A stretch of DNA of 64,000 nt from a bacterium (lineage in GTDB: Bacteria > Pseudomonadota > Alphaproteobacteria > Acetobacterales > Acetobacteraceae): assembly GCA_026224825.1 (NCBI GenBank), contig JAMFRO010000022.1, forward strand, positions 248,001 to 312,000, in the 5' to 3' direction. The position numbers and the translations under genes are program-made. The notes below the pieces were generated by a model that saw only the letters and a list, made by a program, of their open reading frames with translations, did not search any database and had not been told where the DNA came from. Of this stretch, positions 1 through 64,000 are shown piece by piece (positions within the stretch are counted from its first letter, which is position 1; each line of letters starts with the position of its first letter).

Positions 1-9
1 TTTGAAAAA

Positions 10-87
10 TGGTCGGAGTGAGAGGATTCGAACCTCCGGCCCCTGCGTTCCGAACACAGTACTCTAACCAGGCTGAGCTACACTCCG
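10..87 (-). tRNA. tRNA-Pro(CGG)
   Basis: The reverse strand folds as a complete cloverleaf. The 7-bp acceptor stem is CGGAGTG/CACTCCG, the discriminator is A, and the CCA end is encoded. The anticodon stem CTGTG/CGCAG (one G-U pair) encloses loop TTCGGAA, giving anticodon CGG, which reads the proline codon CCG. The T-loop is TTCGAAT. The C1-G72 acceptor end fits bacterial proline tRNAs. Confidence 0.93.
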
Positions 88-316
88 GGCGGCCGGGCTA
101 TAGCCTAACGGGCGATGGCTTAGCAAGGGCCGGGATGGTGGAAAGTTTTGCGCCGGACCCGGAACGCGCCAATACAGGGAAAAGCACAGGCTTATGTTGC
201 AGCGCAGCAGGGATAAGTCCATTATGTGGGCAAAACTGTGGCAAATTTGACTCACGACTTCGTGATATTTCAACGAGTCCTAGGCAAGTATAAATCCTTT
301 GTGCTAGCACTTGATC

Positions 317-1132
317 ATGTGTCTGCAATGTGACTCACGCCGGGGCTTCCTGCGGCTGGCTTTGGGCGGTGCCGCTGCGGCATTTGCAGCCCCCATGGCC
401 CGTGCCGCGCAGATCCAGTTCGCCTCGGACCGCGTGGAACTGCCGCTGATCATGCTGGACCCAGGCCATGGCGGGCATGATCCGGGGGCGATTGCGCCGG
501 ATGGGGTGTTTGAGAAGAATATCACTCTGGCCTCGGCGCTGGAATTGCGCCGTGCGCTGGAGCGCACCGGGCGTTACCGCGTGGCCATGACCCGCACCAC
601 CGATGTGTTCATCCCGCTCGATGACCGTGTGTCGGACGCGATGGCGCAGAACGCCGCTTTATTTCTCTCGATGCATTGCGACCATCTGCCGGAGGCTGAC
701 CTACGCGGGGCCTCGGTGTTTACGCTTTCCAACGATGCCTCGGACACGCTGGCTGCGAGCATTGCGCAGGATGAGAACGGCGGGGCGGCGATCGGCAACC
801 CGATGGCCGGCGCCTCGCCGCAAGTGGCTGATATTCTTGCCAGTTTGGAAACACGCGCGACCAAGATCGGCTCCCAGACCCTGGCTGTTGATTTGCAGAC
901 GAGCTTCAAGGGCATCGTGCCGCTACTGCCGGACCCCAAGCGCGCGGCCAATTTCGCGGTGCTGCGCGACCCATCCACCCCGGCGGCGCTGCTGGAGATG
1001 GGCTGCCTGACCAACCCGCTGGATGAGACCAGACTGCGCAGCGCCGGGCAGCGCTGGAAGCTGGCGCAACGCATCACGCTCGCCATCAACAGCTATTTCG
1101 ATAATGACGCACTGCGCCGGGTAGCAGGGTAA
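317..1132 (+). CDS. N-acetylmuramoyl-L-alanine amidase, Tat-exported
   Basis: Zinc amidase (Amidase_3 family) that would cut the bond between MurNAc and L-Ala in peptidoglycan, probably during cell separation. The N-terminus carries a twin-arginine signal (SRRGFLRLALGG). The catalytic domain starts near residue 48 with DPGHGGHDPGA and continues through EKN, SMHCDH and LLEMGCLTN, which hold the expected zinc-binding His and Glu and the catalytic Glu. There is no AMIN domain, unlike E. coli AmiC. ATG at 317 is chosen because it leaves the Tat motif intact; an in-frame TTG at 311 is possible. It lies just upstream of a penicillin-binding protein gene, so both probably serve wall remodelling. Confidence 0.9.
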   Translation: MCLQCDSRRGFLRLALGGAAAAFAAPMARAAQIQFASDRVELPLIMLDPGHGGHDPGAIAPDGVFEKNITLASALELRRALERTGRYRVAMTRTTDVFIPLDDRVSDAMAQNAALFLSMHCDHLPEADLRGASVFTLSNDASDTLAASIAQDENGGAAIGNPMAGASPQVADILASLETRATKIGSQTLAVDLQTSFKGIVPLLPDPKRAANFAVLRDPSTPAALLEMGCLTNPLDETRLRSAGQRWKLAQRITLAINSYFDNDALRRVAG

Positions 1133-1273
1133 GAGGCTATTCCAGAAGTGGCTCTGGCGGCCGTCTAGCGGCGATTTTCTGCGCGCCGGTGCTCACGTAC
1201 AAGTGTACGCTGCGCTCCGGTGCTCAAAAATCACCACTATACGACTCACCAGAGCCACTTCTGAAACAGCCTC
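1133..1273. repeat. 141-bp palindromic intergenic repeat
   Basis: The whole gap between the amidase and PBP1A is an inverted-repeat element. Outer arms 1133-1157 and 1249-1273 match at 23 of 25 positions. Inside, two copies of CCGGTGCTCA flank the near-palindrome GTACAAGTGTAC. It has no ORF. It looks like a MITE or REP-type element that could form a cruciform. I recall similar sequences between genes of Acetobacteraceae genomes, but could not search. Confidence 0.75.
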
Positions 1274-1356
1274 TAAGCTTACCGTAATGTGGACATGCCG
1301 CCCCGCAGACCTCGGAGGTCTCGCAGGCCGCGGAGCAGGATGCTAAGAGCGCGGCC

Positions 1357-3990
1357 ATGCCCGACCCGAATACACCCGACGATTCGCAAGAGAACAACAG
1401 CGCCAATAGCGGGTTTTCCGCCGGCCCACGCCTCGCCCCGCCACGGCGGGAGGCACCGCAGCCGCCGCGCAGGGGCAAACAGCCCCAGCCGAAGCGCAAG
1501 CGCGGTCCGGTGGGGCGCATTTTCAGCGGGCTGATCACGGCGGCCTATAGCCTGGTGTTTCTGGTCATCATCATCGGGTTGCTCGGCGCCTCGGGGGCGT
1601 TTTTGTATTTCTCGGCCAGCCTGCCGAGCATTGATAGTTTGAAGGATTACAAGCCGCCGCTGGAGAGCCGGGTTTATACCGGCGACTTCCAGCTTCTGGC
1701 CGAGGTCGGCTCGGAGCATAGTATCTACGTCACCTACGACCAGATCCCGCCGCTGGTGGGCCAGGCCTTCATCTCGGCCGAGGACCGGCTGTTCTGGGTG
1801 GAGCCGGGGGTGAACCCGCTGGCCATGGCGCGCGCGGCCCTCACCGACATCTCGCTGATGCACAGCGGGCGGCGGCCGATCGGGGCCTCGACCATCACCC
1901 AGCAGGTGGTGAAGAACATGGTGCTGGATAATCACATCACCTTTGCCACCAAGATTAAAGAAGCGATTCTGGCGATGCGCGTTAACCAGGTGATGACCAA
2001 GCAGCAGGTGCTGACCTTGTATCTCAACGAGGTCGATCTCGGGCATAACAGTTTTGGCATTGCCGCGGCGGCGCAGACTTACTTTAACAAACCGCTGAGC
2101 CAGATCGATATCGCGCAGGCGGCCACCCTCGCCTCTCTGCCGAAGGCGCCGACCAATTACGATCCGTTCCTGCATCCGGCGGATGCGCTCGCCCGGCGTA
2201 ACTTCGTCATCACCCGCATGCTGGCCGATGACGCCATTACCCAGGCCCAGGCCGCTGCCGCCACGGCCGAGCCGCTGCTGCCGCGCGTGGTGGTGAATAC
2301 GAAGAGCATATCGAACGGCGGCTATTATGCCGATGCGGTGCGGGCGCAACTGGTGCAGCAATTTGGCCAGGATGCGGTGAATACCGGCGGGCTGGTGGTG
2401 CATACCAGCCTGGACCCGGCGTTGCAGGCCGCCGCCACCGATGCGGTGCGCGACGGGCTGGAGCAGTACGACCGCAAATATGACGGCTGGCACGGGCTGA
2501 TCGCGCATCTGAACGATGCGGATTTGCACGATAACTGGGCCCAGGACCTGGCGAAGCAGAAAAACCCGGCGGGCATGCGCCACGACTGGCAATTGGGCGT
2601 GGTGCTGGCGGCCGATGGGCCGAAGGCGCGCGTCGGCACGCTGGATCTGGTCAGCGGCAATCCTGTGACCGGCAGTTTGCCATTGGACAATCTGCGCTGG
2701 GCGCGGCCGGTGGTAAGCGGCGGGCTAGGGGCGCGGCCGGGTGCGACCTCCGACGTGCTGCATACGGGCGATGTGATCATGGTGTCAGGTTCGGGAGACA
2801 AGCTCTCGCTGGAACAGATCCCCAGCATCCAGGGCGCGCTGGTCTCCATCGACCCGCGTACCGGGCGGGTGCTGGCCATGGTGGGCGGCTGGAGCCATGA
2901 TGTCTCCCCCTTCAACCGCGTGACCCAGGCAATGCGCCAGCCGGGCTCTTCCGTAAAACCTTTGGTGTATCTCACCGCCCTTGAGCAGGGCGTGCAGCCG
3001 GATGCGCCGGTGCTGGACGGGCCGTTCACCCAGGTGCTCTCCGATGGCAGCGTGTACCGGCCGGGGAATTACGAGAATACGTTTGAGGGCCCGGTGCCGA
3101 TGTTCCATGCGCTGGAACAATCGCTCAACCTCGCCACGCTGAACCTGACGCGGCAGATCGGGCTCAGCAATGTGGGGACCACTTTCCAGAATTTTGGCAT
3201 CGTGAACCCGATGCCGCCTTATTATCCCTCGGCCATCGGCGCCATCGGCACCACGCTGTGGAAGATGACCAATGCCTATGCGGATCTGGATGAATACGGG
3301 CGGGCGGTGACACCCAGCCTGATCGACAGCGTGACCGGGCCGGATGGCAATGTGCTGTACCAGGCGCCGGGACAGAGTTGCGATAATTGCGTCAATAATG
3401 CCGACCCCACACAGACGCCGGTGCTTGATGTTTCCGGCGCGCAACTGGCGGACCCGGATTCGGTGTTCCAGATTATCACCATGATGAAGGGTGTGGTGCT
3501 GCGCGGTACGGGCAAGCCGGCGGTGGTGGGGATCACCCAGCCCGTGGCGGGCAAGACCGGCACGACCAATGATTTCAACGATGCCTGGTTCATCGGCTTT
3601 ACCCCCGGCGTGGTCACCGGCTGCTGGATCGGCTTCGACACCCCGGCCAGCCTGGGCAAGGACGAGACCGGCGGCAATGTGTGCGGGCCGATCTGGAATG
3701 AATATATGAAGGTGGCACTGCAGGGCCAGCCGGATATCGATTGGGCGCCGCCGCAGGGCATGACAATCGCCCAGGTGCCCGAGCCGGATGGCACGAATGT
3801 GAGCGAGGCGCTCAAATATAACCAGACGCCGGGAGCGCAGGCGCAAAACGGGCTGCTGGGCGGGGCGCAGACGGCGCCGGACGATAGCGGTGTGACGCCG
3901 GGGACACCCGATGCCCCCGTGACCCCTGGCGCGCCGGGGACACCGGTCAGTCCGAGCACGTTGGATAAATCGCTGTCGCCGCTGTATTGA
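1357..3990 (+). CDS. mrcA: Penicillin-binding protein 1A (bifunctional)
   Basis: Class A penicillin-binding protein of 877 residues that polymerises glycan strands and cross-links peptides in the periplasm. A proline- and basic-rich cytoplasmic tail (1-54) precedes one membrane anchor (about 55-88). The GT51 transglycosylase domain includes the AEDRLFW block with its catalytic Glu near residue 142 and the GASTITQQ block. The transpeptidase domain has SSVK (nucleophile near residue 531), SLN and KTGT (near 733). The C-terminus is a Pro/Gly/Thr-rich tail with no recognisable domain. The length is normal for the family. The neighbouring amidase supports a wall-growth role. Confidence 0.95.
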   Translation: MPDPNTPDDSQENNSANSGFSAGPRLAPPRREAPQPPRRGKQPQPKRKRGPVGRIFSGLITAAYSLVFLVIIIGLLGASGAFLYFSASLPSIDSLKDYKPPLESRVYTGDFQLLAEVGSEHSIYVTYDQIPPLVGQAFISAEDRLFWVEPGVNPLAMARAALTDISLMHSGRRPIGASTITQQVVKNMVLDNHITFATKIKEAILAMRVNQVMTKQQVLTLYLNEVDLGHNSFGIAAAAQTYFNKPLSQIDIAQAATLASLPKAPTNYDPFLHPADALARRNFVITRMLADDAITQAQAAAATAEPLLPRVVVNTKSISNGGYYADAVRAQLVQQFGQDAVNTGGLVVHTSLDPALQAAATDAVRDGLEQYDRKYDGWHGLIAHLNDADLHDNWAQDLAKQKNPAGMRHDWQLGVVLAADGPKARVGTLDLVSGNPVTGSLPLDNLRWARPVVSGGLGARPGATSDVLHTGDVIMVSGSGDKLSLEQIPSIQGALVSIDPRTGRVLAMVGGWSHDVSPFNRVTQAMRQPGSSVKPLVYLTALEQGVQPDAPVLDGPFTQVLSDGSVYRPGNYENTFEGPVPMFHALEQSLNLATLNLTRQIGLSNVGTTFQNFGIVNPMPPYYPSAIGAIGTTLWKMTNAYADLDEYGRAVTPSLIDSVTGPDGNVLYQAPGQSCDNCVNNADPTQTPVLDVSGAQLADPDSVFQIITMMKGVVLRGTGKPAVVGITQPVAGKTGTTNDFNDAWFIGFTPGVVTGCWIGFDTPASLGKDETGGNVCGPIWNEYMKVALQGQPDIDWAPPQGMTIAQVPEPDGTNVSEALKYNQTPGAQAQNGLLGGAQTAPDDSGVTPGTPDAPVTPGAPGTPVSPSTLDKSLSPLY

Positions 3991-4034
3991 TGATCCCTCT
4001 ATGAATCGGCGGCGGGAGCGCTTATATCGCCCGC

Positions 4035-5166
4035 ATGTCCGCTGAATCAGACCAATTAAATGAGCAAATCGGCCGTTCGGTCGCCTTGCTGAGGAGGCAT
4101 CTTTGACTGGGATGCCGCTGTCATCAAGCTTGAAGAGCTGAACCACCGCTCTGAAGACCCTAATCTGTGGAACGATGCCGATGCCGCGCAGGCGCTGATG
4201 CGTGAGCGCAACCAGATTGCGTCCATGGTGGATGGGGTGCGCGCCATTGAGGCCGAGGCCAAGGATACGGTCGAGCTGATCGAGATGGCCGAGGCTGAGG
4301 CCGATGCTTCCATGATCGCCGATGGGCTGAAGACGCTGGAGCGTCTGGCCGAGGGGGCCAAGCAGAAAGAGATCGAGTCGCTGCTCTCCGGCGAGGCCGA
4401 TGGGCGCGATGCGTTCGTGGAAATCAACGCTGGCTCGGGTGGCACGGAGGCGCAGGATTGGGCCTCGATCATCTACCGCATGTATGCGCGCTGGGCCGAG
4501 CGCAAGGGCTTTAAGGTTGAGGTGCTGGACGAGTCCGAGGGTGAGCAGGCGGGGATTAAATCCGTGACACTGCAGATTACCGGGGCCAATGCCTATGGCT
4601 GGCTAAAGACGGAATCGGGTGTGCACCGGCTGGTGCGGATTTCGCCGTTTGATAGTGCGGCGCGAAGGCATACGAGTTTTGCCAGCGTGTGGGTGTATCC
4701 GGTGGTGGATGATACGATCGAGATCGAGATAAACCCGGCGGATTTGAGGGTGGATACATACCGCGCCTCCGGTGCCGGCGGGCAGCATGTGAACAAGACC
4801 GAATCCGCAATTCGTATCACGCATATACCTACGAACATCATCGTGGCTTGCCAGACCGACCGCTCCCAGCACCGCAACCGCGCCACCGCCATGACCATGC
4901 TGAAAGCCCGCATGTATGAGGCGGAGCTGCAGAAACGCGAGGCGGCTTCGGCCAGTGTCGAGGCGGCGAAGACGGATATCGGCTGGGGGCATCAGATACG
5001 TTCGTATGTTCTGGCGCCGTATCAGTTGGTGAAGGATCTGCGCACGGGCTATGAGACCGGCAATCCGGCCGCGGTGCTGGATGGCGCGCTCGATCCGTTC
5101 ATGGCGGCGTCCCTCGCCGCGCGGGTGGGGGCGACACGCTCCGAAGCCTCGGCGATGGCGGAGTAA
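4035..5166 (+). CDS. prfB: Peptide chain release factor 2 (programmed +1 frameshift)
   Basis: RF2 releases finished proteins at UGA and UAA codons. The reading frame opens at ATG 4035, meets an in-frame TGA at 4104-4106 (codon 24), and continues in the +1 frame from GAC at 4105 to 5166. Joined this way the N-terminus reads [20 protein letters not shown], then RHL-DWDAAV, and continues as normal RF2. The SPF motif (RISPF), which is specific to RF2, and the catalytic GGQ ([10 protein letters not shown]) are both present. A gene caller that ignores the shift would start wrongly at 4198 and lose about 54 residues. It lies 44 bases after the PBP1A gene. Confidence 0.95.
4092..4107 (+). promoter_or_regulatory. 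prfB programmed frameshift signal
   Basis: AGGAGG at 4092-4097 acts as an internal Shine-Dalgarno sequence three bases upstream of the slippery CTT-TGA-C (4101-4107). This is the classic RF2 autoregulatory layout: when RF2 is scarce the ribosome stalls at UGA and slips +1, making more RF2. Confidence 0.93.
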
Positions 5167-5195
5167 TTTTAAGCGGTTTTTGGGAGTGCGGTGGA

Positions 5196-5924
5196 ATGAT
5201 ATTGCTCGCCCATCTCCCTGCCCTGCTGGCGGCATTTTTTGCATCGCTTGTGGAGTTTGTTGAGGCTTTAACCGTGGTGCTGGCGGTGGGAGCGGTGCGC
5301 GGCTGGCGCCCGGCGCTGACCGGCGCGTTTGCAGCGTTGTTTGTGCTGGCGCTGATCGTGGCCCTGCTGGGGCCGGTGCTGACGATGGTGCCGCTGCGTA
5401 TCGTGCGGCTGCTGGTGGGGATTATGCTCCTCACCTTCGGCTGGCGCTGGTTGGCGAAGGCGGTGCGGCGGGCGGCGGGTGTGCTGCCTTTGCGCGATGA
5501 GGATGCGAATTTTGCGCGCGAAACCGAGACATTGCGCGCGCTGGCCCCGGTACCGGGGTTTGATAAAGCGGCCATCGCCACGGCTTTCAACATAACGATG
5601 CTGGAGGGGGTGGAAGTAGTGTTCATCGTGCTGGCCATCGGCGCCGGTGCCCCTGCCCTGCTGCCGGCCGCTGTGGCAGGTGCGGCGGCGGCTTTGGCGC
5701 TGGTGATGCTGGCAGGGTTGGCGCTCCACCGGCCGTTGGCGAAAGTGCCGGAGAATGCGCTGAAGTTTGGGACCGGCGTGCTGCTGGTGGCGTTTGGGGT
5801 TTTCTGGCTGGGTGAAGGTGTGGGGATCAACTGGCCGGGCGCGGATGTTTCGCTGCTGGTGCTGATCGTGCTGGTGTTTGTCGGCGCGCTGGGGGCAGTG
5901 CGTGGGATGGCGAAAGCGGTATAG
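5196..5924 (+). CDS. Polytopic membrane protein, COG4280-like
   Basis: This 242-residue protein has about seven hydrophobic segments. It seems to have arisen by internal duplication: residues about 17-33 (SLVEFVEALTVVLAVG) and about 132-148 (MLEGVEVVFIVLAIG) share an E-x-V-E pattern inside a membrane helix. Paired acidic residues in repeated helices recall ion-transport families such as FTR1, LysE or GDT1, but none of their defining motifs is complete. I place it tentatively in COG4280, which has no known function. The start at 5196 has an upstream GGAGTG. It may be co-transcribed with prfB (29-base gap). Confidence 0.7.
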   Translation: MILLAHLPALLAAFFASLVEFVEALTVVLAVGAVRGWRPALTGAFAALFVLALIVALLGPVLTMVPLRIVRLLVGIMLLTFGWRWLAKAVRRAAGVLPLRDEDANFARETETLRALAPVPGFDKAAIATAFNITMLEGVEVVFIVLAIGAGAPALLPAAVAGAAAALALVMLAGLALHRPLAKVPENALKFGTGVLLVAFGVFWLGEGVGINWPGADVSLLVLIVLVFVGALGAVRGMAKAV

Positions 5925-5935
5925 CGGCGCAGGAA

Positions 5936-6805
5936 TTACAAAAAAGCCTGGGCGCGGCAGAGTTTTACGAAACTGGCGGCGGCGGGGTTTAGGGGGCGGC
6001 CGGCGAGGGCTGTGAGTTGGATGCCCCGTGTCAGCTCCGGCTCGTTGAACGGACGCGTGGTGAGCGGTGCGGGGATGCTGAGGCGGTTGGAGAGCAGCGC
6101 CAGGCCTAATCCGGCGGCGATGAGTTCGCAGAGTTGGGAGGCGGAGCCTCGACAATATTGCAGGCGGGGGGATGTGGCCGAGACGGTTTCCAGCATTTTG
6201 CCGAAGCCGCCGCAGCTATCGCCGTGCAGCAGAATTTCGCCTTGGAGATCCACGCCGGTGCAGGCATTTTGCCGGGCCAGGCGGTGCGCGCCGGGGCAGA
6301 CCAGCACGGCGGTTTCGGTGTAGAGCGGCCAGCGGTTGAGGCGATCGGGCAGCGCGGAATCTTCCGGCACCAGAGCGCAGTCCAGCGCGTCGGCGAGCAT
6401 GGATTCGGCCAAAGCCGGGGCGGAAGATTCAGAAAAATGCAGCTCTGCGCGGGGGAAAACGCGCAACACCTCGGCGATGGCGGCGGCGATGGGCGCGGCC
6501 GAGATGCCGGGGGCGAGGCCGATGCGTAGGTTCCCCTGGGCGGGCTGGCGGCGGGCGGCGGCGCAGGCTTGTGCGGCATCGGCGGCGTCCAGCATGGCGG
6601 TGAGATGCACGCGCATCTCGCGGCCGAGCGCTGTGAGGATGGTTGAATTGCGTTCGCGCAGGATCAGCGCGCCGGCAAACTCCTCCTCCAGCCGGGCGAT
6701 GGCGCGGGAGAAGGCGGGCTGGGTGACATGGCATTCCTCGGCCGCGCGGGTAAAATTGAGCGTGCGGCAGAGGGTGAGGAAATAGCGTACCTGGGTGAGT
6801 TCCAT
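5936..6805 (-). CDS. LysR-family transcriptional regulator
   Basis: LysR-type regulator of 289 residues. The N-terminal winged helix-turn-helix is clear (LNFTRAAEECHVTQPAFSRAIARLEEEF, about residues 17-43). The C-terminal effector domain begins near residue 90. The start codon overlaps the stop of the upstream peroxiredoxin-like gene (TGATG), so the two are translationally coupled. LysR genes usually lie divergent from their targets, so this co-directional coupling is slightly unusual. OxyR-like redox sensing is possible given the partner, but I see no evidence that fixes the inducer. Confidence 0.88.
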   Translation of the reverse strand: MELTQVRYFLTLCRTLNFTRAAEECHVTQPAFSRAIARLEEEFAGALILRERNSTILTALGREMRVHLTAMLDAADAAQACAAARRQPAQGNLRIGLAPGISAAPIAAAIAEVLRVFPRAELHFSESSAPALAESMLADALDCALVPEDSALPDRLNRWPLYTETAVLVCPGAHRLARQNACTGVDLQGEILLHGDSCGGFGKMLETVSATSPRLQYCRGSASQLCELIAAGLGLALLSNRLSIPAPLTTRPFNEPELTRGIQLTALAGRPLNPAAASFVKLCRAQAFL

Positions 6806-7482
6806 CAGCTCAGCCTCGCCAGGGCAGCTATGATATCATCCGGCTCGGGGCGGCGGGCGAAATCGACATCGGCGAAGCGCCAGGCGACCATGCCGTTTTG
6901 CCCGATGATGTAGACGGCGGGCACCGGCAGGCACCAGGCGGCGTTGCCTTGGCGGAGCGGCAGGTCCAGCCCCTGGACGCGGGCGCGGTAGAGCGGCGGG
7001 ATTTTGAAGACCAGCCCGGCGGCGAGGCCGACGCCGAAATCGATATCCGAGAGCACTTCGAAGGCGCTGGCATCGCGCTGCTGCAGGCGTAGCGGCCAGG
7101 CACCGGTTTCCGGGGTGAGCGCCAGTATGCGGGCGCCCAAAGCCTGGATGCGGGGTGCGGCCTCGGCCAGAGCGGCGGTGGTGAGTTTGCAGAAGGGGCA
7201 CCATTCGCCGCGGAAGAAGGTGAGCACCACGGGGCCGCGCGCCAGCTCGTCCGCCAGGTTGATGAGGTGGCCGGTGGCGCTTGGCAGCAGGAAATCCGGG
7301 AACACCTCGCCCACGCGGGTCATGCCCTCGTAAAAACCCTCGCGGTTGAGGGTGGTCACAATCTGCTGATAGGCCGCCGCCCAATCCGGGTTTTCGCAGC
7401 GGGCAGCCAGCAGATCGGTCAGGCGTGTGTTGAGCGTGCTGATGGCGGCCTCCCCCGGGCTTGCGGTGATTATGCACCGCAA
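6805..7482 (-). CDS. Peroxiredoxin-like (AhpC/TSA) protein
   Basis: Thioredoxin-fold protein of 225 residues in the AhpC/TSA superfamily, probably a thiol peroxidase or disulfide reductase in the cytoplasm. The active-site block FFRGEWCPFCK (near residue 95) contains CxxC in place of the single peroxidatic Cys with Thr two positions earlier that marks classical peroxiredoxins. This places it among the peroxiredoxin-like proteins. There is no signal peptide. It is the first gene of a two-gene unit with the LysR regulator, sharing a TGATG overlap. The extended N-terminus before LNTRLTDLL is uncertain. Confidence 0.8.
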   Translation of the reverse strand: MRCIITASPGEAAISTLNTRLTDLLAARCENPDWAAAYQQIVTTLNREGFYEGMTRVGEVFPDFLLPSATGHLINLADELARGPVVLTFFRGEWCPFCKLTTAALAEAAPRIQALGARILALTPETGAWPLRLQQRDASAFEVLSDIDFGVGLAAGLVFKIPPLYRARVQGLDLPLRQGNAAWCLPVPAVYIIGQNGMVAWRFADVDFARRPEPDDIIAALARLS

Positions 7483-7500
7483 ACACCGGACAGCAATGGG

Positions 7501-7764
7501 TTACTGGGAAGAGGAGCTGGGGTGGCCCATGGAATTGCTGGGTGCCATGGAGTTGCTGGGGGCCATGCCGGTATCGGTCTTGGGCTTGCTCATGCTGTCG
7601 GAGGGTTTCTTCGTGGTATCGGGCGACATGGTATCAGGCGACATGGTATCAGGCGACATGGCGCTGCTGCTGGGGCTCATCGAATTGCCCATGCTGCTTT
7701 GGGCAAAGGCGGCCGGGGTGAGGAGTGAAAAGGCACAGGCGGCGGTGATGAAAATACGTGACAT
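7501..7764 (-). CDS. Small exported Ser/Met-rich repeat protein
   Basis: I chose the ATG at 7764 because AGGAG lies upstream and the protein then begins with a clean signal peptide (MSRIFITAACAFSLLTPAAFA, cut before QSS). The mature part is about 65 residues, almost all Ser, Met, Pro, Asp and Thr. It contains three tandem MSPDT units and two MAPSNS units. It has no known domain. Small repeat proteins of this kind are often annotated as pentapeptide-MXKDX-type proteins. The function is unknown. Confidence 0.65.
   Translation of the reverse strand: MSRIFITAACAFSLLTPAAFAQSSMGNSMSPSSSAMSPDTMSPDTMSPDTTKKPSDSMSKPKTDTGMAPSNSMAPSNSMGHPSSSSQ
7615..7659. repeat. 15-bp tandem repeat, three copies
   Basis: Three consecutive copies of GGTATCRGGCGACAT (R is G in the first copy, A in the others) encode the tandem MSPDT units of the small exported protein. 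The near identity suggests recent expansion by slippage. Confidence 0.9.
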
Positions 7765-7924
7765 GGGGTAAAACTCCTGTTGTGGTTGGCCGGGGTCAAT
7801 CCCCGTGGCGCTGATATGGCGCCGGGAGGGCATGCCCGGCCAATGCCGTTCGGGCATGAATTCCATACCTTGCGGCCGGTGCTGCAATGCGCGCAGAACT
7901 GCCGGACTGGTTTGAGGATTTGCC

Positions 7925-8539
7925 ATGCTTGATCAAACAAAGCGCGACAAGACAAAACGGGTCATCCACCCCTTGATTTTGCGGCTGACACATTGGCTGA
8001 ACGCCTTTGCCATCGTGATGATGCTTGGCAGCGGCTGGCAGATTTATAATGCCTCGCCGCTGTTCGGTTTCTCGTTTCCGCCCATCCTCACCATCGGCCA
8101 ATGGCTGGGGGCGGGCATTGCCTGGCACCTGGCGATGATGTGGCTGCTGGTGGGTAATGGGCTGGTGTATCTTACCTGGACATTGCTGAGCGGGCATTGG
8201 CGCAAGCTGGTGCCGCCGGGGCCGGGCGCGATCTGGCGGGATATACGCGCCGCCCTCGCCTTCCGGCTGAAGCATCAAACGGGCGCGTATAACGCGGTGC
8301 AGCGGTTGCTTTATAGCGGGGTGCTGCTGGCCGGTGTGGTGGTGGTGCTCTCGGGGCTGGCGATATGGAAGCCGATCCAGCTCTGGCCGCTATGTAATCT
8401 CTTCGGCGGGTTTTACGCGGCGCGCTATGTGCATTTCTTCGCCATGGCGGCGATTGCTTTGTTCCTCGCCGTGCATCTAACCCTGGTGGCTATGGTGCCC
8501 AAAGTGCTGCCGCCGATGATCACGGGAGGAAAACCATGA
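7925..8539 (+). CDS. Cytochrome b561-family membrane protein
   Basis: Four-helix membrane cytochrome b of 204 residues. Histidines within helices suitable as haem ligands include HW in LRLTHWLNAF (near 25), H in IAWHLAMMW, H in RYVHFFAM and H in FLAVHLTLV. The gene overlaps the next one by ATGA, and that gene encodes a molybdopterin enzyme of the sulfite-oxidase fold. The pairing resembles YedZ-YedY (MsrQ-MsrP), so this is probably the quinone-linked electron donor or acceptor for that enzyme. It belongs to the b561/Ni-Fe hydrogenase b-type family and is not a true MsrQ. Confidence 0.85.
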   Translation: MLDQTKRDKTKRVIHPLILRLTHWLNAFAIVMMLGSGWQIYNASPLFGFSFPPILTIGQWLGAGIAWHLAMMWLLVGNGLVYLTWTLLSGHWRKLVPPGPGAIWRDIRAALAFRLKHQTGAYNAVQRLLYSGVLLAGVVVVLSGLAIWKPIQLWPLCNLFGGFYAARYVHFFAMAAIALFLAVHLTLVAMVPKVLPPMITGGKP

Positions 8540-9243
8540 AACGCCGTGTGTTGATCCAGCGCGCCATGGCCTTGGGGCTGATGACCGGGCTGGACGGGTG
8601 CAATTACGAGGATCCGAATCACCCCGACCTCGCCGATAAATTCCTGCACGCGATGTCGGCCTGGAATGACCGCGTGCAGGCGGCTTTGTTCAACCCGGAC
8701 ACGCTGGCGCCTACCTTCAAAGCCAGCCAGATTACCATGCCGCCGCGCTTTAACGCGTTTTACGATGTGTCCCAGGCGCCGGTGCTGGACCAGAGCAGCT
8801 ACCGGCTGGAACTGGGCGGGCAGATTGCCGATAAAGCGCCCTGGACCCTGGCGCAGTTGCAGGCCTTGCCGCAGGAAGGGCAGATCACCCGGCTCATCTG
8901 CGTGGAAGGCTGGCGGGTGATCGGGCAATGGGCGGGGGTGCCGTTGGGACAATTTTTGCGGCGGGTGGGGGCGGATACGAGCTGCCGCTACGTCTCGTTT
9001 CAATGCGCGGACGGGTATTACTCCTCCATCGACATGGAATCGGCGCTGCACCCGCAAACCCTGCTGGCGTTACAGTTTCTGGGGCAGCCGCTCACGCCTG
9101 CCTTCGGCGCGCCGGTGCGCTTGCGAATCCCGACGAAACTGGGGTTCAAGAATCCGAAATCACTGGTGCAACTGGCTGTGACGAATATCTATCCGGGCGG
9201 GTATTGGGAGGATCAGGGGTATAACTGGTTTTCCGGCTCTTGA
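8536..9243 (+). CDS. Molybdopterin oxidoreductase, sulfite-oxidase fold
   Basis: 235-residue protein of the oxidoreductase molybdopterin-binding superfamily (SUOX/YedY). The conserved Cys that binds molybdenum is in LICVEGW (near residue 120). YVSFQCADGYYSSIDM and the C-terminal P-G-GYWEDQGY segment are also typical. The N-terminus (KRRVLIQRAMALGLMTGLDGC) could be a Tat-like or lipoprotein signal, which would place the enzyme in the periplasm; the lipobox LDGC is imperfect. It overlaps the b561 gene by ATGA and the next gene by TTGA, so the three are a tight operon. The substrate is unknown; MsrP-like repair of oxidised methionine is one possibility. Confidence 0.85.
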   Translation: MKRRVLIQRAMALGLMTGLDGCNYEDPNHPDLADKFLHAMSAWNDRVQAALFNPDTLAPTFKASQITMPPRFNAFYDVSQAPVLDQSSYRLELGGQIADKAPWTLAQLQALPQEGQITRLICVEGWRVIGQWAGVPLGQFLRRVGADTSCRYVSFQCADGYYSSIDMESALHPQTLLALQFLGQPLTPAFGAPVRLRIPTKLGFKNPKSLVQLAVTNIYPGGYWEDQGYNWFSGS

Positions 9244-9905
9244 GATTATGGCTGGTTGTAGCGGCACTTCTGCTCGGCCCGGCGGCGCAGGCGCGCCCGG
9301 TGCTGATAGAGATGTTCGTATCGCAATCCTGCTCCTCCTGCCCGCCGGCCGATGCGCTGCTGCAGCAATTGGCGGCGGTGGATAAGGATATTCTGCCGCT
9401 CAGCCTGAATGTCAGCTATTGGGATAATCTGGGCTGGCGCGATACCGATGCGCTGAATGACACGACCACGCGGCAGTTTTATTATGCCGGGCTGGACAAT
9501 GGCAATGTGTTCACGCCCGAGGCGGTGGTGGATGGCACCACCCAGTTGGTGGGCAGTAACAAAAGCAAACTCACCGCCGCCATCGCCGCTGCCAAGGCGG
9601 CACCTGCGGGGAATGTGCCGATCACCATTTCCGGCGGGGCGATGCTCTCGCTGGATATCAGCGCCGGCACCGGCCAGGGGCAGATTATTCTGTACGGTTA
9701 TGATGTGCATCACGCCATTGCTGTTACGGCGGGCGAGAATCGCGGCACGGTGGTGAGCGAGATCAACGTGGTGCGCAGCGTGACCGCACTGGGCCCGTGG
9801 ACCGGCTGGGACGAGAAATTCAAACTGCCGCGCCCGGCGGGTGAGCATATGGCGGTGCTGCTGCAGGCCAAGGATGGTTCGATTCTGGGCCTGGGCAGCC
9901 ACTGA
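9240..9905 (+). CDS. DUF1223 exported thioredoxin-like protein
   Basis: 221-residue DUF1223 protein. It has a signal peptide (MRLWLVVAALLLGPAAQARP) followed by a thioredoxin-like domain with the motif SQSCSSCPPAD (C-x-x-C near residue 31). The start is TTG, because the codon overlaps the TGA of the preceding gene and no in-frame ATG is close. Members are predicted periplasmic thiol-redox proteins. Its place directly after the molybdoenzyme suggests a role in that enzyme's maturation or in periplasmic thiol balance; this is inference. Confidence 0.85.
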   Translation: MRLWLVVAALLLGPAAQARPVLIEMFVSQSCSSCPPADALLQQLAAVDKDILPLSLNVSYWDNLGWRDTDALNDTTTRQFYYAGLDNGNVFTPEAVVDGTTQLVGSNKSKLTAAIAAAKAAPAGNVPITISGGAMLSLDISAGTGQGQIILYGYDVHHAIAVTAGENRGTVVSEINVVRSVTALGPWTGWDEKFKLPRPAGEHMAVLLQAKDGSILGLGSH

Positions 9906-9919
9906 TCCGGCTTGCCAAC

Positions 9920-11407
9920 ATGGCGCACGCAGGCCATGCACGGGGCATGAAGGCGGCATTTGCGGTGGTGGTGGCGGCTCTGGTATTCCGGCTGATTCTG
10001 GCCGGCGGTACGGGGTTGGGCATTGATGAGAGCTACATGGTGGCGGCAAGCCATGTGTTTGCGCCCTCCTATTTCGACCATCCGCTGGCGAGCTGGTGGC
10101 TGGAGCTTGCCGCACGCGGGCTGACGGGCAGTGCCGATCCGGTCGTCGTGCGCCTGCCCTTCGTGCTGCTCTCGGCCGTTTCCTCCTGGGCGATCTGGGC
10201 GATTACGGCGCGGCTGTATGGGGTGCGCGCGGCGTTCTGGGCGGTGGTGGCCTATTCGCTATCGCCGGTGTTCTCGCTGGCGGCGGGGTGCTGGGTGCTG
10301 CCGGATGGGCCGCTGGATGCTGCCCTTCTGGCGTTTTTATACGCGCTGATACGGGCACTTGGCTTGCCCGATGCCGCACCAGCGCCGCGCTGGTGGCTGG
10401 GCGTGGGCGTGTTCGCGGGGCTGGCGCTGCTCTCCAAATATAACGCGGCACTGGTGTTTGCCGGAGCGGCTGCGGGGGTACTGCTGGACCCCGCCTCGCG
10501 GCGTGAGTTGCGGCGGTTTGGCCCTTGGGGGGCGGTGCTGCTGGCCGCCGTGCTTTTTACGCCGGTGCTGTGGTGGAATGCGCGGCACGGCTGGGCGAGT
10601 TTTCACTACCAGGGCGGGCGCGCTACCGGCCTGCGGCTGCGCCCTACCATGCCGCTGACGATTTTAGGTGGCGAGGCGCTGTTTTTACTCCCCTGGCTGT
10701 GGCTGCCGTGCATGTATCTGCTGTGCCGCGGGTTTTGGCGCGGGCCGGCGGAGCGCCGGGGGTGGCTGCTGGCCTGGGCGGCGGCGGTGCCCGTGGTGCT
10801 GTTTGCGCTGGTCGGGCTGTGGTCGTCTACGCGCATCCTCTACCATTGGGCCGCACCGGGTTATTTGATGCTGTTCCCCGTGCTGGGGGATTGGGCGGCG
10901 CGGCGGCGGGCGGGCTTGCGCGATGCGGTGGCTTGGTTCACGGCCGCGCTGCTGGGCATTGCCGTGCTGTTCATCACGGCCGAGATTCGTTACGGCTTCA
11001 TCCCTGGTTTTAACCACGCCTTCTCTCCCGGACAATCACCCTTGTTGCAGGCGGTGGATTGGGATTCCGTGGCACCTCAACTTCCGCCGGACGTGGATGC
11101 GGTGGCGGGGCAGCGCTGGTTCGACGCGGGGAAGATCGGCTATGCACTGCGCGATACAGCCGTGGCCGTAACGGTATTCGGGCCTGAGCCGCACCAGTTC
11201 GGCTTTTCCACCCCGCCCAGCTCGTTACTTGGAAAGAACGTACTGATCCTGGCGATGCCGGGCAATGTGACCGATACCTACACGAAATTTGCTCCCGATT
11301 TCCGCGCGTTAAAACCAGGGCCGGCGCTGACGGTGATGCATGGCGATAATGTGCTGCTGGTGATCCCGACCTTCGTCGGCACGGATATGCTGCGCGTGCC
11401 GCAATAA
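9920..11407 (+). CDS. Glycosyltransferase family 39 (ArnT/PMT-like)
   Basis: Large polytopic membrane protein (495 residues, about 10-12 helices) of the GT-C fold. The first loop has GIDESYMVAASH, matching the D-E catalytic motif of PMT/ArnT enzymes, followed by FDHPLASWWL. These enzymes move a sugar from a polyprenyl-phosphate carrier to lipid A, protein or other acceptors outside the inner membrane. The start could also be ATG 9947 (MKAAFAVVVAALV), which gives a cleaner first helix. It closes the b561-molybdoenzyme-DUF1223 gene run, although its role need not be linked. Confidence 0.85.
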   Translation: MAHAGHARGMKAAFAVVVAALVFRLILAGGTGLGIDESYMVAASHVFAPSYFDHPLASWWLELAARGLTGSADPVVVRLPFVLLSAVSSWAIWAITARLYGVRAAFWAVVAYSLSPVFSLAAGCWVLPDGPLDAALLAFLYALIRALGLPDAAPAPRWWLGVGVFAGLALLSKYNAALVFAGAAAGVLLDPASRRELRRFGPWGAVLLAAVLFTPVLWWNARHGWASFHYQGGRATGLRLRPTMPLTILGGEALFLLPWLWLPCMYLLCRGFWRGPAERRGWLLAWAAAVPVVLFALVGLWSSTRILYHWAAPGYLMLFPVLGDWAARRRAGLRDAVAWFTAALLGIAVLFITAEIRYGFIPGFNHAFSPGQSPLLQAVDWDSVAPQLPPDVDAVAGQRWFDAGKIGYALRDTAVAVTVFGPEPHQFGFSTPPSSLLGKNVLILAMPGNVTDTYTKFAPDFRALKPGPALTVMHGDNVLLVIPTFVGTDMLRVPQ

Positions 11408-11408
11408 A

Positions 11409-11436
11409 AAGGAGGGCCGAAGCCCTCCTTCTTTTC
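11409..11436. terminator. Bidirectional rho-independent terminator
   Basis: A 9-bp perfect stem (AAGGAGGGC/GCCCTCCTT) with loop CGAA is followed by CTTTTC on the plus strand and by TTTTATTG on the minus strand. It sits between the convergent GT39 and Hsp20 genes and would serve both. Confidence 0.85.
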
Positions 11437-11437
11437 G

Positions 11438-11884
11438 TTACGCCGCCTGGGGCAACTCGGGGAGCTTCTGCCCCGCCACGGCGTTGATGGCGACACGGCG
11501 CGGCTTGGCACTTTCCGGCACCTCGCGGCGCAGCGCGACAAATAGCAGCCCGTTCACCAGATCGGCTTTTTCCACCACCATGTGGTCGGCCAGCACGAAG
11601 CGGCGGCTGAAAGTGCGTGCCGCGATGCCCCGGTGCAGGAACTCGCCCTTGGCTTCCTCGGCGGCCTTGCCGGAAACCAGAAGCGCGTTGTCCTTCACGG
11701 TAAGCTCGATGTCATCGGGCCCGAATCCGGCCACGGCGAGGGTGACGCGGTAAGAATCCTCGCCGGTTTTCTCGATATTATACGGCGGGTAGCCGGCGGT
11801 ATCCTGGGGCAAATTGTCCACCAGACGGGCCAGACGGTCGAAGCCGACGGCGGTGCGGAACAGCGGCGCGAAATCGTAACTCAT
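11438..11884 (-). CDS. Small heat shock protein (Hsp20/IbpA type)
   Basis: Alpha-crystallin-type chaperone of 148 residues that holds unfolding proteins in the cytoplasm. The N-terminus MSYDFAPLFRTAVGFDRL matches class A bacterial small Hsps. The alpha-crystallin domain spans about residues 36-125 (YNIEKTGEDSYRVTLAVAGF, then LLVSGK, and FSRRFVLADHM). The short tail lacks a clean I-x-I motif. AGGAGG lies 7 bases before the ATG and is sequestered in a predicted thermometer hairpin. The gene stands alone between a shared terminator and a 195-base leader. Confidence 0.93.
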   Translation of the reverse strand: MSYDFAPLFRTAVGFDRLARLVDNLPQDTAGYPPYNIEKTGEDSYRVTLAVAGFGPDDIELTVKDNALLVSGKAAEEAKGEFLHRGIAARTFSRRFVLADHMVVEKADLVNGLLFVALRREVPESAKPRRVAINAVAGQKLPELPQAA

Positions 11885-11890
11885 AGGTAA

Positions 11891-11909
11891 ACCTCCTGAA
11901 AAGCAAGGT
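11891..11909 (-). promoter_or_regulatory. ROSE-like RNA thermometer hairpin
   Basis: The mRNA segment ACCUUGCU-UUUC-AGGAGGU folds so that the Shine-Dalgarno sequence pairs with UUGCU and leaves a single bulged G. This is the hallmark of the ROSE thermometer (U-U/C-GCU opposite AGGA) that controls small heat shock genes in proteobacteria. Heat would melt it and free the ribosome site of the hsp20 gene. Only the last hairpin was examined. Confidence 0.75.
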
Positions 11910-12080
11910 ATTTAAAACGCTTGAAAATAGCCCCTCTCACCCCCCTAAGGCAGGCTGGCGGAGCGCTGGGCCCCTCATCGAGGCGGCCCGGCATTGCGTA
12001 TTATGGGGTGTTTTTTGGCCGCTACAAGATTTTTTTTGCGCCACACTTGCTCGGGCACGGGACATGGCTAGAAGCGCAGC

Positions 12081-13421
12081 ATGATCCCTGCCCGCCCCTC
12101 ACTGCTGCTCCTGGTGGCCCTGCTCGCTGCTTTGCCCTCGCTGCTGGCGCTTGGCCTATACGGCGTGTTCGAGCCGCCGGATGCGGCTGGCTATCTGGCC
12201 TATGCCGCGCAGGTTCGTTCACACAGCGTACCGGTGGGGCATGATCTGCTGTACGGCGCGGCCGGGCGGATCAGCCTGTTTCGCATTGGCGGATATCCGG
12301 CCTTGCTGGCGGGGCTGCAAAGCCTGGCGCCAGGGCAGTGGCGCTGGCTGTTGGTGGTGCTGCAAATCGCCGCGCAATCCGCCGTGGCGGCGGCGAGTTA
12401 TGCGGCGGCGGGGCGGCTGGGTGCTACGCGCTGGCCGGCACTCGCGGCGGCGGTCCTGCCGGCCTTCGGTTATGTGCTGGTGATGAATATCTGCGTGCTG
12501 ACTGATTCGCTGAATGCTGCCGCGATAACCGGCGCTGCCCTGGCGCTGCTGCTGCGGCCCGATTGGCGCGGCGCGGCTTTGGCGGGGCTGTTGCTGGGGG
12601 TATCGGAAAGCTTTCGCGAGGCCACGGTCTATCTGGTCTTTGCCTATCTACCGCTGGCGCTGCTGGCGCGGCCCCGCTGGCTCTGCGCGTTACTGGTGCT
12701 GGTGCCTGTATGGGCCGTGGTGGCGGCGCAGGTGGCGTGGAACGTTGCGCGCGGCGCCGGGCCGGTGCTGACCACCTCGAAGCAGCTGGTGATGGTGATG
12801 GCGCTGCTGCCTTTATTCAAGCAACATCTGCCGGTTTATAATGATGATCCGGTATTTGCCGCAGCCGCACAGGGCACGCTGGACCAAGACCGGGATGGCG
12901 AGATCGACCGCTTCTGGGACAGGCTCTACGCCCAAGGCTATACGCCGGTGAGCATCGCCGCCGAGGCAGCACATGAATATGGCACAGCCTGGCGGCGGTT
13001 TCCGCTGCCAATGCTGGAAATGACGCTGCAGAATTTCCGTTACGATAATCTGTTCATGCCGTTCGAACCGCAGAAGGCGGCGGCCATGCTGTCGTTCTAT
13101 GAGAACGGGCACCGGCCGGATTTCGACCGGCTCGGCACGCAATGGCGCGCGTTCATGCATGGCGATATGGCGGCGGGGCTGTGGCTGCTGCTCAGCGAAA
13201 TTCTCGGTATTTTCGGCATGGCGATTTCGCTGGCCGGGCTGATAGCACCTTGGCGGCGGCGCGGGACGTGGCGTGAGCGGGCGGTATGGTGCATCCCGAT
13301 GGCGCTGGCGGCGATCTATATGCCGGTGCATCTGGAGGCGCGCTACCTGGTACCGGCGGTGCCGTTGGTGACGGTACTGGCGGCAGCTGGGGTCAGGGCG
13401 TTCCCGTTCAAGAAAACGTGA
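12081..13421 (+). CDS. Polytopic membrane protein, possibly GT-C glycosyltransferase
   Basis: 446-residue protein with about ten membrane segments. An acidic pair near the first loop (GVFEPPDAAGYLAYAAQV) resembles the metal/catalytic loop of GT-C enzymes, and a soluble region (about 235-335) contains YNDDPVF and DQDRDGEIDRFWDRL. The family is not certain: it could be a PMT_2-like transferase or an unrelated membrane enzyme. It follows the Hsp20 leader on the opposite strand and has no obvious operon partner. A short gap (87 bases) separates it from the PrsW-like gene. Confidence 0.6.
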   Translation: MIPARPSLLLLVALLAALPSLLALGLYGVFEPPDAAGYLAYAAQVRSHSVPVGHDLLYGAAGRISLFRIGGYPALLAGLQSLAPGQWRWLLVVLQIAAQSAVAAASYAAAGRLGATRWPALAAAVLPAFGYVLVMNICVLTDSLNAAAITGAALALLLRPDWRGAALAGLLLGVSESFREATVYLVFAYLPLALLARPRWLCALLVLVPVWAVVAAQVAWNVARGAGPVLTTSKQLVMVMALLPLFKQHLPVYNDDPVFAAAAQGTLDQDRDGEIDRFWDRLYAQGYTPVSIAAEAAHEYGTAWRRFPLPMLEMTLQNFRYDNLFMPFEPQKAAAMLSFYENGHRPDFDRLGTQWRAFMHGDMAAGLWLLLSEILGIFGMAISLAGLIAPWRRRGTWRERAVWCIPMALAAIYMPVHLEARYLVPAVPLVTVLAAAGVRAFPFKKT

Positions 13422-13508
13422 ACAGTCGGGGGTCGTCATTGCCTTTGCGGCGCGAAATGGTTCCGGGTATTTAACGGCGAATAATAACGCCGCCCTCGAG
13501 GAGCCCGC

Positions 13509-14387
13509 ATGATCAGCCTGTTCATTGCCTTTCTGCCGGCGCTGTTCATGTGGGAGTTCGCCGCCATCAAGGTGAATTTTCGTTTGCCCAAAGCGGCGCG
13601 TAAGCGGCTGTTCAAGCTGGGCAGCCGGTTTGCGTTGCTGGCGCTGATCATCGAGCTGCTGGAAGGGCTGGTGCCGCTGAAAGGGCTGGCGCCGGGCTGG
13701 CATGCCTTTGTTCAGGCTTTATTCATCGCCGCCATACCGGAGGAGCTGGTTAAATTCGCGGCGGTGAATAAATTCGGCCGCAAGGAGCTGGATGAGTTGG
13801 GGCCGGGGGTGGCGATATTACTGGCGGTGGGTGCCTCGCTCGGTTTTGCCGTGCTGGAGACCAAGCTCTATGTGCTGGGCGGCGGCTTGGGCGTGTGGGC
13901 GGTGCGCGCTGTTTCAGCCATACCGATGCATGGGATTTTCGGGTTCGTGATGGGCTCCTTCATGGTGCTGGCCTGGCGCAACCCGATGCGCTTCGATGAA
14001 CGCATGCTGGTGCTGGCGCTGGTCGTGCCGATCCTCTTTCATTTCGCCTATGATTTTCCGTTGATGCTGCATGATTACGATAAAACCCTGCTGTGGCCTA
14101 TGCGGTTGCAGCCGGTCATCATGCTGGTGGAAGGATCGTTCGCGCTGATCCTGACCAACCACGCCGTGAATGGCGATACCGCGATCTACGGCCGCACCGT
14201 ACCGGCCGACCCGCGCGGGCACAGAGCGCTGGGCTTCGCCTGCGTCACCCTCATACTAATGTTCCTATTCCTCGGCCTCGGCCAGGAGTTGCACCATGGT
14301 GCGGCGTGTGCCGTGTTGGCGGCGATGCCGCTGGTGCTGACGCTGGATTTGGGGCTGCTGGCCTATGTGCGGTCGCGCGGCGTTTAA
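13509..14387 (+). CDS. PrsW-family intramembrane protease
   Basis: 292-residue protein with about eight membrane helices. It holds the PrsW signature blocks: EEL-x-K (IPEELVKFAAV, near residue 80), GFAVLET, PMHGIFGFVMG and HFAYDFPLM. In this family, related to CPBP/Abi proteases, the Glu pairs and two His form the active site. PrsW cuts membrane anti-sigma factors in Bacillus; the substrate here is unknown. GAGGAG lies 5 bases before the ATG. It converges with cydC, the two genes overlapping by 4 bases. Confidence 0.88.
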   Translation: MISLFIAFLPALFMWEFAAIKVNFRLPKAARKRLFKLGSRFALLALIIELLEGLVPLKGLAPGWHAFVQALFIAAIPEELVKFAAVNKFGRKELDELGPGVAILLAVGASLGFAVLETKLYVLGGGLGVWAVRAVSAIPMHGIFGFVMGSFMVLAWRNPMRFDERMLVLALVVPILFHFAYDFPLMLHDYDKTLLWPMRLQPVIMLVEGSFALILTNHAVNGDTAIYGRTVPADPRGHRALGFACVTLILMFLFLGLGQELHHGAACAVLAAMPLVLTLDLGLLAYVRSRGV

Positions 14388-16012
14388 CCTGCCGCGGAGA
14401 TCAGCGTCCCGCCCGTCAAGCGCCAGATGCGGTCGAGGTTTTCCCCGCCTGTAAGCCGGTGCAGGATCAACAGCATGGTGCGGCCCTCGGCGGCGGTGTT
14501 CAGGACTTTGAAGAACTCCTGCTCCGTGGCGGCATCGAGCCCGGCGCAGGGCTCGTCCAGCAGCAGAATTGGTGCATCCATCAGCAAGGTGCGCGCTAAA
14601 GCCAGGCGCCTTCCCTGCCCGCCGGAGAGCGTGGCACCGCCTTCGCCTAGCCAGGAGTCGAGGCCATCGGGCAAAGCGTTGATGGCTTCGGCGAGTTGGG
14701 CGGCTTCGAGCGCTGCCCAGAGTTTTTCGTCATCGGCTGTGGGGTCGCCCAGGAGCAGGTTGTTGCGGATGGTATCGGCGAAGAGATGGGTGGTCTGGCC
14801 GAGATAGGCGATGCGGTGGCGTACGGCTTCGGCGGGCAGGAGCGAGATATCGGTGCCGCCGAGGCGGATGTGGCCGCTCTCTGGTGCGATGAGTTTGAGC
14901 AGCAAAGCGGCGATGGTGGATTTTCCGGCGCCGGAGGGCCCGAGAATCGCGGTGCGCGAGGCTTGCGGGAGTTGCAGCGAGAAATTCTCAAACACATACG
15001 GCCGGTCGGGGGCGTAGCGGAAGCTTACGTGCTCGAAGGCGATGGCGTTGCGCGACGGCATGGGGGATGGCACGGCCGGGTCGGGCACGGGCGATGGCGC
15101 CTCGGCGGCGTGCACCACACGGGCGGCGGCGGCGGCGCATTGGCCGTAGAGCACGCCGGCGCGCGGCAGGCCGAGCACGGTCTCGAATGCCGCGATGAGG
15201 ACCAGGACCGCGACCAGCGCGGGGATGGGCGTGCCCAAGAAGCCGAGCAGGATGGCGGTAAGTATCGCGGCCTGGGCGGCAAGAAACGACTGCGCGTTGA
15301 GTGTGCTGCTGCGCGCGATCAACTCGCGCTGGGCGGCGAGATGGGCGGCCTCGCGCGCCTGCACGGCGGCCAGCATGCGGCCTTCGGCTTCGAAGATTTT
15401 AACTTCCCGCAGGCCCTGCAGCGCATCGAGCGCGGTGCTGCGCAGCCCGGCCATGGCGAGGCCCGCCTTGCCGGCATTTTGCTGTGCGGCCTGGGCGGCG
15501 CGCAATGGCATATAGAAGGCGACGAGGAGGAATGGCGCCAGGGCGGCCAGGGCCAGGCCATGCTCCTGCCAGAGAAACCAGCCCAGCACGGGCGTAAGGA
15601 TGAGGGCGGACAGGCCGGGGACGAAGATGCGCAGGAAGAGGCCGTCCAGCGTGTCGACATCGTTGACCAGCCGGGTCAGCGCATCGCCGGCGCGGCGGTA
15701 GCCGAGCCCGCCGGCGGCACTGGCGGCAAGGCCACGGAACATCCAGACGCGTAGATCGGCCAGGGCGCGGAAAATGGCTTCGTGGCCGACGATGCGCTCA
15801 AAGTAGCGCAACACCACGCGGGCGAGGCCGGTGAATTGCAACGCCAGAGGCACGGCCAGCGTGATTCCGAACAGAGCGGCGGCGAGATAGCGGCCGGAGA
15901 CGCCCATGAGGGCGATGCCCGCCCCCAGCGCCGCCAGCGCCAGCAGCACGGCGGCACCCAGCCACAGCGCGTGGCGCGCCCAGAGGGCGGAGATGCGTAA
16001 TATCGGGTTCAT
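14384..16012 (-). CDS. cydC: Thiol reductant ABC exporter subunit CydC
   Basis: Membrane-fused ABC subunit of 542 residues. Six membrane helices (about 1-290) precede an ATPase domain with Walker A GPSGAGKST, signature LSGGQGRRLALART and Walker B ILLLDEPCAGLD. With CydD it forms the exporter that moves glutathione and cysteine into the periplasm, needed for cytochrome bd and c-type cytochrome assembly. Its start overlaps cydD by 4 bases (ATGA), giving coupled translation. No cydAB genes are visible in the window. Confidence 0.92.
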   Translation of the reverse strand: MNPILRISALWARHALWLGAAVLLALAALGAGIALMGVSGRYLAAALFGITLAVPLALQFTGLARVVLRYFERIVGHEAIFRALADLRVWMFRGLAASAAGGLGYRRAGDALTRLVNDVDTLDGLFLRIFVPGLSALILTPVLGWFLWQEHGLALAALAPFLLVAFYMPLRAAQAAQQNAGKAGLAMAGLRSTALDALQGLREVKIFEAEGRMLAAVQAREAAHLAAQRELIARSSTLNAQSFLAAQAAILTAILLGFLGTPIPALVAVLVLIAAFETVLGLPRAGVLYGQCAAAAARVVHAAEAPSPVPDPAVPSPMPSRNAIAFEHVSFRYAPDRPYVFENFSLQLPQASRTAILGPSGAGKSTIAALLLKLIAPESGHIRLGGTDISLLPAEAVRHRIAYLGQTTHLFADTIRNNLLLGDPTADDEKLWAALEAAQLAEAINALPDGLDSWLGEGGATLSGGQGRRLALARTLLMDAPILLLDEPCAGLDAATEQEFFKVLNTAAEGRTMLLILHRLTGGENLDRIWRLTGGTLISAAG

Positions 16013-17739
16013 ACCACCTCACTCCGCCAGCTCGCATAGCGCAACGCATCGAGGTCCAGCCGTTTGGCGCCTATGGTTTTGGCGAAATCCATGGCCATTG
16101 TGGAATGCGTGGCCAGCACCACCGTGCGGCCGATGGCCAGATGCCGCAGGCTCTCCAGCACGTCGCGCTCCACCACCGGGTCCAGATGCGCGGTGGGTTC
16201 ATCGAGCAGCAGCAGCGGGGCGTCCTTCAGGAAGGCGCGGGCGATGGCGATGCGCTGCGCCTGGCCGCCGGACACGCCGAACCCGCCCTCACCCAGCGGG
16301 GTTTTGAGGCCCTGCGGCAGGCTGGCGATCAGCTCCGTGAGATGGGCGTGGCGGATGGCGTCGGCGAGCTGCGTTTCGCTGGCTTCCGGGCGGCCGAAGC
16401 GGATGTTGTCCTCGATCGAGCCCGCGAAAATCACCGGCTTCTGGCCGATCCAGCCGAGCATTTTGGTGCGTGCGGCCGGGACGAGGGTTTCCAGCGGCGC
16501 GCCGTTGATGCTCACCAGACCGGAATCGGGGGTTAAAAACCCGAGGATGAGGTCCATGATGGTGGATTTGCCGGAGCCAGAGGCGCCGGTGAGGAGCAGG
16601 ATCTCGCCCCGGCCGACCTTGAAGATGAGGTTCTCCAGCACGGGCTTTTGTCCGCCCCAGGCGTAGGTGACACGCTCGAAGGACAGAGTGACGCCATGCG
16701 CCGCGACGGAGCGGATGTTTACGGGGGGCACCGGTAGAGGCGGGGCGGGCAGCGCCTGGAAATCCTCGGCCACGGCTTCGACCGCCATGCGGTCGGCATA
16801 GACGGCGGAGAAAGCCCGCAAAGGTGCGAAAAACTCCGGGGTGAGCAGAACGAGGAAAAGTGCCGTGGGCGCCAGGGCCAGATTGCCGTGCAGAACGGCG
16901 GAAAACCGCAGTACGATGATGACCAGCGCCGCCGCCGCCGCGAGATCGAGCGCTGTGGAAGAGAGAAAAGCGACGCGCAGGACGCGCATGGTGCGTTGGC
17001 GTAATTCTGCGGCGGCCTGGGCCAGAGCGGCGGCTTCATCATTGGCGCGCCCCGCCAGCACGAGGGTGGAAATGCCGCGAATGCGGTCGAGGAAGCGGAT
17101 CTGCAGCCGCGTCATGGCCAGAAACTGCTTTTTGGCCGCAACCGAGGCGCCGATGCCCGCCACCGCCATGGCGAACGGCACGAACAGCCCGGCGATGATG
17201 AGGGTGAGCCCCGCCCGCCAATCGGCATAGAACGCGGCCACACCTATAAGCGCGGGGCCGATGATGGCCTGCGCCGTGGCGGGAATCCAGCGCCCATGAA
17301 ACCCATCCATGGCCTCCACACGGTCGATGGCGGTGGCGGCGAGATCGGCCGAATGCTTGCCGCGTAACCCGGCGGGCCCGAGAGCTAACAATGTGGAGAG
17401 CACGGAACCGCGCAGGCGGCGCCGGGCGGCGGCACCCAGCTCAAAACCCTCGCGCTCGGCCAGCATCTGCACATAGGCCCGCAAGCCCGCCGCTGCGGCA
17501 AAGCCGAGCACGGCCAGCAGCACCCGCCAGCCGCCGGACCAGATATGCAGCATCGACCCCAGCAGCGCCGCGGCGCAGGCGGCCTGGGCAATCGCGGCGA
17601 GGTTCAGCACCGCGCCCAGCACCATGGCCCAGCGCGCAGCCGCCAGGCCCAGGCGCTGCTCCGCCTTTATCCAGGGATTGCCACGCCTTGGTTTGGCTGC
17701 GTGTTCATCATTGCCCAAGGGTTCGGCGCTATCATCCAT
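16009..17739 (-). CDS. cydD: Thiol reductant ABC exporter subunit CydD
   Basis: 576-residue partner of CydC. A hydrophilic N-terminus (about 30 residues) is followed by six membrane helices and an ATPase domain with Walker A GASGSGKST, signature VSGGQAQRIAIARAF and Walker B LLLLDEPTAHLD. It is the first gene of the cydDC operon. The divergent neighbour is panC, with about 86 bases between start codons, so both promoters lie there. Confidence 0.92.
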   Translation of the reverse strand: MDDSAEPLGNDEHAAKPRRGNPWIKAEQRLGLAAARWAMVLGAVLNLAAIAQAACAAALLGSMLHIWSGGWRVLLAVLGFAAAAGLRAYVQMLAEREGFELGAAARRRLRGSVLSTLLALGPAGLRGKHSADLAATAIDRVEAMDGFHGRWIPATAQAIIGPALIGVAAFYADWRAGLTLIIAGLFVPFAMAVAGIGASVAAKKQFLAMTRLQIRFLDRIRGISTLVLAGRANDEAAALAQAAAELRQRTMRVLRVAFLSSTALDLAAAAALVIIVLRFSAVLHGNLALAPTALFLVLLTPEFFAPLRAFSAVYADRMAVEAVAEDFQALPAPPLPVPPVNIRSVAAHGVTLSFERVTYAWGGQKPVLENLIFKVGRGEILLLTGASGSGKSTIMDLILGFLTPDSGLVSINGAPLETLVPAARTKMLGWIGQKPVIFAGSIEDNIRFGRPEASETQLADAIRHAHLTELIASLPQGLKTPLGEGGFGVSGGQAQRIAIARAFLKDAPLLLLDEPTAHLDPVVERDVLESLRHLAIGRTVVLATHSTMAMDFAKTIGAKRLDLDALRYASWRSEVV

Positions 17740-17825
17740 GCGATGTTTCTACCCGCGCCACCTTGTCTTGCCCAGAGGTAAGCGGGGGCTGGACGTCCCT
17801 TGTAAAATGGTCAACACGCGAAACC

Positions 17826-18650
17826 ATGATCATCGCCAGAACACTCAACGAGTTACATGCTGCCCGCGAGGCGCTGGGCCCGCTCGGTTTGGTGCCGACC
17901 ATGGGCGCGCTGCATGAAGGGCATCTGGCCCTGGTGGCGGCGGCCCTGGCGGCAGGCCGGCCCGTTGCCGCCAGCATCTTCGTCAACCCCACGCAATTCG
18001 GGCCCAAAGACGATTTCAAGCAATATCCGCGCGATGAAGCCGGAGACCTCGCCAAGCTGGAGGGTGCAGGCTGCGCTTTGGTGTGGCTGCCCAGTGTGGA
18101 GGTGATGTACCCGCCGCATGGTGCCACGCAAATCCAGGTGAACGGCCCCGCCGTGCATTGGGAAGGCGCCTCCCGCCCCGGCCATTTCGCCGGTGTGGCA
18201 ACAGTGGTGGCCAAACTCTTCGGCCAGGTGCGCCCCATCGCGGCCTATTTCGGCGAAAAAGACTGGCAACAAATCCAGGTCGTCAGCCGCATGGTCGCCG
18301 ACCTGCACCTGCCCGTACGCATCGTGCCCGTGCCCACCGTGCGCGAACACAACGGCCTCGCAATGTCCTCGCGCAACGCCTATCTCACCGCCAATGAGCA
18401 CAACGCCGCCCCCATGCTGCACGCCGCCCTCACCCGCGCCGCAAGCAACATCGTCGCCGGCCTTGAAGTCGCCAAAACCCTGCACCAGGCCCGCCACGAA
18501 GTCGCCCAAGCCGGAATCGTCCCCGACTACATCGCCCTGGTCCACGCCGAAACCCTGGAACCCATAGCCACCCTAACCCACCCCGCGCGCCTCATCGCCG
18601 CCGCCAAACTCGGCCACGTACGCCTGCTGGACAACATCCCGATAGGTTGA
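17826..18650 (+). CDS. panC: Pantothenate synthetase
   Basis: Joins D-pantoate and beta-alanine using ATP, the last step of pantothenate (vitamin B5) synthesis in the cytoplasm. The 274-residue protein carries the family blocks VPTMGALHEGHLALV (ATP-binding HxGH), FVNPTQFGPKDDF, FAGVATVVAKLF, YFGEKDWQQ and AMSSRNAYL. ATG 17826 is chosen because the protein then begins exactly where homologues do; the open frame upstream overlaps cydD and is not coding. A structured repeat follows directly. Confidence 0.95.
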   Translation: MIIARTLNELHAAREALGPLGLVPTMGALHEGHLALVAAALAAGRPVAASIFVNPTQFGPKDDFKQYPRDEAGDLAKLEGAGCALVWLPSVEVMYPPHGATQIQVNGPAVHWEGASRPGHFAGVATVVAKLFGQVRPIAAYFGEKDWQQIQVVSRMVADLHLPVRIVPVPTVREHNGLAMSSRNAYLTANEHNAAPMLHAALTRAASNIVAGLEVAKTLHQARHEVAQAGIVPDYIALVHAETLEPIATLTHPARLIAAAKLGHVRLLDNIPIG

Positions 18651-18668
18651 ATTGGCTGGGGCGGGGGT

Positions 18669-18888
18669 GTTCACGGAAAAAGGCTGGGGCTCCGTCCCTG
18701 ACCCCGCTGGGGCCGCAGGCCCCAGACCCCACTACCTTCGGGTCTTTGAAGAGGATGCCCTTGCACGGGCTTTCCACGCGCATGCTCGTAGGGGCATCCT
18801 CTTCAAAGACCCGGGTGGGATCCAAGGGCCTTTCGGCCCTTGGCGGGTCCAGGGCAGAGCCCTGGCTTTTTCCGCGAAACACCACCGC
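18669..18888. repeat. Long cruciform intergenic repeat
   Basis: A roughly 220-base non-coding element between panC and the ABC permease. The core is a perfect 21-bp inverted repeat (18740-18760 with 18792-18812). On each side sits a smaller hairpin: CTGGGGCC-gca-GGCCCCAG and CCAAGGGCC-tttc-GGCCCTTGG. The outer ends (CGGAAAAAG and CTTTTTCCG) also pair. The overall symmetry suggests a mobile palindromic element or a large bidirectional terminator. Confidence 0.75.
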
Positions 18889-18898
18889 CCCAGTCAGT

Positions 18899-20347
18899 TC
18901 AGCTATGGGTGTTGATCAGCCAGGCCAGCGGGTTGGGGGCTACGGCGACCCAGGTGATGAGGGACCAGACTGAGCTTACTGAGACACCCAGGATTAGGCC
19001 CAGGACTGTTCCGGTGCTGGTTTTGCCGAATTGGGCGCGGACGAGGGGGATGGGCATTTTTTGGCCGAGCAGCAGGTTGCTGAACAGGACGCCGGTGACG
19101 CCGATGATGAGGGCGAGCAGCAGCTCGGGGGCGCGGGCGAGCACGGCGAGGGCCGGGGCGGCTAGGATGAAGATTGTGGCGTAGGCCGAGGCGGCCAGGG
19201 CTGCTCGTTGCGGGGTGGAGGCCGGCACGGGGGCGGTTAGGGCCAATTCGGGGATGGTTTCGCACCCTGCCAGCACGGAGATGAAGAACAGGCCGAGCTG
19301 GCCGGCGAGGAACACCAGCAGGGGCACGGTGGCGGCCATGCCATTGCCCATACCGCCCATATGAAAGCGCCCCGCCAGGATGAGTACGACGGGGACGAGG
19401 GTGAGCGAGCGGTAGATGATCTGGGTGACGATACCGGGGAAGCGGAAGAGCAGGCGCATGTCCTTGGCGATGGTAGCGGCGAAGGGCGAGGCGCGGAATT
19501 TGCCGTTCTGGGCATCAGCGCGGCCGCGTGGACGGCTGGCGACTGCGCTGATGACGCCATCAGCGAAGGGTTTGGCCAGGAAGAACCAGACGATGCAGAA
19601 ACCGGCGAGGGCGAGGGCGAGGGCGGAGGCCAGCGCATCGGGCTGGCCGATGAGCCCGCGGGCGAAGAGGAAGGGCAAGCCGCCGCCATCGGGGCCTGGC
19701 AGGAGCGACCACCAGAACTGGCCGAGCGTGGCCTTGGGCACAAAGCGCGGCAATTGGCCGATGATGAAGATGCCGACGCCGGTGAGCAGCGCCAGCGTAT
19801 GGCCGGTGCGGCGCGTGGCCTGTGGGCTGATGAAGCGCAGGAGCACCACCACGACGGCGAAGGCGAGAGCCGCCACCAACAGCGCCTCGGCAAAGAACAT
19901 GGGGTAGACGCTTAGGCCCCAGAACTGCCCGTAGATGGCCAGCGCATTGCCGAACACACCGCCCAGCAGCATCCAGGGGGCGGCGATGCTGGCCGCCACG
20001 CCCAGCATGCGCACCGCCAGCACGCGGCCCGGCGGAATGGGCGAGGCGAGCAGGAAATCGGCATCGCCACGTCCGTAGATGACATCGATGCTCGATGTCA
20101 TCGCCTTCGAGAACATCAGGGCAAACAGGAACACGATGTTGATGTTGGCGGCCAGCAGCAGGGTGGGTTGCGAAATGGGATGGGCCACGACCTGGTGCGC
20201 CAGCAGCAGCGCGATACCCTGGAACAGCGCGCCGGACACCAGCACGGGGATGATGACATGGCGATGCGTGCGCACGAGGATGGAGCTGCGCCACAGCACG
20301 CGTAGCTCATGGCGCAGCAGCCAGGGAAAGCCGGGGGCTGCGAACAT
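18899..20347 (-). CDS. ABC exporter permease
   Basis: 482-residue membrane protein with about ten to twelve hydrophobic segments and no ATPase domain. Its start overlaps the stop of the upstream ABC ATPase gene, so the two make one exporter. It resembles large EcsB-like or ABC-2-type permeases with two six-helix halves. The exported compound cannot be read from the sequence. The first residues (MFAAPGFPWLLRHELRVLWRS) are an amphipathic entry segment typical of ABC-2 permeases. Confidence 0.8.
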   Translation of the reverse strand: MFAAPGFPWLLRHELRVLWRSSILVRTHRHVIIPVLVSGALFQGIALLLAHQVVAHPISQPTLLLAANINIVFLFALMFSKAMTSSIDVIYGRGDADFLLASPIPPGRVLAVRMLGVAASIAAPWMLLGGVFGNALAIYGQFWGLSVYPMFFAEALLVAALAFAVVVVLLRFISPQATRRTGHTLALLTGVGIFIIGQLPRFVPKATLGQFWWSLLPGPDGGGLPFLFARGLIGQPDALASALALALAGFCIVWFFLAKPFADGVISAVASRPRGRADAQNGKFRASPFAATIAKDMRLLFRFPGIVTQIIYRSLTLVPVVLILAGRFHMGGMGNGMAATVPLLVFLAGQLGLFFISVLAGCETIPELALTAPVPASTPQRAALAASAYATIFILAAPALAVLARAPELLLALIIGVTGVLFSNLLLGQKMPIPLVRAQFGKTSTGTVLGLILGVSVSSVWSLITWVAVAPNPLAWLINTHS

Positions 20348-21105
20348 CAGATGGTTTTGGTGAGGTGGAGGAACACATCCTCCAGTGAACCATGTTCAAG
20401 TCCCGCCTGGGTTTTAAGCGCGGCGAGGTCGCCCTGGGCCAGCAGCGCGCCGCCGGATAAAATGCCGATGCGCGTGGCGAGGCGTTCGGCGACTTCGAGA
20501 ATATGGGTGGTGAGGATGATGGCGGCGCCCTTTTGGGTTTCCGCCAGCAGCAGGTCCTTCACCAGCCGCGAGGCGGCGGCATCCAGCCCGGTGAGCGGCT
20601 CGTCCAGGAGCAGGAATTTGGGCTTGTGGATGAGGGCGCCGGCGAGCACGGTTTTCTGCTTCATGCCACGGGAGAAGCCTTCACAGCGCTCATGCCGGTG
20701 CGGCCAGAGCCCAAGGGTTTCCAGCAGCTCGTTGGCGCGCTCCAGGGCCAGCTTGGGCTCCACGCGCCAGAGGCCGGCGATGAATTCGAGATATTCCAGC
20801 GGCGAGAGCTTGTCGTAGAGCAGCGGCTCGTCGGGGATCCAGGCCATTATGGATTTGGCTTCCAGCGGATCGGCCAGCACATCGCGCCCGAAAACCTCGA
20901 TGCTGCCGGCATCCGGGCGCATCAGCCCGGCGATCATGCGCAAAGTTGTGGTTTTGCCGGCGCCATTGGGGCCGAGCAGAGCGTAGAATTCGCCGGGCTG
21001 GATGGTGAGGTCGAGGTTTTCGACGACCTTGCGGCCGAAGGATTTGCTCAATCCCCGTACATTCAGGGCCGAATCAGAAATCACGCGAGCGTTCACGCCG
21101 TCCAT
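20347..21105 (-). CDS. ABC exporter ATP-binding protein
   Basis: 252-residue ATPase of the CcmA/EcsA type. Walker A is GPNGAGKTT (near residue 45), the signature is the variant FSRGMKQKTVLAGAL in place of LSGGQ, Walker B is FLLLDEPLTGLD and the H-loop is TTHIL. The S-R/G-G-M-x-Q signature is typical of ABC-2-type exporters. It is the first gene of a two-gene unit with the permease. The true start may be inside, because MDGVNARVISDSALNVRGL is longer than usual. Confidence 0.9.
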   Translation of the reverse strand: MDGVNARVISDSALNVRGLSKSFGRKVVENLDLTIQPGEFYALLGPNGAGKTTTLRMIAGLMRPDAGSIEVFGRDVLADPLEAKSIMAWIPDEPLLYDKLSPLEYLEFIAGLWRVEPKLALERANELLETLGLWPHRHERCEGFSRGMKQKTVLAGALIHKPKFLLLDEPLTGLDAAASRLVKDLLLAETQKGAAIILTTHILEVAERLATRIGILSGGALLAQGDLAALKTQAGLEHGSLEDVFLHLTKTI

Positions 21106-21152
21106 ATATCCAAATCACCTTTGCGGCGATGCTAGAGGGGGGGCGGGGCTTT

Positions 21153-21259
21153 GGCTAGTGCATGATCGCTTCGAGTGCGATCATGCACTAGCCATTTTTT
21201 AGAGGGCGATTCACGGTTTCGGCCGCTCAAGATGAGCGGACCTCAACCGATCGCGCTCT
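21153..21259. repeat. Paired hairpin intergenic repeat
   Basis: A perfect 17-bp stem (21153-21169 with 21177-21193, loop TTCGAGT) is followed by ATTTTTT. A second structure follows: AGAGGGCGAT near 21201 pairs with ATCGCGCTCT near 21250, around an inner hairpin CCGCTC-aagat-GAGCGG. The first hairpin plus T-run has the form of a plus-strand terminator, yet no plus-strand gene precedes it, so a repeated mobile element is more likely. Confidence 0.7.
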
Positions 21260-21323
21260 AGTGCGGGGCGCTGGGCAGGGTTACGCGCCACGGTCAATTT
21301 TCGGCGATCACCCCTGCCCCGGT

Positions 21324-21854
21324 TCAGTTGGCGCTCAGCTCCGGCGCGCCGCCGGCCAGGATCTGGCTGATCTGTTGGCTGGCGCCGGTGCGGTCGTTAT
21401 GGCCCAGCGCCTGGCGCGCCTGCTCGATCTGCGCCACCACCGGATCGGCGCTGGTGTAATCCACCTGGGTACCCGGCACGGAGCGCTGCAATATCTGCGT
21501 TTCGGCCTGTTCCAGTGCTTCATCGGCCGTGCCGGTCTGGCCGCCGGCGATGGATTGCCTGGCCGAGATCAGCAGCGCGCTCACCTGCGCATCCGCGCCC
21601 ACGCCGGGCTCGGGCGAGGTGGGGGCAATGGTGGAGCGCGTGTCGGACGAGCTGATGTTGCTGGCGGCTGATGAAAGCGGCAGCGAGGAGCGCGTGCCGA
21701 TGTCATTGCCGGGGCGTGCGCCATCGGTTGTTTGCGGCGCGCTTTGTGATGCATAGGGCGCGCTTTGCGGGGATGCATATGGCGCGCTTTGCGCGAGCGC
21801 CGACGGCGCAGCCAGCAGCATGGCGCTGAATATGATGGGTTTCAGGGGTCGCAT
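21324..21854 (-). CDS. Exported protein of unknown function
   Basis: I chose the ATG at 21854 because GAGGAG lies just upstream and the product begins with a signal peptide (MRPLKPIIFSAMLLAAPSALA, cut before QSA). The mature protein has a low-complexity stretch with two SAPYAS repeats and an S/T-rich linker. A helical region follows from about residue 95 (AQVSALLISARQSIAGGQ, then ADEALEQAETQIL and VAQIEQARQALGHNDRTGASQQISQIL). The C-terminal part looks like a small helical repeat domain. I do not recognise the family. Two more small exported proteins follow on the same strand side. Confidence 0.65.
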   Translation of the reverse strand: MRPLKPIIFSAMLLAAPSALAQSAPYASPQSAPYASQSAPQTTDGARPGNDIGTRSSLPLSSAASNISSSDTRSTIAPTSPEPGVGADAQVSALLISARQSIAGGQTGTADEALEQAETQILQRSVPGTQVDYTSADPVVAQIEQARQALGHNDRTGASQQISQILAGGAPELSAN

Positions 21855-21938
21855 GACGATCTCCTCTTTACGGTTGGCCGTGCGGCGCAAAGCCAGAGCC
21901 GCCTCATGGCATCTCTGGCTTTGCGGGGTACGCCGCCG

Positions 21939-22151
21939 CTATTGGGCGGGGTAGGATGAGCTATGCGTGGTCTGCGTCGTCACCGTGCCCGGCGTGCCGG
22001 GCAGAACCGGTGGGGGCGCCGCCACGGGCACAGAAGTTTGCGTGCTCTCGTATGTCGTGGTCGTGGTCTGCGGCGGGCTGTCCGCGCAGGCGGCGAGTGC
22101 GCCGGTGGCGGCAAGGGCCGCGGTAACCAGCAGGTAGTTCAACCTGTGCAT
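21939..22151 (-). CDS. Small Thr-rich lipoprotein
   Basis: 70-residue predicted lipoprotein. The signal ends with a good lipobox (LAAC, Cys near residue 22). The mature part is about 48 residues, rich in Thr, Ser, Gln and Pro (TTTTTYESTQTS, then TVTTQTTHSSS). No domain is recognised. It lies 10 bases after the next Thr-rich exported gene on the same strand, so the two probably form an operon. Confidence 0.6.
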   Translation of the reverse strand: MHRLNYLLVTAALAATGALAACADSPPQTTTTTYESTQTSVPVAAPPPVLPGTPGTVTTQTTHSSSYPAQ

Positions 22152-22160
22152 GGCGCTCTC

Positions 22161-22493
22161 CTAATTGCCGTCGGTGGTCGTGGTGGTGGTCCTCTTCGAA
22201 CTCGTCACATAGCCTACGGGCGGCGGCACCGCGGTGGTCGTGGTGGTGCTGTCCGTGGCGGCACCTGCGGCGTTGCCGTAGGTGGTTTTGGTGGATTCAT
22301 AGGAATTGCCGGCGCCATCCGTGGCCTTGTCGGTCTCGGTGGTGCTCAGCGCGCCCGGCACAGGTGCAGGTACTACGACCACAGGCGGTGTTGCCGTTGT
22401 GGTGGTGGTGCTTTGGGAATAGGAGGTTTGCGCCAGGGCAGCACTGCCCACCAGCAAAAACGCAGCCGTACTCAGCATGAAACCATGTTTCAT
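22161..22493 (-). CDS. Small exported Thr-rich protein
   Basis: I chose the ATG at 22493 because the product then starts with a signal peptide (MKHGFMLSTAAFLLVGSAALA, cut before QTS). The mature protein (about 89 residues) alternates poly-Thr tracts (STTTTTATPP, DSTTTTTAVPPP, RTTTTTTDGN) with Val/Pro stretches and an NSYESTKTTYGN segment. The YEST element also occurs in the downstream lipoprotein (TYESTQTS), suggesting a shared origin. The function is unknown; a cell-surface or periplasmic role is inferred. Confidence 0.6.
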   Translation of the reverse strand: MKHGFMLSTAAFLLVGSAALAQTSYSQSTTTTTATPPVVVVPAPVPGALSTTETDKATDGAGNSYESTKTTYGNAAGAATDSTTTTTAVPPPVGYVTSSKRTTTTTTDGN

Positions 22494-22875
22494 AAGTTTG
22501 TGCTCCAGTTTTATCAGTGTTGCCCGGTCAAGCGGCTCACCCGCTTTCACCCGTGCGGGGAAACTCCCCACCCCGGCGTTGCAACCGTTCAACTCCGTAC
22601 CGCGATATTTCGGTTCGCGAGACGATATTTGGGGATGAATGGGGCCAGGAAAACCTCCGCCGCGATTAAACTGCGGTCATGGCTTGGAAAATTTGTTGGG
22701 TTTTGCTTTATTTTCTGGTTTTTATGCGACGAGGCGCCAGCGCGAAGGCTGCTGCGAATTCCGCTTTTTGTTACAGACCGATGCCGGAAGTGCCCGATCC
22801 GCACCGTTTCGGCCATGCGGATACATATACTAACTTTAGGATTTTTAATAATAACGGCCGGGTGGGTGGATAAAA
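22494..22875. other. Intergenic stretch without a convincing gene
   Basis: Between the Thr-rich protein gene and the guaB terminator I see only short, unsupported ORFs on both strands and a locally lower GC content. It presumably holds the promoter of the Thr-rich pair. Confidence 0.5.
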
Positions 22876-22924
22876 CAATAACGCCGGATGATCTGCCTGT
22901 CATTCAGGCAAATCATCCGGCGTT
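22876..22924 (-). terminator. Rho-independent terminator of guaB
   Basis: A 20-bp stem with a single mismatch (22880-22899 with 22905-22924) and loop of five bases is followed on the minus strand by ATTGTTTTAT. It lies 22 bases after the guaB stop codon. Confidence 0.85.
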
Positions 22925-22945
22925 ACGCAAACATTTAAAGCGGGG

Positions 22946-25229
<2,284 letters not shown>

Positions 25230-25233
<4 letters not shown>

Positions 25234-26291
25234 GCGTGGTAGCTGCGCCGGTGAGGTGGAGCGGCGCGGATGAGGCGCATCAGCATGCCCTCCCGCAGGC
25301 CGCGATCGGCGACGATCAGCTCCGGCGTCTGCCATAATTCATGGATGGCGGCGAAAATCGCGCAGCCGGGTAGCACGTAATCCACCCGGTCCGCGCCTAT
25401 GCAAGGGTGGCGCGCGAGGCCGTCGCGGCCCAGGGCACGGGCTTCGGCCAAAGCCGCGTCCACCGCCTCGCGGTTCAGCGCCACGCCATCCACCAGCCCG
25501 CGGCGGTAGCGGTCCAGCTTTAAGGATACGCCGGCCAGAGTGGTAACCGTGCCGGAGGTGCCCAACATTTGCACCCCGCCACGGCGGATTTCCTCGCCGA
25601 TGCGGTGCACCGCCTCGAAGGGGCGCAGCATGGCGGCGATGTCGTCCACCAGGCGCGAAAAACCGGCCGGGGTATAACAGCTCTGGGCGCAGCGCTCCGA
25701 GAGGGTGACGACGCCGATGGGGAGAGAAATATAGCCGATCAGCACCGGGGCTTCGTCCGGTTGGACGCGCACCCAGGCAATTTCGGTGGAGCCGCCGCCG
25801 ATATCGAACAGCAGAGCGCGCCGCACGGATTTGCCGATGAGCGGGGCGCAGCTCTCCACCGCCAGCTCGGCTTCCTCGCGGGCATTGATGATTTCCAGCG
25901 GCAAACCTGTAGCCGCACGGGCGGCGGCGATGAAATCCGCGCCGTTTTCCGCCTGGCGGCAGGCCTCGGTGGCGATGGCGCGCAGGCGGATGCCCGTGCC
26001 CGCCCCATTATTCTCGGCCCAGCGTTGGGCCCGGTCCGCGCATATCTGCAGGCTCGCTATGGCGCGTTCCATGGCCACGGGCGAGAGCCGGCCGGTCTCA
26101 TACAGCCCCTCACCCAGCCGCACGACGCGGGAAAAACTGTCCAGCACGTGGAAGCCCTGGGATGAGGGCGTGCCGAGCAGCATGCGGCAGTTGTTGGTGC
26201 CGAGGTCGATCCCGCCAAACAGCGCACGCCGGCCCGCACGCCGCGGCTGCGGGGCCCTGTCGTTCGGCGTGAGGTTAAGGTGCGTGCCCAT
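25230..26291 (-). CDS. ppx: Ppx/GppA family phosphatase
   Basis: Actin-like-fold exopolyphosphatase or guanosine pentaphosphate phosphatase (353 residues). The phosphate-1 motif is GIDLGTNNCRMLL (near residue 27) and the second is LLFDIGGGSTEIAWV (near 160). Such enzymes shorten polyphosphate or convert pppGpp to ppGpp in the stringent response; sequence alone does not separate these. Short form: it lacks the C-terminal HD-like domain of E. coli Ppx. It is the first gene of an operon with rlmE, joined by a 4-base overlap. Confidence 0.9.
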
Positions 26292-26439
26292 TGTGCTTAT
26301 ATATTCGCGCTTTAACCCGCCGGGGCAAGCGAGAAACGCTCCGGCGTGGCAGGGAGGGCATTAAATATGTGACGCCGCGATGACGCGACCGGCTTGCCCG
26401 GCTCCGCACGCGGTGCTACAGCGGCGGCGCTGATACCGT

Positions 26440-26513
26440 TGGGGGATAGTTTAGCGGTAGAACTCCTGGCTCTGACCCGGGCAGCCTTGGTTCGAATCCA
26501 GGTCCCCCAGCCA
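26440..26513 (+). tRNA. tRNA-Gln(CTG)
   Basis: Complete cloverleaf. The acceptor stem is TGGGGGA/TCCCCCA, the discriminator is G and the CCA end is encoded. Anticodon stem CCTGG/CCGGG encloses loop CTCTGAC, giving anticodon CTG for glutamine CAG. The T-loop is TTCGAAT. A serine-recombinase remnant begins within a few bases of the 3' end, which suggests this tRNA served as an attachment site. Confidence 0.93.
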
Positions 26514-26519
26514 AATAAC

Positions 26520-27486
26520 ATTTTGGCCTTTCCAGCCCCTTCCGCCGCCTTGACCTGTGTGGCGTGAAGGAAAGTTTTTGCCAATTTACCAAAAGGTTCC
26601 TTAAATTCTACCGTAAGCGAACCCTGCCGCCAGGTGCAGTTCGAAAGTAGAAAACTCAGCAGCCCTCGCTTCTCGTTTGTAGGCTGGGTGGTGAACAGAC
26701 GCAGCGCATTTTGCGCTAAATTCAGGATCTGCACACCCTGATCCATGTAAGAGTCGTCTACGGTCCGATGCCGCTCAATGTCGCGCTCACAGCGTTCCTG
26801 CTCGTCCCGCCACTGCGTCCTCATGCGACGGTAAAAACTGTCATCGACCCGGCCATCAAGCTTGTCGACGTACATTGCGCCCACCCGCCTTTGAAGTCGG
26901 TCCCATTCAGCCTGAAGGCGGGCGATCGCCTCGCTGTGGTCCTTTTTTTCATCGGCACAGCTCTCCCGGAGAGCCACGACAATCCACTCGAATACTTCAT
27001 CGTCGATCCTGAGCTTGGCGAGATGCTCGGCAAACTACTCCTCTAGCACTTCCTCCCGGACATAGGGCTCGCCACAATTCCCCTTGAAACCCGTGCAGTG
27101 ATAATAAACGTATTTCTGCTTCTTGATCTCAGCCACCAAGGCGCATCCGCAGTGGCCACAGTTGATGAGGCCAGAAAATGCGAAGTTCTGTTCCAGACCC
27201 TGCCGCTTAGTTCGGCGCCCGTCGAGAATATCCTGAACATGCGCCCAGAGCTCGTGTGTCACCAGGGGCTGATGAGTGCCTTTGTAGAGTTCGCCCCGCC
27301 ACTCAAACGTGCCGGTATAAAGGCGGGTCCGCAGGATTTTATGGACGGCGCTCGTCGGCACAGATGCACGGCTTTTTCGATAGACCAACCCATCCCTCCG
27401 CATGCGCGTGCCCAGATCCTTCAGCGAATATAGCCCCGTCGCATACCATTCGAATAGATTTGTAACAGCCGAAGCTTATTCGGGGT
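26520..27486 (-). pseudogene. Large serine recombinase remnant
   Basis: The reverse strand encodes the C-terminal two thirds of a large serine recombinase. The recombinase domain reads LFEWYATGLYSLKDLGTRMRR (near 27440) and continues through LRTRLYTGTFEWRG. A zinc ribbon follows (LINCGHCGCALV, then YYHCTGFKGNC), and finally a coiled-coil-rich tail to about 26570. The catalytic N-terminal domain with its Ser is missing. Two in-frame stops break what is left: TAA at 27476-27478, where DPEKA would be expected, and TAG at 27035-27037 between VLEE and FAEHL, where CAG is likely. The open frame then runs antisense through tRNA-Gln. The gene is dead. Confidence 0.85.
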
Positions 27487-27621
27487 CTATGGTGAGTGCG
27501 ATAAATATGGCACCAGTCCCATTGCACCAAATTCCGTGGCGCCAATAGCGAAGCCGCTCATAGCGAGAGCGAATAGCGACCGGGCGGCACGTCCATCATG
27601 CTTCGACAATTTAGATGTCAC
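27487..27621 (-). pseudogene. MFS transporter N-terminal fragment
   Basis: About 45 residues from a possible GTG at 27621 end in RSLFALAMSGFAIGATEFGAMGLVP, the first membrane helix of DHA1-type drug-efflux transporters (usual form FALAxGAFAIGxTEF). The frame stops at 27487-27489, exactly where the recombinase remnant begins. So the remaining eleven or so helices were lost at the junction. It lies after the PhyH-like gene on the same strand and was probably its operon partner. Confidence 0.7.
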
Positions 27622-27661
27622 AGCAGCCGCAGCTTCCTTTTGAACCGAACATGGCCAAATG

Positions 27662-28909
27662 TCATTCAACCGTAACGCCGGCTGCCGTGCCGCCATCATA
27701 TTCATTGCGTAAAATGTCGTTCACGCTTTCGCGTAATTCTCCCAGTGATGCATCGCCAGAGCCGTTGGCACCTGCAAGTGGCGCAAGCCGGAATCCGGTA
27801 TACATCACCCGCCGCTCAGCAAATACGGGAGGCGTGGATTCGTGCAGCGTGCACGACAGATGTACGGTCAAATCACCTGCCTCAGTGGGTAACGCGACGA
27901 CCGGAAGATACGGCCGGGTCTTGGCGACCTCGACCGGCATGGCCACACGGTGCGAACCGGCGATGACCTGGAGAGATCCATTCCCCTGCCCGGCTGGTGT
28001 CAGCGCAATGCCCACGGTCAGGCTTGAGCATATATAGGCATGCCGCCCCAGATGGCAGTCGCGGTGAAAATCGACATCGGACGGTCCGGAAACAACGCCC
28101 ACCGGCTTGTAGAGCGCCTCGATGATCCGCCCGTCTGCGCGCTTTTGCGCAAGCTCATCCTGATCACCAAGAACACGCCTCATGCGGTCCCAGGTTTCAC
28201 CGGAAAGTATCTGCGCTGTCGTTGGCGAGTGTTCGATGAACTCCTGCATGCGCACGCAACAGCGCGTACCGTCCTTGACTGTCGCCCACCAAGACTTACG
28301 GTCTCCTTCGTGATAATGTGGGAGGGCACGGTCCATGTCGGCCACGATGCGGGCCATGTCTTCCGGGTCCAGCCAGCCTTTCAGGTGGAGAAACCCCGCC
28401 TCGCGCAGAAAATGCGCTATGTCGGCGGGATCAGCGTCAGGTGTAAACGCCGTGGCGAGATCCAACGGCGCTCCGTGCCGGTCGAGAAATGAGAGGTTAT
28501 CATCGGTGACCGGCCACCCTTCGAGCAGCGCAATCCAGAGCGAATCCCAAGCGGAAACATCGGCAATCGTTCCGTTACGAAATCGAAGCTCCCTGGCGAC
28601 GCTGAAGCCATTGAACGCCATCTGGTTTTGGGCCCAATCCGAGAATTGGCCCGGGGTGAGGGTTACAACGACGGCGCCCTCGGCTGTGCCGCTCTGTACA
28701 TCGACGGTGGCGCCTGTCCGCAGTACCGTCCATGCCGATCCTTCGACCTCAACGGCGAGCGGCTGCGCGGCGAGCGCCTCGATGCCAGCGGCAACCAGAT
28801 GTCCATGCTTGGCAGCCAGCCGAGGGAACTCTTGAGCGAAGAACTCACCCGCCGTGATGTGATGCCGGTCTTCGTCGCGCCGTGTGCGGCGGTCTAGGTT
28901 ATAAGCCAT
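27662..28909 (-). CDS. Phytanoyl-CoA dioxygenase family protein
   Basis: 415-residue predicted Fe(II)/2-oxoglutarate oxygenase. The N-terminal part (about 45-105) resembles an SCP2-like lipid-binding domain (AVEVEGSAWTVLRTG, then VVVTLTPGQFSDWAQ). The PhyH domain starts near 165 (FLREAGFLHLKGWLDPEDM). Iron ligands are likely His/Asp in DVDFHRDCHLGRHAY and a distal His in LTVHLSCTLHES. Fusion to a lipid-binding domain suggests a hydrophobic substrate. AATGGAGG lies upstream of the ATG. The adjacent TetR gene probably regulates it. Confidence 0.8.
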   Translation of the reverse strand: MAYNLDRRTRRDEDRHHITAGEFFAQEFPRLAAKHGHLVAAGIEALAAQPLAVEVEGSAWTVLRTGATVDVQSGTAEGAVVVTLTPGQFSDWAQNQMAFNGFSVARELRFRNGTIADVSAWDSLWIALLEGWPVTDDNLSFLDRHGAPLDLATAFTPDADPADIAHFLREAGFLHLKGWLDPEDMARIVADMDRALPHYHEGDRKSWWATVKDGTRCCVRMQEFIEHSPTTAQILSGETWDRMRRVLGDQDELAQKRADGRIIEALYKPVGVVSGPSDVDFHRDCHLGRHAYICSSLTVGIALTPAGQGNGSLQVIAGSHRVAMPVEVAKTRPYLPVVALPTEAGDLTVHLSCTLHESTPPVFAERRVMYTGFRLAPLAGANGSGDASLGELRESVNDILRNEYDGGTAAGVTVE

Positions 28910-28929
28910 GACAACGAACCTCCATTGAA

Positions 28930-29562
28930 TTAGTTTGTGACGAACGCTTTATCGGTTTGCAAAACCGTCTTTGCCCATGGCAAGATAAGCGTAATTGCCT
29001 CGTCGAACTCCACCATCAGATCAAACGACATGTCAGCACGAAGCCATTGCTGTTCGAGCCCCCCGATGAGCGCGAGGATTTGACGCGCCGCCCTAGCAGG
29101 GACATCCACGTGCCCCGCCAGTACTTTGGTGAACTCACCAAGGACCATGACCTCGCGCCGGAGGAAGAACGCGTAAGCAGGATGCTCGCGATTCAACGCT
29201 TCCGATCGGAGGACACTATGAAAGCGCAGCAGTTCAGGCTGGGTGACGGATCGCGTTACAATGGCGCGAAAAGTCTGCAGCACCGTACTGCGTGTGTAAT
29301 TGGCTTTGCCGGATGCCGCTCGCTCAATTTCCAAATCCGCATGGATGATTGCGGCCTCACTCCGGTCTCGCTCCTCAAGGATGGCGACCAACAACTGTTC
29401 CTTTGAACCAAAATAATAGAGCAGCCCGCCATTCGTTAAGCCGCATCTCTGCGCGAGATCTTGAATGGTGAGACCATTGTAACCGTGGAGCCCAATGAGG
29501 CGAGTGGCCGCTTCCAAAATCTGCTGACGCCGGACCTCCGGGTCCATCCGTGGTTGCCGCAT
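28930..29562 (-). CDS. TetR-family regulator
   Basis: 210-residue repressor. The N-terminal helix-turn-helix is typical (RRQQILEAATRLIGLHGYNGLTIQDLAQRCGLTNGGLLYYFGSKEQL is the domain span, about residues 11-57, with the recognition helix around LTNGGLLYYF). The remaining ligand domain is variable. I chose ATG 29562 (MRQPRMDPEV). It sits 20 bases upstream of the PhyH-like gene on the same strand, so the pair is one unit under a dyad at 29581-29602. Confidence 0.88.
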   Translation of the reverse strand: MRQPRMDPEVRRQQILEAATRLIGLHGYNGLTIQDLAQRCGLTNGGLLYYFGSKEQLLVAILEERDRSEAAIIHADLEIERAASGKANYTRSTVLQTFRAIVTRSVTQPELLRFHSVLRSEALNREHPAYAFFLRREVMVLGEFTKVLAGHVDVPARAARQILALIGGLEQQWLRADMSFDLMVEFDEAITLILPWAKTVLQTDKAFVTN

Positions 29563-29580
29563 GGCTGATACCAAACCTTC

Positions 29581-29602
29581 ATTGACTGACTATATGGTCA
29601 AT
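29581..29602. promoter_or_regulatory. Candidate TetR operator
   Basis: ATTGAC and GTCAAT form perfect 6-bp arms around a 10-base centre, 19 bases upstream of the TetR start codon. The location and form fit an autoregulatory operator. Confidence 0.55.
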
Positions 29603-29971
29603 AATGTATGATGAGAACAATGGCAAGCCTCGAATAACTGGTCCGAAAATAGGCATTCTATCTATCATGCTCATGTGCGTAAGCCGGTCTTTCCAGCGTG
29701 CTCATGCCCAGCGCTGGCTGGAGCAGCACTGGCATATGGCCAACAGGCACGTCCGCAGGCTTATGCTCGCGCATGGCAACAGTTATAGGCGCGCCATGTT
29801 TCCCGCTTCCATCCGCACTGGGACGAAGCTCTGCCGCGCCGGTAACCCGCTTAAGACGCTTAGGCAACCCTCCGATGCGTTCCAATCGCGCGCCCCAGAC
29901 TACCCCAGACTCCCGGTGGAAAGCCTGTCCTATTGCTTCCGGCATCAAACGCGTTAATCGAAGGATTTACC
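29603..29971. other. Intergenic stretch, probable remnant DNA
   Basis: Open frames of about 95 residues exist on both strands, but none resembles a known family and none has a convincing ribosome site. It lies between two fragments in the integration scar and is probably decayed DNA. Confidence 0.4.
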
Positions 29972-30286
29972 ATGGATAAGGCCGCCCCCGAGGCGTTCGA
30001 CCCCACGCCGTACGTAAACCCGGAATTGCATGGCCGCATTCCACAGATGCTGATGCAGACGATTTTTCCTCTCAACGACCAAACCCTTCCCAAGGTGCGC
30101 GAGAGCGCGGCGGCCTGGTCCGCGCCAACCCTGCCACAGCCGGCCTGGAACGAGCGGATCATTGCTGGGCCGGCCAGCGCGCCCGATGTCCGTATCTATG
30201 TGCTGAACGCTGGCGACTCTGGAAAGGCAAAACCCGCCATCCTGCATATGCACGGTGGCGGCTTCGTCATTATATGCTTTGGTTGA
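29972..30286 (+). pseudogene. Truncated alpha/beta-hydrolase (HSL type)
   Basis: The ATG at 29972 follows AAGGA and opens a 104-residue frame. The start of a hormone-sensitive-lipase-like esterase is clear: MDKAAPEAFDPTPYVNPELH, then PDVRIYVLN and ILHMHGGGFV, the oxyanion-hole motif HGGGF. The frame ends three codons later (ICFG, stop). The nucleophile elbow (GDSAGG) and the His/Asp of the catalytic triad are absent downstream, so about two thirds of the enzyme are missing. It may be transcribed but cannot be an active hydrolase. Confidence 0.8.
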
Positions 30287-30357
30287 CCTGTTTGCCGCAC
30301 CCAAGCAATGCCTGTCCGCCGGCTGGCTTGGCCTGGCTTCCACGGAGCGCACATTTG

Positions 30358-30837
30358 ATGACCACAACGCCGAGCCCGCCGGCCACGCCTGCCAGCCACA
30401 CCATCAAAGCCGCATTACAGGCCGGGCTCGGCCACCACCAGTCCGGCCAGCTTGATGAAGCAAAACACTTCTATCATCAGGCCCTGACAGCGGATCCCTG
30501 CCAAGCGGACGCCCTGCATCTGCTCGGCGTCATCGCCCATCAGACCGGCGACAACCAGACCGCCATCGAACTCATCGGCAGGGCCATCGAGATCAGCCCC
30601 GCCTTCGCTTCCTATCATTCCAACCTGGGCAACGCGCTCCGGGCCATGGGCCTGTTGGACGCCTGCGTTGCCGCCTTCGAAGCCGCGATCCGTCTGCAGC
30701 CGAATTATGCCGAAGCACTTTCCGCCCGCGGTAGCGCCTTCAGCAGCCTCAGTCTGCACATCGGTGCCGTTTCACCCCCCGAAATCGCGGGCTTCATTCT
30801 GGCGCAGATGACGCAAATGCTGCACGGCAAAGCGTGA
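30358..30837 (+). CDS. Short TPR protein, probably truncated
   Basis: 159 residues from ATG 30358. Three tetratricopeptide repeats follow one another (about 22-55, 56-89 and 90-123: GHHQSGQLDEAKHFYHQALTADP, AIELIGRAIEISP, CVAAFEAAIRLQP). The series then breaks at SARGSAF, and the last 30 residues (HIGAVSPPEIAGFILAQMTQML) do not fit the repeat. In related genomes such N-termini often lead into long TPR or TPR-glycosyltransferase proteins. I infer a 5' fragment fused to foreign sequence near 30750. Confidence 0.55.
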   Translation: MTTTPSPPATPASHTIKAALQAGLGHHQSGQLDEAKHFYHQALTADPCQADALHLLGVIAHQTGDNQTAIELIGRAIEISPAFASYHSNLGNALRAMGLLDACVAAFEAAIRLQPNYAEALSARGSAFSSLSLHIGAVSPPEIAGFILAQMTQMLHGKA

Positions 30838-30842
30838 CAAAT

Positions 30843-33140
30843 TCATAACAGTTTATCCAAGGTGATCGGCAGTTCGCGGATGCGCCTGCCGGTGGCATTG
30901 TAGACGGCATTTGCCACAGCAGCTCCTACGCCAGTAATACCGATTTCGCCGATGCCATGCGCACCGAGCGGGGCTTTGGGGTCGGGGATGCCGGTCCACA
31001 TCACCTCGATCTCCGGCACATCCATATGCACGGGCACGTGATATTCGGCGAGCGAGGGGTTCATGATGCGCCCGGAACGCTCATCGAACAACGCGTCCTC
31101 CATCAGCGCTAGGCCGAGCCCCATGATGATGCCGCCCTTGAACTGGCTTGTTGCCGTTTTGGCGTTGAGGATGCGGCCACAATCGAATGAGCCGAGGAAG
31201 CGCGAGACGCGAACCTCTCCGGTGACTTCATTCACCTTCACTTCGCAGAATTGCACGCCATAGGAATGCATCGAGTAGGTTTGCACCTCCGACGGCGGCG
31301 GCGCTTCAGCCATGGCGGATATATCATCGCGTTTGGCGCGGCCCAGGATCGAGGCATAGCTCTCGAACCGATCGGGTTCAGCTATGGCGCGCAGCCCGCC
31401 ATCGCTTGTCTCCACCTCATCGGCACTCAACCCGGCGAGCGGCGATTCATTGCCGGCGAGCCGCAGCAGTTCCTCGGTCAACGCCTGCGTGGCGGCAATG
31501 ATCGCGACGGAAATCGAGGCAGTTTGCGATGAGCCTCCAGCGAGGGTGCCGGGAGGTAAATCGGTATCGCCGTATTCGAAAACCACATGGTCCAGCGGGA
31601 GCCCCAGCCGTGCCGCGGCATGTTGCGCCTGCACCGTGGCGGTGCCCATGCCCATTTCATGGCTGGCCATCTGCACGAAAGCGCGTCCATCGGCGGTAAG
31701 GCGGATGCGGGCCGCACCGCCGGGCTGGCGGTAATACGGGTAGGTGGCGGTGGCGACACCCATGCCGAGCAGCCACTCCCCCTCACGTCGTGCGCCAGGC
31801 TTGGCGCTGCGCTTCTCCCAGCCGAAACGCGCTGCCCCGCGTTGATACGCTTCCACCAGATGGCGCGCCGAAAATGCCTTGCCCGAGGTCGGATCCTTTT
31901 CCGGTTCCAACCGGCGACGCAGCTCGATCGGGTCGAGTTGGAGTGCCTCCGCCAACTCATCCAGCGCGCATTCCAGCGCAAACGTGCCCACCGATTCCCC
32001 TGGCCCGCGCATAAAGGTATTGGCGATCATGTTCATGTCCGCGACCTGCTGCGTCACTTTTATCGTGTCCGCGGCATAGAGATGGCGGGCGGGAAAGGTG
32101 AACTGCTCCGGGCAGTTGTTATGTGTCGTCATGGCCGCGACACCGGTGTGGATCAGCGCTGCCAGCGTGCCGTCAGCCTTGGCCCCAAGGGCAACGCGCT
32201 GCTCCGTGGTGGTACGCCCACCGACGGCACGGAACACGCCCTCACGCGATAATGTGAGGCGCACGGGGCGGCCTGCGAGCCTGGCGGCGGCGGCGGTGAG
32301 TATCTGATGCGTCCATAGGCATTTGCCGCCAAATCCGCCGCCGACATAAGGCGAGTGGACATGCACCTGCGCCTCCTTCAGCCCGAACATTTCCGCAATG
32401 GTCCATGAGGTCATGTTCACCATCTGCGAGGCATCGTGCAACGTCAGCCTGTCACCCTGCCAGACGGCGGTCGCGGCATGCAGCTCGATCGCATTGTGGT
32501 TATGGCGCGGCGTGCGGTAATTAAGATCGATCTTGAAGGCCGCACCCGCCAGAGCCGCCTCGGCATCGCCTATGGCAACGGATGTCGGTTCCCGCAGGAT
32601 CTTCTCCGGCGTACGCGCATTCTGTTGGGCGGCGCCGAATGAGATGACGGCGGGCGCTGCTTCATAGCTGATCCGCAGTAGCGATACCGCATGATCCGCC
32701 TGTTCTTGCGTTTCCGCCAGTACCACCGCAACCGGCTGACCGTTCCAATGGATTTGCTCATCCTGCATCACCGGCAGGCTGCTCTGCGCCCCCGCCTTGG
32801 GGGCGGAGAACATCACCGGCGGCAGTTTCAGCCGCGGCGCATTGCGATAGTCCATCACCAGCACCACACCAGGTGCCGATTCGGCGGCCGTGGTATCGAG
32901 TGCTGCTATCCGCCCCTTGGCGATCGTGCTGAACGCCACCGCCGCATAGGTCAGCCCATCCAGCGGCACCTCGGCGGCAAAACGCGCTCTGCCGCCCACC
33001 TTCAACGCCCCATCCATGCGCGTCACCGGCGCGCCAAGCGTCCCATGCTTGTCCCGCGCCGAAGTGGTGAGCCAGCGCTCTGGCACATCGCTCATTGAGG
33101 CCAGCATGGCGCTCTGCCTGGCCTCCATCTGCCCGCTCAT
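30843..33140 (-). CDS. paoC: Aldehyde oxidoreductase molybdenum subunit (PaoC/YagR-like)
   Basis: 765-residue xanthine-oxidase-family large subunit that holds the molybdenum cofactor. Family blocks include YVGGGFGGKCLWTH, ANTFMRGPGESVGTFALE, GGSSQTA and GIGEIGITG, where the Glu is the catalytic base. The order PaoA-PaoB-PaoC and the [4Fe-4S] insert in the middle subunit match E. coli PaoABC, which oxidises aromatic aldehydes. There is no signal peptide on any subunit, so I place it in the cytoplasm; E. coli PaoA carries a Tat signal, so the location differs. Starts overlap by 4 bases. Confidence 0.9.
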   Translation of the reverse strand: MSGQMEARQSAMLASMSDVPERWLTTSARDKHGTLGAPVTRMDGALKVGGRARFAAEVPLDGLTYAAVAFSTIAKGRIAALDTTAAESAPGVVLVMDYRNAPRLKLPPVMFSAPKAGAQSSLPVMQDEQIHWNGQPVAVVLAETQEQADHAVSLLRISYEAAPAVISFGAAQQNARTPEKILREPTSVAIGDAEAALAGAAFKIDLNYRTPRHNHNAIELHAATAVWQGDRLTLHDASQMVNMTSWTIAEMFGLKEAQVHVHSPYVGGGFGGKCLWTHQILTAAAARLAGRPVRLTLSREGVFRAVGGRTTTEQRVALGAKADGTLAALIHTGVAAMTTHNNCPEQFTFPARHLYAADTIKVTQQVADMNMIANTFMRGPGESVGTFALECALDELAEALQLDPIELRRRLEPEKDPTSGKAFSARHLVEAYQRGAARFGWEKRSAKPGARREGEWLLGMGVATATYPYYRQPGGAARIRLTADGRAFVQMASHEMGMGTATVQAQHAAARLGLPLDHVVFEYGDTDLPPGTLAGGSSQTASISVAIIAATQALTEELLRLAGNESPLAGLSADEVETSDGGLRAIAEPDRFESYASILGRAKRDDISAMAEAPPPSEVQTYSMHSYGVQFCEVKVNEVTGEVRVSRFLGSFDCGRILNAKTATSQFKGGIIMGLGLALMEDALFDERSGRIMNPSLAEYHVPVHMDVPEIEVMWTGIPDPKAPLGAHGIGEIGITGVGAAVANAVYNATGRRIRELPITLDKLL

Positions 33141-34126
33141 GCAACACCTCCCGCCAACTCAGTGAGTGTTGCGGTGATCACCCGTTTTGCCAGCTCTATT
33201 TTGAAGCTATTGCCGGACAGCCCCACGGCTTCGGCAAGCTCCGCCTCGGCCGCGGTGCGGAAGGCCGCGGCGGTGGCGGGGGCGCCGCGCAGCATCGCCT
33301 CGGCCTTGAAGGCGCGCCAGGGTTTGGGGGCAACGCCGCCAAGGGCCAGCCGCACATCGCGAATGGTGCCATCCGCCGCCACATCGAGTGCGGCGGCGGC
33401 TGAGACGAGGGCGAAGGCGTAGCTCGCACGGTCGCGCACCTTGCGATAGGTCGAGCGTGCGGCGAAAGGGAGTGCCGGCAGCTCGACCGCGGTGATCAGC
33501 TCATGCGGCCGCAATATAGTTTCGATATCGGGCTGATCGTCTGGCAGACGGTGCAGCTCTACAAGTTTTATCCTGCGCGTCCCTTCGGCGCCTGCAAGAT
33601 GCAGCGTCGCATCGAGTGCCGCAAGTGCCACGCACATATCTGAGGGATGGGTGGCGGAGCAGGCATCCGACGCACCGAGAATGGCATTCATGCGGTTGAA
33701 TCCCTCGCGCGCATCGCAACCGGCACCCGGGCTGCGCTTGTTGCAACGCGCCGCGTCATCGTAGAAATACAGGCAGCGTGTGCGTTGCAGGATGTTGCCG
33801 CCCACCGTGGCCATATTACGGATCTGCCCGCTGGCACCGGCCAGAATGGCGCGTGACAGCAAAGGAAAATGCTGCCGCACGGCGCGGTGCGCGGCCAGCG
33901 CGGTGTTCTTCACCGCGGCACCAATCAAGATGCTGCCATCGTCCCGCGCCTCGATCGCCTGGGAAAGCCCGGTGACATCCACCAGCGCGTCCGGCGTCTC
34001 GATCGTCTCACGCATCAAATCGACAAGATTGGTGCCACCGCCGAGATAGCGCGCGGCCGGTGCGGCACCCGCCAGCTGAATGGCGGTCTGCGCATCCTGC
34101 GCCCGGGCGTATGTGAAGGGCGTCAT
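33137..34126 (-). CDS. paoB: Aldehyde oxidoreductase FAD subunit (PaoB/YagS-like)
   Basis: 329-residue FAD-binding subunit (CO dehydrogenase flavoprotein fold). FAD contacts include ARYLGGGTNLVDLM (about 25-38) and NMATVGGNILQRTRC (about 104-118). Cysteines at about 118, 128, 137 and 156 (RCLYFYDDAARCNKRSPGAGCDA, spread over the insert) match the extra [4Fe-4S] site that sets PaoB apart from ordinary xanthine dehydrogenase flavoproteins. It passes electrons from the iron-sulfur subunit to the acceptor. It overlaps both neighbours by 4 bases. Confidence 0.9.
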   Translation of the reverse strand: MTPFTYARAQDAQTAIQLAGAAPAARYLGGGTNLVDLMRETIETPDALVDVTGLSQAIEARDDGSILIGAAVKNTALAAHRAVRQHFPLLSRAILAGASGQIRNMATVGGNILQRTRCLYFYDDAARCNKRSPGAGCDAREGFNRMNAILGASDACSATHPSDMCVALAALDATLHLAGAEGTRRIKLVELHRLPDDQPDIETILRPHELITAVELPALPFAARSTYRKVRDRASYAFALVSAAAALDVAADGTIRDVRLALGGVAPKPWRAFKAEAMLRGAPATAAAFRTAAEAELAEAVGLSGNSFKIELAKRVITATLTELAGGVA

Positions 34127-34644
34127 GCCGCCTCCTGCGCAGATTTCTGCGGCGAAAATGTTTCGGTTATCGCTTCCACGATGCCGTTATAGGCACCGCA
34201 GCGGCAGAGATTTCCGCTCATGCGCTCGCGCAGCTCATCATGGCTCAGCGCAATGGTTTCAGCCGCCAGATCAACGGTGACGGCGCTCGGCACCCCTCGC
34301 GACAGCTCCGCTGCCATGGCAATCGCGGAGCACAGTTGCCCCGGTGTACAATAGCCGCATTGAAACCCATCATGTTCAAGAAAAGCGCTCTGCAGAGGAT
34401 GCAGTGCGCCCGGCTCGCTCAAGCCTTCCACCGTGTTGATGGCACGGTCCTGATATTGCACAGCCAGCGCCAGGCAGGCATTGATTCGCTCGCCATCGAC
34501 CAGCACCGTGCAGGCGCCGCAGGCGCCCTGGTTGCAGCCTTTCTTCGATCCGCTCAGGCCGAGATGGTCGCGCAGCAAATCCAGCAGCGAGGTTCGCAAA
34601 TCGAAAACCGCCTCCACGTGCTGGCCATTCACAATAAATCGCAT
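34123..34644 (-). CDS. paoA: Aldehyde oxidoreductase [2Fe-2S] subunit (PaoA/YagT-like)
   Basis: 173-residue subunit with two [2Fe-2S] clusters. The plant-ferredoxin-type cluster is CNQGACGACTVLVDG with an earlier Cys; the helical-domain cluster is FQCGYCTPGQ plus GNLCRCGAY. It begins directly with the ferredoxin domain (MRFIVNGQHVEAV), so the Tat signal of E. coli PaoA is absent. It is the first gene of the pao operon. A small dyad at about 34787-34801 lies in its upstream region. Confidence 0.9.
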   Translation of the reverse strand: MRFIVNGQHVEAVFDLRTSLLDLLRDHLGLSGSKKGCNQGACGACTVLVDGERINACLALAVQYQDRAINTVEGLSEPGALHPLQSAFLEHDGFQCGYCTPGQLCSAIAMAAELSRGVPSAVTVDLAAETIALSHDELRERMSGNLCRCGAYNGIVEAITETFSPQKSAQEAA

Positions 34645-35147
34645 ATTCCCTCCTCACCGCAATCAGGCCGAGCAGCCAACCGCTCTGCCAAAAACCAATG
34701 GGCTGGCTGGAACGCGTGAGAGCTGGCCCGCTCGACATGGTGTCCTTTCCGGGAGATTCAAAGAGTGGCGCCGCACCGAAGCCGCAACCTAACGTAGGAT
34801 TAAATGACGCACAGCCCATGAAGTGCACATGAAGCGCACCACGGCGATGGCGCGGGGAATCTCCGGCCCATCTATCGCCAACCCGCTCCTACGCGCAAAA
34901 TCTTCTTGTTTTTTATCAGAATTTCTTGGAAGGTGACGCACGCCAATAACCATCGTACGTTAAACACGGCGGAAGAATCCTCTTTTATCGGACCACCAGA
35001 CAAGCGCAGTTGGCTCTGGTGTGGAAAAATATACGGCGGCCTAGGAGAATGCTCCTGGTTGGCGCCCGGGCACGTCGGTTTGCAGTTTGACCACGGGCCA
35101 CGGTGTGTACGGCCTGGAAGGCTTATGGAGAATGGGAGGGCGGATTG
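34645..35147. other. Divergent intergenic region between two aldehyde oxidoreductase operons
   Basis: About 500 bases without a supported gene. On the minus strand ATCCTACGTTAGGTT (near 34787-34801) holds the dyad CCTA-CGT-TAGG, a form seen in MerR-family operators. It could control paoABC. The centre of the gap is AT-richer and presumably carries the promoter of the cytochrome c operon. Confidence 0.45.
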
Positions 35148-36449
35148 ATGAAGCGGGTTTTTATCGGCTTCCTCGGGGTTGTTGCCGTCATCTTCATCGG
35201 CTTTTTCGTGATTGCCTGGCGGCCATCGATTGCCCCGGCACCTCTTCCGGCCGCAAACAGCTTTTCGCCGGTTCTGGTTGCCAAAGGGGCCGTGCTCGCG
35301 GGAGCGGGATATTGCGCCGTCTGCCACACGGCCTCCGGCGGCCAGCCCTATGCCGGCGGTTATGCGTTGGCGACGCCCTTCGGCGTGATTTATTCGCTGA
35401 ATATCACGCCTGACCCGCAAACCGGCATCGGCAACTGGTCGGAGGCCGCTTTCGCGCGGGCCATGCATGCAGGTGTCGCCCGGGACGGCTCCTATCTGTT
35501 TCCCGCCTTCCCCTATGATCATTTTACCAAAATCAATGATGACGACATCCAGGCGCTATACGCCTATCTTATGACATTGCCGCCGGTAAACGCGCCGGCG
35601 AAAGCAGATACATTGCCGTTCCCCTTCAACATCCGCTACCTGCAGGCCGGCTGGCAATTATTGTTTTTCCATGGTGGTCGCTATCAGCCCGATACCACGA
35701 AATCAGCCGCGTGGAATCGCGGCGCGTATCTGGCCGAAAGCCTCAGCCATTGCGGCGGCTGCCACACGCCGCGCAATGCCTTCGGCGCGGAAGAAGCAGG
35801 GCACGAATATGCCGGCGCGTTGATCGATGGCTGGTACGCCCCTCCCCTGACGGCCGCAAATCCGGCGCCTGTGCCTTGGACCCGAGCGGAGTTGTTCACC
35901 TATCTGCGCACCGGTGCCAGTGATGTGCACGGCACGGCGGCCGGCTCGATGTCGCCGGTGGTGCATACGGGGTTGGCCAAACTGCCGGATGCAGACATCC
36001 AGGCCATCGCCACCTATTTTTCGGATATCGATGGTGCTGCGACCCGCGCGGTGAACACCGGCACGGCACTGGCCAACGCCATTACGGCGTCAGCCCAATC
36101 CGGCCAGCCGGGCGCGGATCCGGATGCTCATCTGTATGAAAACGCCTGTGCCTCGTGCCATTATAACAGCGCCACGCCGCCCCCGGCGGTACGCCCGGAC
36201 CTTGCACTCAACACCGCACTTTGGCTGCCCGATCCCACGAATTTCATCCGGGTCGTACTGAACGGGATCAGCCTGCAGGACGGCATGCAGGGTGTGATGA
36301 TGCCGGGTTTTGCAAACAGCATGAGTGATGACCAGATCGCCCGGCTGGCGGCATATCTGCGGCGCACACGCACCAACCTCACCCCCTGGCCGGATTTACA
36401 GGCCAAAGTGGCAGCCATCCGCGCGCAGGGGCCCGAGGCATCACAATGA
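35148..36449 (+). CDS. Membrane-anchored tri-haem cytochrome c subunit
   Basis: 433-residue electron-transfer subunit. One N-terminal membrane anchor (MKRVFIGFLGVVAVIFIGFFVIAW) is followed by three class I cytochrome c domains with CAVCH (near 60), CGGCH (near 202) and CASCH (near 337). Distal Met ligands are available in each domain. ATG 35148 has GGGAGGGCGG upstream. It heads a three-gene operon with a [2Fe-2S] and a Tat-exported molybdenum subunit. It should pass electrons to ubiquinone or terminal oxidases, as in membrane-bound aldehyde dehydrogenases of acetic acid bacteria. Confidence 0.92.
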   Translation: MKRVFIGFLGVVAVIFIGFFVIAWRPSIAPAPLPAANSFSPVLVAKGAVLAGAGYCAVCHTASGGQPYAGGYALATPFGVIYSLNITPDPQTGIGNWSEAAFARAMHAGVARDGSYLFPAFPYDHFTKINDDDIQALYAYLMTLPPVNAPAKADTLPFPFNIRYLQAGWQLLFFHGGRYQPDTTKSAAWNRGAYLAESLSHCGGCHTPRNAFGAEEAGHEYAGALIDGWYAPPLTAANPAPVPWTRAELFTYLRTGASDVHGTAAGSMSPVVHTGLAKLPDADIQAIATYFSDIDGAATRAVNTGTALANAITASAQSGQPGADPDAHLYENACASCHYNSATPPPAVRPDLALNTALWLPDPTNFIRVVLNGISLQDGMQGVMMPGFANSMSDDQIARLAAYLRRTRTNLTPWPDLQAKVAAIRAQGPEASQ

Positions 36450-36474
36450 AATTTGCAGCCGGAGCCATAGGATC

Positions 36475-36945
36475 ATGACCTCATTCCATCTCAATGGTCA
36501 GGCAGTGTCGGTCGATATTCCCGATGACACACCCCTGCTATGGGTCATCCGCGACGACATCGGCCTCACGGGCACAAAATTCGGCTGCGGCATCGGCATG
36601 TGCGGTGCCTGCACCGTGCATGTGGACGGGCGGGCACAACGCTCCTGCATCACCCCCGTCGGCGCGGTGGAAGGTGCTGCCATCACCACGATTGAAGGGC
36701 TGTCGCCTAACGGTCAGCATCCGTTGCAAACAGCCTGGGTCGAGGCGCAGGCACCGCAATGCGGCTACTGCCAATCTGGACAGATCATGCAGGCCGCCAC
36801 ATTGCTGCTGGATTTTCCCAGCCCGTCGGCGGAGGACATCACCGCCGTCATGCATGGCAATCTCTGCCGCTGCATGGCCTATATCCGCATCCGAAAAGCC
36901 ATTCTGCTGGCCGCACCGCAATTGCGAGGGAGCGAGCCCACATGA
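36475..36945 (+). CDS. Aldehyde/isoquinoline oxidoreductase [2Fe-2S] subunit
   Basis: 156-residue small subunit with two [2Fe-2S] clusters: FGCGIGMCGACTVHVDG plus RSC, and CGYCQSGQI plus GNLCRCMAY. It resembles IorA of isoquinoline 1-oxidoreductase and the small subunit of acetic-acid-bacterial aldehyde dehydrogenase. It has no signal of its own; the complex probably crosses the membrane folded, carried by the Tat signal of the large subunit. Its stop overlaps the next start (ATGA). Confidence 0.92.
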   Translation: MTSFHLNGQAVSVDIPDDTPLLWVIRDDIGLTGTKFGCGIGMCGACTVHVDGRAQRSCITPVGAVEGAAITTIEGLSPNGQHPLQTAWVEAQAPQCGYCQSGQIMQAATLLLDFPSPSAEDITAVMHGNLCRCMAYIRIRKAILLAAPQLRGSEPT

Positions 36946-39227
36946 ACAAGATCGTCGATTCCCAGCGCGCCGCGGCATCCCCCTTCTCACGCCGGCGCTT
37001 TCTCATCGTCTCGGCCGGCACCTCCGCGCTGTTCGGCTTCATGCGCCCCGGCTTTGCCGCGACAGACGTGCCCACGCCAAAAATGTTCGAGCCGACGATA
37101 TGGTACAGCATCGATGCAAACGGCGCCGTCACCGTCAGCATCACCAAGGCTGAAATGGGCCAGCATGTCGGAACGGCATTGGCGCGCATCGTCGCCGATG
37201 AGCTGGAAGCCGATTGGTCGAAGGTGCAGCTCGACTATGTCGATACCGACCCAAAATGGGGGCCGATGGTGACCGGCGGCAGCTGGTCCGTCTGGTCGAG
37301 CTTTCTGCCGCTCAGCCAGGCCGGTGCCGCCGGCCGCATGGCGCTGATAGAGGCAGGTGCCAGGCTGATGAATGTGAACAAGGCGGCGTGCAGCGCGCAA
37401 GGCGGCGCGGTCGTCTGTGGGCTTCGGGTCATTTCCTATGGCCAGATTATCACGCAAAGCAATCTCAACCGCGTCTATACCGCCGATGAGCTGAAGCAGA
37501 TGCCGGTAAAACAGCCGGCCGACCGGCATCTGATCGGGTATGAAGCGGCAGCCATCGACATTCCCAGCAAGACGAACGGTACCGCCCGTTACGGTATTGA
37601 TGCGCAGATCGATGGAATGGTCTACGCACGGCCCAAAATCCCGCCGACGCGTAATGGTTCAAAAGTCATCTCAGTCGATGATTCCGCGGCCAAATCCATC
37701 AAGGGGTATCTCGGCAATAAGGTGCTCGATGATCCATCCAATACCGTTCCGGGCTGGGTCATGGTGTTCGCGGACTCATATCCAGCCGCCATCCGCGCTG
37801 CGGATGCCGTAAACGTGGTATGGTCAGCGGGCGATACCGCGAATGTCTCCGAGCAGGACATTCTCGACCACGGCACGGCGCTGATCGCGGATAAAACAGG
37901 CGGCGTTCTCGTGGTTGACGATGCAGGAATCGATGTCGCATTTTCCAATGCCAAATCAACCCTGGAGCAAACCTATACCACCAGCAGCGTGCTGCATTTT
38001 CAGATGGAACCATTGAACGCCCTCGCGCTCGAAAAAGATGGCGTATTTGAAATTCACTGCGGCAACCAGTGGCAATCTCTTATTCTTCCGGTCCTCGCGA
38101 CAGCGCTTGGGGTGGGTGAGGATAAGATCGTCATGCGTACCTATCTGCTGGGGGGCGGGTTTGGCCGGCGTTTGAACGGCGATTATATCGTGCCTGCGGC
38201 ACTTGCCACGCAGGCTGTTGGCAAACCTGTCAAAATGGTTTGCACACGCGCCGACGATGCCAGGTTCGATTCATTCCGCTCCCCCTCGGTGCAGACCCTG
38301 CGCATGGCCTTCGGCGAGGACGGCAAGGCCACCGCGATGACGCATGATGCCACCGCCGGCTGGCCGACACAGGTGATGGCGCCGGCCTTCATGGCAAAAG
38401 GCGTCAATGATGCGCTCTACGATCCGTTTGCGATCAGTGGTGCCAATCATTGGTATAATGTGGGCGCGCAACGCGTCCGTGCCATCTCCAACGACCTTGC
38501 CAACCACGCCTTCCGGCCAGGCTGGCTGCGGTCAGTGGGGCCCGGCTGGACAAACTGGGCGGTCGAAAGTTTTATGGATGAAGCTGCGCATAAAGCGGGG
38601 GTTGATCCTGTCGTTTTCCGGCTGCGCATGCTGGATGGCACGGGCCGCAATGCCGGTTCAGCACCCTATGCGGTGGGTGGCGCGCTGCGGCAGGCGAATG
38701 TGCTCAAGCTCGCCGCTGAAAAAGCCGGCTGGGGCAATTCGATGCCCGAAAATACCGGGCTTGGTGTCGCCACCACGTTCGGCCAGGAGCGCGATATGCC
38801 GACCTGGGTCGCCTGCGTCGCGCGGGTGAGCGTGGACCGACAAACCGGGCTGGTGCGGCTGGAAAAATTGACGCTGGTCGTCGATGCCGGAACCATTGTT
38901 CACCCCGATGGCGCACTGGCCCAGGTGCAGGGCGGTGCATTATGGGGCGTCAGCATGGCGCTGTATGAAGGTACGGAATTTACCGCCGGCGAGGTCGCCG
39001 ATACCAATCTCGGCACCTATACACCATTGCGCATGGGCGACGTTCCTGAGATGGATATCGAATTTATCGAAAGCACCGAAGCGCCAACAGGTCTTGGTGA
39101 GCCGGCAACAACCGTTGTCGCACCTGCCATCGCAAATGCGATTTTTGCCGCCACGGGTACCCGCTTGCGGCATCTGCCGATGCGTCCGCAGGACGTGTTG
39201 CAAGCCTCCGCAAAGTTAAATGCCTGA
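36942..39227 (+). CDS. Aldehyde/isoquinoline oxidoreductase molybdenum subunit, Tat-exported
   Basis: 761-residue large subunit of the IorB type. A Tat signal (SRRRFLIVSAGTSALFGF, about 16-33) would bring the folded complex to the periplasm. The molybdenum domain has LLGGGFGRRLNGDY, VLHFQMEPLNALA, and GLGEPATTVVAPA with the catalytic Glu. The ORF is open to 36759, but ATG 36942 overlaps the stop of the small subunit and starts exactly before the signal. With the cytochrome c subunit it forms a periplasm-facing dehydrogenase. Substrate could be an aldehyde or an N-heterocycle. Confidence 0.9.
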   Translation: MNKIVDSQRAAASPFSRRRFLIVSAGTSALFGFMRPGFAATDVPTPKMFEPTIWYSIDANGAVTVSITKAEMGQHVGTALARIVADELEADWSKVQLDYVDTDPKWGPMVTGGSWSVWSSFLPLSQAGAAGRMALIEAGARLMNVNKAACSAQGGAVVCGLRVISYGQIITQSNLNRVYTADELKQMPVKQPADRHLIGYEAAAIDIPSKTNGTARYGIDAQIDGMVYARPKIPPTRNGSKVISVDDSAAKSIKGYLGNKVLDDPSNTVPGWVMVFADSYPAAIRAADAVNVVWSAGDTANVSEQDILDHGTALIADKTGGVLVVDDAGIDVAFSNAKSTLEQTYTTSSVLHFQMEPLNALALEKDGVFEIHCGNQWQSLILPVLATALGVGEDKIVMRTYLLGGGFGRRLNGDYIVPAALATQAVGKPVKMVCTRADDARFDSFRSPSVQTLRMAFGEDGKATAMTHDATAGWPTQVMAPAFMAKGVNDALYDPFAISGANHWYNVGAQRVRAISNDLANHAFRPGWLRSVGPGWTNWAVESFMDEAAHKAGVDPVVFRLRMLDGTGRNAGSAPYAVGGALRQANVLKLAAEKAGWGNSMPENTGLGVATTFGQERDMPTWVACVARVSVDRQTGLVRLEKLTLVVDAGTIVHPDGALAQVQGGALWGVSMALYEGTEFTAGEVADTNLGTYTPLRMGDVPEMDIEFIESTEAPTGLGEPATTVVAPAIANAIFAATGTRLRHLPMRPQDVLQASAKLNA

Positions 39228-39231
39228 CGTT

Positions 39232-39802
39232 TCAACTCGTGGCGCCTGCCACCGGCAAATCCGGCCTACTCCGGGGTGAGCTTGGGGCAAGACCTTCCAG
39301 TACGTCAGAGTCTGCCACTTTGCACCCAATGCGATCTATTCTCCGTCCAAGATTGACCCCCGAAAACGGAGGTGGCTTGACGACACTAGCCTTAGGTGGG
39401 CCGTGCAGCCACGCGCTCGCCATCCTCCTTGATAAATCCGCTATCAATGGCTGGTCGAGCAGGCTCAGCACAAGCTCTGATGGGCGGCACAAACGGACAC
39501 CCTTCGGTGTGACAACGATCGGCCGGTTAATAAGAAGCGGATATGCCATCATGAAATCGATCAGCTCGCCATCCACCCATTTTGCATCACCTAGTTCAAG
39601 CGCGGCGTAAGGTGTTCCCTTTTCACGCAGCAGATCGCGTTGGGGGGATGCCCATATCGGTAATCAGCTCAACAAGCCGCGCGCGACTGGGCGGCGTCTT
39701 GAGATATTCGATGATCGTAGGCTCAATGCCCGTAGCGCGGATCATTGCCAGCGTGTTCCGCGAGGTGCTGCAATCGGGGTTATGTTAGATCTCGACGCTC
39801 AT
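39232..39802 (-). pseudogene. arsC: Arsenate reductase (ArsC) pseudogene
   Basis: The glutaredoxin-type ArsC sequence is visible in pieces on the reverse strand. It opens MSVEI then a TAA at the sixth codon where Tyr is expected, and continues HNPDCSTSRNTLAMIR with the catalytic Cys. A run of six C (39642-39647 on the plus strand as G) shifts the frame by one. The rest is in the other frame: RDLLREKGTPYAALELGDAKW, then LINRPIVVTPKGVRLCRPSE. The tail after SELVLSLL also diverges from the family. Two independent lesions make a sequencing error unlikely. No other ars gene is nearby. Confidence 0.88.
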
Positions 39803-40018
39803 AGCGTGACCTCTGTTTTGACTGTGGTGGTGGAGTTGGCCGGTGCCGCAAGCAGCCAACCTCCCAGCATATCCGTTTCTTCTTGGTGAAATCGCCGCGA
39901 CAGCGGCGATATAGTTTTCAATCTGTCTTCCTTATTGTATTGGTTGAGCCAGCCGACATTTCAACTGAAATGTTCAGCCGACACTCGAATAGCTCGTTCA
40001 ATAAAGGAATGCCGAATC

Positions 40019-40462
40019 ATGGCGAAAGCCACCGCACCAAAGAAACCAGTAGCCAAAGCGGCCAAGCCAGGCCGTAAACCTGCCGCCGCGAAAACGACTA
40101 AGGCGGTTAAAGCCGTAGCTCCAGTAAAGAAACCAGCCGCAGTCAAAGCGCCAGTGGTCAGCAAGGATGAGCTGCGCATTCAATTAGAAAAAGCTCAAAA
40201 TACAATCGCCACACTGCGCACCAAGAGCCGTGAAGCGGTAAAAGCCGCCAAGATGTCAGCGACTCAAATTGCCGTGCTGGAGGCGAAGGTGGCGCAGTTG
40301 GAGAAGAAGCTTGGTGGTCAGGTGAAGCCTGCCAAACAAGCTGCCGCGGCTAAACCCGTGAAACGGCGCGGCCGCAAAGCGGCTTTGAAGGCCGATGCTG
40401 ACGCGCCGGTTGAAGCTGATGATCTGGCACCGGAGCCTGCCGAGACATCCGACGACGAGTAA
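40019..40462 (+). CDS. Histone H1-like Lys/Ala-rich DNA-binding protein
   Basis: 147 residues from ATG 40019. The first 50 residues are KP/AK-rich (KPVAKAAKPGRKPAAAKTTK), a middle coiled-coil runs about 55-103 (DELRIQLEKAQNTIATLRTKSREAV), and a basic patch (KPVKRRGRKAALK) precedes an acidic tail. The layout recalls bacterial H1-like or AlgP/PhaF-type proteins that bind DNA non-specifically. Codon use shows fewer GC-rich choices than neighbours. It stands alone upstream of two acetyltransferase genes. Confidence 0.65.
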   Translation: MAKATAPKKPVAKAAKPGRKPAAAKTTKAVKAVAPVKKPAAVKAPVVSKDELRIQLEKAQNTIATLRTKSREAVKAAKMSATQIAVLEAKVAQLEKKLGGQVKPAKQAAAAKPVKRRGRKAALKADADAPVEADDLAPEPAETSDDE

Positions 40463-40543
40463 ATCGTCGCCGGTTGATATGGGCCAGTGTCGCTGAATAG
40501 AATTTGGCGATGCCTGCCATAGCAGGATAATGAAACAGTCATC

Positions 40544-41029
40544 ATGACGACCTTGACCATACGCCCAGCATGCCAAGCTGACCTGGACCTACTCTGGGAA
40601 TTCCTGGCCATCGCCGCCTATGAACCAAACGCCGCCGCAGCGCGCGCCGTCCCTGTCGTTGCCACTCATCTGACCGGATGGCAGCGGCCTGGCGACTTCG
40701 GCGTGATCGCGCAACGCGATGGCATGGCCGTTGGGGCTGCCTGGGCACGGCAATTCACGCCTTCAGAACAGCCGGTGTTCTATGTCGATGCTAATACCCC
40801 CGAGGTGTCCTTCGGCGTATATGAGAGCAAGCGTGGCCAAGGGGTAGGCCAGGCGCTCATAGAAGCGCTGATACTTGATGCAAGACGCCGCGGCGTCGGG
40901 CTATGCCTGAATGTGCGCGACACCAATCCAGCTCTCCGGCTGTATGAGCGCGTGGGCTTTCGGCTGGTACGGGGATCTGAGGTCAGAAATCGTGTAGGTG
41001 GATTGTCGATCGGGATGGCGCTGGTTTGA
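40544..41029 (+). CDS. GNAT-family N-acetyltransferase
   Basis: 161-residue acetyltransferase. The acetyl-CoA-binding motif A is SKRGQGVGQALIEALILDARRRG (about 104-126, Q/RxxGxG/A pattern) and motif B is LNVRDTNPALRLYERVGFRLV. The substrate is not evident. Its TGA overlaps the TTG start of the next GNAT gene, so the two are coupled and may act on related compounds. Confidence 0.88.
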   Translation: MTTLTIRPACQADLDLLWEFLAIAAYEPNAAAARAVPVVATHLTGWQRPGDFGVIAQRDGMAVGAAWARQFTPSEQPVFYVDANTPEVSFGVYESKRGQGVGQALIEALILDARRRGVGLCLNVRDTNPALRLYERVGFRLVRGSEVRNRVGGLSIGMALV

Positions 41030-41511
41030 AAATCAGGCGAGCAACATCGAATGACGCACCATCCCTGTGTGGGATTTTGAACGAGATCATCCAGATCGGT
41101 GGCACGACGGCGCTGGAAACGCCTCTCAGCGAAGCCGAACTCGATGAGCATTATATAAGCGGCCCCGAATTTATCATTTGCTTTATCGCCGAGGTGCACG
41201 AAGGCGAAGTGCATGGATTTCAGACATTGGTCAGGAACAATAATCTGCCTCCTGGCTGGGCCGATATCGGCACTTTTACTCGGCGGCAACCGTTGATCCC
41301 CGGTGTTGGCACCGCATTGTTCGAGCCCATGAAAATTGCTGCCCGCGGTCATGGCCTGTCAGCCATCAATGCGACAATCAGAGCCGATAATATCGGTGGT
41401 CTCAGATATTACGAGAAGCTGGGGTTCAAAACGTACGACGTCATAAAAGATGTGCCGCTCAAGGATGGCACACCGGTGGACCGGGTCTGCAAGGTCTACC
41501 ATATCACGTAA
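41026..41511 (+). CDS. GNAT-family N-acetyltransferase (PAT-like)
   Basis: 161-residue acetyltransferase of the phosphinothricin/aminoacyl type. It has RRATSNDAPSLCGILNEII at the start and a C-terminal acceptor motif NIGGLRYYEKLGFKTYDV. The CoA loop is degenerate (PLIPGVGTALFEPMKIAA), where the first R/Q-x-x-G is absent. The start is TTG at 41026, overlapping the stop of the preceding gene. Substrate unknown. Confidence 0.83.
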   Translation: MKIRRATSNDAPSLCGILNEIIQIGGTTALETPLSEAELDEHYISGPEFIICFIAEVHEGEVHGFQTLVRNNNLPPGWADIGTFTRRQPLIPGVGTALFEPMKIAARGHGLSAINATIRADNIGGLRYYEKLGFKTYDVIKDVPLKDGTPVDRVCKVYHIT

Positions 41512-41538
41512 TCGGCGTCATCGCTTTTTTGAGCTCGC

Positions 41539-42207
41539 TCAACCGACCAATTGTTCTAATACTCTCGGCAAAGACGCGACGTCATCGACGACACAAGATG
41601 CAGCGGCGGGATCGTGCCCGGTTTTATCTCTGTCGACCCAAATCCTGGTGATGCCAAAGCGTCTCGCCGGGTCAATATCATGAAACCAGCTATTCGCGGC
41701 GTGAACCCAATTTCGGCGCGATACCCCGGTCCGGGTTTCGAACCGCATAAAGTGGCCAAACTCCGGCTTGTAGCTGCCGACTTCTTCCGCGGTGATGACG
41801 AGATCTGGCCGCAGCGCCAGGTTGGCCGCCAGCGCTGCGGCGAACAGATCATTGTCGCAGTTGGTAAGCACGCCGATCTTCCAACCAGCCAGTCGCAAAG
41901 CGTCCAGACCTGCCGGTACGTCCGGATAAAGCGGGAGCTCACCCCATTTCCGTGCCAGAAGGTCGGTATCTTCCAGGGCCAAAGCGACACCGGTTTCGTG
42001 GGCAGCTCGGGCGAGCCCGGCCGTCAATACGTGCCTATAAGAATAATGCAGCCCATTTGCCTCCAGAATGCGCTCAGCGTCGTGGTAGGCCAACAGGAGA
42101 GATTCTACTTGGTTGCCAGCGATAGGAGAGAGAATATTTCGGAAGCCGCCGAGCCAATCAATCAGCGTACCGAAGCAGTCGAATGTAACCCAGCGATCCT
42201 CAGCCAT
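41539..42207 (-). CDS. HAD-family hydrolase (haloacid dehalogenase type II-like)
   Basis: 222-residue HAD enzyme. Motif I is FDCFGTLIDW (nucleophile Asp near residue 10), motif II is VLTNCDND, motif III Lys is in GSYKPEFGHF, and motif IV is not the usual DD but lies in WFHDIDPAR. The cap domain follows motif I directly (class I). The F-G-T-L-x-D-W block is typical of 2-haloacid dehalogenases. A phosphatase role is equally possible. It diverges from the methyltransferase gene. Confidence 0.85.
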   Translation of the reverse strand: MAEDRWVTFDCFGTLIDWLGGFRNILSPIAGNQVESLLLAYHDAERILEANGLHYSYRHVLTAGLARAAHETGVALALEDTDLLARKWGELPLYPDVPAGLDALRLAGWKIGVLTNCDNDLFAAALAANLALRPDLVITAEEVGSYKPEFGHFMRFETRTGVSRRNWVHAANSWFHDIDPARRFGITRIWVDRDKTGHDPAAASCVVDDVASLPRVLEQLVG

Positions 42208-42301
42208 GTTAACTCCGATAAACGTATGTGAACGACTACGCCGTTCCCATCGACAATATACCGATTTTGAACCATTTAAAGTCTGGATTGAAGGTCAGGA
42301 T

Positions 42302-43081
42302 ATGCAGAGAGGCGATATCAAGGATGTCACGTCAGCGAACAAAGCCGCATGGGATGCATCTGCACCTCTGCACGGTGTTGGACCAGCCTGGGACAAGTTG
42401 CTGGCTTCGGCCTCTCAGCCAGGTTTCTCAACTCTTGATACATGTCTAACCGAAACGCTCCAAGGCATTGGCATTGCCGGTCGACGAGCCGCGCAGGTCG
42501 GCTGCAATAACGCCCGAGAACTTCTGTCCTTGGCAGCTTTTGGCGCGGAACCTGCTTTGGGGATTGATCAGTCGGCCGGGTTTCTCGCCCAAGGCGAGCA
42601 GTTGGCTCGTGCGGCAAGACAGCATCCAAGGCTGCTTGAAGCAGATATCTATGATTTGCCAGACGGGCTGGGACAGTACAATCTGGTCCTGATTACCATA
42701 GGCGTGCTTAACTGGATGCCTGACCTCCCGCGATTCTTTCAGATTGTCGCACAGCTAATGGCACCTGAAGCCGCACTTGTGATCTACGAAACGTACCCAT
42801 ACTTAGAGGTTTTTGATCCAGATTCGGAACGTCTCCATGAACCTGCATTCAGTTACTTCGATCGGCGACCACAGGAGGTTGTTGGGGCCATCACCTACGA
42901 CGGACCTGATGGAGGTGGTGAAAATGCGAGCTTCTGGTTTATTCATCCACCTGGGTTGAGGCTAGAAAAATTGGTGGAACCCCCACATTCCAACCGCGAA
43001 GTTGATTACGATATCTACGAAGGGCGGCCGGCTCAACTTCCTATGAGTTTCACCTTGATAGCGCGCGTATCATGCGCCTGA
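42302..43081 (+). CDS. SAM-dependent methyltransferase
   Basis: 259-residue class I methyltransferase. The SAM motif is AAQVGCNNARELLSLAAFG (about 64-82) followed by the acidic position in ALGIDQSAGF and LLEADIYDLP. The first Gly-rich loop is a variant (QVGCNNARE for D/E-x-G-x-G-x-G). ATG 42302 has AGGA just upstream. The last 10 bases overlap the cyclase gene, suggesting an operon with it. Substrate unknown. Confidence 0.83.
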   Translation: MQRGDIKDVTSANKAAWDASAPLHGVGPAWDKLLASASQPGFSTLDTCLTETLQGIGIAGRRAAQVGCNNARELLSLAAFGAEPALGIDQSAGFLAQGEQLARAARQHPRLLEADIYDLPDGLGQYNLVLITIGVLNWMPDLPRFFQIVAQLMAPEAALVIYETYPYLEVFDPDSERLHEPAFSYFDRRPQEVVGAITYDGPDGGGENASFWFIHPPGLRLEKLVEPPHSNREVDYDIYEGRPAQLPMSFTLIARVSCA

Positions 43082-43728
43082 TCGACTTGTCGCACCGGAT
43101 TGAAGCCGGCATGGTTACCTATAAGGGCCTGCCGGCACCGCTGGTTTGCGATTACCTCTCGCGGCAGGACTCGCGTGCCATGTATGATGGCGGCGCGGAA
43201 TTCGCCATCCAGAAAATCGAGATGGTCGGCAATACCGGCACCTATCTCGACAGCCCATTTCATCGCTATGCCGATGGAACAGATCTGGCCGATCTACCGC
43301 TGGAAAAACTGGCGCATCTCGATGCTGTGGTGGTCCATGCCCGGAATGGGGAGATGGCCGTCGGTGCAGACGTGTTCGATGGTGTCGATGTCTCAGGCCG
43401 GGCGGTTCTGGTACGGACCGGTTGGGACCGGCACTGGCGCACCGACGCCTATTTCGAGAACCATCCATATCTGACCGCCGCTGCAGCCGAACTTCTGGTA
43501 AACGCGGGCGCGGCTCTCGTCGGAATCGACAGCCACAATATTGACGACACGCGGGGGCGGGAGCGGCCGGTCCATACGATCCTGCTGGGCCGCGGCATTC
43601 CGATCTGCGAGCATATGACCGGCCTCGATCGTCTTCCGACACAGGGGGCTCGTTTCTATGCCGTACCGCCTAAGATGGTAGCCGTTGGAACCTTTCCGGT
43701 GCGAGCTTTTGCCGTCATTGCGGACTGA
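43072..43728 (+). CDS. Cyclase-family protein (kynurenine-formamidase-like), altered metal motif
   Basis: 218-residue protein of the cyclase/KFA fold (COG1878). The expected metal motif HxGTHxDxPxH reads NTGTYLDSPFH (residues 54-64). The first two His are replaced by Asn and Tyr, while Asp60 and His64 remain. GIDSHNIDDTRGRERPVH and FYAVPPKM are family blocks. With two ligands lost, it may bind metal differently or hydrolyse another substrate. It overlaps the methyltransferase gene by 10 bases. Confidence 0.8.
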   Translation: MRLIDLSHRIEAGMVTYKGLPAPLVCDYLSRQDSRAMYDGGAEFAIQKIEMVGNTGTYLDSPFHRYADGTDLADLPLEKLAHLDAVVVHARNGEMAVGADVFDGVDVSGRAVLVRTGWDRHWRTDAYFENHPYLTAAAAELLVNAGAALVGIDSHNIDDTRGRERPVHTILLGRGIPICEHMTGLDRLPTQGARFYAVPPKMVAVGTFPVRAFAVIAD

Positions 43729-43826
43729 AGAGGCATCATGGTGAAGATAATAACCGACATGAGGGCTACTTTGGGATTGCTGCTTTATTCGCCATAATAC
43801 GAAAGATGAAGCTTGGGAGATGATCA

Positions 43827-44231
43827 ATGACGGCGAGCGGCGGCTGCGAATGTGGAGCATTCAGATATGAGATCGACGGCGCCCCCAAGGCCGTCATCGT
43901 TTGTCATTGCACCCATTGTCAGCGCCAATCCGGCAGTGCCTTTGGTATGTCAATGGTTCTTGCTGCCAATCAATTCCAGCTTCTGCATGGCGTCCTGAAA
44001 TCATTTTCGCGGCAAGCGGATTCTGGCAGCACCATTAATTGCTATTTCTGTCCTGAATGCGGGAACCGCATTTATAATCAGAAAACCGGCGGCGAAAGTG
44101 TCGTCATTTTGAAGCCTGGCACATTGGATAATCCAAAAGCCATCACACCTTCCCGGCAGCTATGGACGAGCGAGAAGCAGAATTGGATTGAACTTTCCGA
44201 CTTGGTCGCGTTTGAGTATCAGCCGGGATAA
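43827..44231 (+). CDS. GFA/CENP-V family zinc protein
   Basis: 134-residue protein of the glutathione-dependent formaldehyde-activating (GFA) fold. Zinc cysteines occur as CECG (near residue 7), CHCTHC (near 26) and CPECG (near 75), the standard seven-Cys pattern. Members bind small thiol adducts; most have no proven reaction, so formaldehyde activation is only the founding example. It lies 98 bases after the cyclase and 23 bases before the PEP-mutase-like gene on the same strand. Confidence 0.9.
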   Translation: MTASGGCECGAFRYEIDGAPKAVIVCHCTHCQRQSGSAFGMSMVLAANQFQLLHGVLKSFSRQADSGSTINCYFCPECGNRIYNQKTGGESVVILKPGTLDNPKAITPSRQLWTSEKQNWIELSDLVAFEYQPG

Positions 44232-44254
44232 CTTTTGAAAATGGGAACTCCAAA

Positions 44255-45079
44255 ATGGCCAATATAGGTACGACATTCAGACGTCTGCATGACGAACCCG
44301 GTCCATTTATCATCCCCAACCCGTGGGATATCGGGACGGCCCGAATTCTGGCCACCATGGGATTTCGTGCGCTCGCCACGACCAGTGCCGGCATGGCATT
44401 TTCCAAGGGCGTTGCCGATGGTCGCGTGTCCAGCGCCGATACACTGGCCCATTGCCAGGCCATTGTTGGTGCAACAGCGCTTCCTGTTTCGGCGGACCTG
44501 GAAAAAGGAATTGGCGATAGCCCTGAGAGTGCCGCCGAGACGATCCGGCGTGCCGCGGGTATCGGGCTCGCCGGTTGCTCGCTGGAAGACCACACGGGAT
44601 CACGAGAGAATCCGATCTATGATTTCCCTTTGGCGGTCGAGCGGATTGCGGCGGCCGCCCAAGCTCGCGACAGCCTGGCCCATGACTTCGTCCTGACGGC
44701 ACGCTGCGAGAATTTTCTGTGGGGCCGTCCCGATCTCGACGACACCATCAGGAGGCTGCAGGCGTTCGAGGCGGCCGGTGCAGATGTGCTTTATGCGCCG
44801 GGGCTGCGTGATATTGAAGCCATCCGGACCGTTTGCCAGACCCTGACAAAACCTGTGAATGTTCTCATGGGCATGAAAGGCGTCACGTTTGGCGTCGCAC
44901 AACTTGCGGACGCCGGTGTCAAACGAATCAGTGTCGGCTCATCCCTGGCGCGTCTCGCCTATGGCGCATTTGTCGACGCGGCAAAGGAAATGATGGTCGA
45001 CGGCACATTTAATTACTCGGATAGGACGATGGGCTTTGCGGAACTGGAAGAGTTTTTCTCAGACACGCCTGTGAAGTAA
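44255..45079 (+). CDS. Isocitrate lyase/PEP mutase family protein
   Basis: 274-residue TIM-barrel protein of the ICL/PEPM superfamily. Blocks: NPWDIGTARILATMGFRALATTSAG (N-terminal), VSADLEKGIGDSPE (Mg site), GCSLEDHTG, and LTARCENFL. The catalytic KKCGH of isocitrate lyase is absent, so it is more like oxaloacetate decarboxylase, phosphonopyruvate hydrolase or 2-methylisocitrate-lyase-like members. Substrate undetermined. Likely cotranscribed with the GFA gene. Confidence 0.88.
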   Translation: MANIGTTFRRLHDEPGPFIIPNPWDIGTARILATMGFRALATTSAGMAFSKGVADGRVSSADTLAHCQAIVGATALPVSADLEKGIGDSPESAAETIRRAAGIGLAGCSLEDHTGSRENPIYDFPLAVERIAAAAQARDSLAHDFVLTARCENFLWGRPDLDDTIRRLQAFEAAGADVLYAPGLRDIEAIRTVCQTLTKPVNVLMGMKGVTFGVAQLADAGVKRISVGSSLARLAYGAFVDAAKEMMVDGTFNYSDRTMGFAELEEFFSDTPVK

Positions 45080-45122
45080 ACTCAGGATCTCGAATGGGTC
45101 AAAATGCGTGTGCAGTTTCGAT

Positions 45123-45584
45123 TTATCCAGCAGATGTTCGTTTTATTAAGCAAGTTGAAGTAGCGTGAGCTAATAGAACGCCTGCCAGCGTCTTGATGGT
45201 CCCTTCCGCGACACCGATGCTCTTGGAGATATGAATTACTTTTCCTTCTGCCAAGAGCTCAGTACCGAGAGGTATAGGCTTGAGCATTTTGACGTTCAGA
45301 TCGACCGTGCCGTATCCTTCGCCGGCCGCCAGCATTGTGTGCACAGCACATCCAGTGACAGAATCCAAAACTGTTGCGGCAAATCCGCCATGGACACCGC
45401 CCATTGGATTCAGATGTCGTTCATCAGCCGTGGCTCGAAACTTAATAGAACCACTTGATGCTTCACCAAATACCATGGGTACCGTGTCGGTAATCGATGG
45501 CCGCGGAAGGTCTCCGCGAATCATCGCTTGCATTATCTCGAGACCCGTCAATTCAGCAAGATTTATCTTTAATTCTTTAGTCAT
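45123..45584 (-). CDS. PaaI-type hotdog thioesterase
   Basis: 153-residue hotdog-fold protein. The family block NPMGGVHGGFAATVLDSVTGCAV (about 64-86) holds the HGG motif and the Asp of the active site. Such enzymes hydrolyse acyl-CoA or aryl-CoA thioesters. The ATG at 45584 is chosen because GGGGAGG lies directly upstream; the longer frame to 45629 has no such site. It sits convergent to the PEPM-like gene. Confidence 0.88.
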   Translation of the reverse strand: MTKELKINLAELTGLEIMQAMIRGDLPRPSITDTVPMVFGEASSGSIKFRATADERHLNPMGGVHGGFAATVLDSVTGCAVHTMLAAGEGYGTVDLNVKMLKPIPLGTELLAEGKVIHISKSIGVAEGTIKTLAGVLLAHATSTCLIKRTSAG

Positions 45585-45658
45585 TTTTGCCTCCCCGATG
45601 ATATCTATAAACTTAATTTCCACAATCACTCATCTGGCCTCGACCAATCTGCGGGCTG

Positions 45659-46084
45659 TCAGACGCTTTCTGGCAATTGTCCCCATATAAATTCGATTGG
45701 CATCTCCGTGTCCGGATGCATGCTCTTGTGAACAGGGCATGTATGGGCTGCGTCTTCCAAACCACGTCGATCAGATTCAGAAACATAGCATGGCACATGG
45801 ATTTTGACACCCATCTTTCGAATTCGTCGTACCGGGAGGTTCGCCATTTCCTTTTCGACAATCGCGGTCGAACCGCTGATATCAATTTTCAACGACCGGG
45901 CCTTGAGGCCGACGACGGTGAGAATGCAGCTTCCCAAAGCGGCAACGACCAGGTCCGTTGGTGAAAAGCTTTCCGCATTTCCATGATTATCCGCAGGAGC
46001 ATCCGTGTTGAGAATGGTTCCCGAGGGACCTTGAACAATCTGGCAATGTAGATTACCCTGATACTCCAAACGAATGGCGACCAT
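45659..46084 (-). CDS. OsmC-family peroxidase-like protein
   Basis: 141-residue OsmC/Ohr-superfamily protein. The two redox Cys are in ALGSCILTVVG (near residue 54) and AAHTCPVHKSM (near 119), as in hydroperoxide-reducing members, with the Glu/Arg environment partly present. It would reduce organic or fatty hydroperoxides. ATG 46084 (MVAIRLEYQG) matches homologues; a GTG at 46105 is less likely. It stands 74 bases upstream of the thioesterase on the same strand. Confidence 0.88.
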   Translation of the reverse strand: MVAIRLEYQGNLHCQIVQGPSGTILNTDAPADNHGNAESFSPTDLVVAALGSCILTVVGLKARSLKIDISGSTAIVEKEMANLPVRRIRKMGVKIHVPCYVSESDRRGLEDAAHTCPVHKSMHPDTEMPIEFIWGQLPESV

Positions 46085-46200
46085 GATTTGTCCTGTTCGT
46101 GCCACAGCGGCGGTGGCAAAGCTTTCGAATGTAAACTAAATGCGGCGTGCCATACCGTCAGGGATGTCAGGGATTTTGAATGCCGATCAGATCGACGAGA

Positions 46201-46500
46201 TCATATTGGCTTCGGTTCGCCGACTTCATAAAGCTTGAGGTCCCGTTCTCCAATACCGAGCGCCGGCCAACTTACCCGCCAAGCCGCGATATGGGCGGAT
46301 TGGAAATGCTGGGTCAGCGCCACCTGGTCTGTCCACCGTTCCTTGACATGGATAAGGCCAGGGTCGAGCACATCCTCGGCATATACATATTCCAGACAAC
46401 CGGCCTCTGCACGGCTGGCCGCGATCATGGCTGTCATGGTCGTTCGGGCCGCGGCCAGGTTTGCCGCCGGTAGCCTTACTGTGCCGATAATTAAAAGCAT
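46201..46500 (-). CDS. Antibiotic biosynthesis monooxygenase (ABM) domain protein
   Basis: 99-residue dimeric alpha-beta-barrel protein. MLLIIGTVRLPAANLAAARTTM opens the fold, followed by ASRAEAGCLEYVYAEDVLDPGLIHVKERW, the typical ABM core, and HFQSAHIAAW. Members such as YgiN oxidise quinols without a cofactor. The ORF is open to 46653, but ATG 46500 matches the usual length. Function remains general. Confidence 0.85.
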   Translation of the reverse strand: MLLIIGTVRLPAANLAAARTTMTAMIAASRAEAGCLEYVYAEDVLDPGLIHVKERWTDQVALTQHFQSAHIAAWRVSWPALGIGERDLKLYEVGEPKPI

Positions 46501-46661
46501 TCTGAAGATCTCGCTGTTTCGACATTCACATAACATTGCATTTCCCGGCGCGTCCATCTCCGAGGAAGGTGACGAAGAACAGCGCCGTAGTCGCGCCGGT
46601 GTCGGTGAATATTCGATTGCACCGGCCATGCTCGTACCATCATGGCCGGGCATTCACCCCC

Positions 46662-47066
46662 TCACGCCAAATCCACTGCGAACCGTTTAAGGTCGTCCAG
46701 GCTGCACCATTGCAATGCACTCATCTCGGTCGCCCGGAGAAAAACCCGTGGTACTGCCCCTTCCAGGAGAGCCTCCTGCCAGCGTGGTGCGCATAGGCAC
46801 CACCGGTCACCCGCCTTCAGTCCGACAAACCCATATTCTGGCCTTGATGTGCTGAGATCATTCCCCTGCGCCTTGCTGACCGCCAGGAACGCATCCGTCA
46901 TTTCAATGCAAACCGTATGGCTGCCGGCATCTTCCGGCCCGGTGGCGCAGCATCCATCTCGGTAGAAGCCGGTGATCGGGTCATAAGAACAGGGTTCCAG
47001 TGTGGTGCCCAGCACGTTTAACGAGCTCTGCCGCCGCCCACCGCCGCCACTGACATCCAAAGGCAT
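46662..47066 (-). CDS. DUF2237 family protein
   Basis: 134-residue protein of the DUF2237 family. It is Cys-rich with the conserved blocks NVLGTTLEPCSYDPITGFYRDGCC, TGPEDAGSHTVC and FVGLKAGDRWCLCAPRWQEAL. The function is unknown; the spacing of Cys suggests metal binding. ATG 47066 follows AAGGAG and is preferred over 47099. The two ends match full-length homologues. Confidence 0.87.
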   Translation of the reverse strand: MPLDVSGGGGRRQSSLNVLGTTLEPCSYDPITGFYRDGCCATGPEDAGSHTVCIEMTDAFLAVSKAQGNDLSTSRPEYGFVGLKAGDRWCLCAPRWQEALLEGAVPRVFLRATEMSALQWCSLDDLKRFAVDLA

Positions 47067-47605
47067 TCGATTTCTCCTTGGGCTTGATGGCCATGTCATC
47101 GGTCGCCATCATGATATGCGGTTCCCCATGCCGGAATATGATATAGGTTCCCAGTCCTAACATAAGGCATCAACATGGTTTTGCCAGACACAAGGCCATC
47201 CGGCCAAACTACCATCCTGGTGGGCACGGCGAAAATGGCGATCTATCAGCACTACAATCGCGGCCCACTTCATGGTTTGCTGAGACCAGAACAATGGAAG
47301 CCCATATGACCATAAGCCCCGAACCTCGCCGAGCAAATCAAAAAACACGGCAGGCTATGACATCGCGGAATGGTCGTCAGGTCTGCGGACGTACGCTGCT
47401 CAGCCGGATTCGTGGCGCAATGCGTCGAGATGACGGATCTGGATTGCTGGTGATGGTGCTGGTGGCGCTGGTGCTGATCGGCAGGTTGTTGAAGGTGATG
47501 TAGTCAGGGTAGTGGCTGTCGCCCATATGAGCCTTCTACTGCTGGTTTGCGCCCAATTAAGACATTCCTGCCCGGCGTCGACGCCCCCGAAACCGGACGT
47601 AGCCG
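47067..47605. other. Decayed intergenic stretch
   Basis: No gene can be supported. A 44-codon frame from ATG 47174 and a 69-codon frame from 47294 (ending with one hydrophobic helix) are present, but neither resembles a known protein. The neighbourhood contains a frameshifted VOC gene, so this may be remnant DNA. Confidence 0.4.
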
Positions 47606-48178
47606 TCATAAGAGATCGACCGCAGATGGTCTCGATGTAACCAAACGCGGTTGTTTCCCACGACTGTACACACAGCCGGCGGGGCGGGTGCACCAACGTC
47701 GGACAAAATCTTTTCTCGTACGTGCAGCCTCGATCTTGGCAATATCGATCCGGCGCATGGCCATCATGGCGCTCATTGCACGTTTCGCGGCGGCACGGTC
47801 CGTATCAGTCAACGCCGAAATCAAGACGCGCGGCACAATCTGCCAGGAAAAGCCCCAGATGTCCTTGCACCATCCACACTGGCTCGCTGCCACCATTCCC
47901 GATGGTTGCGTTCCAGTAGCAGTCTGTTTCCGTCTGGTCATCCGTCATAACCTGGAAACTCACCGCCTCGTTGGGCACAAAGCCCGGGCCACCGTTCAGC
48001 CCGACGAACGCCTGGCCCATCACAGTGAATTCGACGGTCAGCTCATCGTCCTCGCCGCCGCCGGGATAGGCGGATGCGGCCAGCCTATATGGCTCCCGGG
48101 GAAAGTGGCAGCGTAAAATGCGGCCGCCTTACGCGCTTCGCCACGGTCGAACCATAGGCAGGTGACGAGCTTGTTCAC
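47606..48178 (-). pseudogene. VOC-family (PhnB-like) protein, frameshifted
   Basis: A PhnB/3-demethylubiquinone-type VOC protein can be followed in pieces. From GTG 48178 it reads [20 protein letters not shown] and [12 protein letters not shown] one-base loss near 48095 then moves to the frame [29 protein letters not shown]. One extra C near 47895 returns to SQCGWCKDIWGFSWQIVP and ends with a family-like KIEAAR. The middle third is out of frame, so no full protein can form. Its GTG overlaps the stop of the GST gene (GTGA), so it was the third gene of that operon. Confidence 0.83.
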
Positions 48179-48855
48179 GGGCGTTGTCCGGGTCGATTCA
48201 ATGCAGCGGGCTGCTCGTCACTGAAAGACGCCAGATGATCCGCCATAGCCTTTTGATGCGCCGGCCGTGCCTCGCCGCGAGCGACATAAGCGGCGAGATT
48301 CGGATGGGCGTCGAGCACACCTGTGCCGCGCAAGCCACCGAGCACCGAGACCATCATGAGATCACCGAAGGTGAAGGTGCTGCTATCGAGGGTCGTCTTG
48401 TCACCCAGTGCGCCGGAAAGATCCTTGAGGCGCGCGTGAAGATCGTCGAGCACTTTGGGCCGACGCGACGGGGACCACGCACGATCGGCCTCGAACACAT
48501 TGACAACGGCGAGCTGCATCACCCAGGGCTCCACGGAATTGAGCGCCGCGATCAGCCACTGGACCGCCCGGATGCGCGCAGCCGGATCGGTAGGCACAAG
48601 CACACCATTCGTCTCGCAAATATGCAGTACGATCGCGCCCGATTCGAAGATTTCCACATGGTCATCGCGATAGGTCGGAATTTGCCCGAAAGGCTGGAAC
48701 AGGCGGTGCGCCTGGCTTTTTACATAGATGCCATCAACAAGATCGACCCCATAGGCTTGGCCGGCTTCCTCGAATGCCCATCGTGCCCGAATGTCGCGGA
48801 CAAAACCGCGCGCAAATTCGGGCACCCATTTAAACGCTGTGATGGTCGGTGTCAT
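48175..48855 (-). CDS. Glutathione S-transferase family protein
   Basis: 226-residue GST. The thioredoxin-like N-terminal domain runs to about residue 80 ([16 protein letters not shown], then [24 protein letters not shown], which includes the cis-Pro and E-S motif that binds glutathione). The helical C-terminal domain follows. ATG 48855 has AGGAGG upstream; the open frame to 49071 overlaps the VOC gene and is not coding. It is the middle gene of VOC-GST-VOC under a MarR regulator, pointing to detoxification of an electrophile. Confidence 0.88.
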
Positions 48856-48899
48856 GACAATCCTCCTGTTCACAAAACGGCGCAGGCGTTCGGCGTAGA

Positions 48900-49661
48900 T
48901 CAGGCCTTCTTCATCCCCACGAGCGCGAAGCTTCCACCCTGCGGGTCCTGCGCATTGATAATCCAGGCACCACCCGGCACCTCCTGCGGTCCGTGCAGCA
49001 CAGCGCCGCCATTGGCCTTCACTTTTTCCAACCCGGAATCGATGTCGTCGACCACAAAATAATACAGCCAATAAGGATGCGGTGAGGATTGATTATCTGT
49101 CATCATGCCGCCGACCGGCAAGCCACTCGTCTTGAACAGCTGGTAGCTGCCCATCGGCCCCATGTCGTGCTTCACATCCTTGGTCCAGCCGAACATCCGC
49201 TCATAGAACTGCCAGCCCGCCTGCAAATCACGCGCATGCAGCTCATGCCAGCCAACCGACCCGGTCTGCATCATGGCGAACGGCGGTGGCGGCGTGCCTG
49301 CACCTTTGAACAGCATGAAGACCGCGCCCTGCGGATCGTATACAACCGCAAAACGGCCGACCGACGGTATATCCTGCGGCGCTTTATGGATGCCGCCACC
49401 CGCGGACTCGATCTCCTTGGCTTTGGCATCGACATCATCCACGGCGATATAGCCGAACCAGACCGGGCGCGGCGGCATCTGTTCCTGCGGCAGCGTCATG
49501 ATGCCGGCGACCTGCCTGTCGCCAAGACAGGCGAGACTGTAATCGACATCTGGCAGACCCGAAGGCCTAATCGTCCAGCCGACAACCCTGGCATAGAAAT
49601 CCGCCGCGGCAATAGGATCGGTGGTGCACAGTTCATACCATACGAAATCACCCTGCTGCAT
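48900..49661 (-). CDS. Two-domain VOC-family (glyoxalase-like) protein
   Basis: 253-residue protein with two vicinal-oxygen-chelate modules (about 1-120 and 130-250). Each begins with a W-x-E-L block (FVWYELCTTDPIAAADFYARVVGW and GWHELHARDLQAGWQFYERMFGW). It resembles the CFP30B/27-kDa antigen family. Predicted to bind a small metabolite; a reaction is not known. It is the first gene of the VOC-GST-VOC unit, divergent from the marR gene. Confidence 0.88.
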   Translation of the reverse strand: MQQGDFVWYELCTTDPIAAADFYARVVGWTIRPSGLPDVDYSLACLGDRQVAGIMTLPQEQMPPRPVWFGYIAVDDVDAKAKEIESAGGGIHKAPQDIPSVGRFAVVYDPQGAVFMLFKGAGTPPPPFAMMQTGSVGWHELHARDLQAGWQFYERMFGWTKDVKHDMGPMGSYQLFKTSGLPVGGMMTDNQSSPHPYWLYYFVVDDIDSGLEKVKANGGAVLHGPQEVPGGAWIINAQDPQGGSFALVGMKKA

Positions 49662-49818
49662 CGCTTGTTCCTCTCAATCGGGGCCGCATCGGCCGTTGTG
49701 ATAGAGTCGGCGCTGGCATTCACCGCATCGCGTAGCCCGCCTTCCCTTAGTACGGGCGACGGCGGAAGTTCTATGGCGATGCTTACTATGTCTTCTTCGC
49801 TCCGGCATTGACAATTAA

Positions 49819-49830
49819 GTTGATATCAAC
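49819..49830. promoter_or_regulatory. Candidate MarR operator
   Basis: GTTGATATCAAC is a perfect 12-base palindrome, 12 bases before the marR start codon, in the divergent region shared with the VOC-GST operon. Its size and place fit MarR autorepression and control of the operon. Confidence 0.6.
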
Positions 49831-49841
49831 GTAGTTAAAGG

Positions 49842-50288
49842 ATGTCAAATGCGGTGCCTTTTGAGACGACGTTGCTGGTTCGGGATACCTGCCTCTGCCT
49901 ACACGCCCAACGCGCAGCGCGCGCACTGGCACGGCATTTCGATGATGTGTTGAGACCGGTAGAACTCACCAATCAACAATTCTCGCTGCTGATGGCGTTG
50001 AACCGGCCCGCGCCGCCACCGATGGGCCCGGTCGCCAAGCTGCTGGAAATGGATCGCACGACGCTGACCGCAGCACTCAAGCCGCTTGAACGACGCGGGC
50101 TGGTGCGGGTTGAACTTGTACCCACCGACCGCCGCACCCGACTGCTTGCCCTCACAAAAGCTGGAGAAGCGACGCTCGCTGCCGCTGTCCCTATCTGGCG
50201 GGAGGCCCATGCGGCGATTGAAAGCAGACTCGGTGATTTCGAGCCCGATGCACTACGCGCTGCACTTGCCAAACTCTCGAATGTTTGA
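49842..50288 (+). CDS. MarR-family regulator
   Basis: 148-residue winged-helix regulator. The DNA-binding region is PVAKLLEMDRTTLTAALKPLERRGLVRVELVPTDRRTRLLALT (about 63-105), with the DRR wing motif. The N-terminal Cys-containing stretch (RDTCLCLHAQRAAR) could sense oxidants or electrophiles, as in OhrR-like members. It is divergent from the VOC-GST-VOC operon and probably controls it. Confidence 0.88.
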   Translation: MSNAVPFETTLLVRDTCLCLHAQRAARALARHFDDVLRPVELTNQQFSLLMALNRPAPPPMGPVAKLLEMDRTTLTAALKPLERRGLVRVELVPTDRRTRLLALTKAGEATLAAAVPIWREAHAAIESRLGDFEPDALRAALAKLSNV

Positions 50289-50431
50289 CGGGCCGGATTG
50301 AACGGCAATCGCTATCCACGAAAGCCGCGTTGCGCCCATGGCGGACGTTGATGATTGTTTCGCCTGCGCCCGCAAGCAGACGGTCGTGTTGCTCAATCCG
50401 GTACTGTACGAAATGAAGAATGCGCACTGCA

Positions 50432-51193
50432 TCAATGTGTCGTGTACCCGCCATCCACCGGCAGAGCGATACCGAGGATGAAGCTAGCACCGTCGCTGCA
50501 GAGCCAGAGCGCCGCCGCCGCCGCCTCCTCGGCCTGACCAAGGCGACCGATAGACTGGTCGCGCAGAATTTCCTTGAGTGCGTCCTGCTCGATGGCCGAG
50601 GACATCGGCGTCTCGATCGTCCCGGGACACACCGCATTCACGCGAATATTCTTGGCCGCAAAATCAAGCGCTGCGCATTTTGTCAGACCGAGCACCCCGT
50701 GTTTGGATCCATGGTAGGCAGCCCGGTTCAGCAGGCCGACCAGCCCGCCCAGAGAGGAACAATTCACGATCGCGCCGCGACCCTGCTTCTCCATCTGGAT
50801 CAGCTCGTGTTTCATGCAGGTCCATATGCCCTTCAAGTTGACGGCATTGACGTTATCGAAACTCTCCTCGGTCTCATCGGTGATCTTCCCCCAGGGCCCG
50901 ACAATTCCGGCATTGTTATAGGCCATATCGAGCCGCCCGAAAGCAGCAACCGCTTTTTCCACCAAACCCTTGGCTTCGGCCTCGATGCTGACATCGCAAG
51001 CCACGGCGAGCACCTTATGGCCGGCAGCGGCGAGTTTTTCGGTGACGGCCAGCAGCGCATTTTCGTTGCGGTCTGACAAGACCACCGCCGCGCCGCTTTG
51101 CGCAAAAGCCCCGGCGGTCGCAAAACCGATGCCCTGACTGGAGCCGGTGACAAGTGCGACTTTGCCCGTAAAATCATAGCTTGGTTTGGTCAT
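50432..51193 (-). CDS. Short-chain dehydrogenase/reductase
   Basis: 253-residue classical SDR. The cofactor motif TGSSQGIG (near residue 17), the NNAG motif, catalytic Ser in VNCSSLGG, and Y-x-x-x-K (YHGSK, near 158) are all intact. An acid-adjacent position (SDRNE) after the second strand suggests NAD preference. Third gene of the cupin-AKR-SDR unit and still intact. GAGGAATAATT precedes the ATG. Confidence 0.92.
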   Translation of the reverse strand: MTKPSYDFTGKVALVTGSSQGIGFATAGAFAQSGAAVVLSDRNENALLAVTEKLAAAGHKVLAVACDVSIEAEAKGLVEKAVAAFGRLDMAYNNAGIVGPWGKITDETEESFDNVNAVNLKGIWTCMKHELIQMEKQGRGAIVNCSSLGGLVGLLNRAAYHGSKHGVLGLTKCAALDFAAKNIRVNAVCPGTIETPMSSAIEQDALKEILRDQSIGRLGQAEEAAAAALWLCSDGASFILGIALPVDGGYTTH

Positions 51194-51219
51194 ACTGAAT
51201 TATTCCTCGTGATGGATTT

Positions 51220-52311
51220 TCAGGCGCGGCCTAGCGGATGATCCGATCCCGCCGCGACGGGCGGCGGGGGCGCCTTGGTGCCATGCTGCTGCAACCAGCG
51301 GCCACGTTGCCATTTGCCGAATGCGCCGTAGGGGTACCCGCCGGCAACCGGTGTGCTCAGCCGGTCAAGCTCGGCGGTAACCTCCGTGCTTAGCTTCAGC
51401 GAGGCGGCCCCGAGATTCTCCTTCAATTGCGCTATATTGCGCGCGCCAAAAATCGGGGCGGTCACCCCAGGCCAATCAGAAAGCCAGCTCAACGCCACCT
51501 GCGCAGACGTCGCGCCAATCTCACTTGCGATACGGACCACCGCATCGATGGTGGCCCAATTCTGATCCGAATCCGCATACTCGGCGGAGGTGGATTGATA
51601 AAGCGGTTTTTCGGAGCCCGCACGGGTGCCTGCCGCCGGCCGGCCGCCGCGTTCATACTTGCCGGCCAGAAAACCGCCCGCGAGCGGCGACCATGGCAAC
51701 ACGCCAAGCCCATTGTAAGTCGCCGCAGGGATCACCTCCCACTCGCTCTCGCGAGACAGCAGGCTGTATTGCTGTTGCAAGGTAATGGGCGCCGGAATCC
51801 CCATCGCCTTTGCGGTGGAGACGATAAGTTGCAGCTGCCAGCCGGTGAAATTCGACAGGCCAAAGTAATGAATTTTCCCGCTCCTGAAGGCCGCATCAAG
51901 AAAGGACAATGTCTCTTCAACCGGCGTTTCCATGTCCGAAGCGTGCAGCTGATACAGATCTATGGTTTCGACACCGAGACGGTACAGCGAAGCATCCAAA
52001 GCCCGGTGCAGATAGCGGCGGGACAGGCCCAACCCGTTGGGGTCCGCATTATTGCCCGCCCTGCCCTTGCTTGCCAGCACGATCCGGGCGGTGATGTCGC
52101 GCGGCCGAGCGGCCAGCCAGCGGCCGACCACCTGTTCCGCCAAGCCGCCGACATAGACATTGGCCGTGTCGATCAGATTGCCGTCCGCCTCGACAAAACC
52201 ATCCATGATGGCAAAGGCATCTTCCTCCGGGGTTTCGCTGGCGAAATACATTGTGCCAAGCGCCAGCTAGGAAACAACCGTGCCGGAATTACCGAGTTTC
52301 CTGTAGTCCAT
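51220..52311 (-). pseudogene. Aldo/keto reductase with premature stop
   Basis: The full AKR frame starts at ATG 52311 (MDYRKLGNSGTVVS) but meets TAG at 52267-52269 (codon 15). The rest continues in the same frame without further stops: LALGTMYFASETPEEDAF, then NLIDTANVYVGG with the catalytic Asp/Tyr, KGRAG, and DLYQLHASD. A single GAG-to-TAG change would explain it. Internal start at ATG 52251 would remove the first beta strand and likely inactivate the barrel. Middle gene of a LysR-linked operon. Confidence 0.83.
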
Positions 52312-52316
52312 CGTTT

Positions 52317-52724
52317 TCAGCCTTTCTGCGTACCGGAATATTGCGCATCAGTGACCTGCTCCAACCATTCCACGGCCACGCCGTTCAGTTTTTCCTGAAT
52401 GGCGATATGGCTCATGGCCGTCGCCGGCGTGGCGCCATGCCAATGGCGCTCGCCGGGCGGAATCCACACCACATCCCCCGGCCGGATTTCCTCTATGGGT
52501 CCGCCATCATGCTGCACCCAGCCGAGGCCGAATGTCACCACCAGCGTCTGGCCCAGCGGGTGGGTGTGCCAGGCGGTCCTGGCGCCGGGCTCGAATGTCA
52601 CCAGCCCGCCGCCTACGCGGTCCGGATCCGGCCCGAACAGCGGGTCCACTCGCACTGTGCCGGCGAACCAATCCGCCGGCCCAACCGTGGAAGGCCGCGA
52701 CCCAACGCGTATGACCTGCACCAT
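52317..52724 (-). CDS. Cupin-domain protein
   Basis: 135-residue single cupin. Motif 1 is [21 protein letters not shown] (metal His pair, Glu replaced by Gln) and motif 2 is [17 protein letters not shown]. Similar proteins are annotated as carboxymuconolactone-decarboxylase-associated or quercetinase-like cupins. First gene of a unit with AKR and SDR genes, divergent from a LysR regulator. Confidence 0.88.
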
Positions 52725-52835
52725 CTTTCTGCTCCTTTTCCAACATTTCAGGAAGGCGTTGAGCCCACCCGCAACTCACATGAATAATATAGGGGCTGAC
52801 GCAGCCTGCGATTAGACGCTATTATTCGCATGAAC

Positions 52836-52854
52836 TTATAAGTATTGCTTATAA
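52836..52854. promoter_or_regulatory. Candidate LysR operator at start codon
   Basis: TTATAAG and CTTATAA are perfect 7-base arms around TATTG, ending directly before the LysR ATG. Binding here would block its own translation start region and act on the divergent cupin operon. Confidence 0.6.
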
Positions 52855-53745
52855 ATGAAGACCGATCTGAATTATATCGTGGCCTTTCTCGCTGTGGCGC
52901 GGCAACGCAGTTTTACACGGGCCGCGGCACAGCTCGGCGTGTCGCAATCCGCTCTCAGCCAGACCATACGCGGCTTGGAAAACCGGCTAGGTGTGAGATT
53001 GCTGACCCGTACCACCCGCAGTGTCGCACCAACGGAGGCGGGTGAGCGGCTGCTGAACGCCGCCGGGCCACGGCTGGATGAGATCGGCGCAGAACTGACC
53101 GCACTCACCGCGTTGCGTGACAGACCCTCCGGCACGATTCGTATCACGGCGCATGATCATGCGGTGCACGCCGTGCTCCTCCCGGCACTGCAAAACTTGC
53201 TGCTCGACTATCCGGACATCAAAATAGAGGTGGTCATCGATTACGGGCTGACGGATATCGTGGCCGAGCGCTACGACGCCGGCATTCGCGTGGGCGAGAT
53301 CGTGGCCAAGGACATGATCGCCATCCCCATCGCTCCAGAAATGCGCTCCGTCGTCGTCGGCGCGCCAGCCTATTTCGCGGGGCGGCAGGAGCCCGCCACG
53401 CCGCAGGAGCTGACGAACCATAATTGCATCAATTTGCGTTTGCCAACCTATGGCGGGCTTTATCCTTGGGAGTTTGCAAGAGACGGGCGGGAATTACGCG
53501 TGCGGGTCGATGGGCAGCTCATCTTCAACGGTTCGGCGCCCATGCTAGAGGCAGCCCTATCCGGGCTTGGCTTGGCCTATGTCCCGGCAGATACGGTGCA
53601 GCACCACATCACCGCCGGCCGGCTGGTTCAGGTATTAGCCGATTGGTGCCCGCTTTATCCCGGCTACCATCTCTATTACCCCAGCCGCCGCCAGCCTACG
53701 GTCACTTTCAGCTTGCTGGTGGAAGCGCTGCGCTATAGCCGGTAG
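52855..53745 (+). CDS. LysR-family regulator
   Basis: 296-residue LysR-type regulator. HTH: FLAVARQRSFTRAAAQLGVSQSALSQTIRGLENRLGVRLLTRTTRSV spans about 10-56. The effector domain follows (GTIRITAHDHAVH). It is divergent from cupin-AKR-SDR, the classic arrangement for LysR and its target. The operon's AKR is broken, so the pathway may be partly lost. Confidence 0.92.
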   Translation: MKTDLNYIVAFLAVARQRSFTRAAAQLGVSQSALSQTIRGLENRLGVRLLTRTTRSVAPTEAGERLLNAAGPRLDEIGAELTALTALRDRPSGTIRITAHDHAVHAVLLPALQNLLLDYPDIKIEVVIDYGLTDIVAERYDAGIRVGEIVAKDMIAIPIAPEMRSVVVGAPAYFAGRQEPATPQELTNHNCINLRLPTYGGLYPWEFARDGRELRVRVDGQLIFNGSAPMLEAALSGLGLAYVPADTVQHHITAGRLVQVLADWCPLYPGYHLYYPSRRQPTVTFSLLVEALRYSR

Positions 53746-53910
53746 AAAACGGGCGGATGGGTCGTATGTCCGCTTTTTACAATTGGTGCGCTAAACCGGC
53801 CATTCCGCTTCAGGCCCGTCCAGGACAAAATTGGTCCAGGTGGCGGCCGCAGACGTCTTGATGCCGGGGTGACTTCAGGCTGCGGCGGTTTCGGGTTAGG
53901 ACGCTAAGCA

Positions 53911-54405
53911 ATGGCCATCCGTGACATTCTGAACTTTCCCGATCCAGGTCTACGGCAACCCGCGGCGGCCGTCTCCGTCTTCGACAGCACGCTGAAGTCC
54001 TTGGCCGGCGATCTCCTCGATACTATGCGCGCAGCACCTGGTATCGGCATCACGGGCCCGCATATCGGCGAATCACGGCGCATTACCGTTCTTGAATTGG
54101 TGCCGGGAGAAGTGCGCATATACGTCAACCCACGGATTATCTGGCATTCCGATGAGCTGAAAACTCATGAAGAAGGCAGCGTCTCCATGCCCGGAGCCAT
54201 CGAGATCGTCGAACGGCCGGCCCGTGTGCGTGTGGAGTACCAGGATATTGATGGCGTCCCAACAGTAGAAGAGGCTGTTGGGTTGCTCGCCATCTGCTTA
54301 CAGCACGAGATTGACCAACTGGACGGCATTTTCTGGGTCCATCGCCTGTCACGCCTGAAGCGCGATAGGCTGGTAAAGAAATGGGAGAAGCAACGACGTG
54401 GTTGA
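53911..54405 (+). CDS. Peptide deformylase-like protein lacking metal ligands
   Basis: 164-residue protein with the peptide deformylase fold but altered active site. Motif 1 (GxGLAAxQ) reads GIGITGPH. Motif 2 (EGCLS) reads EGSVS, so the metal-binding Cys is Ser90. Motif 3 (QHExDHLxG) reads QHEIDQLDG: His132 and Glu133 are kept, but the second His is Gln136. Two of three metal ligands are missing, so ordinary deformylase activity is unlikely. It may be a decoy or regulator or have a new role. It is a single gene after the LysR. Confidence 0.82.
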   Translation: MAIRDILNFPDPGLRQPAAAVSVFDSTLKSLAGDLLDTMRAAPGIGITGPHIGESRRITVLELVPGEVRIYVNPRIIWHSDELKTHEEGSVSMPGAIEIVERPARVRVEYQDIDGVPTVEEAVGLLAICLQHEIDQLDGIFWVHRLSRLKRDRLVKKWEKQRRG

Positions 54406-54409
54406 TCGT

Positions 54410-54721
54410 TCACGCGAATAGGTGGCGGACGAATGCGAAAGCCCATCCCGGGGTACACCCAAAGTTCACCGAAAGCCGCAGATAATACCCCACCATAGCA
54501 TCAACATGTTGTAACCGGTATTGCTGGGGATGAGCTGTGCCAGAGCCGGGAGAGTGCGCGAGAAAGTTTGCGGTAATTGTTGCAACCGCTCGATTCAGGA
54601 CCTGGAACTGCGCCGGCTCGAGAACGAGTGAATGCGTGGCGGTATGAAGCTTGACCTGCGCATCGATGGCTTCAATTAGCTTGTTGGCCATTCGCTTATC
54701 GTCACTTAACGCAATGTCCAT
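54410..54721 (-). CDS. Hypothetical protein
   Basis: 103 residues from ATG 54721 (an in-frame ATG at 54742 is possible). It is helical (MANKLIEAIDAQVKLHTATHS, then AQFQVLNRAVATITANFLAH) and ends with WAFAFVRHLFA. I do not recognise a family. It ends 5 bases from the deformylase-like gene in convergent orientation. Coding potential is moderate. Confidence 0.4.
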   Translation of the reverse strand: MDIALSDDKRMANKLIEAIDAQVKLHTATHSLVLEPAQFQVLNRAVATITANFLAHSPGSGTAHPQQYRLQHVDAMVGYYLRLSVNFGCTPGWAFAFVRHLFA

Positions 54722-54742
54722 CAGCACCGGAACACGACACAT

Positions 54743-55083
54743 CGGTGTTCGAGATCTTCAACAGGTTGAACACTGGCGGCGTGAACCTCCGGCCGCCGGA
54801 AATTCGATCCAGCTTGTACCACTCAGGCTTCTCGAACGCGATCCATCAGTGAATCTGTCTTCAGTCTGGCTCGTGTTGATCCGATTGCCAACAAAAAAGT
54901 TATCGTACCTGCACGGCTTCCACTTGGCGATGATGAAAGCACGCTTAAAACACCAGCATAGTTCATTGCGCTCCGGTCGGATATTCTCAAGAATTGCGCC
55001 AACTGCCAAATGACAGATTTGTAGTTTCTCGGCGTGATCGTGGCCACGCCGAGAAACTACAGGTACTTTTCGTAATGGATGAT
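54743..55083. other. Intergenic stretch with a long perfect hairpin
   Basis: About 340 bases with no supported gene. At 55021-55060 a perfect 16-bp inverted repeat (arms GTAGTTTCTCGGCGTG and CACGCCGAGAAACTAC, 8-base loop) stands 24 bases after the stop of the membrane hydroxylase gene, on its downstream side. It may terminate that transcript, though no clear T-run follows on the minus strand. Confidence 0.55.
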
Positions 55084-55887
55084 CTATTTCGTACGTTGTC
55101 GCACAAGCGGGTAAAACAACTCCTCCACCCAATGCACTTCATGTCCCGGCAAGCCGTACTTCGCGGGCCGACCTGTGGGGATATATAGTGTCCCGAACAG
55201 CCAGTCATAGACTGCGAGAAACACGCCAAAATTGCGGTAATTGGCGCCATCTCGCCCAAAACCGTGATGAGTGTGGTGCATACCCGGAGATACGATCACA
55301 TGTTCGAAGGCGCGGAAGGCTCGCCCAAAAACTCGATGCCGACGAATAGTGTCGTCCCAACGGAAATGGCTGTGCGTAATGATATTCCAAACGCTGATCA
55401 AGAGTATAACTGTAATTGCCGCATTTATCTGGCCGAGATAAACGACGAGGCCCATGACCCATGCCGTGGGAATGATAATGTACCAGAACAGGTTCAGCCG
55501 TCCGAAATATAGTGTTACGTTCATATACGGCGCAGAGTGATGCGTCCGATGGATCCTCCACAATATCGGAAAGCGCGCCGTCGCAGTGGTATGAGCCCAA
55601 CGATGGACCCAATAGAAGCAAAACTCATTAATAAGCAAAATTACAGGGAACGAAATCAAGAATGGAACGCCAGTCAGGGCGTTTTTATAGTGAGGTAGAA
55701 AGAAACCATACGAGCTAGCGATGAGTACTGTAACAGCAGGAGCGGCTACCACCCGGCCGAGCACCAAACTTCCAAAGAAGAGCGGAACATCGTGCCATTT
55801 GTATATTCCCTTGTGCCGGCCGGCGACGATTTCGATCAGCAATAGAACCGCTGCTCCCATCATCACCCATGTCAAATATTTCTCCAT
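55084..55887 (-). CDS. Membrane di-iron hydroxylase (sterol desaturase/fatty acid hydroxylase superfamily)
   Basis: 267-residue membrane enzyme with four or five helices. The di-iron histidine clusters are present: HRWAH (near 102), HRTHHS (near 118), and HHTHHGFG (near 204). Such enzymes hydroxylate or desaturate lipids such as sterols, fatty acids or carotenoids. ATG 55887 has GTGAGG upstream; GTG 55905 is possible. Divergent from a LysR regulator and near a sulfatase cluster, so a lipid-like substrate is likely. Confidence 0.9.
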   Translation of the reverse strand: MEKYLTWVMMGAAVLLLIEIVAGRHKGIYKWHDVPLFFGSLVLGRVVAAPAVTVLIASSYGFFLPHYKNALTGVPFLISFPVILLINEFCFYWVHRWAHTTATARFPILWRIHRTHHSAPYMNVTLYFGRLNLFWYIIIPTAWVMGLVVYLGQINAAITVILLISVWNIITHSHFRWDDTIRRHRVFGRAFRAFEHVIVSPGMHHTHHGFGRDGANYRNFGVFLAVYDWLFGTLYIPTGRPAKYGLPGHEVHWVEELFYPLVRQRTK

Positions 55888-55911
55888 CACGAGCCTCACT
55901 TTCACGGAAAA

Positions 55912-55944
55912 AATAAGCTACTTGCTTTATAATTTCAAATGCAT
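55912..55944. promoter_or_regulatory. Divergent-promoter dyad shared with the sulfatase region
   Basis: AATAAGCTACTTGCTTTATA and the bases that follow (through ATGCATTTT) lie between the hydroxylase and LysR genes. They match the site at 62722-62759 at 14 of 20 bases in the dyad and about 18 of 24 from GCTTTAT onward. Shared control of the two loci is inferred. Confidence 0.5.
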
Positions 55945-55973
55945 TTTCATGGCTTGTATGATAACAAAAAGGC

Positions 55974-56846
55974 ATGGAAATCGACCTCGTCAAACTCAAT
56001 TACGTGCTGACAATTGCGCGCACACGCAGCTACTCTCGCGCCGCCGAAGAACTAAGAATTACACAGCCTGCCTTGAGCCGAAGCGTGATGGCTGTGGAGA
56101 AACGCTTCGGATTTAAGATCTTTGATCGCGGACGAAATGGCGTTTCGGTAACCCCTCTGGGAACGATCGTCTTGGCTGATGCCGAAGTTCTAGTTCGCGA
56201 TGCGGCCACCTTTGAGCATAATTTGCGTCTATACGGGCGCGGCGATGCCGGGACGGTCGCCTACGGCATGGGACCACTTATCGCGAGTCTGCTTTTGCCA
56301 AAGCTGAGCATCGCTATGCTTGCGGCGCGCCCGCAGCTTCGAATGTTATGTTCGATCAAACCCGCGGATATTCTGCTGCGCGAACTGCTAGGCGACAATA
56401 TCGAGATGATGTTTTGCGCGGCCGAGCAGGTCTCGCCTTCACCTGAGATCGTTATTGAGTCACTTGGCACGATCAGACTGGCCATCATTGCGCGTTCGGA
56501 ACACCCGCTGACGGCAATAGATGCGCCGAAGCTCGCAGACCTCGCGGCTTATCCCTTGGCATCCTCCTCGGAGCTTAGCTTCCTAAGTCAACTGGGTAAG
56601 GGGGGCACGCTGATCTGCGATAACTACGACATCATGCGCGAACTGGTGCTCGGCGGCGAGGCCGTTTGGATGTCATCCCCCAAAATAGTTTCGGAAGACA
56701 TAGCTGCCGGCAAGTTATGCGAAATTCCGATCATTGGCCTGCCGCCTCGTCAGAGCACCGTGGCCGTGGTTCGCCTCAAAAGACGCACGAACTCTCCGGC
56801 AGCAAAAGCAATCGCAACTCACGTGAGGAAGCAACTCACAAAATAA
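55974..56846 (+). CDS. LysR-family regulator
   Basis: 290-residue LysR-type regulator. HTH: VLTIARTRSYSRAAEELRITQPALSRSVMAVEKRFGFKIFDR is the domain, about 12-52. It is divergent from the membrane hydroxylase and convergent with DUF1329, so it probably regulates the hydroxylase and perhaps the DUF1302-sulfatase unit. A hairpin terminator lies 24 bases after the stop. Confidence 0.92.
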   Translation: MEIDLVKLNYVLTIARTRSYSRAAEELRITQPALSRSVMAVEKRFGFKIFDRGRNGVSVTPLGTIVLADAEVLVRDAATFEHNLRLYGRGDAGTVAYGMGPLIASLLLPKLSIAMLAARPQLRMLCSIKPADILLRELLGDNIEMMFCAAEQVSPSPEIVIESLGTIRLAIIARSEHPLTAIDAPKLADLAAYPLASSSELSFLSQLGKGGTLICDNYDIMRELVLGGEAVWMSSPKIVSEDIAAGKLCEIPIIGLPPRQSTVAVVRLKRRTNSPAAKAIATHVRKQLTK

Positions 56847-56870
56847 TAATAGTTCTAGCTTCATCCAGTA

Positions 56871-56902
56871 AAATGGCCACCAGATGCCTCTGGTGGCCAT
56901 TT
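56871..56902. terminator. Bidirectional terminator-like hairpin
   Basis: A perfect 14-bp stem (AAATGGCCACCAGA/TCTGGTGGCCATTT) with loop TGCC lies between the convergent LysR and DUF1329 genes. The A/T ends give short U-runs in either direction. Confidence 0.78.
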
Positions 56903-56952
56903 ACAGTACGAAGCTGTGCGCCGAGATTAACGGTATTGATCAGTTAAGTGCT

Positions 56953-58338
56953 TTAAAAACTAGCGGTCGCTGCTAACTCCTGAGGATCGAAGGTGGTGCG
57001 CGGTATGTTATTTAAGGTCAAGCTGCCTTTAAACGGAGGATAGGAACAATTTCCGTTAAAAGTATAGTCACCGGTGATCAGGCTGTGTGTTGTTGTCGCG
57101 AGCTGAATTGTTCCCGGCAATGACGGTACGCACCAATTATAAATGCTATAGGCTTTGACCAGATTCATCTCCGCATCATAGCCCTCGCCCAGAAGGGAGT
57201 ACCAACTGTCCTCATCGAGGTAGAAACGCCGCCGCGCATTCACATTGCGTTCGCCAGGATGCAGATTTGCCTCCACAACCCATACGCGATGCTTTTCCCA
57301 GCGGACATAATCGGGATTAATATAATGAGGCTGGAGGATGTCCTGCACATTACCGAAAGCGATGGCGTTGCAATTATAGGGAACGAGCATTTCCTGTTTG
57401 CCGATATAGGTCCAATCATATTGCGACGGATTACCGTAGAAGCAGGTAGCTTCGTCGATGTTGGCAATTCCATCGGCGGCTGGGCTTGGTGTGTCATAGG
57501 CCTCGTCGGGCGCCTTGCGCACACGTCCTTGACCGTTCAACAACGTCCAGACAATATCGGGGTGGATGTTGACATTGGTGCTATGCCAGACCAGCGTTTC
57601 CTGTCCTTGGACTACCGACGGCGCTTGCGTGTAGAAGTGAGCCTTGCTGAGATAGCCATCATAACTATCCGGCGTAACATCAGGGTCGTAGTACGGATGG
57701 ACTGTGCGGCTGACCGTGCCACTCACGAGGATGAGTTTCCCTGCAATCACGACAACGCCGGGGTTGAAACTACCGCTCGTGTAAAAGCCATTCCAGGCAG
57801 TCAGATGATTCCATATCAACTGCGCGCCACCGACCAGCGGATCAGAAGTATCGATGATCGGAAATGGTGCCCCACATACTGCCCCGGTAAAACCAAACCG
57901 CCCGCCTTGAGGGTCGAGCTGTGCACGCGTCACATTCTTGGTTGTGTTATCGTAGATATATTGCGGCAGGGCGGCGGTACGGTGGGTTGGATATACTTTT
58001 AGGCTGCGGCCGAATTTCGTAATCTCCGCCTGGGTACCTGGCGTCAGCAAATGCTGATATTGAGCTATGTTGCTGGCATCCACGGTGTAAAGCGGCTGCT
58101 CATCGGTGAAGAGCTGTACGCCCACTGCCTGGTCCGGGGGCAGAGGCGATGACACCATGCCGCCCGTCCAGGCAGGAATTGAGCCATCCGCATTTCCCGC
58201 ACGCTCGGCACCCATAGGTGTCAGTGTGGTGGTGAGCAGAGACGGATCGGGGGACGCCGACTGCGCGCGGGCCGGCCGGAACACTGCCGCGGTTGCGAGA
58301 CTTGTGCTGGCGAGAAGGCCAAAGTCACGTCGTTTCAT
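56953..58338 (-). CDS. DUF1329 exported protein
   Basis: 461-residue DUF1329 protein. A Tat-type signal (KRRDFGLLASTSLATAAVFRPARA) precedes a large periplasmic domain with family blocks NPGVVVIAGKLILVSG and HRVWVVEANLHPGERNVNARRRFYLDEDSW. DUF1329 proteins resemble LolA/LppX-like lipid carriers and usually occur with DUF1302. ATG 58338 is chosen for the AAGGA 10 bases upstream and the Tat motif. It lies 50 bases after DUF1302 on the same strand. Confidence 0.88.
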   Translation of the reverse strand: MKRRDFGLLASTSLATAAVFRPARAQSASPDPSLLTTTLTPMGAERAGNADGSIPAWTGGMVSSPLPPDQAVGVQLFTDEQPLYTVDASNIAQYQHLLTPGTQAEITKFGRSLKVYPTHRTAALPQYIYDNTTKNVTRAQLDPQGGRFGFTGAVCGAPFPIIDTSDPLVGGAQLIWNHLTAWNGFYTSGSFNPGVVVIAGKLILVSGTVSRTVHPYYDPDVTPDSYDGYLSKAHFYTQAPSVVQGQETLVWHSTNVNIHPDIVWTLLNGQGRVRKAPDEAYDTPSPAADGIANIDEATCFYGNPSQYDWTYIGKQEMLVPYNCNAIAFGNVQDILQPHYINPDYVRWEKHRVWVVEANLHPGERNVNARRRFYLDEDSWYSLLGEGYDAEMNLVKAYSIYNWCVPSLPGTIQLATTTHSLITGDYTFNGNCSYPPFKGSLTLNNIPRTTFDPQELAATASF

Positions 58339-58387
58339 GATATTCATATCCTTCTTTGGATTCTGCATTGCGTGTTTTGTGCATGGC

Positions 58388-60097
58388 TCAGAATGTGTGC
58401 TGTAGATTCAGAGAAACGTAGCTTCGGTCTGCAACATTTGAGACCTCTGGCAGCAGAGGATTGGAGGAAATTCTGCCGAAATACCCGATGTAGTTGAGCG
58501 CCGCACTCCAGGCATTGCGATACGTGGCTACGACGCCCATCGCGTAGTTGCCGGTGCCATGGTTCATCGTCACATCCATCTGAGAATTCCCGGCAAAATT
58601 ATACTTCAGCGACACCGGGAACTGCAGTTCGAGTTGCGGCAGCACATCATAATAGGCCGGCTCAACCTGAACATCGAAGGCCGCGGCGGAGGAACTGCGG
58701 CCCGGTGCGAGCAGTGCTTTGTTTGCCATCACGCGGAACACATTCACATACTCGACTTCGCCTGTGAGCGTGAGGCCGCCTGGGTCCAGCGGGAGTCCCG
58801 GCGAGCCGTAGATGAGCGAACTCAAAGCCGTCATCGTATTGCCCACGGGATAAAGCGGATCGTTATTGGCGTTACCCATATTGGCCGCCGACTGCGCACC
58901 CGCGGTCGTGCTCGCTACGAGTGGCATATGGGTACGAACGCTCACCTCGCCCGCGACGTTCGTTGCGCCGATCGTCGTCGAAAGGCTGGTGCCGTACACC
59001 CAGATATCGCGCGCGTAGACCGCCGTATACTGACCCACCGCGGTCCCGCCCGGGGTGGGCGTGAAGCTGGTCGGCGCGAGCCTATAAATATCCGGCGTCT
59101 TGGCGTCATACCTGAGACCAAACAGACCGACGTCGTAATTGCCATACTGCGCCTGCGCCGAAAGGCCGAATTGGCCATTCTGCGACGGCGGCGACAGATC
59201 CTTGGTGCGCGTCAGATAGAAATTGCTGCTGCCGGCTTGCGCGGCAATAATGCGGTCGCCACCAGGCCCCGTGACATCGCTAGTGCTGAAATATGAGCCA
59301 ACGCCCTGGAGATTATAAGACTCCCATTGATACTGATAATAGCCCTGCAGGGTAAAGGTATCATTGGGCTGGTAGGTGGCCACGATCTGCCCAACGGGCA
59401 GGAATATCTGCTGGCTTTGTGGATTGACCAGGTCCTGTGCCGAAATTACATCGATCGGCGCCTGGCCACCGGCGATGCCGTTGGTGCCGAAGTACAGACT
59501 CTGGCCCCAGAGCAGCGTCTGCTGACCCGCCTTCAAAGTGATCTGCTGACCGCCGCCGAACTGCCAGCTATTATAAACAAAAGCATCGAGCAAGCGTCCG
59601 TTATTACCGTCGGCCGTGCGCGTTTCTGAGGCGTAATCCGTGCTCTTTCCCACAACCGGATTTACGGTTGCAGGCTGATTGTTCTGGTTGGTCCCGAGAT
59701 ACACCGTATTGACGAAATATTCGCCGCTGAAATGCATGCCGAACTGGTCATCTTTGATGTCCAAAACGGGCAAAACCTCAAAGGTATTGCCAACAACGCC
59801 ATGTCGCAAATTCGCGTCGCCATCATTGCCGTTGGCATTGGTGGCGCCTGATACCAAGATTTGGCTTGGATTACCTACGCGGTACAGGCCAGTATATGAC
59901 GTCGTGAGATCGAGACTGATCTCGAGATTATTTCCGTATTCGCTTCCATTATACAGTGACATCGCATGCGCCGCCGAGCCGGCTGCCAATGCCAACCCGC
60001 TGGCTACGGGCAATCCCAAGGCCAAATCCAGCAAGCATCGCAATTTCTTGCCCTTGCGCGCCCACGGCCCTGCGGAAGACTTCATTCCTTTTCCCAT
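58388..60097 (-). CDS. DUF1302 outer-membrane-like protein
   Basis: 569-residue DUF1302 protein, predicted outer-membrane beta barrel. A signal peptide (up to AAHAMSLYNG) is followed by many alternating strands and ends in Phe (SLNLQHTF), as outer-membrane proteins do. Family blocks are KAGQQTLLWGQSLYFGTNGIAGGQAPIDV and LTLTGEVEYVNVF. DUF1302 with DUF1329 is repeatedly found in gene sets that move or degrade hydrophobic compounds. ATG 60097 has GGGGGA upstream. Lies about 100 bases after the sulfatase, probably cotranscribed. Confidence 0.9.
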   Translation of the reverse strand: MGKGMKSSAGPWARKGKKLRCLLDLALGLPVASGLALAAGSAAHAMSLYNGSEYGNNLEISLDLTTSYTGLYRVGNPSQILVSGATNANGNDGDANLRHGVVGNTFEVLPVLDIKDDQFGMHFSGEYFVNTVYLGTNQNNQPATVNPVVGKSTDYASETRTADGNNGRLLDAFVYNSWQFGGGQQITLKAGQQTLLWGQSLYFGTNGIAGGQAPIDVISAQDLVNPQSQQIFLPVGQIVATYQPNDTFTLQGYYQYQWESYNLQGVGSYFSTSDVTGPGGDRIIAAQAGSSNFYLTRTKDLSPPSQNGQFGLSAQAQYGNYDVGLFGLRYDAKTPDIYRLAPTSFTPTPGGTAVGQYTAVYARDIWVYGTSLSTTIGATNVAGEVSVRTHMPLVASTTAGAQSAANMGNANNDPLYPVGNTMTALSSLIYGSPGLPLDPGGLTLTGEVEYVNVFRVMANKALLAPGRSSSAAAFDVQVEPAYYDVLPQLELQFPVSLKYNFAGNSQMDVTMNHGTGNYAMGVVATYRNAWSAALNYIGYFGRISSNPLLPEVSNVADRSYVSLNLQHTF

Positions 60098-60199
60098 CGC
60101 ATTCCCCCAGTTTATTATGTAGTCAGCCATTTTTTGTTTTTAATTCGTTACACAAGACTCAAAACCACTTTCGGAATCGTGTGCAACATCAGCCACGCA

Positions 60200-62650
60200 T
60201 CAGTCAGGTAGCTTCGGCAGATTTTGTATGAACGACAGCACCTGAAAGCCAATTGGTGGCTTCAAGTTGACCTCAACTTTCTTTATGTCACCGGTAAAGA
60301 TACCCTCGTTGCTATAATCATCCGTAACCGGAACACCGCTATCGCGGCCAACATCGAAAGTCTCAGCCGTACCCGCCATCATCATTGGGCGGTGTGCTAT
60401 TTGACCGCTGGCAACCTGTGCGCCATTCACCAAGATCGTGAGCGTTCCACCTTCGCCAGACGGCGTGAACTCATACCGCACAACGCTGTTGCCAGCCGCT
60501 AGAGGATTAGGGGCTTCGATCCGGGTTTGCATTCCTGGAAGATTGGAAGCAGCCGCAAAGGCTGTGGGCTTGCCATCTCTAAGGTAAAAGCTCCAACCAC
60601 CGAACCAGCTACCAGCAGCGACGATCACTCCGTTCGCACCATTGGCTGGCACATTGATGTCCGCTTCTATGCTAAACGGTAAGCTAAAGATTGCCGGTGA
60701 GCTGACATTCGGCAGGTAAATATCCTTGCCCCAGAAAACGTAGTTGAACCTGAACGATTTCGTAGTCATCGCGGTCTGAATGGCGCGATACGTCAAACCA
60801 CTATCCTGAATCGGGTAGACGTTATTCTTGCGCGCCTCTTCATCGAAGAGCGTTTGCATCGCTTTAAGCCGGTCGGGGTATTGCGCCGCTACATTATGAG
60901 TTTGGCTGTAGTCCGTATCGAGATCATAGAGTTCCCAGTTGTAACTCGTCACATCGCTATTTGGCCGGTTATGAGCAATATCCCATGGCATGTTGCGCGG
61001 CGTGGTGTTCGCAAGCCAGCCATCATGATAAATGCCGCGGTTACCCATCATCTCGTAATATTGCGTTTGATGGGTCGAAGGCGCATCTGCATTATCGAAA
61101 CTATAGGCCATGCTCACACCATCGAGAGGCAACTGTGGAATACCGTCAAAGGTTTGCGGTGCCGTCACATGCGCGAGCTGCAGCAATGTCGGCATGATAT
61201 CGACAACATGGTGATATTGGTGCCGGATTTGCCCAACATCCTCGATATGCCCGGGCCATGAGATCACCATCCCATTGCGTACACCGCCCAAATGCGAGGC
61301 AATCTGCTTGACCCAGGGAAAAGGCGTGTCCATCGCCAACGCCCAGCCTACGGGATAGTTCTCGTAGGTTTTTGGACCACCCATGATGTCGAGATGCTGT
61401 GCCAGCCAATGAGGATCCGCTACGCGCTCATCCTCGGCCGCCTGGCTCATTCCTATAATCTCATCCAGCGTGCCATCTGGGCCAGCCTCGCCGCTTGCGC
61501 CATTATCGCCTTCGATGAAGACCACAACAGTATTATTCGCGAGCCCCATGCGGTTGACTTCGTCTAGAACCCGGCCAATTTGGTCATCTTCATAAGCGAG
61601 CATTCCCGCATAGACTTCCATGTAACGCTCATCGACGGTCTTCTGGTCGGGCGTCAGGCTGTCCCAGGTAGGAATCTGAGTCGGCCAGGGCGAAAGCTCC
61701 GCATTTTGCGGCACAATACCCATCGCCTTCTGCCGGTTTAGAGTATCAACGCGCAATTGATTCCAGCCCTCATTGAATTGCCCATGAAACCTTGCAATCC
61801 AATCCGCCGGCGCTTGATGTGGCGCATGAGTGCTCCCAGGCGCATAGTAGACAAAAAATGGCTTGTTCGGCGCTGCGATTTTTTCTTGATGTATCCAGTC
61901 TATGGCGTGGTCAGCCAAGTCCTGGTCAAGCATATAGCCTGGGGGGCGCTGCGACCCATCGACGCGCGTGGTGTTGTTGTAAAGGTTCGGCTGATACTGA
62001 TTTGAATCGCCGCCAACAAAACCATAAAAATGATCAAAGCCTAGGCCTGTGGGCCAGCGGTCGAACGGCCCTGCTGCGGATTCCTCACCGCTGGGCGTAT
62101 CATGATCTTTGCCAAACATGGCTGTCGCATATCCGTTGCCGCGAAGGACATCCGCAATTGTGTCGGCATTCTCCGGAATCATTCCGGTATAGCCAGGATA
62201 GGGCGAGGAAATATCCGCCAAATCGCCTATACCGACATCGTGCTGGTTGCGCCCGGTGAGCAGTGCCGCACGTGTTGCGGAACAGATCGACGTCGTCTGG
62301 AACTCGTTATATTTCAGTCCGTTTGCCGCCAGTCTGTCGAGATTTGGCGTTGGGATTGGCCCACCAAAAGTGCCGCTGGCACCAAACCCAACATCATCGG
62401 TTAAGACAACGATGATGTTGGGTGCGCCTTGAGGTGCCTGAACAGGAGCCAACAATGCATAGTCCGGTTGCGAGCCACTCAGAGTCGGCGCGAATTTTCC
62501 GCTGAATGGCGGGGGAGGATAAGGCAATGCATTTCCTGCAAGCGGGGCTGAGCCGGCCGAGGGTGCGGGCTTTTGAGCGTGCACAAGCGTCAATGCCGTG
62601 GTTGCCAGGAGCAGCGCCCCAAGAGTCGCTGTAACATAAGGTAGCTTCAT
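60200..62650 (-). CDS. Exported arylsulfatase with CSATR motif
   Basis: 816-residue type I sulfatase. A signal peptide (MKLPYVTATLGALLLATTAL, cut after AQ) directs export. Metal ligands DD (residues 85-86, VVLTDDVGFG) and an AMFGKDHD block are present. The formylglycine site is C123-S-A-T-R127: the usual CxPxR with Pro replaced by Ala, a variant (C-x-A-x-R) noted in some sulfatases. A C-terminal LamG-like domain (about 660-800) could bind a glycan or lipid. It is the first gene of a unit with DUF1302 and DUF1329; FGE lies across the divergent promoter. Confidence 0.92.
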   Translation of the reverse strand: MKLPYVTATLGALLLATTALTLVHAQKPAPSAGSAPLAGNALPYPPPPFSGKFAPTLSGSQPDYALLAPVQAPQGAPNIIVVLTDDVGFGASGTFGGPIPTPNLDRLAANGLKYNEFQTTSICSATRAALLTGRNQHDVGIGDLADISSPYPGYTGMIPENADTIADVLRGNGYATAMFGKDHDTPSGEESAAGPFDRWPTGLGFDHFYGFVGGDSNQYQPNLYNNTTRVDGSQRPPGYMLDQDLADHAIDWIHQEKIAAPNKPFFVYYAPGSTHAPHQAPADWIARFHGQFNEGWNQLRVDTLNRQKAMGIVPQNAELSPWPTQIPTWDSLTPDQKTVDERYMEVYAGMLAYEDDQIGRVLDEVNRMGLANNTVVVFIEGDNGASGEAGPDGTLDEIIGMSQAAEDERVADPHWLAQHLDIMGGPKTYENYPVGWALAMDTPFPWVKQIASHLGGVRNGMVISWPGHIEDVGQIRHQYHHVVDIMPTLLQLAHVTAPQTFDGIPQLPLDGVSMAYSFDNADAPSTHQTQYYEMMGNRGIYHDGWLANTTPRNMPWDIAHNRPNSDVTSYNWELYDLDTDYSQTHNVAAQYPDRLKAMQTLFDEEARKNNVYPIQDSGLTYRAIQTAMTTKSFRFNYVFWGKDIYLPNVSSPAIFSLPFSIEADINVPANGANGVIVAAGSWFGGWSFYLRDGKPTAFAAASNLPGMQTRIEAPNPLAAGNSVVRYEFTPSGEGGTLTILVNGAQVASGQIAHRPMMMAGTAETFDVGRDSGVPVTDDYSNEGIFTGDIKKVEVNLKPPIGFQVLSFIQNLPKLPD

Positions 62651-62721
62651 GCGTGTCTCCCTGCGAGCGCGCCCAATCTTGGATGATGGCGCCTCCTGGT
62701 TTCATATGGCTTTTGCCAGGA

Positions 62722-62759
62722 AATAAAGCAGTCGCTTTATTAAAGCAAGTGCATTATAT
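62722..62759. promoter_or_regulatory. Candidate operator, sulfatase/TetR divergent promoter
   Basis: AATAAAGCAGTCGCTTTATT (62722-62741) is a dyad with perfect 8-base arms. GCTTTA-T-TAAAGC overlaps it. It lies between the divergent sulfatase and TetR genes. A similar sequence is at 55912-55944. Confidence 0.6.
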
Positions 62760-62922
62760 TAACGTGGCCGCTTTAAATTGCCGTTGAGATGTCGTATACT
62801 GCCGCGGCATGATCTGCGATTATTAGCGATCGCTGTCTGGCATGCGTTTAGGGATATGGGCGCGTCACCGGGAGCCGTTGGCACCTTCGGCGGCAGAATG
62901 TGGGCAACCTGGAGGGAACACT

Positions 62923-63639
62923 TTGAACGAGCGAATGGCATTAAAGCGCGGCGCCACGACCAAGCTTCGGAATACACCCGCTTTCGCCGCGGCCGAAACA
63001 CCTTCGACCAAGGCCCTGCTGATTGACGCCGGCGAAAGATTATTTGGCCATCATGGCTTTGACGGCATCTCTTTGCGAGAGATTGCGGCCGTAGCCGGGC
63101 AAGCCAACAATGCGGTGGTTCATTATCATTTTAAAGACAAACCAGGGTTGATAAGAGCGATTCTCGATGATCGCGTTGTTAGAATCGAGACGATAAGATC
63201 CGAATTATTGACGACGCTTAAAACGAGTCGAAATCCAGATCCAAAAGAAATGCTAAAAATCCTATGGCTTCCTTCGATGAGCATTAAGGGTAGTGATGGA
63301 AGTCATACATTCTGCCGATTTCTGTTGCAGCATATATTGCATCCCGACATGGTGCCACACCCTATTGGCGACGTCATCAACCAACCTAAGGCACGCAAGG
63401 GCAAGGCAAAGGCCGAGTTGCCTTACCTTGTGGAATCTATGGAGATGCTGCGCGAATATTACCACAAAATACCAGAGGAAATATTCTCCAAGCGTCTCTT
63501 GGCTTTGAGTACAATGTTTCTTGCTTCGGTTGTGCAATTTGAGAACACACACTTTATCAAGGCATCCACTGCCACATTAGCTTTTGATACTGATTCAATT
63601 TTGAACATGGGTCTCGCTGCTCTGTCGGCGCCGCCATGA
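62923..63639 (+). CDS. TetR-family regulator
   Basis: 238-residue TetR regulator. HTH: LIDAGERLFGHHGFDGISLREIAAVAGQANNAVVHYHFKDKPGL is the domain, about 33-76. The ligand domain contains a TetR_C-like segment (VVQFENTH). TTG 62923 is chosen because GGAGGG lies 6 bases upstream; ATG 62935 is the alternative. It is divergent from the sulfatase operon and directly upstream of FGE, so it likely controls both by sensing the substrate or product. Confidence 0.9.
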   Translation: MNERMALKRGATTKLRNTPAFAAAETPSTKALLIDAGERLFGHHGFDGISLREIAAVAGQANNAVVHYHFKDKPGLIRAILDDRVVRIETIRSELLTTLKTSRNPDPKEMLKILWLPSMSIKGSDGSHTFCRFLLQHILHPDMVPHPIGDVINQPKARKGKAKAELPYLVESMEMLREYYHKIPEEIFSKRLLALSTMFLASVVQFENTHFIKASTATLAFDTDSILNMGLAALSAPP

Positions 63640-63700
63640 AATCAGAGCTGGCCGTAGATTGATCCGCCACATTATAAGCGAGCAGCAAAGGATAGCGGCA

Positions 63701-64000
63701 TTGAACGTGGTAAATGGTGATCATCTGGATGATGTCGAGATGATCGAAGTACCAGGCGGCACATTCATCATGGGCTCCAACGATCATTACGTGGAAGAAG
63801 CTCCCGCGCATCGCGTAAAGGTCGATGATTTTTTAATGGATACTCTGCCGGTAACAAACCGGCGCTTCTCAGCCTTCGTGGCTGCCACGGGCTACACAAC
63901 AGCAGCCGAACTGCCGCCCAACCCCGAGCATTATCCCGGGGCTTTGCCGGAAATGATGTATCCTGGTTCGCTCGTGTTTATCCAGCCAAGGATACCAGCG
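63701..64000 (+). CDS. Formylglycine-generating enzyme (FGE/SUMF1), partial
   Basis: The gene runs off the window; about 100 residues are seen. It begins near TTG 63701 (AAAGGA upstream), with ATG 63740 as alternative. The N-terminal FGE domain is clear: MIEVPGGTFIMGSNDHYVEEAPAHRVKVDDFLMDTLPVTNRRFSAFVAATGY is the span, with PGGTFIMGS and PVTN as key blocks. FGE oxidises the sulfatase Cys to formylglycine aerobically, before export. Its place next to the sulfatase strongly suggests it matures that enzyme. The catalytic Cys pair would be downstream of the window. Confidence 0.88.
   Translation, partial: MNVVNGDHLDDVEMIEVPGGTFIMGSNDHYVEEAPAHRVKVDDFLMDTLPVTNRRFSAFVAATGYTTAAELPPNPEHYPGALPEMMYPGSLVFIQPRIPA

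Follow-up and report, generated by a model that had tools for sequence, protein, structure and literature searches.

Seven genes at the end of the window (the whole stretch of 64,000 nucleotides that was analysed) form one compact block (55084–64669), which we explain, with a probability of roughly one half, as a LysR/TetR-controlled unit with which the cell would exploit or disarm a hydrophobic sulfate ester through desulfation, transport and hydroxylation. Pfam annotation gives the gene order hydroxylase, LysR, DUF1329, DUF1302, sulfatase, TetR and FGE, and all of the components that the sequence-only reading had placed in this region are indeed there. As the contig spans 446 kb, the sequence past 64 kb could be inspected. 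The FGE gene is completed there (positions 660–1670 of stretch L008, corresponding to window positions 63659–64669) and encodes 336 amino acids. The features are as follows.

55084..55905, minus strand: membrane hydroxylase of the FA_hydroxylase superfamily (sterol desaturase-like), 273 aa; PF04116, E 2e-20
55913..55930, no strand: three-mismatch, at most suggestive copy of the TetR-gap repeat, in the promoter gap between the LysR and hydroxylase genes
55974..56846, plus strand: LysR regulator (Pfam), divergent from the hydroxylase; its subfamily is linked elsewhere to the same sulfatase clade
56953..58368, minus strand: DUF1329 protein with an RR-type signal sequence (by eye), presumably in the periplasm; PF07044, E 6e-92
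58388..60130, minus strand: DUF1302 protein, presumed outer-membrane barrel; PF06980, E 1.8e-89
60200..62650, minus strand: S1 FGly-type sulfatase of 816 aa with the motif CSATR and, by eye, an export signal; PF00884, E 1.5e-62
62722..62757, no strand: AATAAAGC-N4-GCTTTATT, a perfect inverted repeat overlapped by a second copy, in the gap between the TetR and sulfatase genes; candidate operator for TetR
62842..63639, plus strand: TetR regulator, divergent from the sulfatase; PF00440
63659..64000, plus strand: FGE (aerobic sulfatase activator), 5' part; E 3.7e-15 on the part within the window

The gaps between the sulfatase and DUF1302 genes (69 bp) and between the DUF1302 and DUF1329 genes (19 bp) are consistent with a single transcript, and these three genes look like an operon, with the LysR and hydroxylase genes paired on one side and the TetR and FGE genes on the other. 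Judged by eye, translation of DUF1302 probably starts downstream of the listed ATG. The GC3 of the seven genes (0.51–0.67) lies below that of most surrounding genes, so that they look like one acquired unit. The background value is 0.744 (sd 0.076; 27 greedily picked ORFs from window positions 1–40 kb), and the flanking genes have 0.705–0.765 on one side (SDR, AKR, MNL and LysR2) and 0.724–0.818 on the other (a second transporter set). DUF1302 at 0.67 is less than 1 sd from this background, the deformylase adjoining the block has 0.63, and low GC3 is not confined to the block, as the DUF1302 copy C35 of the same genome also has 0.63.

A further link between the genes comes from the LysR regulator, the subfamily of which was searched in 147 relatives, 298 members of the class and a plasmid collection. 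Outside the genus, its strongest relatives adjoin sulfatases of the same clade, in Novosphingobium and in one gammaproteobacterium. This holds for each of the four best (L074, L046, L037 and L044 at 246, 229, 227 and 215 bits), the next match outside the window being at 52 bits. The plasmid search used LysR itself and was not selected for sulfatases; at E ≤ 1e-30, both of the two records have a sulfatase of the family near the best LysR match. In the RL4 plasmid the sulfatase is adjacent to and divergent from LysR, as read at the best of three match places. In pSA1 the two lie about 4 kb apart with a TonB-receptor-like gene in between, and with 177 bits by tblastn this LysR matches no better than the LysR relatives that have neither sulfatase nor hydroxylase (159–183 bits: C59:108908 and, by profile, C54:5723 in the same genome, and G014 and G035). 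A tree built from 33 chosen sulfatases places that of the window and all six LysR-linked ones in one set of 14 rows (support 93/90) within a clade of 16 rows (100/99); the set also includes L036, L039, L052 and L069, which have no LysR close by. Many of the annotations outside the window were made by eye or by local blastp rather than with Pfam.

The same subfamily accompanies the hydroxylase. The closest LysR relative within the genus (G021, 50% identity) is divergent from a hydroxylase that is 59% identical to that of the window, but no sulfatase is found in this genome at E ≤ 1e-100. The layout recurs in G016 (hydroxylase 50%), where LysR is only 33% identical and where the hydroxylase lies within an apparent β-oxidation cluster, as judged by eye and local blastp. 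The window thus joins the two partners of LysR, which supports the joint action of sulfatase and hydroxylase proposed earlier. The low GC3 and the links of this LysR to the sulfatase elsewhere and to the hydroxylase within the genus make the seven genes look, at the level of sequence, like one unit. At the Novosphingobium locus L074 the sulfatase, FGE and LysR are found together again, along with a P450 that shares 47% identity with a P450 encoded past the end of the window; the latter has no match in the plasmid collection at 1e-60. FGE identity was dropped as a linkage marker because such proteins are widespread, 195 plasmid records having a similar one at E ≤ 1e-60.

For the regulation of the block itself we infer co-regulation. 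Matches to the inverted repeat of the TetR gap number five in the window against 1.27 expected, and the copy in the LysR/hydroxylase gap is reached in 0.7% of simple shuffles of that gap. In L008 only a chance-level match occurs.

The residues Asp85, Asp86, Cys123, Arg127, Lys181, His183, His275, Asp382, Asn383 and Lys448, which we take to be the S1 catalytic and metal residues, are invariant among eight aligned sulfatase rows including that of the window. CSATR fits the C/S-x-P/A-x-R motif, and motif and ligands together assign the protein to the predicted FGly (S1-type) sulfatases; the S1 pattern quoted in the available text of PMC5066984 has [PA] at the third place and accommodates CSATR. 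The closest solved relatives in a PDB sequence search are 7all and 1hdh. A human STS-like steryl-sulfatase is not indicated, since steryl-sulfatases first appear at rank 27 of the PDB matches (E 2e-18, against 1.9e-70 for the best), although this ranking would leave room for steroid substrates. Choline-sulfatase was rejected (55.5 bits against the NCBIfam equivalog cut-off of 433). FGE aligns to human FGE (1y1e, E 3e-73) with both cysteines of C-x4-C matched, and these paired active-site cysteines together with PF03781 (E 5.6e-81 for the complete protein) point to an aerobic FGE. The hydroxylase carries the histidine clusters HRWAH, HRTHH, HSH and HHTHH and scores 74 bits against the Pfam cut-off of 31 for its superfamily; the ornithine lipid hydroxylase OlsE, and with it OlsE-type lipid remodelling, was rejected (30 bits against the NCBIfam equivalog cut-off of 475).

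The sulfatase might merely free sulfate under sulfur limitation, with the transporter and hydroxylase neighbourhood being secondary. Its sisters, encoded on C99 of the same genome and in G032, form a clade of four rows with it (99/97) and sit with a radical-SAM maturase (477 bits against TIGR03942 for the C99 copy) and, by eye, a TonB receptor, and C99 also lies with TauD-type dioxygenases and an ABC transporter, which is a sulfur-scavenging setting. However, none of the genes that could be identified in the block serves sulfur assimilation, FGE, LysR and TetR genes of its own lie close to the sulfatase, the LysR subfamily also accompanies an oxidizing enzyme, and catabolic genes come after the block. 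We regard sulfur scavenging as unlikely.

These catabolic genes lie just beyond the window, and the additional transporters and acyl-CoA-type genes expected by the sequence-only reading are found at the same place. Pfam also finds a complete DUF1302–DUF1329–BNR–MMPL set there (L008:2316–8947), which starts 0.6 kb past FGE and has all four AmeABCD-type parts.

In the unit that we favour, we infer the following order of steps. Cytosolic FGE would turn the sulfatase cysteine into formylglycine, the sulfatase would leave through its Sec-type signal and sulfate would be removed outside the inner membrane. The freed hydrophobic alcohol would be handled by DUF1302 in the outer membrane and DUF1329 in the periplasm, perhaps assisted by the BNR and MMPL/RND proteins encoded past FGE. 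The membrane di-iron hydroxylase would then oxidize the aliphatic part of the alcohol for further breakdown. The roles of related DUF1302/DUF1329 systems, in the use of Tween 20 in P. putida (PMC10866462) and with monoterpenes for AmeABCD (PMC6394551), count in favour of this unit. A narrower version, which we put forward only tentatively, is a dedicated lipid-sulfate pathway in which these steps form one regulated unit, LysR senses the sulfated or desulfated lipid, and DUF1302/DUF1329 replaces the TonB receptor that adjoins sulfatase relatives in sphingomonads. The sterol- or alkyl-type substrate proposed earlier is fixed as either by none of our findings.

TetR control is common for efflux, and this counts for the idea that a membrane-active compound is desulfated, hydroxylated and pumped out rather than consumed. 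When AmeABCD, the monoterpene RND transporter of Castellaniella defragrans, was deleted, more Nile Red accumulated and monoterpenes were tolerated less well, and the accessible portion of PMC6394551 argues for export by this related four-part system, against the import suggested by the sequence-only reading. Conversely, the DUF1302/DUF1329 proteins PP_0765/PP_0766 of Pseudomonas putida are required for the use of Tween 20, as stated in the available part of PMC10866462, and catabolic genes adjoin the block. We consider a unit for detoxification with export distinctly improbable.

The sulfatase link of DUF1302/DUF1329 is rare, and here the claim that all of the genes function together, which low GC3 and the LysR links favour, is weakened. 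Sampling 397 genomes of the phylum finds DUF1302 in 69, yet DUF1302/DUF1329 lie close to the sulfatase family in only one of 80 named loci and, besides the present genome, within 25 kb of a member of this family in two of the 397, one being doubtful. A neighbourhood survey with scattered genes had been named as grounds against the proposal, and it came out partly so. G222 was not counted as a link (DUF1302 and sulfatase 21 kb apart, the sulfatase split in two, and genes that by eye resemble transposases), and in six other relatives with both, which are drafts, the two never lie within 20 kb of each other on a single contig. The stretches read around the other DUF1302 copies of this genome (C87, C35 and C52) and the pairs in G014 and G009 hold no sulfatase. 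The association probably arose more than once. A TonB receptor lies within 6 kb of the sulfatase in eight of the 80 loci, so other outer-membrane partners serve the family. Within the genus, DUF1302/DUF1329 pairs adjoin differing catabolic genes, as might be expected of chance neighbours in a patchwork island without joint function; against this stand the tight gaps, the single low-GC3 block and the association of LysR with both enzymes in further genomes, and we consider it a long shot.

Every module is already known and putting them together appears uncommon, so 'new system', as first proposed, is too strong for a new combination. In a literature search no paper was found that joins DUF1302 and DUF1329 with a sulfatase, DUF1302 with a steroid, or a sterol desaturase and arylsulfatase gene cluster with LysR. 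The cargo of DUF1302 is poorly understood, and the setting with a sulfatase, its activator and an oxidizing enzyme gives a testable handle on what DUF1302/DUF1329 carry. If correct, our reading would suggest a pathway by which bacteria deal with hydrophobic compounds in sulfated form, for example steroid sulfates. Sulfate conjugates are listed in a 2025 review of estrogen biodegradation, and the word 'sulfatase' is absent from its main text as available (PMC12507874).

Compared with its nearest solved kin, 7all and P. aeruginosa AtsA (1hdh; S1_4 in the available text of PMC5066984), the window sulfatase has an additional C-terminal region of about 190 amino acids, with a weak ConA-like match (21.2 bits, under the cut-off of 27.6). 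The Novosphingobium loci (L044, L046, L074, RL4 and pSA1) share the LysR subfamily and sulfatase clade, and L074 also the adjoining FGE, but no hydroxylase adjoins the sulfatase; no DUF1302 or DUF1329 turned up in L044, L046 and L074, none is seen in the RL4 and pSA1 stretches, and pSA1 differs by its TonB-receptor-like gene. PP_0765/PP_0766 are a DUF1302/DUF1329 pair as in the window, predicted to act together with two components from another locus, a periplasmic protein and an efflux transporter (PP_2018 and PP_2019); sulfatase, FGE and hydroxylase are not named for them in the accessible text (PMC10866462). The predicted location of DUF1302 relatives matches that presumed here (PMC6394551 and PMC10866462, in the parts available). 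AmeABCD likewise contains a DUF1302 and DUF1329 pair (PMC6394551, same portion), whereas the pair in the window is without an adjoining BNR or MMPL gene in its operon, and so departs from the four-part AmeABCD type, and is instead headed by a sulfatase gene.

The seven genes that the sequence-only reading had named are all confirmed by Pfam at 55084–64000, in the following order (with GC3, for FGE that of the gene that begins there):

minus strand, FA_hydroxylase (hydroxylase), 0.573
plus strand, LysR regulator, 0.612
minus strand, DUF1329, 0.595
minus strand, DUF1302, 0.671
minus strand, sulfatase, 0.573
plus strand, TetR regulator, 0.508
plus strand, start of FGE, 0.522

The window is C59:248001-312000 in a genome of 4.27 Mb and 108 contigs. 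Contig C59 continues beyond the window end, and the full-length FGE gene spans 63659–64669. Gaps of 69 bp and 19 bp separate DUF1302 from the sulfatase and from DUF1329, respectively. By GC3 the seven genes look like a single unit. The background is 0.744 (s.d. 0.076), taken over 27 ORFs (200 amino acids or longer) that were picked greedily from window 1–40 kb, and the flanking genes lie at 0.705–0.765 on one side (SDR, aldo-keto reductase, mandelonitrile lyase-like cupin and a second LysR, LysR2) and at 0.724–0.818 on the other (MMPL, BNR and a second DUF1329 and DUF1302). Low values also occur outside the block, in the adjoining deformylase (0.63) and in a DUF1302 gene on contig C35 (0.626), and the block DUF1302 would not be conspicuous if taken singly.

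Extension past 64 kb, which had been proposed as a way to find transporters and acyl-CoA enzymes, reveals both. A second, complete DUF1302–DUF1329–BNR–MMPL transporter set lies 0.6 kb past FGE (L008:2316-8947 in the stretch continuing past the window end; window coordinates 65315-71946). After it come an amidohydrolase, an AMP-dependent acyl-CoA ligase, a P450, an SDR-like gene, PhyH and a Rieske oxygenase. The measured genes past the block have a GC3 of 0.69–0.82 and need not belong to it. Between FGE and the second set, a short EAL-domain ORF (L008:1758-2084; window coordinates 64757-65083) matches only the end of its profile and is perhaps a gene remnant. In stretch L009 a KstD-like flavoprotein reaches 319 bits, short of the 789 required for 3-ketosteroid dehydrogenase, and is not named as one. 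On the hydroxylase side, window 50432-53745 holds the SDR, the aldo-keto reductase, the cupin (NF049940, above cut-off) and LysR2.

In other genomes, relatives of the LysR regulator lie beside the sulfatase or the hydroxylase. Among the best 80 sulfatase loci, four contain strong relatives of it (246, 229, 227 and 215 bits; the next match has 52), and all four directly adjoin the sulfatase (L074, L046 and L044 in Novosphingobium, L037 in a gammaproteobacterial MAG). As these loci had been picked by sulfatase, a plasmid search free of that selection was made (72,556 records). At E ≤ 1e-30 it gave four places on two records, the Novosphingobium plasmids RL4 (three places, the best of which was read) and pSA1. 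A sulfatase is near the match on both, adjoining on RL4 and about 4 kb away on pSA1, with a TonB-receptor-like gene between. A search of 147 related genomes gave a single strong LysR relative, in G021 (294 bits, 50%), where it diverges from a hydroxylase that shares 59% identity with that of the window. The hydroxylase itself is found at E ≤ 1e-30 in four of the 147: our genome, G021, G016 and G140 (36%). In the first three, whose neighbourhoods were read, a divergent LysR lies beside it (33% in G016). In G016, the neighbours resemble (by eye and blastp) a GMC oxidoreductase, aldehyde dehydrogenase, CoA-transferase, acyl-CoA dehydrogenases, a FadJ-type protein and thiolase. Weaker LysR relatives (159–183 bits; C59:108908 in our genome, G014 and G035) and the one at C54:5723 adjoin neither sulfatase nor hydroxylase, and a class search of 298 genomes at E ≤ 1e-50 matched our genome only (at most eight candidates scored per genome). 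As this subfamily adjoins the sulfatase in some genomes and the hydroxylase in others, the window joins two partners of one regulator subfamily. The TetR/sulfatase interval contains a perfect 8 bp inverted repeat, which a second copy overlaps, and a three-mismatch copy, reached by 0.7% of simple gap shuffles, lies in the 68 bp LysR–hydroxylase gap. The window has five matches to the repeat (1.27 expected), two at unrelated positions; examined post hoc, the copy in the gap is only suggestive of a control site.

The arrangement with the DUF1302/DUF1329 transport pair is mostly not conserved. Of the 147 relatives (our genome included), 12 have the sulfatase (E ≤ 1e-100) and 21 DUF1302 (E ≤ 1e-20); six of the 11 other sulfatase bearers carry DUF1302 as well, but in none are the two on the same contig less than 20 kb apart. 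A local profile search places the pair in one of 80 loci, that of Pseudomonas kielensis (L072); these are the best named of at least 581 confirmed loci, and several end at contig ends. In a phylum sample of 397 genomes, where at most three and two candidates were scored per genome, DUF1302 occurs in at least 69, the sulfatase in at least 50 and both in at least 12 (ours counted), with at least two besides ours having them within 25 kb (G499 and, doubtfully, G222). G499 holds the DUF1302–DUF1329 pair, MMPL, FGE and sulfatase within about 20 kb. Thirteen of its genus-mates have the sulfatase, with FGE adjoining in 12 (the thirteenth stretch is cut off) and DUF1329 within 1.5 kb only in G549; wider stretches annotated in G549, G541 and G535 show neither DUF in the latter two. 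Since P. kielensis and G499 both fall outside the window's sulfatase clade (G499 on a long branch of unsure placement), the association probably arose more than once.

G499, G549, G541 and G535 share a cluster (L138-L139, L172, L174, L176) of sulfatase–FGE, TetR, GST-like, PPIase-like and DUF3604-like genes (several named by eye). Multihaem TPR-cytochrome-like proteins lie within 6 kb of the sulfatase in seven of the best 80 loci, plus G080 and G492 (source of reference sequences), the loci being L068, L072, L087, L089, L093, L099, L110, L179 and L180.

The block enzymes look intact. The sulfatase has the expected catalytic residues and an N-terminal signal (by eye), FGE matches its human and bacterial counterparts, both cysteines included, and the hydroxylase has the histidine clusters typical of its superfamily. 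Neither the hydroxylase nor DUF1329 has a solved structure related by sequence at E ≤ 1. The sulfatase motif, CSATR, is the only CSATR among 104 script-readable ORFs of 119 surveyed (some being fragments or second readings of one gene); 96 have proline at the alanine position and one other has alanine (SSATR). It is compatible with the published motif, which in the available text permits P or A there (PMC5066984). Sulfatases with a radical-SAM maturase (L011:2496-4931, L015 and L026) have CTSTR or CSSTR, with serine there. The first of these stretches belongs to a sulfur-scavenging-like island on contig C99 of our genome (L011:2496-6222, L010:9578-18478) with three sulfatases, a radical-SAM maturase, TauD-type dioxygenases and, by eye, an ABC transporter and a TonB receptor.

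The sulfatase would most likely act on an amphiphilic sulfate ester outside the inner membrane. DUF1302/DUF1329, possibly helped by the BNR/MMPL pair close by, would then carry the hydrophobic product, and the hydroxylase would ready it for oxidation. Sulfur supply is a live alternative role for the sulfatase, whose sisters have a radical-SAM maturase and sulfur-scavenging neighbours. A system importing, desulfating and oxidising sulfated sterol- or alkyl-type molecules, as the sequence-only reading had it, is partly supported: it gains from the compositional unity and from the LysR ties to sulfatase and hydroxylase; it loses from the rarity of the transport pair near sulfatases, and none of the analyses run points to sterols in particular. 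Sphingobium estronivorans is among the sulfatase relatives in the at least 581 confirmed loci, a sterol hint from its name only.

A search of the available literature found no paper treating DUF1302, DUF1329 and sulfatase together. The block is a new combination of known modules. In sphingomonads, one 18.8 kb stretch of RL4, far from its sulfatase, holds relatives of the hydroxylase (49%), LysR2 at 52855 (60%) and the aldo-keto reductase at 51220 (60%). At the Novosphingobium locus L074, LysR (43%) and sulfatase occur together with FGE (61%) and with a P450 that shares 47% identity with that of L008; FGE similarity is not telling as a linkage marker taken singly. For a DUF1302/DUF1329 pair lacking its own BNR/MMPL, a precedent is PP_0765/PP_0766 of P. 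putida, which, in the available text of PMC10866462, is predicted to work with proteins encoded elsewhere and has a role in the use of a greasy substrate. The Castellaniella defragrans monoterpene transporter AmeABCD, in contrast, is argued to run in the opposite direction, as an exporter, in the available text of PMC6394551.
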